A DNA stretch of 22,503 bases, from IMG/VR virus record IMGVR_UViG_3300020451_001757, positions 1 through 22,503 of that record. The stretch is one strand, 5' to 3'. Shown here piece by piece: positions 1-22,503 of the stretch. This DNA comes from a virus. The notes under the pieces were generated by a model, which worked only from the letters and a program-made list of their open reading frames with translations, did not search any database and was not told the DNA's origin. Within the stretch, counting starts at the first letter, position 1. Every line of letters begins with the position of its first letter. Both the position numbers and the translations under genes were made by a program.

Positions 1-198
1 CCTAGAATGTTTGCTATGCTATACTATCTAAATGATTTAACAAATGATGGTGGTGGTCATACAGAATTTGCAGATGGAACATTAGTTACTCCAACTGTGG
101 GAAAGCTAGTTATGTTTCCTGCCGTATGGAATTTCATACATCGTGGATGCCCACCCCTCAAATCTAAAAAATATATTATCTCCACTTACATACACTAA
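1..198 (+). CDS. 2OG-Fe(II) oxygenase, prolyl 4-hydroxylase-like (5' partial)
   Basis: This is the 3' end of a gene that enters from the left edge. The frame is open from base 1, and the first Met at base 7 is probably internal because Pro-Arg precedes it in frame and the sequence is already in the core fold (MLYYLND). Visible family landmarks are the YLND strand, GGGHTEF, GKLVMFP, the distal iron-ligand His in FIHRG (residue 45 from that Met) and a Lys ten residues later in SKKYIIST, the usual place for the 2-oxoglutarate-binding basic residue. The proximal HxD iron ligands lie upstream of the window. Enzymes of this family hydroxylate prolyl or other side chains using 2-oxoglutarate, O2 and Fe(II); the substrate here is unknown. 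The stop codon shares one base with the next start (TAATG), implying translational coupling. A complete relative is at 18091-18684. Confidence 0.85.
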   Translation, partial: PRMFAMLYYLNDLTNDGGGHTEFADGTLVTPTVGKLVMFPAVWNFIHRGCPPLKSKKYIISTYIH

Positions 199-602
199 TG
201 GCAAAGAATAAACACAATCAAGAAACAGGATCTAATATAGAAAGATCTGATGAAAGAATATCAGAAACTCAAGAAGTCTTTACACCTCCTGAGATCTGTA
301 GAGAAATGATAGAAAGAATACCATTAGAAACTAGAAAGAACCCAGAGTCAAAGTTTTTAGATAACTCTGCAGGTTCTGGCAACTTTCTAGTTGAGTTAAG
401 AGATGAATTAGTTAAGTATCATAATCTCGATCACGTACTAGATAATATGCTTTATTGCATAGAATTAATGGAAGATAATCATAAAGAAATATGTGAACGT
501 CTAGACGTATCAATAGATCACCCACATTATGTTTGTGCAGATGCTTTAGAATATGATTATAGTTTTGGTAAACCTATTGGTGTTGAATTATTCTTTACTT
601 AA
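198..602 (+). CDS. Short N6-adenine methyltransferase-like protein lacking the catalytic motif
   Basis: This 134-aa protein starts on an ATG overlapping the stop of the preceding gene. Residues about 27-35 (EVFTPPEIC) resemble the entry segment of N6-adenine methyltransferases, and LDNSAGSGNFLVEL at about 54-67 is a clear S-adenosylmethionine-binding motif I. An acidic strand end in YCIELMEDNH and a CADALEYD segment fit motifs II and III. The protein then ends. The catalytic NPPY/DPPY motif expected shortly after motif III is absent, as is any target-recognition domain, so the product should not methylate DNA on its own. It could be a naturally short phage family that binds SAM or a partner, or a remnant. 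Its last 8 bases overlap the 3' end of the convergent tail gene, and no terminator is visible between them. Confidence 0.75.
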   Translation: MAKNKHNQETGSNIERSDERISETQEVFTPPEICREMIERIPLETRKNPESKFLDNSAGSGNFLVELRDELVKYHNLDHVLDNMLYCIELMEDNHKEICERLDVSIDHPHYVCADALEYDYSFGKPIGVELFFT

Positions 603-3600
603 TCGTACAGTTTGCACTATTTGTACCACCAGGACCAGTTGCATTTACAGTATAAGTTGTTGTTCTCTCTGGACTCATTGTAGTAGTACCAGCAGAACTA
701 GCAGGTAAAGAGAATGTTGGATCGTTAGGATTAGATGATCCAAATATTCTAGTAACTTGACCACTAACATCCCAAGTCATAGCAGCAGCTGTATAAGGTA
801 CATCTAAAGTTGGATGCCATAACTCAAAAGTCTGGTTAGCATCAGTACCATCACTATCAAATAATATAATCTTTTTAGTATTATTTGATAATTGATTTGG
901 ATTTGGATAGGTAGTGCCATTAGCAGCATTTAAACCAGTCCATGTAATAGGATATTCCCCTTCAGGTAAAGAGATAACATCACTCATAAACACACCATCT
1001 TCTTGTATTTTAGTGAAATCTAATGAGCAAACTGTCCAATCTCTCTCGGAAAACTCATCTGCTTCATCAGTATCACCAGGACCTTGTAACCAGAAAGCAA
1101 CACCACCTGGATTATAATACCAATTATTATTAGCACCTGGTTCTGGTTCTTGTCCTGCAGGGAAGGAAGAGTTTGTTATCGTTACAGTTAAATCATATTG
1201 TCCTGCAGCCAACGTAAAGTTTTCTACCCTTATATAATCAGAAGTAGGATTACTAAATGTTTCTACTTCACCTAATGGAAATCCTCCAGGGAAAGTAGGT
1301 CCCTTTATAGAGAATTTTGCATTATTATCTGCCTGTGCTTTAAATGTATAAGCATTAGTACCACCAGTAACATTAAATCTATAAACTGCGGTTTGAGCTT
1401 GATTTGGTAAACAATCAGTTGGAGTTCCTGCATTTGAAGATGCAGGGAATACTGCATATTCTCTCATAAACGGAGACCAAGCAACATCCATAGCATATGA
1501 TATTGGATTATCATAAGATCTACCCCAGTATGCTCTACCAGCAGCAAAAGTTTGAGCAAATCCACCAAATGACATACTATCCAAAGCATATCCTTGATCA
1601 GCTTTATCAGTCCAACTATGCTTCACCCTAAAGAGACAATTACCTGGACCACTAACCATTAAATGACTAACAGGATTTTCCTTAAATCTTACATAGTAAG
1701 GAGCCCCGATTGTTACTGTAGGTGCATTAGGATTTGGTGCTGGTGTAGAACCTGAACCTTCACAAGGTCCATCATATCTTCCTTTTATTGAACTATTACT
1801 AATATTACCACCAAGTACAAATGGAGCTCCACAAATAGCTGCACCAGCTTTACCACCATCACCATCTATACCAGTAGTTGATTCTCCTGGTTGACCATAA
1901 TCACCACCATCTCCACCTTTACCACCATCAGTAGAACAAAGTCCAGTATCTACTCTAAGGTCAGCACCAGGTAAACAAGTTGGGCAACCACCTTCAGTGC
2001 CATCTTCTCCAACTTTTGCATTTTGAGGTCCACCACCAACATATTCAGTATATCCATATCCAGCACCCCAGCCACCCATTCCACCTTTACCTTGGATTGG
2101 ATTCTCAGAAGGAACTGAATTTAAACAAGTTCCAGTTTGCCAATTTGCCTTACAAACAGTAGTACACCAAGTTCCACCCCAACTATCAATACAATCAGGA
2201 CCATATCTACAACATCCACCACTTGCCTGTGATATTAATGTATCTCCACTATCACAAGTTGGAGTATCACCACAAGCTGGATTAGCAGCATATTCTTTAT
2301 CACATATACCTTTCATTGCATCCAATCCATCAGGATGAATATATCCCATTGCACCCTGCTCTCCACCACCTCCACCACCATAAATCTTGGCATTATTACC
2401 AACATATACTTGAGTAGTATTTCCTGTATGAACTATCTTTAACGCAGTACCACCATCTTTACCTGGATCACTCTTAGTTTTATCTGTTTGAACAGAATAC
2501 TGAAATAATGCTTCTCTACCAGCAGATCCATAAATCTCACCATCAACTTGAATCCTAAAATTATTTGCAGGTATAGGATTACTTGGCGTTAATCTAGCAG
2601 CAGCGACTTTATCATCACCTACTCCACCACCACCTGTTACACCATTATTACCAGTATCACCACTTCCACTAATCATATCCAGAAATGTAATTTTCTGAAC
2701 ATTTCTTGTTATATTTCCATATGAATCATTAGTACTATCTACTCCACTTGTTCCACCATTTGACCAATCAATACCATTACCACCAGTAAATCTACCCATA
2801 CTCAATTCTGTGGCATTAGATCTTTGATCTGCATAATATCTCTTAATTGAACCTCTCATTTGAGATGCTTTCCAATTAAATTCAGTAGTAGCTGCTATTT
2901 GTTCATTCTCAGTAGAATTTGGAACAATAGGTTCTAATTCATCAGGATTAGTATTCCTTTTCATCTCTGATGCAGAAACAGGAACCGCATTATTAACAGG
3001 ATATATTTCTTTAAAATATTGTCTCATCTTGCTCCATTTAATAGGAACACTACCTGTAAAATAAGGACCTGCTTTCTGAACATCAAAATATGGTCCACTC
3101 TGATGTTGTGTAAGAGGACCACCATTAGATACTTTATTACTATTACCAGGATTAGTATTACCAGTTGATGATTCTACGATAAGTTTTCCACTCATCGCAG
3201 CATGATTACCACACTGATAATAATAAGTTCCTGATGACCCTGCAGGAGCGATCCAAGTAACTGTTTGTGTTTCAGATCCTTGACCACTAACACCTGCTAT
3301 TTGATTAGAAGTTCCAGTAATAGGATCAGTTTTAATATAAAATGGATGCCCTGAAGCATCTACTAAAAAATTAACTCTATCTCCTTCCCTAATAGTTACA
3401 TCTACATCATTACCATTTACTGAACCATTTCTATCTGTTCCTGAAAGACTATATCCACTATTATTAGGTGCTGTTACATCAATATTATATCCTGGTAATG
3501 GTGCAACACTTAATACAGTAATGGTTCCACCCATCGCAGCATGATTACCACACTTATAATAATAAGTTCCTGCAGCTCCAAGTGATGGTGTCCAGTTAAC

Positions 3601-3756
3601 CGTACCATCAGTTGCTCCATTATTAATTACACCATTAACTAAATCTCCACTTCCTGTGGTATCTGTCGTTTTAATGTAGAACGGATGACCCGTTGCTTCT
3701 ACATGAAAATTAATTCTCTCACCTTCTTTAATTCTTACTTCTGGATTACTTGGCAT
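595..3756 (-). CDS. Virion-type protein: tandem cupredoxin domains, Gly-rich/Cys-rich adhesin-like core, Ig-like C-terminus
   Basis: This 1053-aa mosaic is not recognised as a named family. Residues 1-82 hold the copper-ligand half of a cupredoxin fold (H24, C69, H72, M75) and residues 88-195 a complete second copy (H137, C182, H185, M188). Both show the CxxHxxM ligand spacing known from amicyanin. Residues about 220-360 contain repeated short segments such as VPIKWSKMRQYF, of the kind found in marine phage tail proteins. Residues about 457-650 are glycine-rich (IYGGGGGGEQG, GGKGGDGGDYGQPG), resembling polyglycine adhesin tips, and overlap a segment with 14 cysteines. Residues 788-895 are a beta-rich module shared with the upstream subtilase protein. 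The last ~55 residues (TTYTVNATGPGGTNS) look like an Ig-type domain. The start follows a Shine-Dalgarno-like AGGA, eight bases after the upstream stop. A role as tail-tip or fibre adhesin is inferred. Confidence 0.8.
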   Translation of the reverse strand: MPSNPEVRIKEGERINFHVEATGHPFYIKTTDTTGSGDLVNGVINNGATDGTVNWTPSLGAAGTYYYKCGNHAAMGGTITVLSVAPLPGYNIDVTAPNNSGYSLSGTDRNGSVNGNDVDVTIREGDRVNFLVDASGHPFYIKTDPITGTSNQIAGVSGQGSETQTVTWIAPAGSSGTYYYQCGNHAAMSGKLIVESSTGNTNPGNSNKVSNGGPLTQHQSGPYFDVQKAGPYFTGSVPIKWSKMRQYFKEIYPVNNAVPVSASEMKRNTNPDELEPIVPNSTENEQIAATTEFNWKASQMRGSIKRYYADQRSNATELSMGRFTGGNGIDWSNGGTSGVDSTNDSYGNITRNVQKITFLDMISGSGDTGNNGVTGGGGVGDDKVAAARLTPSNPIPANNFRIQVDGEIYGSAGREALFQYSVQTDKTKSDPGKDGGTALKIVHTGNTTQVYVGNNAKIYGGGGGGEQGAMGYIHPDGLDAMKGICDKEYAANPACGDTPTCDSGDTLISQASGGCCRYGPDCIDSWGGTWCTTVCKANWQTGTCLNSVPSENPIQGKGGMGGWGAGYGYTEYVGGGPQNAKVGEDGTEGGCPTCLPGADLRVDTGLCSTDGGKGGDGGDYGQPGESTTGIDGDGGKAGAAICGAPFVLGGNISNSSIKGRYDGPCEGSGSTPAPNPNAPTVTIGAPYYVRFKENPVSHLMVSGPGNCLFRVKHSWTDKADQGYALDSMSFGGFAQTFAAGRAYWGRSYDNPISYAMDVAWSPFMREYAVFPASSNAGTPTDCLPNQAQTAVYRFNVTGGTNAYTFKAQADNNAKFSIKGPTFPGGFPLGEVETFSNPTSDYIRVENFTLAAGQYDLTVTITNSSFPAGQEPEPGANNNWYYNPGGVAFWLQGPGDTDEADEFSERDWTVCSLDFTKIQEDGVFMSDVISLPEGEYPITWTGLNAANGTTYPNPNQLSNNTKKIILFDSDGTDANQTFELWHPTLDVPYTAAAMTWDVSGQVTRIFGSSNPNDPTFSLPASSAGTTTMSPERTTTYTVNATGPGGTNSANCTIK
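1762..2382 (-). other. Glycine-rich, cysteine-rich adhesin-like segment
   Basis: This covers residues about 459-665 of the 1053-aa protein. Poly-Gly (IYGGGGGGEQG) opens it and Gly-rich runs (GGMGGWGAGYGYTEYVGGG, GGKGGDGGDYGQPG) continue, a pattern like the polyglycine-helix tips of T-even gp38 adhesins. Between residues 485 and 665 there are 14 Cys, including CC at 515-516 and CPTC at 591-594, which is unusual for a tail protein folded in a reducing cytoplasm. Disulfides, metal binding or neither are all possible. Confidence 0.6.
3172..3495 (-). other. Cupredoxin domain 2, intact
   Basis: This covers residues 88-195 of the 1053-aa protein. It contains PGYNIDVTAPNN, VTIREGDRVNF, GHPFYIK and GTYYYQCGNHAAMSGKLIV. 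H137, C182, H185 and M188 provide the His-Cys-His-Met set of a type 1 (blue) copper site. Cys-x2-His-x2-Met spacing is the amicyanin form; plastocyanin has two more residues before Met. Whether copper is bound cannot be told from sequence. Confidence 0.75.
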
Positions 3757-3845
3757 TATTCCTAGATAGTCCCGTCTGTATCATTTCCTATTAATATATA
3801 TTCATTATTGTTAGGTGCTGTTACATCAACATTAAATCCTGGTTG
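3511..3845 (-). other. Cupredoxin domain 1, split between two genes
   Basis: The C-terminal 27 residues of the 2107-aa protein (PGFNVDVTAPNNNEY then IGNDTDGTI) match the beginning of the second cupredoxin copy in the next gene (PGYNIDVTAPNNSGY then SGTDRNGSV). The rest of the domain (EVRIKEGERINFHVEA through CGNHAAMGGTITV) is encoded by the next gene after TAG-GAATA-ATG. Comparison by eye with the intact copy places the break in the loop between the early beta-strands. The copper ligands H24, C69, H72 and M75 all lie in the downstream piece. Confidence 0.8.
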
Positions 3846-6800
3846 AGATGTATCCTTAACACTAACTCCAAGAGTATTACCAACTTGATTATTTCTAGCA
3901 GAATCACTGTATAATTTTATCTGAATAATTTCTGTACCCTCTTCAGCCATATCCTTTGCAAGAGCATGAGAGAAACTAAACGTATTAGAAATAACAGTAC
4001 CTTGTCCTTCAATAGATCCAGTTGTTAAATCACTTGAATTAATACCTTCCAATTTCCACCAAAGATCAGTAGAATCTACAACATTAGTTGTTGTTACTGT
4101 TGTTGTAAATGTATCACCTTCCTTAATAATAGATTCTGGTGTTGATAAAACATAAACTGGATTAGAAGTTGTTGAGGTATCAAATATTGTAATTACTGAG
4201 GTATTTGCTACATTATTAGTAAGACCAGAATCAGTATATAATTTAATTAAAATTTTCTCTGTTCCTTCTGTTGTAGCATCCTCCGCAATAGTGTGTGAGA
4301 AAGCAAAACCACCACTAGAAATAGATCCAGATCCACTTAATGCACCTGAAGAAAAATCACCAGCATTTATAGTTCCAGTATGAGATTCAACTACCCAATA
4401 TAAAGTAGTTCCATCATTAATATTAGTTGTTGTTACTGTTGTTGTAAATGATTGCCCCTCATTCAACTGAGTTACACTTGGAGATATACTATAGGTTGGT
4501 GCTTGAGATGTTGATGTATCATTAATAGTAATGCTAAGTGTATTACCAACCTGAGTTGTTCTTCCAGAATCAGTAAATAACTTAACCAACATAGTTTCTG
4601 ATCCTTCTGTTAGAATATCATTTCTAAGAGTAGTACCAAATGCCTTAGAACCAGTAGCATCAGTAACGATATTACTTTCTAAAGTTCCTTCATTAAAATC
4701 AGATGCAGTTATATTTGTACCACTAAATTGCCAATATAAAGTTGTATTTGATGCAACATTAGTAGTTGTTACTGTAATAGCAAGGAATTGTCCTTCATTA
4801 ACTGGATCTAAATTTGAAGAAAGTGCATATGTAGGAGTAGCAGAATCAGTTGAAGTATCATTAATTGTAATTAATGCTGAAGTTGCTACAATATTATTAA
4901 AACCAGCATCAGTAGCTAATTCAATCGCAAACTTTTCTTCTCCTTCTGTTGTTGTATCAGCAGCAACAGTATGTTGGAAATTAAATTGACTACTTGATGT
5001 CGTACCAGAACCATTCAAAGCACCTGAAGAAAAATCACCACCAGTTATATTACCAGTAATCTGATCTAATTGCCAATATAAAGTAGTTCCATCAGCAACA
5101 TTACTTGTAGTAACTGTAGTTGTAAAGGTTTCTCCTTCATTTATTGAAGTATTGGATGGAGATATAACATAAGTAGGTGTTGAAGGAGTTTGAGATGTAT
5201 CATTTATAGTTACACTAGCCTCAGCAACCTTAACTGTTCTTGCAGAATCTACATACAATTTAACTAAACAAGTTTCTGTTCCTTCAGTTGTTGCATCACT
5301 AGAAAGAGTATGAGTAAAATTAAATGTATTATTAGATATAGATCCAGATCCAGTTAATGCTCCTGTAGAAAAATCATTACCATCAATATTAGTACCTTCT
5401 AGTGCCCAATATAAAGTAGTTCCATTAGCAACATTACTTGTAGTAACTGTAGTTGTGAATGAAGAACCTTCATTTACAGATGTTGGATTAGGACTTATAC
5501 TATATGTTGCTTGAGGTATAGAAGTATCATTAACAACAATACTAAGTGTATTACCAACCTGAGTTGTTCTTCCAGAATCAGTATATAATCTAACAGCAAT
5601 AGTTTCACTCCCTTCAAGTGTTACATCATTATCAAGAGTATGACTAAAATTAAAAGTTCCTTGTGCATTAACAGATCCAGATCCAGTTAATGATCCTGAA
5701 GAGAAATCAGAAGATGTTATACCAGTTCCTGATAGTTCCCAATATAAAGCTGTTCCACTAGAAACATTAGTAGTTGTTACTGTTGTAGTAACAGTAGAAC
5801 CTTCATTTATAGTTGTACTACTTGCGGAAAGACTATAAGTTTTAGATTGAGAAGTATCATTGATTGTAATATCTGGAGTACTTGCAACCAAAAGATTAAA
5901 AGTAGCATCAGTATATAATTTAACTGTAAATTTTTCTTCACCCTCAGTTGTTAGATCTTCTGCAAGAGTTTTACTGAAAAGAAAAGTTCCTTGTGAATTA
6001 ACAGATGCAGATCCATCTAATGTTCCACCAACAATATCAGATGTGCTTATATTTCCAGTTTCTTCATTTATTTTCCAATAAAGAGTAGTTCCTGGTGATA
6101 CATTAGTTGTTGTTACTGTTATTATGAAGAAATCACCTTCATCCAGAGTAGTAGTTGAAGGAGTGATATTATAGGTAGGTGTAGTAGGAGCCGTTGATGT
6201 ATCTTGAATAACTACAGAATTATTACTAGCAACCTCATTTGTTCTACCAGAATCAGTATATAATTTAAAATTTATTCTCTCATTACCTTCTGTGACTGAA
6301 TCTTCTATAATAGTTTTACTAACAGCAGCAGAATTATTATTAATTGTTACACTACCAGTTAAAGAAGAAGGAGTAAAATCAGCAGAGGACATACCACTTC
6401 CAGTTATTTCCCAATATAAAGTAGTACCATTAACAACACCTGATGTTCCAATACCATATGTAAAAGATTCTCCTTCATTTGGAGTAGTTTTTGAAGGGGA
6501 TATTGCATATGCCTGAGCAACAGATGTATCATTAATTTGAATAGAGGTACTAGCAACCTGTATTTGTCTTGCAGCATCAGTAAATAATTTTACATTAAGA
6601 GTTTCTATTCCTTCCGTAGTTAAATCATTAGCAAGAGTATGACTAAACTGGAATGATCCTTGACTATTAACAGATCCAGATCCAGTTAATGAACCTGATG
6701 AGAAATCAGCAGATGTTATACCAGTTCCATCTAATCTCCAATATAAAGTAGTTCCATTAGCAACGTCTGTAGTAGTAATAGTAGTAACAAGAGTACTACC

Positions 6801-9800
6801 TTCATTAACATTGGTACTAGGAGAAAGATTTATAACATAAGTTGGATTAGAGGGTTGTTGAGGTAATCCTACGCTATCATCAACATTTAAATAATACCAA
6901 AATCTACCACTACCATCTGTCTGAAAATTACCATTTACAGTAGATATATTAAATCCACTCCAAAATGATCCACCATCACTACTAATCTCAAGAACCTGAT
7001 CATTACTTCCAGATTTAATTCTCATCTTATAATTAGCCAAGGTTGATGAACTGGTACTAGTACTAACGATTTGAACAGGATACCACCCATTAGCAATTCT
7101 TAATTCACTAGGGGAACCAGCATCAGATGAAGAAAATTCTCTTATTGATACAATTTTAACCGTCACAGAAGTACCACTTGTAGTAATACTAAATCTTTCA
7201 TTTAAATTTGGTCTTGATGGTGATATACCACTAGTTGTTTCATAACTAGGATTTGGTGTTGTTTTTATACTAGACCATTCTTTAATTACTTTAACATCTT
7301 CTCCTTTAGTATCATATTGACTCAACCATTTAAGATCAAAAGCACCATTAGGAGCAAATCCTTTATACCAGTTAGTTGCATTTGAAATACCATTTTTAAC
7401 ACTTGCCTTCAATACATTAGGCAACCAACCTCTATTTTGTTGTAGAATACACGCCAATAATCCAGCAGCAACAGGTGCAGCAGCAGAAGTTCCATTAAAA
7501 TACTTATCTCTAAACTTATATGATCCACCACCAGGATGAGTTCTTGTTGATGGATGTTGTGGTATAGGTCCATGACCTCTAGTATAAAAGAAAGTATTAG
7601 CATTATCATAAGATGTAGCAGCTAAAGTAGAATCCGCAGGTGCATAGAAATCGATTAATGGTCCAACATTTGAATATGATCTATTGTCTCCATGTTGACC
7701 AAATGATGAACCAAATGGACTAAGAACATCACAGTTAAACGCTAAATTATTAGCAGTTATTTCACAACTATCTGCATAAGTATTTCTAGTTCCTGTATCT
7801 TTTAATAAAGCATCACTTGATGTACTCTTTCTCATATCACCCAATAATTGGTCATCCATTGCACCAATTACAAAAATTTCTTGGAAATTATCAGTAGCAT
7901 ATCCACTAGGATTTGTTATATTTAACCTAAAATTATGTGAACATGGCCAACCACCACGGTTAGTATATCCACAATTATCATTCTCTGCATCGCAACTGTA
8001 GGTAGGTGTATAAGTACGTGCGTTCCAGAAATTAGGATCATTATCAGTAGCACGATACATTCCATCATTACCAGCAGCAGCAACAAAAACTACACCAGCA
8101 TTTGCTGCTTCTCTCATAGCATAAAACGATGGAAAAGAAGCATCAGTAGTGCCTGGATTTAGCCATGCAGGAAATCCACCAGCACCAGCACCCATAACTC
8201 TTGGTCTCATAAAATCAGGTTGGCTTCCCCATTCATTAAAAGGTAAACTATTATCAAGGTAATCTGCTTGATCATAAGTTACGTCATTTGCAGGGTTCCA
8301 AGAATTTCCTGAAGGTTGGAATTGAAATCTTCCATAACTAGTCTTATCAAAGGTTATTCTACCAAGGAAAGAACCAGTTCCAAAACTGCAATTTGTTACT
8401 GTAGGATCTTGTGTTCCATGTTTTGGATTGGTTGGTTTATATTGGTGAAATACTTTTATAGCATCAAGACAAGCATCATCAGCAGGAGCATCCAACTGTC
8501 CTAATGGATATGAAAGAGTCCATTTGTTAGAATTAAATGCCCATCCATAATTCTTACCATACATTAATGAAGCACAAGGTGTTCCATGATCACCACCAGC
8601 TCTAACTGAACTATTATTTGTTGGTGGGACAGAATCTGTTCCACAATGCCTTGCTCTACTATAACCACTAGGAACTGTAATACTACCAAAATCAGTGAAA
8701 TTATTAGATCTATTAGAAGCACTAGACCACCATGCTCTTGCTGCATTTTCAGTTGGAACTCTAGTTCCATCCCAACGAGTCTCTAAATATGAAGCATTTG
8801 CGTTAAAATACTCAGGATCAAGATAGTATGGAGCATCCAATAGTATATCTAATACACCAGATCTACTATGTCTAGATAAAACATTTCCAGTAATATAATG
8901 TTGTGGATCTTCATCATCGGTGACAAATTCTGGATGACCAGTCCAAACACCATTATCCAATATAATACAATCTACATCAGTTCCATCATTTGTATATGAG
9001 ATATCTTGACTTATTTGTGTTCTAGTATCTGACCAAGGATTAGTTGATGTTCCTTCAGCACATCTTAAAATTTGATATCCAGTTCTATTATGATCAGCAG
9101 AAGTAGGATTATCTTGTGGAATATGAGTAACAAACGTATTTGCTCCAGCATTTCCACCACCACCTAATTCTCTTATATTCATATTACCTAGAAATCTCAA
9201 CTTCCAAGCAATACAACCAGGATTACGATCCCAAGTTTCTGCCCCACTGGTCATATTACCATTTCTTACTTCAAAATTAATAGTAATAGTCCCTGCATTT
9301 AATTTACCTAATTGAATAATTCTATATCCAATTCCTTGATTTCTAGGATCTTTTCTATCTTTACCCCATATATTATCTGGAAATGTAGAAGGAAGATTAT
9401 CAGTGTTTTTCGTTAAATCATCAGTAGTTATTAATGGCACTTTTGGATAACTATCAGTCCATACAGCACCATATTCCCCATCACAAGCTACTTCTAATTC
9501 ATAATATCCTGTATTTGAAATAGTAACTAGATTAGCTCCAGTTTGAGTTGCATTTCTTAAAGGGTCTGGATCAGAGGCATTTGTTGGAGCAGACGGATAT
9601 ACACCATAATCATATATCAAAGGAAATCCCATAGACTGCCAATAGTTCATTGCAGCAGTTCCTGAATGTGCATTTTTCACCAGAACCCAGTTAGTGGTTC
9701 CTTGATTAAGTTGTCCAGTAATGGACATTAAAGAACTAGCAACCTCAGTATATTCATTATTTGCAACACTAAAAAGAGTTCTATAATTCTTTACATTCTT

Positions 9801-10085
9801 ACCAAACCTTAAAGAACAAGGAGTACATTCATACTTATCCGTATCTGGATGATAATTAGGATCTACAAATACTGCTGCAACATCTGGATTTTTCCGTAAT
9901 TCTTCTACTTCTGAAACAGAAAGTTGATATGTTCCTCTAGTTTCACTATGTTTTGTTTCATTCTTACATAAACAAGGTCTATCTGGGACATTGGTTGTAT
10001 TAAATGTTATAGAAGTTAAATCATTATGTATCTTCTGCCAAGAAGCAGCATCCTTAGCAATTACCTGATAATTCTTTCTTGCCAT
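3762..10085 (-). CDS. Giant subtilase (S8) with I9-like propeptide and nine Calx-beta-like repeats
   Basis: This 2107-aa protein starts at an ATG preceded by AAAGGGA at good spacing. Residues about 5-80 resemble a subtilisin inhibitor/propeptide (YQVIAKDAASWQKIH, then LSVSEVEELRKNPDVAAV, then a VDPNY end). Residues about 185-300 are a beta-rich module (WDRNPGCIAWKLRFLG). The peptidase has all catalytic landmarks: D377 in IILDNGVW, H500 in GGDHGTPCAS, oxyanion N673 in VAAAGNDG and S867 in NGTSAAAPVAAG. The Asp-to-Ser span of about 490 residues is longer than in typical subtilisins, implying large insertions. After a beta-rich linker (about 960-1075), nine ~111-residue Calx-beta-like repeats fill 1081-2080. 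The last 27 residues are the start of a cupredoxin domain completed by the next gene. It is likely a virion-associated protein acting outside the host on surface proteins or on fellow tail proteins; that role is inferred. Confidence 0.85.
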   Translation of the reverse strand: MARKNYQVIAKDAASWQKIHNDLTSITFNTTNVPDRPCLCKNETKHSETRGTYQLSVSEVEELRKNPDVAAVFVDPNYHPDTDKYECTPCSLRFGKNVKNYRTLFSVANNEYTEVASSLMSITGQLNQGTTNWVLVKNAHSGTAAMNYWQSMGFPLIYDYGVYPSAPTNASDPDPLRNATQTGANLVTISNTGYYELEVACDGEYGAVWTDSYPKVPLITTDDLTKNTDNLPSTFPDNIWGKDRKDPRNQGIGYRIIQLGKLNAGTITINFEVRNGNMTSGAETWDRNPGCIAWKLRFLGNMNIRELGGGGNAGANTFVTHIPQDNPTSADHNRTGYQILRCAEGTSTNPWSDTRTQISQDISYTNDGTDVDCIILDNGVWTGHPEFVTDDEDPQHYITGNVLSRHSRSGVLDILLDAPYYLDPEYFNANASYLETRWDGTRVPTENAARAWWSSASNRSNNFTDFGSITVPSGYSRARHCGTDSVPPTNNSSVRAGGDHGTPCASLMYGKNYGWAFNSNKWTLSYPLGQLDAPADDACLDAIKVFHQYKPTNPKHGTQDPTVTNCSFGTGSFLGRITFDKTSYGRFQFQPSGNSWNPANDVTYDQADYLDNSLPFNEWGSQPDFMRPRVMGAGAGGFPAWLNPGTTDASFPSFYAMREAANAGVVFVAAAGNDGMYRATDNDPNFWNARTYTPTYSCDAENDNCGYTNRGGWPCSHNFRLNITNPSGYATDNFQEIFVIGAMDDQLLGDMRKSTSSDALLKDTGTRNTYADSCEITANNLAFNCDVLSPFGSSFGQHGDNRSYSNVGPLIDFYAPADSTLAATSYDNANTFFYTRGHGPIPQHPSTRTHPGGGSYKFRDKYFNGTSAAAPVAAGLLACILQQNRGWLPNVLKASVKNGISNATNWYKGFAPNGAFDLKWLSQYDTKGEDVKVIKEWSSIKTTPNPSYETTSGISPSRPNLNERFSITTSGTSVTVKIVSIREFSSSDAGSPSELRIANGWYPVQIVSTSTSSSTLANYKMRIKSGSNDQVLEISSDGGSFWSGFNISTVNGNFQTDGSGRFWYYLNVDDSVGLPQQPSNPTYVINLSPSTNVNEGSTLVTTITTTDVANGTTLYWRLDGTGITSADFSSGSLTGSGSVNSQGSFQFSHTLANDLTTEGIETLNVKLFTDAARQIQVASTSIQINDTSVAQAYAISPSKTTPNEGESFTYGIGTSGVVNGTTLYWEITGSGMSSADFTPSSLTGSVTINNNSAAVSKTIIEDSVTEGNERINFKLYTDSGRTNEVASNNSVVIQDTSTAPTTPTYNITPSTTTLDEGDFFIITVTTTNVSPGTTLYWKINEETGNISTSDIVGGTLDGSASVNSQGTFLFSKTLAEDLTTEGEEKFTVKLYTDATFNLLVASTPDITINDTSQSKTYSLSASSTTINEGSTVTTTVTTTNVSSGTALYWELSGTGITSSDFSSGSLTGSGSVNAQGTFNFSHTLDNDVTLEGSETIAVRLYTDSGRTTQVGNTLSIVVNDTSIPQATYSISPNPTSVNEGSSFTTTVTTSNVANGTTLYWALEGTNIDGNDFSTGALTGSGSISNNTFNFTHTLSSDATTEGTETCLVKLYVDSARTVKVAEASVTINDTSQTPSTPTYVISPSNTSINEGETFTTTVTTSNVADGTTLYWQLDQITGNITGGDFSSGALNGSGTTSSSQFNFQHTVAADTTTEGEEKFAIELATDAGFNNIVATSALITINDTSTDSATPTYALSSNLDPVNEGQFLAITVTTTNVASNTTLYWQFSGTNITASDFNEGTLESNIVTDATGSKAFGTTLRNDILTEGSETMLVKLFTDSGRTTQVGNTLSITINDTSTSQAPTYSISPSVTQLNEGQSFTTTVTTTNINDGTTLYWVVESHTGTINAGDFSSGALSGSGSISSGGFAFSHTIAEDATTEGTEKILIKLYTDSGLTNNVANTSVITIFDTSTTSNPVYVLSTPESIIKEGDTFTTTVTTTNVVDSTDLWWKLEGINSSDLTTGSIEGQGTVISNTFSFSHALAKDMAEEGTEIIQIKLYSDSARNNQVGNTLGVSVKDTSQPGFNVDVTAPNNNEYILIGNDTDGTI
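4534..4575. repeat. 42-bp direct repeat, copy A
   Basis: This stretch inside one Calx-beta-like repeat is identical to 5542-5583. It encodes the end of a unit (around GRTTQVGNTLS). Confidence 0.9.
5542..5583. repeat. 42-bp direct repeat, copy B
   Basis: This is identical to 4534-4575. The offset of 1008 bp is 336 codons, about three repeat units, so recombination between the copies would keep the reading frame. Confidence 0.9.
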
Positions 10086-10091
10086 TAATGA

Positions 10092-10098
10092 TTCCCTT
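10092..10098 (-). promoter_or_regulatory. Strong Shine-Dalgarno for the subtilase gene
   Basis: The minus strand reads AAAGGGA six bases before the ATG at 10085, with its first base overlapping the stop codon (TAA) of the upstream fibre gene. It supports the chosen start and coupled translation from the 676-aa fibre gene. Confidence 0.7.
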
Positions 10099-12128
10099 TA
10101 GTGTAGATCAACCCAAGTACTTCCAGTATAACCTTGGAACTTATTAGTTGAAGTATTGAAAATCAATGCTCCAGCTTCAACTCCAGTACTAGTTATATTG
10201 GTAAGATTACCTCTTTCAGTAGTAGTTACTCTTGGTAAAATTACATATCTACCTAAAATATTTCCAGCATCACCAAAGTCAACTGCTGCTCTAGGATTTG
10301 CTATACCAGAACCAACATTACCTTCACCTTTTACTATAATTCCAGAAGTATTCTCTAAGATAAGATTTGAACGATCAAGAGTAATATTTGATGCTCCAAT
10401 ATCAATCGGAGTATCAGCAACACGTATAGATGTTATTCCAGTAAGAGATGTGTTAATACCTATACCAGAAGCAAAGTTTGCAGGACCACCTACCAATACA
10501 TTACTATCACCAATATTTTCTATTGAAGATCCAATAGCAACTCTACTGATTAGTGCAGTACTTCCTCTTGCATCAATATCCGCTTTAGTATCTGCAAGAG
10601 CAACACCTATTGCTAAAGTAGATAAACCAACACTACCTGCAACATTTAACTTATTAAAGGTTGAAATACCAGAAATAGTGTTAATATTAGATCCATTTAT
10701 AATATTAGGAATAGAAGCAGTTCCAGTGAAAGCACCAGTAACCTCTAAATCTCCAATTACAGAAACATTTCCTGTAAACGATGATACACCAACTACGTCC
10801 AGTTTTGAATCTGGTTGAGACTTACCTATACCTAATTTACCATCATAAGTAAGAGTCATCAAGTTGGTAGTTGATCTATGATACCAGTTATAATTTCCAG
10901 TATTAACACCAACAAAAGCACCTAGATGCAAATACTGATTAATATTACCAGTATCACCATTAAATATATCAAAAGATTTAGCTTCATTACCAAATCTAAT
11001 ACCACCCATACTATCACCTACACCAGTAGTAGGTGGTATTTTTTGACAGAGAGATAATACTGAATTTCTTTGTCCGATAACAGTTACAGAAGATATACCT
11101 GCACTATAAACTTCTACATTATGTTCAGGTGCATTAATACCCACACCCAACTTACCAGATACATTAAAAGTAGAAGCAGTTGAAATTCCTAAATTAGCAC
11201 TTGTAGCAACAACTCTTCCTGTTGTAACAACACCAGTTGTTGTTGAAGAATTAATATAAGTAGTCTCTAATCTAGTAATAGATGATAAACCACTAGTAAC
11301 ATCACCTGTAAGATCTCCAGTAACATTACCATTAACATTACCAGATAAAGGACCAGTAAATGCAATACCAGTTACACTACCACTAACATCAAGGCTAGAT
11401 GCAATTGCAACACCAAGATCACTATTACCAGAAGTAACATTACCTGTTAAATCACCAACAAATCCAGATCCAGCAGTTACAACACCTACAGTATTTGTAT
11501 TTGTGTTTTCTAGTTGAATAATAGTAGATAAACCACTAGATATATCTCCATCAACATTTCCTTTGAAAGTAGTAGCAGTAACAACACCAGTTGCTACTAT
11601 ACCACCTGTAGAATTAATTCCTACACCATCAACAAGAGTTAAACCATTATTTCCACCAACTTGGAGGGTAAATCGAGGATCTACAGTCCCCACACCTACG
11701 TTACCCCTCGCATATATGCTTGTATATCCTAACCCAACATCAACATTATCCCATTGAGATGTTGGTAAACCATCTAAACTAGAACCATCTCCAAAATAAG
11801 TAACAATACCAGAAGCAGTAGCAGTTATAATTCCAGAAGGAGATCCTATAGCAACACCTTCACCAACTTGTCCAGAACTTATATTACTTGAATTTACAAT
11901 TAAAGTATCTGTTACTGTTAAAGATGTAATAATACCTGTTGTGGCATTAACTACACCAGATCCAGCAACATTTGGATCTTGAATTACTTTGACTTTACCT
12001 CGGACATCCAAAGCCTCAGTCGGAACGGTAGTTCCCACTCCAACCAAGCCATTTGCATTTACAATCAGATTGTCATCATCAACCTGGACACCATTTCGGA
12101 AATTGAATGCCTTCTTGATATTAGCCAT
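10098..12128 (-). CDS. Tail fibre-like structural protein of T4-like marine phages
   Basis: This 676-aa protein has the N-terminus MANIKKAFNFRNGVQVDDDN, which I recognise from tail fibre-like proteins of marine T4-like phages and which probably forms the attachment end. The body is low-complexity and beta-rich, with many short phage-fibre motifs: GLVGVGTTVPTEALDVRG, YFGDGSSLDGL (residues 110-121, the classic fibre GDGSxL repeat), GKLGVGINAPEHNVEV, KLGIGKSQPDSKLDVVG and VTGAFTGTAS. These are typical of trimeric beta-helical shafts. The C-terminus (GALIFNTSTNKFQGYTGSTWVDLH) is a small cap of the kind often ending such fibres. It lies between the chaperone-tailed spike and the subtilase gene in the same orientation. 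No chaperone domain is present, so it may need a separate folding helper. Binding to the host surface is inferred. Confidence 0.85.
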   Translation of the reverse strand: MANIKKAFNFRNGVQVDDDNLIVNANGLVGVGTTVPTEALDVRGKVKVIQDPNVAGSGVVNATTGIITSLTVTDTLIVNSSNISSGQVGEGVAIGSPSGIITATASGIVTYFGDGSSLDGLPTSQWDNVDVGLGYTSIYARGNVGVGTVDPRFTLQVGGNNGLTLVDGVGINSTGGIVATGVVTATTFKGNVDGDISSGLSTIIQLENTNTNTVGVVTAGSGFVGDLTGNVTSGNSDLGVAIASSLDVSGSVTGIAFTGPLSGNVNGNVTGDLTGDVTSGLSSITRLETTYINSSTTTGVVTTGRVVATSANLGISTASTFNVSGKLGVGINAPEHNVEVYSAGISSVTVIGQRNSVLSLCQKIPPTTGVGDSMGGIRFGNEAKSFDIFNGDTGNINQYLHLGAFVGVNTGNYNWYHRSTTNLMTLTYDGKLGIGKSQPDSKLDVVGVSSFTGNVSVIGDLEVTGAFTGTASIPNIINGSNINTISGISTFNKLNVAGSVGLSTLAIGVALADTKADIDARGSTALISRVAIGSSIENIGDSNVLVGGPANFASGIGINTSLTGITSIRVADTPIDIGASNITLDRSNLILENTSGIIVKGEGNVGSGIANPRAAVDFGDAGNILGRYVILPRVTTTERGNLTNITSTGVEAGALIFNTSTNKFQGYTGSTWVDLH

Positions 12129-12148
12129 TTATATACTAATTTTTTAGT

Positions 12149-12156
12149 TATTTATT
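12149..12156 (-). promoter_or_regulatory. Candidate T4-type late promoter for the 676-aa fibre gene
   Basis: The minus strand reads AATAAATA, which fits the NATAAATA late-promoter form of T4-like phages. It overlaps the tandem stop codons (TAA TAA) of the upstream spike gene and ends 20 bases before the fibre ATG. In sequence this AT-rich a match can arise by chance, and no Shine-Dalgarno is obvious in the short leader. Confidence 0.35.
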
Positions 12157-15100
12157 ATGAATGAAAAGCATCAACTTTAGAATTCAATTCCTTAATTGCT
12201 TCTATTAAGAGAGGAACAAGTTTTTCATAAGCAACAGCGTGTGTACCATCATCTCTAATAGTAGTTACACCAGGTAAATCTAATGCTTCAATCTCTTGAG
12301 CAATTACACCCGTATCCCCTTTACCTTCATTCTTAGATGCTCCATTCCAATCAAATGTATTACCACTAATTGAAAGAACCTTTTTAAGAGCATTAGGAAT
12401 AGGTGTTATATTATCCTTTAACCTTCTATCAGAAGCTAAGAATGCAGTAATATCACCTATAGCTTCTATATCATCATGTACTTTAATTCCACTAGAGGTA
12501 GTTTCAAGTCTTAGTTGACCTTGATGTTTTAATTGAATACCTGCTCCAGCAGTGTAAATTAAACCTTGCTCAGTATTAGCTTTGTTGGTTATCTCAACAT
12601 TAGAATCACTCTGAATGTATATGCTAGAAGAAGTATTATCTCTGATAATATTGGTACGTGTACCACCTACAGTGACATTGTGCCAAATAGCAAAATGAGA
12701 ATTGGAAGCAGTTGCACCAGCAGTTAAAACGTCATTATCAGGTAAATGTAAACCACCATCAGCATTGATATTAGAAGTAACATCTAAAATACCACCAATA
12801 TACACATTTTTAGCAAATCCAGCTCCACCATCTGTAATGAAAGATCCCGAATCAACACCTGTACTGTCAGTAGTATTACATAAACTAACATTACCCTCAA
12901 GAACACTTATTGCTCTTTGTGAGGTAGATAACTTATTACCTATAGAAATACCACCTTCAATAATTACACCACCAGATGGCACTCCACCACATGCAGATGT
13001 AGCTTCTGTTCCATTAGTAAATCTACTTTCACCATCAACGATTAATTTCTTAGTAATTCTAAGATCCTTATTGAATCTTACATTTCCATTGAATGTAACT
13101 GGACCATTAAACTGAGATAGTATTTGTTTAGATGCACCACCTTCAACCAATAATCTATCTTTAATAATTACTTCATCAAATACAACACTGAGTGTACTTG
13201 GATCTTCACCTGTTACAGTTGGAACTGGTATATCAAATGTTATTTGTTCACCAGAGTCAGATGAAATCTTAGTGTTTCCAATATAGAAATCACCCTTATC
13301 ATTCATACCTGTGTAAACAACAGTACCACAAGACATTTCTTGCGATTGTGATAAGAATTCTTCCCTTTCAGTTAGAGTCTTAAGTTGAACTTGAGGTAAA
13401 CCAGTTGAGTAGTTACCTGGACCATAACCAAGATATTCAAAGGTATGACCAGATGCACGAAGTATAGAAGGTCTTCTTAATTCAACAGGAAGTGGTTTAA
13501 TCTTCTTAATATGAGAATTAATAACGTGATTATCAACAATAGTACCTAATGCACCACGAATAACCTTAATTGTAGTTTGATTACCGATAGTTTCATCGAC
13601 AATCCTCATTATTTCACTATCAATTTGGATAAATGATCCTAATGGGAATCTTGCTTGAATAGATGCAGCAGTTGTAGTTCCATCAGATAAAGTAACCTTA
13701 AATTCATCTTGAGTAGTAATTGGTTGATTTAAGATTAAAGATTCATTATCATAGAATGATAATCCTCTTGTTCCTAATCTCTCCCCATCCTTTCCAGATT
13801 GTGCATTATTGGCAGATAATCCATGCTTAAGAATATATTTTGGAGATGATATTCCTGTAGTGCTAGTAACTGCAGTAAATGTATCTACATCAATAACAGA
13901 TTCTACAATAAAGTCTCCAAGATTAGAATCAGAAGCATTTAAGATTCTAATAGCATTTCCTTCAGATAATCCATGTGCCTTTGTAGCACTGAATGTAGTA
14001 ACTTTTGTAGATCCTACGTGAGTAGGAGTTCCAGTTATTTCAACTACCTCACCTAAACTAACAACACTCTGTCCTTCAAGAATAACCTCACTTGCAGTTT
14101 TATTAATATTAATCTTATTAATATCATTAACATCATTAATTCTAAAATAATTGTCAGTTCCTGTACTAATACCAGTTACCTGAACATAACTATTAGTTGC
14201 TAAACTAATGTTTACATCAGTAATAGCAATGTTTGCTTGGGGAGCACCACCAATACCACCTTGAGATACTAATGAAGAGTCAAAATATAATGGAGATAGT
14301 GAACTCTTATATCCAGATCCTGATTCTGTTATCTCATATTCAGTAACTGATCCACCACTAACAACAACTTTAGCAGTAGCACCTTTCCAAACAGCAGAAG
14401 ATGGTGCAGATGCATCATCAAATAATTTTACATTATAATATGTACCATCAGTATGTCCAGATCCACCTTGTAAAGTTCCACCATACTTTAAACCATTTAG
14501 ATCATGTTCTTTTGTAAATGTTAGAACAGCAGATGTAGTACTATCTGATATATCACTAATAGTATTTGAAATTCCAAAGCTATTCAATAACTTATTAGTT
14601 GTTTCTCTAGTAATACTCTTTTTAAGATCATTAGTAACTACATCACCAATAGGAAATCTCTTAGCATAACTAGTTGCTTCCTCTGGATTGTCATTTACAT
14701 TATCTCGATCTAATTGAGGATAAAGGTTAACAACATTCTGATTGTATTTTGCAGTTGTAAATTCTTCTTCTATAGCATTATTACTATTCAGAACATACAA
14801 GTGGAAAACACCATCTTGCGATCCTTCAACATACGGTAGGATTGTTTCTGTTCTATAAACAAATAGATTCTCTTTGTTATCATTCCTCTCAAATCTAGGT
14901 AATCCAGTATTCCTAACATTAGTATCATTATTATAAGTTCCTACATTACGAACATTACCTAAAACATCAGTTGTTTTATAAGTAAATGTTTTATCATTAA
15001 TAATACTATTAACAAGGAATGTTCCATTATATCCTTTATTTGCTGCACCACTTGTATTAATGGTATCAGTTATATTTTTAAAAACAATCTGTTCACCTGC

Positions 15101-17842
15101 ATTTAAATTATGAGATTTATCAGATCTAATAGTAACAATCTTAGTGGTACTATTATAATCAAGATGAGAAATGAATCTTAAATTCCTATTATAATCATAA
15201 TCAGTCGATCCAATTGAAGTCCTAGTAAAATCAGCATCAAATCTTACATTAGTAGAACTAGAATCTTGAATAATGAAACTATCGTTAGGATCTCTAGCAT
15301 TTTCTAATTCTTTTGGAATTACATATCTGATCTTATAGAGTTTATCATCTAAACTCCTATCATCAGTTCTCCTTAAGATGTATGGAATATCCTCATCATT
15401 AGCGTCTAAATCTGCAAAATTATCCCATATAGTATTATTATTAACACTAACGTGTGTAAACCAATTTTGTTGTACACCATCAAATTGCATTGGGTGTCCC
15501 AATTCACCTGGTTTCTTATCAGAAACTCTACTAATAACTTTTAATTTACCAGCAGCAGGATTTGAAACAGATTTAATATATGCAGGAGTTGTCCTTTCAG
15601 CATTTGTTTTAGATGAAGCAATCTGAATTTCAAACTGACTTAATTGAATACTATCCTGTCTAGTTCCATTCTTTTCAGAAGTAATTGCATAATACTTTCT
15701 ATGAGGATCTATTCCTTCTGGAAGATCACCACTTTCAGCAATAATCCTTATAGACTCACCATTGTTTAAATCATGTGGATTACCACTTGATTGTGATAAT
15801 GTTAATTTATGAACTAAAGATGCACTTCCTTGAGTGGTATCATTATGAACACCCTCATATGCCTTTTCAGAAGTAATATCTACTGTTGAAGTTACATCAT
15901 ACTCTACACCGTTAACTGTAGTAGTACCTGTCTTCTTAGACATAGAAATGATAGCTTCCGTTTTAGTACCATTTGCCAAATCTACGTAAATCTTTTCATT
16001 AAATCTTGAACCTATTCTAAATCCTTGTGCAATATCAGTTGGTTTAAGATTTCCATTAGTCTGCCCCAACATGAATAGTTTAGATTTACTATCAGTCCAA
16101 GGTGAACTATCAGCAGCTTTATAATTTTGGTTTACAGAAGTATCAAGTTGAGTTAAATCAATTACAGATTCTGGACTAACAACTGCTTTTGGTGTAATAA
16201 CAGATGTAATATAACCTTTATTATCCTTTGCAAATGATTCTTTCTTAAATCCACCAGCAGCAAGAGCAAACTGACCGAAGTTAGAGTTAGAGTTTGTAAT
16301 TGATGCGTCACCACCAGATTTACCTAAGAAGTGAATATGATAACCAATAGCAAACACAGAAACTATCTGAAGAATAGCATCATTAGTAATTGAAATATGT
16401 GCAGTCTTCCATCCATCTCTATAAACAGCATCCTTATCTAAATGATAAACGGTAGCAGCATTTAATGAAGATGCTTCAGATGATAATAACTCACCAGTTT
16501 GTCTCTGATATGTAATACCATCATAAGATCTACTATTAGGATTATATTTTACAAACGCACGATCATCTTTCTGTAGTGATATACCAGTAAACTGTGCAAC
16601 AACCATAGATCTAAATCCAGTTGCTTTTGCACCATCAGCCTTCATACCTTGCATACCAAGAACTGATCTTAATGAACAGTTAAAGATATAAGGTGATGCA
16701 CCAGTTACAGTATCAACTTCTACACTAACTTCAGCACTACCAGCACTTAATCCACCAGAAGGACCTGCTTTCAGGTTGGGTGGAACATATGGAAGTAAAT
16801 ATGTAAATTGAGTTTCATTTAAAACATTTTGAACTTTTGTTGAAATATTATATGCTAATTCATTTACACCCTCAATTTTAATTGGTGTATCACCACTTAA
16901 TTGGTGCGGAACTGCAGTAGTTACAGTAACTACTTGACCAGCAGTATTACCATCACCAGAAATAATATTCTGTATCTGAATACGGTCTGAAGAAAAAGCA
17001 CCAACTATTTCATACTCAGGTCTCTGTTTTGCAAATCCCTGTGTAGCAACTGGAAACTTCTCATCAATATCTCTAATAGATGCTCTATTGTAAGCATTAG
17101 ATAATTTACTGTAGTAAACATCTAAATCAGTTAATCCACCAAACTTATCTAACTTATTAATACCATCAGCATACTCAAAACAAGTTAGTTTATGGTGAGA
17201 AAATATTGGTTTTGATTGATTACTAGTTGAGAAATTAGTAGGATCTGTATATACTAAAGTTGAATCATCTCCATCAAAAATAGAGAACTGCCAGAAATAA
17301 CAAGCACCAGTAACCCTAAAGATTGCAGTACCCTTTACATCATTATCAGTAGGATTAGGAACATACTTAGGTCTTATCTTTGTCTTTCTTAAATCTAGTC
17401 CAACAATTGATGTTCCTCTTGGAACTATAACACCACCTTCTGTACTGTTATATTTGTAGAGTATATTATTTTCTTGCGTTAAATCAAAATTAGAATTAAG
17501 AGTTAATGTAAGAGTGTTCTGTGCTCCAGATTCTGAACTACTAGGACTAATTGCTGTAGCAGTTCCATTAACATCCTTTATACCAAATCCTGGTCTATTG
17601 TCTATAAGGTGCTCACCTGGAAATAATAATATAGTTGTTTTTTCTACTATATCATTATCATTACCTTTCAGATATGAGAATCTAGCAGATTCAATGAGTG
17701 CTCTTTGAATCGTTTTGAAAGGTTTTGTTAATGAATTACCTTGATTCTCGATACCATCAGTAGCGTCAAGATCATTTGGGTTTACATAAAGAATGCGTCC
17801 TTCACTATTCTTTATAAAATTTTCTAATTTATTTAGAGGCAT
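12155..17842 (-). CDS. Giant tail spike/fibre with C-terminal self-cleaving chaperone (peptidase S74)
   Basis: This 1895-aa protein opens MPLNKLENFIKNSEGRILYV, an N-terminus I recognise from T4-like cyanophage structural proteins. Residues about 15-75 (NSLTKPFKTIQRALIESARF, then ILLFPGEHLI) resemble the first turn of a pectate-lyase-type beta-helix. The long middle is beta-rich with repeated short strands and no catalytic motif that I recognise. The last 92 residues are an endosialidase-type intramolecular chaperone: ASDRRLKDNI with the Ser-Lys pair S1804/K1809, TFDWNGA, GVIAQEIEAL, AVAYEKLVPLLIEAIKEL. In the family this domain trimerises the fibre and then cuts itself off just before the Ser, leaving about 1803 residues in the virion. 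The final helix (LVPLLIEAIKELNSKV) is coiled-coil-like. It is the largest spike-type gene here and a probable receptor-binding protein. Confidence 0.88.
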   Translation of the reverse strand: MPLNKLENFIKNSEGRILYVNPNDLDATDGIENQGNSLTKPFKTIQRALIESARFSYLKGNDNDIVEKTTILLFPGEHLIDNRPGFGIKDVNGTATAISPSSSESGAQNTLTLTLNSNFDLTQENNILYKYNSTEGGVIVPRGTSIVGLDLRKTKIRPKYVPNPTDNDVKGTAIFRVTGACYFWQFSIFDGDDSTLVYTDPTNFSTSNQSKPIFSHHKLTCFEYADGINKLDKFGGLTDLDVYYSKLSNAYNRASIRDIDEKFPVATQGFAKQRPEYEIVGAFSSDRIQIQNIISGDGNTAGQVVTVTTAVPHQLSGDTPIKIEGVNELAYNISTKVQNVLNETQFTYLLPYVPPNLKAGPSGGLSAGSAEVSVEVDTVTGASPYIFNCSLRSVLGMQGMKADGAKATGFRSMVVAQFTGISLQKDDRAFVKYNPNSRSYDGITYQRQTGELLSSEASSLNAATVYHLDKDAVYRDGWKTAHISITNDAILQIVSVFAIGYHIHFLGKSGGDASITNSNSNFGQFALAAGGFKKESFAKDNKGYITSVITPKAVVSPESVIDLTQLDTSVNQNYKAADSSPWTDSKSKLFMLGQTNGNLKPTDIAQGFRIGSRFNEKIYVDLANGTKTEAIISMSKKTGTTTVNGVEYDVTSTVDITSEKAYEGVHNDTTQGSASLVHKLTLSQSSGNPHDLNNGESIRIIAESGDLPEGIDPHRKYYAITSEKNGTRQDSIQLSQFEIQIASSKTNAERTTPAYIKSVSNPAAGKLKVISRVSDKKPGELGHPMQFDGVQQNWFTHVSVNNNTIWDNFADLDANDEDIPYILRRTDDRSLDDKLYKIRYVIPKELENARDPNDSFIIQDSSSTNVRFDADFTRTSIGSTDYDYNRNLRFISHLDYNSTTKIVTIRSDKSHNLNAGEQIVFKNITDTINTSGAANKGYNGTFLVNSIINDKTFTYKTTDVLGNVRNVGTYNNDTNVRNTGLPRFERNDNKENLFVYRTETILPYVEGSQDGVFHLYVLNSNNAIEEEFTTAKYNQNVVNLYPQLDRDNVNDNPEEATSYAKRFPIGDVVTNDLKKSITRETTNKLLNSFGISNTISDISDSTTSAVLTFTKEHDLNGLKYGGTLQGGSGHTDGTYYNVKLFDDASAPSSAVWKGATAKVVVSGGSVTEYEITESGSGYKSSLSPLYFDSSLVSQGGIGGAPQANIAITDVNISLATNSYVQVTGISTGTDNYFRINDVNDINKININKTASEVILEGQSVVSLGEVVEITGTPTHVGSTKVTTFSATKAHGLSEGNAIRILNASDSNLGDFIVESVIDVDTFTAVTSTTGISSPKYILKHGLSANNAQSGKDGERLGTRGLSFYDNESLILNQPITTQDEFKVTLSDGTTTAASIQARFPLGSFIQIDSEIMRIVDETIGNQTTIKVIRGALGTIVDNHVINSHIKKIKPLPVELRRPSILRASGHTFEYLGYGPGNYSTGLPQVQLKTLTEREEFLSQSQEMSCGTVVYTGMNDKGDFYIGNTKISSDSGEQITFDIPVPTVTGEDPSTLSVVFDEVIIKDRLLVEGGASKQILSQFNGPVTFNGNVRFNKDLRITKKLIVDGESRFTNGTEATSACGGVPSGGVIIEGGISIGNKLSTSQRAISVLEGNVSLCNTTDSTGVDSGSFITDGGAGFAKNVYIGGILDVTSNINADGGLHLPDNDVLTAGATASNSHFAIWHNVTVGGTRTNIIRDNTSSSIYIQSDSNVEITNKANTEQGLIYTAGAGIQLKHQGQLRLETTSSGIKVHDDIEAIGDITAFLASDRRLKDNITPIPNALKKVLSISGNTFDWNGASKNEGKGDTGVIAQEIEALDLPGVTTIRDDGTHAVAYEKLVPLLIEAIKELNSKVDAFHS
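12158..12433 (-). other. S74 intramolecular chaperone domain with cleavage Ser
   Basis: These are residues 1804-1895 of the spike. Cleavage is predicted between A1803 and S1804. S1804 and K1809 occupy the Ser-Lys dyad positions of the family, and GVIAQE and YEKLVPLLIEAIKEL are its usual helices. Confidence 0.88.
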
Positions 17843-17875
17843 CGGAGAATATTGGCCAAAATATTTCTATGTTTC

Positions 17876-17882
17876 TATTTAG
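17876..17882 (-). promoter_or_regulatory. Possible late promoter element before the giant spike gene
   Basis: The minus strand reads CTAAATA overlapping the stop of the 67-aa gene, 33 bases upstream of the spike ATG. It shares the TAAATA core of T4-type late promoters. The spacer of 36 bases is one of the two longest on the minus strand in this window, which leaves room for an independent promoter. The match is weak. Confidence 0.3.
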
Positions 17883-18082
17883 CTTACCTGATTACCTTTA
17901 GTCGCTGGATCGACATAAGTAATAATTTCAGGATCAGCAGTATTTTTAATAACATCCATTACTCCCATAAATTGTTCTGTACTTTCACAGGCAACAAATC
18001 TAGTTTCACCTTCACTACTAATTAACGTAATTCTTCTTTTGCAGACATCAACTATGATGTCTTGTACAGTTTCATCATTCAT
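17879..18082 (-). CDS. Small conserved-type phage protein of unknown function
   Basis: This 67-aa protein is acidic, with the core DIIVDVCKRRITLISSEGETRF followed by ESTEQFMGVMDVIKNTAD. It has no signal peptide, membrane segment or recognised motif; two Cys (14 and 28) are present. The start is well supported: TAAGGG lies six bases before the ATG and overlaps the stop of the upstream oxygenase gene, so the two are probably translationally coupled. The predicted pattern (two beta-strands, then a helix) suggests a compact alpha/beta fold. It sits between a hydroxylase-like gene and the giant spike. Its function is unknown. Confidence 0.7.
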   Translation of the reverse strand: MNDETVQDIIVDVCKRRITLISSEGETRFVACESTEQFMGVMDVIKNTADPEIITYVDPATKGNQVS

Positions 18083-18090
18083 AATTACCC

Positions 18091-18684
18091 TTAAGCGTTT
18101 TCAACATAATACCAAGTGACAGCAACTCTCTTTTTTCCAGCATAAACTGGTTCACCTGCATGAGGATAACACCAATTAGATGGAAATATTAAAGCATAAC
18201 CTGGTTTTGGTTTTATTCCCAAATGTGGAAATGAAGTTCCTCCACCTTTAGTCGCTTCTTCCAGATATAAAATAATGGATATCTTTCTATGATATTCATT
18301 CAATCTAGGATCTGTTGCAGCATCATGATGAAATTTATATTCTTGCCCCTTTTTATAATCTAATACCTGTATTCCCTCTCTCCAAGATTTAGTTCCAGAT
18401 CCACCAGGAACAGGATAATAACTAAAATTGGTATGAACCTTTTGTATTCTTCTCTTATATTCATCCAACCCTTTATTCATAGCATTATGAATAATTTCAG
18501 TTATTTCATTATCTTCTTTTAAAGTTGTTCCTGTGCTGGATCTAATATCAGTATTGGTTTTTGAAGGTCCATCACCTTTACCAAAAACAGTATTATCCTG
18601 AAAATCAAGAGTATCTATGTACTTATTAATATTTTTAAGATCATTTACACTAAGAATTTTAATTGCTTGAATCAGATCATTCAT
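18091..18684 (-). CDS. 2OG-Fe(II) oxygenase, prolyl 4-hydroxylase-like, complete
   Basis: This 197-aa enzyme has about 70 N-terminal residues of no recognised domain, followed by the double-stranded beta-helix core. Iron ligands are H119-x-D121 (KFHHDAAT) and H175 (CYPHAGEPV). K185, ten residues after the distal His as in prolyl 4-hydroxylases, is the likely 2-oxoglutarate contact (GKKRVAVTWYY). Other family landmarks are ISIILYLEEA, GGGTSFPHLG and KPGYALIFPS. All metal and cosubstrate residues are present, so it should be active. Known substrates of the family include prolines in collagen-like or other peptides. Here two collagen-like proteins with many Gly-X-Pro triplets are encoded just upstream in the same block, making them candidate substrates (inference). 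Other roles proposed for phage 2OG oxygenases cannot be excluded. Confidence 0.88.
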   Translation of the reverse strand: MNDLIQAIKILSVNDLKNINKYIDTLDFQDNTVFGKGDGPSKTNTDIRSSTGTTLKEDNEITEIIHNAMNKGLDEYKRRIQKVHTNFSYYPVPGGSGTKSWREGIQVLDYKKGQEYKFHHDAATDPRLNEYHRKISIILYLEEATKGGGTSFPHLGIKPKPGYALIFPSNWCYPHAGEPVYAGKKRVAVTWYYVENA

Positions 18685-18697
18685 TATTTTTTACCAG

Positions 18698-18705
18698 TAT
18701 TTAAA
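18698..18705 (-). promoter_or_regulatory. Possible late promoter before the oxygenase gene
   Basis: In the 34-base spacer between the chaperone-like gene and the oxygenase gene the minus strand reads TTTAAATA, one mismatch from TATAAATA. It ends only 13 bases before the ATG, so any leader would be very short. Weak evidence. Confidence 0.25.
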
Positions 18706-18718
18706 TAGTATAACACAT

Positions 18719-19228
18719 TTATGAAGGTTTTGTCGGCCAAGCAGAATGTGAATGATTATCTGCTAATGCTTTTGCAGTTAAATTAGAATCTGCTGCTATG
18801 GTTGCTGGAAGATCTCTTAGTGCCTGACGATATGTTTGCCACTCTGTTTTTTTATCTGATGTAAGTGTAACATCATCTAAACGAGTCCAATCGGACCAAG
18901 ACAACTGAGCATTTCTATAATTTTTTACTTCCTGTAAATGATTTCTTGCTGCTTCATATGCAGCAGATGCAAGGGTTTGTTCATCTGCATGATCTGTTAC
19001 TGCTTGTTGCCAGATACCAATTTCAGTAATCTCCTCACCCCATTTTTTATCTCCATTTCCATCTACAGCATCTTCATTGTATTCAATAAAACCTTTTCCT
19101 GCAGTTGTATCAAAAAACATTCCATGAACATCTGATGGAATCCATGAAAGATCAACATTAGTACAAGGATGTACTGCAACACCGTCAAGAACTATGGTTT
19201 TATCTGAAGGTATAACTTGAATTTTCAT
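18719..19228 (-). CDS. Tail assembly chaperone-like protein (Phage_tail_APC-type C-terminus), copy 1
   Basis: In this 169-aa protein, residues about 100-168 carry the signature of the phage tail assembly chaperone-like family: a helix ending NYRNAQLSWSDWTRL, then [16 protein letters not shown], and a terminal WPTKP. The N-terminal ~60 residues form a beta-rich domain (MKIQVIPSDKTIVLDGVAV; WIPSDVHGMFFD) of unknown fold, followed by a long helical linker rich in Ala and Gln. The start overlaps the stop of the upstream Cys-protein gene by four bases (ATGA), indicating coupling. Copy 2 at 20723-21265 has a nearly identical C-terminus but an unrelated N-terminus, suggesting each helper is matched to a different fibre by its N-terminal half. 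The chaperone role is inferred from family membership. Confidence 0.75.
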   Translation of the reverse strand: MKIQVIPSDKTIVLDGVAVHPCTNVDLSWIPSDVHGMFFDTTAGKGFIEYNEDAVDGNGDKKWGEEITEIGIWQQAVTDHADEQTLASAAYEAARNHLQEVKNYRNAQLSWSDWTRLDDVTLTSDKKTEWQTYRQALRDLPATIAADSNLTAKALADNHSHSAWPTKPS

Positions 19229-19560
19229 TGTTGTATGTCCGTTACGTTATGTATTGTCTGCCTAGATTGTTGTAGTCTTTCTTGAGCTTTTAATTCCAAT
19301 TCTCTTTGATATATTTCTTGTGCTTTCATAGTTGATTTCACAGTTTCATTTCTAAAAGATTCAATAGCAGCACCAGTTGCTCTTTGTTGTTGTGAATTTT
19401 CAATCATTAAAGTTGGCAACCAAGTAATCGCACAACTCCAATCATCAACTTCTTCTCCTGTATTAGGATTCATACCACGAACCTGAGTAAACCAAGAACA
19501 TTGCATTTGAATACAATCTTTACCAATTAAGGGGCAAAACTTCCCTTGCTCAAGTTTCAT
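19225..19560 (-). CDS. Small four-cysteine phage protein of unknown function
   Basis: This 111-aa protein has C9, C16, C21 and C43 in its N-terminal half (FCPLIGKDC, MQCSW, DDWSCAI), which could bind a metal ion or cluster. The C-terminal half, from about residue 55, is a long charged, Gln-rich helix (MKAQEIYQRELELKAQERL) likely to be coiled-coil. There is no signal peptide or membrane segment. Its stop overlaps the start of the chaperone-like gene by four bases, and its start lies four bases after the collagen-like fibre gene. That tight packing suggests a function linked to assembling that fibre. I do not recognise a named family. Confidence 0.7.
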   Translation of the reverse strand: MKLEQGKFCPLIGKDCIQMQCSWFTQVRGMNPNTGEEVDDWSCAITWLPTLMIENSQQQRATGAAIESFRNETVKSTMKAQEIYQRELELKAQERLQQSRQTIHNVTDIQQ

Positions 19561-19564
19561 TATA

Positions 19565-20713
19565 TTAATTCTTTGTACATATTATAGCATCAACATACTG
19601 AACTGCCAAGTCCAAGGAACCTGAACTACTAACACTTATGCTACTATCACTGAAAGTATGACTGTGATCACTAGGGGAACCAGAAGCAGTAAAACTATCA
19701 CTAAAAGTGAAGTTAGAACCACTTATAGTATACATTATTATAGCATGTGTATGGTAGTCATTACCACCAGTACTATTAACACTAGGTTGTCCTGAAGAAC
19801 CAGCATTTAAAGTATCTACGAAACCATAGTTACCACCAGAAGTTCCAACTTTACTAGGGAATTGGTGTTGGTGAGCTGGCATCTGAGCAGTTGATAAGAA
19901 AGCTTGAGTAGTGTTCTGATACATTACCTGTGATCCACCGCAATTACCACTAACAGATCCACTAACACTAACAGATCCAGCATTATCGCTACTTGTAGAT
20001 CCACTAGCACTTCCAGATCCACTAACACTTAAAGATCTACTAGCAAAATTACTAGTAAATGAATTACTACCACCAGAACCACCACCAGAACCACTTACAA
20101 TTCTAAGTGCTTTATTATCATGTGATGTTGATTTTGTCCATCCAGTAGGAGCACTACTTTGAACAAATAACATAACAGCTCCAGAAGGAACAGATGGATT
20201 AGCTGCACTACCTGTTGGACCTGTTGGACCATCTGGACCTGTAGGACCTGTTGGACCTGTAGAACCTGTTGGACCAGTAGGACCAGTAGGACCATCTGGA
20301 CCTGGAGGACCATCTCCACCTGTTGAACCAGGAGGACCATCGGGACCAACAACAGTCGAATCAGCACCTGGAGGACCTGTTGGACCATCAGGACCATCAG
20401 GACCTGTTGGACCATCAGAACCTGTAGGACCTGGAGGACCTGCGGGACCTGTTGGACCTGTACTGCCATCATTACCATCAGCTCCTGCATTTCCAGTATT
20501 ACCAGTTGGACCTGTAGGACCTGTTGGACCTGTTGGACCTGTAGGACCATTAGGACCTGGAACTGTTGAATCATTACCTGGAGGTCCAGGAGGACCTGCT
20601 GGTCCTACTGATTCAACTCTTTTCCAAGCATATCCATCCCACTTCCAAGTAACACCATTTTCTGTATGGGTAGTATTTAAACTAGGACTCGATGGAAAAT
20701 CAAACGCTGCCAT
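19565..20713 (-). CDS. Collagen-like tail fibre with HxH motifs in the C-terminal tip
   Basis: This 382-aa protein has an N-terminus ([18 protein letters not shown], then [11 protein letters not shown]) of the short attachment type seen in marine phage structural proteins. Residues 37-170 are about 42 Gly-X-Y triplets, mostly GPT, GPD and GPP, broken twice by STVP and STVV after a GxD triplet; this should form a collagen triple helix. Residues about 171-382 form a fibre tip that begins like a tail-collar/fibre domain ([18 protein letters not shown]). It continues through Ser/Gly-rich repeats and has three HxH motifs (281-283 in MPAHQHQF, 321-323, 350-352), comparable to the metal-binding His motifs of T4 long and short fibre tips. 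Trimeric assembly follows from the collagen. Receptor binding and hydroxylation by the nearby oxygenase are inferences. Confidence 0.85.
20204..20605 (-). repeat. Collagen Gly-X-Y repeat region, interrupted twice
   Basis: This covers residues 37-170 of the 382-aa fibre: 4 triplets, STVP, 22 triplets, STVV, 16 triplets. At DNA level it is an array of 9-bp units related to GGTCCAACA with third-position changes, so it may slip in length in steps of three bases. Confidence 0.9.
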
Positions 20714-20722
20714 ATTCTTACT

Positions 20723-21265
20723 CTATGATGGTTTTGTTGGCCAAGGTGGATTTGCAAGATCTGAAGTATTTGCAGGTAAATCTCTTAATGCTTGCCTATA
20801 TGTAGCCCACTCAGTTTTTTTACTAGAACTTAATGGAGAATCAGCACCTTGAGACCAATCAGATTCAAGTAAAAATTTATCTCTAGTTTGCCTTAAACCT
20901 GCAGTCCATTCTGTTGTATAATCATGAGCATCATAAAATCCAGATGATTGAGTATATTTCCAACCAAGTCTTACAAGGCATTGATTATCAATATCATTAA
21001 AAGTTCCTCTATATGTACTACCAATACCAACAGTATAATGTCCAGGAAATCCTATTTCTGAATTAGTTGGATTTTTAGAAGTATCTGCATATCCAACATA
21101 TATGTTATTTACTATATTAGTTCCATCTTGAACTACAGCAAAATCTAATCTATCAGTTCCAATACCAATTCTAAAAGAATTGAACTCAGTATTTTTAGAT
21201 GCTATGACTTGAGAACGAGAAAGTCCCAATATTTCAACTAAAGATTTATTATTAAAAGAAGACAT
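20723..21265 (-). CDS. Tail assembly chaperone-like protein (Phage_tail_APC-type C-terminus), copy 2
   Basis: In this 180-aa protein, residues about 128-180 ([33 protein letters not shown], then WPTKPS) match the same tail assembly chaperone-like module as the protein at 18719-19228. The two share [10 protein letters not shown] and the WPTKPS end. The first ~125 residues are a different, probably beta-rich domain ([35 protein letters not shown]) that I do not recognise. It lies six bases after the stop of the partial collar/collagen fibre gene and nine bases before the second collagen-like fibre gene. That fits a helper dedicated to the upstream fibre. The assignment of the C-terminal domain is good; the partner is inferred. 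Confidence 0.72.
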
Positions 21266-21271
21266 AATCGA

Positions 21272-22503
21272 TTAAGCAAACTCCAACAGAACTATCTGTC
21301 CATGACCACCATCAGTACCATTATTACCACCACCTTGACCACCTCTGCCACCTCTGCCAGCTGAGTCATAGGCTGCACCACCCCAGAAAGTACCACCACC
21401 ATGTCCTGTGATTCCATTATCTCCAGGATGACCTTCATCACCACCACAAACAACATCACCAGTACCAAACCTACCATTACCACCAGCAACTACAGCTCCA
21501 CTGTTACCACCTACTCCACCATAACCACTATGACCAAAGGTTGCAGTTCCAGTAGGTACTACAAATTCGGAATAATTTCCATTACCACCATTACCACCAC
21601 CTGTTCCACCAGTTCCAGGTTGTCCTACAAAAATACGACATTGCCCACTGTAATAAGTAGTAGCATCCATTTCTGCTTTAGAAAATTCTCTTATTCCAGT
21701 ACCAGCACCACCGCCACCACCTCCAGCGTTAGCAGCAGAACCTCCCCCACCGCCACCGCCACCGCCAGTGACAATTACAACAAACCTATTATACTTGGAT
21801 GTATCTGGAGTATAATACACATGACTTGCATTAGTGGTAGTAGTCCATTGTACCATATTAAATCCTTGATCTGTAGTTCCTGATGGTCCAGGAGGTCCTG
21901 GAGTACCTGGAGTTCCATCAGCACCATCTTGTCCATCTTGACCAGCAGGTCCTGGAGGTCCTGATCCACCAGGATTTCCATCAGCACCATCTTGACCATT
22001 ACTACCATCTTGACCATCGGCACCTGGAGGACCAGCAGGACCAGGAGTACCAATTCCACCATCAGCACCATCTTGTCCATCTTGACCATCGGCACCTGGA
22101 GGACCAGGAGGACCAGGAGGACCAGCAATAGTAGAAGCAGTAGCAGCATTTTTAATTATAAAACATAATGCCCAATATGGTGGTAGGTTCTTATCAGTAC
22201 CAGGCACACCTTCTGAATTCATATTGAAGACAGTAGATGAATAAGTACCAGCACCACCATATGAATAAGAACTACCACCGTTACCTGGAATAACATGACC
22301 ACCATCAATGTTTGTAGTGTGTTCGTGTTCTACAACTACAGCATCTTTACTACCACCTGTTGCATCAACAGCATATGTACTACTCGATCCAATAACAAAT
22401 TTGTCTCTTAGATCTGGTACATTAGCTCTTATTGCTTGTAGTTCTGTTGTTGCAGATGCAGAACCATCACATAATTGATATCCAGTTGGTATGTTAGATG
22501 CAG
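21272..22503 (-). CDS. Tail-collar / collagen / glycine-rich fibre protein (5' partial)
   Basis: The reading frame stays open to the right edge, so an ATG at 22222 is internal. From the edge the frame reads [14 protein letters not shown], then [25 protein letters not shown] and [14 protein letters not shown], a phage tail-collar domain. It is followed by 28 uninterrupted Gly-X-Y triplets at 21872-22123. About ten have Pro in the Y position. The C-terminal ~170 residues are a beta segment ([19 protein letters not shown]) and Gly-rich arrays ([38 protein letters not shown]), ending in a QIVLLEFA strand. The tip resembles polyglycine-helix adhesins. A fibre with collar base, collagen shaft and glycine tip is inferred. 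A chaperone-like gene follows after six bases. Confidence 0.85.
21872..22123 (-). repeat. Uninterrupted collagen Gly-X-Y region, 28 triplets
   Basis: The triplets are GPP x3, then a mix of [18 protein letters not shown] and GPS, ending [12 protein letters not shown]-type blocks recur three times, showing internal duplication. Y-position Pro, the site used by collagen prolyl 4-hydroxylases, is frequent. Confidence 0.9.

Follow-up and report, generated by a model that had tools for sequence, protein, structure and literature searches.

Gene layout at the locus

The stretch of viral DNA analysed here (the window, a virus record of 22,503 bases) carries all of its large genes on the minus strand, where genes for a tail fibre and tail proteins are followed by gene A and then by gene B. 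The features of these two genes, in window coordinates, are the following.

3762..10085, minus strand: gene A, 2107 aa, comprising a subtilase-like part, about nine repeats and a 26-residue cupredoxin tail
6876..10085, minus strand: A residues 1-1070, the subtilase-like protease part, recognized by its motifs
3861..6848, minus strand: A residues 1080-2075, a repeat region with about nine units, each some 111 residues long
3765..3842, minus strand: A residues 2082-2107, the hairpin with which the split cupredoxin begins, at positions 2 to about 26 of the profile
3757..3764, minus strand: the spacer TAGGAATA, 8 bases, containing A's stop codon, a Shine-Dalgarno-like AGGA and TAA
595..3756, minus strand: gene B, 1053 aa
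3511..3756, minus strand: B residues 1-82 (copy 1), the remainder of the split cupredoxin, with ligands H24, C69, H72 and M75
3172..3495, minus strand: B residues 88-195 (copy 2), an intact cupredoxin with ligands H137, C182, H185 and M188
598..3081, minus strand: B residues 226-1053, a Gly-rich adhesin-like part whose homologs are the C-termini of fused proteins and stand-alone genes

The protease part of A carries motifs around D377 (...ILDNG), H500 and S867, and its homologs, which are annotated as PF00082 or peptidase S8, occur in Synechococcus phages; a search of A for the subtilase family gave no Pfam match at an E-value of 0.01. The repeats, which have only sub-threshold Pfam matches (Ig_3, AGS_C), are taken here to be Calx-beta-like. 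In B, the Pfam model Copper-bind is found in the second cupredoxin-type stretch, while the C-terminal part is not covered by any family model for which a function is named, and it is therefore by inference that this part is called adhesin-like. The photosystem gene PF00124, sought as a host marker, is found in none of the 10 contigs, all of which are fragments. The neighbouring genes in relatives, which include a helicase, a tryptophan halogenase and a formyltransferase family that is named cyanobacterial, fit a T4-like cyanophage.

A cupredoxin domain divided by a gene boundary

The C-terminus of A, PGFNVDVTAPNNNEYILIGNDTDGTI, aligns to the intact copy 2 of B with a score of 91, a value reached by none of 5000 shuffles (the best of which scored 57). 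The original prediction that the end of A matches the first strands of the intact copy is thereby upheld, with the length of the match corrected from 27 residues to 26, and the matching segment is equivalent to two or three strands folded as a hairpin and not to a single strand. At the DNA level, the split copy and the intact copy can be aligned across the junction (67% identity, E = 1.4e-22), and the two copies therefore look like a tandem duplication in which the break has fallen inside one member.

The two pieces were placed on the domain using a cupredoxin profile constructed from 72 distinct intact marine-phage domains at 53 loci, none of them from the split clade. The A tail covers profile positions 2-24 and the start of B covers positions 28-109, so that the rest of the first cupredoxin copy begins the next gene, as had been predicted. 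When the A tail and B are read end to end, the combined text matches positions 2-109, uninterrupted where the pieces meet, in all eight of the contigs that span the junction, the window included. For the window, the joined text scores 120.0 bits and B alone 102.8 bits; a profile in which 7 of 79 rows were copy 2 sequences of the split clade gives 127.4 and 108.9 bits and leads to the same conclusion. The gain of 17.2 bits contributed by the A tail is reached by none of 400 stretches of 26 residues drawn at random from A, which attain at most 7.0 bits, but it is smaller than the median of 27.4 bits contributed by the N-terminal part of intact domains, which counts against the reading that the two pieces dock.

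The match at the join is residue for residue, GTI + MPSNPEV being aligned with GSV + NGNDVDV in copy 2 and with GNI + NGSDPAL in relatives. It had been suggested that about two loop residues were replaced at the junction by 14 bases containing TAG, AGGA and ATG; these elements are present, but no residue is missing, and the 14 bases are correctly divided into the last Ile codon of A, the 8-base spacer and the start codon of B. The spacer begins with A's stop codon, B's ATG follows directly after its 8 bases, and its TAA overlaps that ATG as TAATG. In the divergent relative L010 the spacer is 11 bases long. Spacers of both lengths contain TAG followed by TAATG and place B in the -1 frame.

Distribution of the split

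The split is identical in 8/8 contigs that cover the junction, which are the window and seven other viral contigs (L005, L006, L007, L008, L010, L011 and L013); two further relatives, L009 and L012, end before the junction and were left out of this count. It persists down to about 43-45% identity in the C-terminal part of B. A scan of viral contigs with a pattern for the tail peptide returned the same seven contigs and no others. Among the retrieved loci, of which there are several per contig, there are 142 cupredoxin motif matches, and the 25 of these that have an upstream stop within 45 residues all come from split contigs or from the window, so that the split is confined to one lineage, a group of marine phages, among the sequences searched.

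Searches of a wider set of records yielded relatives of the separate parts. A DNA search for the junction over 50,697 phage records gave 6 records, four from Prochlorococcus phages and two from single-cell marine viruses, and at the protein level 23 records have relatives of the protease or the repeats and 57 have relatives of the cupredoxin. Several candidates were rejected as relatives of the junction: the P-SSM2 locus is a different gene, located beside a terminase gene; in the Prochlorococcus phage records the protein matches to A end at residue 2103 or earlier; and the loci L104-L111, obtained in the tail search, turned out to be other repeat proteins.

Structural models and the predicted copper site

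In the AlphaFold model of the last 212 residues of A, the last repeat is confidently predicted and the tail is strandless, with a pLDDT of about 48-63; the possibility that the tail is part of the last repeat was discarded on the basis of this model. In the model of B residues 1-200, copy 1 has six strands and copy 2 has nine, and the additional strands of copy 2 (90-98, 101-108 and 111-116) are those that the A tail would be predicted to supply. The strand counts and the profile coverage both indicate that copy 1, the putative recipient, lacks the strands that the tail, as donor, would provide. Against docking, copy 1 modelled without the tail is predicted with high confidence except for its first ten residues.

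The fold search, whose matches are almost exclusively to copy 2 (residues 85-200), aligns this copy with rusticyanin (2cal; Z 9.6, rmsd 2.8 over 96 residues), a cupredoxin beta-sandwich, and also with two-domain laccases, while the sequence profile of the B cupredoxin matches plastocyanin and amicyanin chains. The type-1 copper ligands His, Cys, His and Met are invariant in both copies in 7/7 aligned rows, and all of them lie in B. By their ligands, and copy 2 also by its modelled fold, the copies would be classed as type 1 cupredoxins, which may bind copper. Since the last 200 residues of A contain no Cys and the first 230 residues of B contain only the two copper Cys, a disulfide between A and B is unlikely.

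Selection and divergence

Selection was evaluated using pN/pS in six of the eight contigs, two near-duplicates having been excluded. The A tail has a ratio of 0.34 (bootstrap 0.15-0.57) and the remainder of its domain, in B, one of 0.31. Higher values are obtained elsewhere: in copy 2, 0.74 for the strands equivalent to the tail and 0.47 for everything else, and in A, 0.63 over about 100 codons at the end of the repeats. Of 5000 permutations, 118 give a difference between the tail and the corresponding copy 2 strands that is at least as large. These sequence comparisons indicate that the A tail is under purifying selection, to an extent similar to that of the remaining split domain and greater than that of the same strands in copy 2.

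When the window is compared with L011, L013 and L010, respectively, identities are 88, 92 and 69% for the tail and 87, 85 and 72% for copy 1, compared to 56, 47 and 55% for the repeats, 65, 66 and 62% for copy 2, 43, 44 and 45% for the adhesin-like part, and 46, 87 and 42% for the protease. From these values the split domain emerges as a conserved island among parts that have diverged or been exchanged, the exception being the protease that the window shares with L013. It is less clear in close pairs that the two halves of the split domain are the best conserved part: between the window and L008 the tail is 100% identical, copy 1 89% and the adhesin-like part 92%, which counts against the explanation favoured below.

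Fused and stand-alone relatives

In two relatives, L117 and L120, the protease, the repeats and a B-like part are encoded by a single ORF (2162 or 2204 aa), the C-terminal part of which is homologous to B from residue 226 (36% and 39% identity); the protease and repeat part of L117 is 38% identical to A. The layout is the same in L147, whose protease is 39% identical to that of A, and L133 is a fourth, truncated fused case. None of these four fused relatives contains a cupredoxin according to the profile (best scores below 0), and no continuous protease-adhesin ORF with a cupredoxin domain was found among the relatives examined. Since parts that form a single chain in one genome often interact where another genome encodes them separately, the fused relatives make it probable that A and B are partners.

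In 23/23 further loci examined, of 48 returned, the adhesin-like gene occurs by itself, with a match that begins within 37 residues of the ORF start and no protease motifs; it can therefore attach to a virion without a protease partner, which speaks against the association of A and B proposed below. Two more loci, L170 and L171, resemble these. In a 33-row tree of the adhesin part the nine split rows form one group (92/90), and the nearest neighbours of this lineage, fused or stand-alone, are not separated. An apparent grouping of split with fused rows (97/95) in a 19-row tree was set aside: a motif filter had removed six rows from that tree, three of them split. Because the larger tree leaves the neighbours of the split lineage unplaced, no order of events, fused first or separate first, is claimed. 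The original prediction of a real gene fission is accordingly retained in one respect, since a real break inside a domain, seen in all eight contigs, is well supported, but the polarity that it implies is not adopted, given the tree and the lack of a cupredoxin in the fused relatives.

Evaluation of alternative explanations

If one continuous gene had been broken by an assembly or sequencing indel, the single frame in which the flanking parts lie in more distant relatives would be accounted for, but the same split appears in 8/8 contigs from several datasets, with scattered differences around it and with two spacer lengths, 8 and 11 bases, and a cupredoxin is absent from the fused relatives; the alignment of the junction to related phage contigs, which had been proposed as a check, therefore bears out the view that this is not a slip, and we give the indel practically no credence. 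Alternatively, some ribosomes could change to the -1 frame, or bypass the spacer, and so translate A and B as one chain that contains a whole cupredoxin. Such recoding would explain why B is in the -1 frame in 8/8 contigs and why spacers of 8 and 11 bases both preserve it, and there are identical take-off and landing codons, GGA at codon -3 in 5/8 and at codon -8 in 6/8; bypassing is moreover present in this phage group, in T4 gene 60, according to PMC5009743. Nevertheless, a canonical slippery heptamer X XXY YYZ is absent from the last 11 codons in 8/8 contigs, the site for a single-tRNA slip that 6/8 contigs have at codon -7 falls outside B's open frame, no hop pair is common to all eight (codon -3 of the window is GGG), the RNA fold is unexceptional (z = 0.35, with 128 of 200 shuffles folding equally well), two-sided changes are found in 0/40 consensus pairs of a fold computed without pseudoknots, and the shared frame is already accounted for by the TAATG overlap. 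Recoding is consequently judged quite improbable. L010 has a single-tRNA slip site at codon -4. Since the short spacer, the Shine-Dalgarno-like AGGA and the TAATG fit ordinary or coupled initiation, separate A and B proteins are the likeliest products.

Even if two proteins are made, they need not dock: the A tail could be a remnant, or could serve some other partner, while the first domain of B folds alone. The confident model obtained for copy 1 by itself and the occurrence of stand-alone adhesin-like genes speak for such a situation. It is less easily reconciled with a tail that is under as much constraint as the other part of its domain, and under more than the equivalent strands in copy 2, and whose length and end are exactly kept in 8/8 contigs, and we regard it as unlikely, though a more serious contender than recoding.

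Proposed association of A and B

The explanation that we favour, and consider probable on the basis of sequence comparison and structural models, is that A and B are linked in the tail by beta-hairpin complementation of the split cupredoxin. Two genes that lie side by side with very little DNA between them would give A and B as separate proteins. The 26-residue end of A, unfolded by itself, would be the N-terminal beta-hairpin that the cupredoxin of B residues 1-82 lacks, and when the two proteins meet the hairpin would join the open sheet of B and complete the sandwich. The protease-and-repeat stalk formed by A would thereby be held to the adhesin-like part of B without a covalent bond. The presence of both proteins in virions, their docking and the part of the hairpin in it are steps that we infer.

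A broader proposal, which is tentative and somewhat unlikely, is that the split cupredoxin acts as a standard plug and socket, the stalks and tips being exchangeable and the joint constant. In that case protease stalks would end in a hairpin plug and tips would begin with a socket, and phages would recombine stalk and tip genes. Metal binding could then tighten or gate the connection, as the B side keeps all four copper ligands. We know of no earlier natural split cupredoxin and of no such joint in a phage tail, so that this one would be, to our knowledge, the first of each. If docking is real, the tail fibre would be assembled from exchangeable genes between which the link is kept, the naturally evolved split domain might serve as a non-covalent protein coupler, and the connection would be directly testable with two short peptides. 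The locus also carries a warning for annotation, namely that a single domain may span two genes.

Comparison with known systems

Split genes in T4-like phages, as described in PMC2988022, include nrdA of Aeh1, 43A/43B of Aeromonas phages 25 and 44RR, and topoisomerase gene 60 of T4, and the products of such genes are thought to reassemble; at the split in gene 43 of phage 44RR there is an untranslated intercistronic sequence and no endonuclease. The A/B locus resembles these cases in that one ancestral chain, here one domain, is encoded by two adjacent genes, and it differs from them in that the break interrupts a small beta-sandwich in a tail protein and the spacer is 8-11 bases long. No homing endonuclease is present at the A/B split, only 8-11 bases lying between the pieces. 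As in programmed frameshifting and bypassing (PMC5009743), two phage ORFs in different frames could be joined, but A/B has no canonical slippery site or fully conserved hop codons, and its RNA gives no sign of a stimulatory structure in a fold computed without pseudoknots.

A search of the open-licence literature for a cupredoxin in a phage tail fibre or virion, for fission of a tail-fibre gene, or for a split tail fibre completed by a beta-hairpin found none, and for cyanophage cupredoxins it gave one paper, listed as being on Borgs, although absence from this literature is weak evidence. A parallel for the location of the domain is provided by Synechococcus phage S-H9-1, in which a phage protease, annotated as subtilisin-like, has a C-terminal cupredoxin-type domain; there, unlike in A, the domain is complete (profile 1-109), lies in one ORF with the protease, and is not preceded by intervening repeats.

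In donor-strand complementation, which is known from pili and similar fibres, a piece of one chain completes the open beta-sandwich of the next chain. The piece contributed by A would, according to the models, likewise complete an open beta-sandwich in B, but it differs from a donor strand in being a hairpin, in deriving from the same ancestral domain as its recipient, and in joining two different proteins once.

Mosaicism and distribution of the protein parts

The protease part of the 2107-residue protein A (window 6876-10085), when compared across the related viral contigs L006, L008, L010, L011 and L013, shows a mosaic pattern, in which the window is 87% identical to L013 in this part and 47% identical to L006, while outside the protease part the window and L006 are 87-100% identical in the repeats, the tail and the 1053-residue protein B. 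Repeats of the A type are also present in other phage proteins, both at loci L104-L111 and in P-SSM2 (L014 8140-9597), where the gene adjoins the terminase gene.

The adhesin-like part lies behind the protease in one ORF in three phage contigs (L117, L120 and L147), whereas among loci L134-L171 it is found as a separate gene. It stands alone in both L170 and L171, although the L170 part falls with the fused lineage.

Neighbouring and comparable genes

Two genes lie among the tail fibre genes of the window:

18091-18684, 2OG-Fe(II) oxygenase gene
18719-19228, tail-fibre-assembly-like gene

The window also encodes, at 19565-20713 and at 21272-22501, a pair of tail fibre-like proteins whose Gly-Pro-rich repeats are collagen-like.

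In Synechococcus phage S-SCSM2R, a gene annotated PetE follows the S8 protease:

L123 9822-10328, PetE-annotated gene

Because the N-terminus of its product is similar to that of an S-SSM7 gene annotated gp9, the product looks not like a plastocyanin but like a baseplate-connector-type protein with a cupredoxin at its C-terminus.
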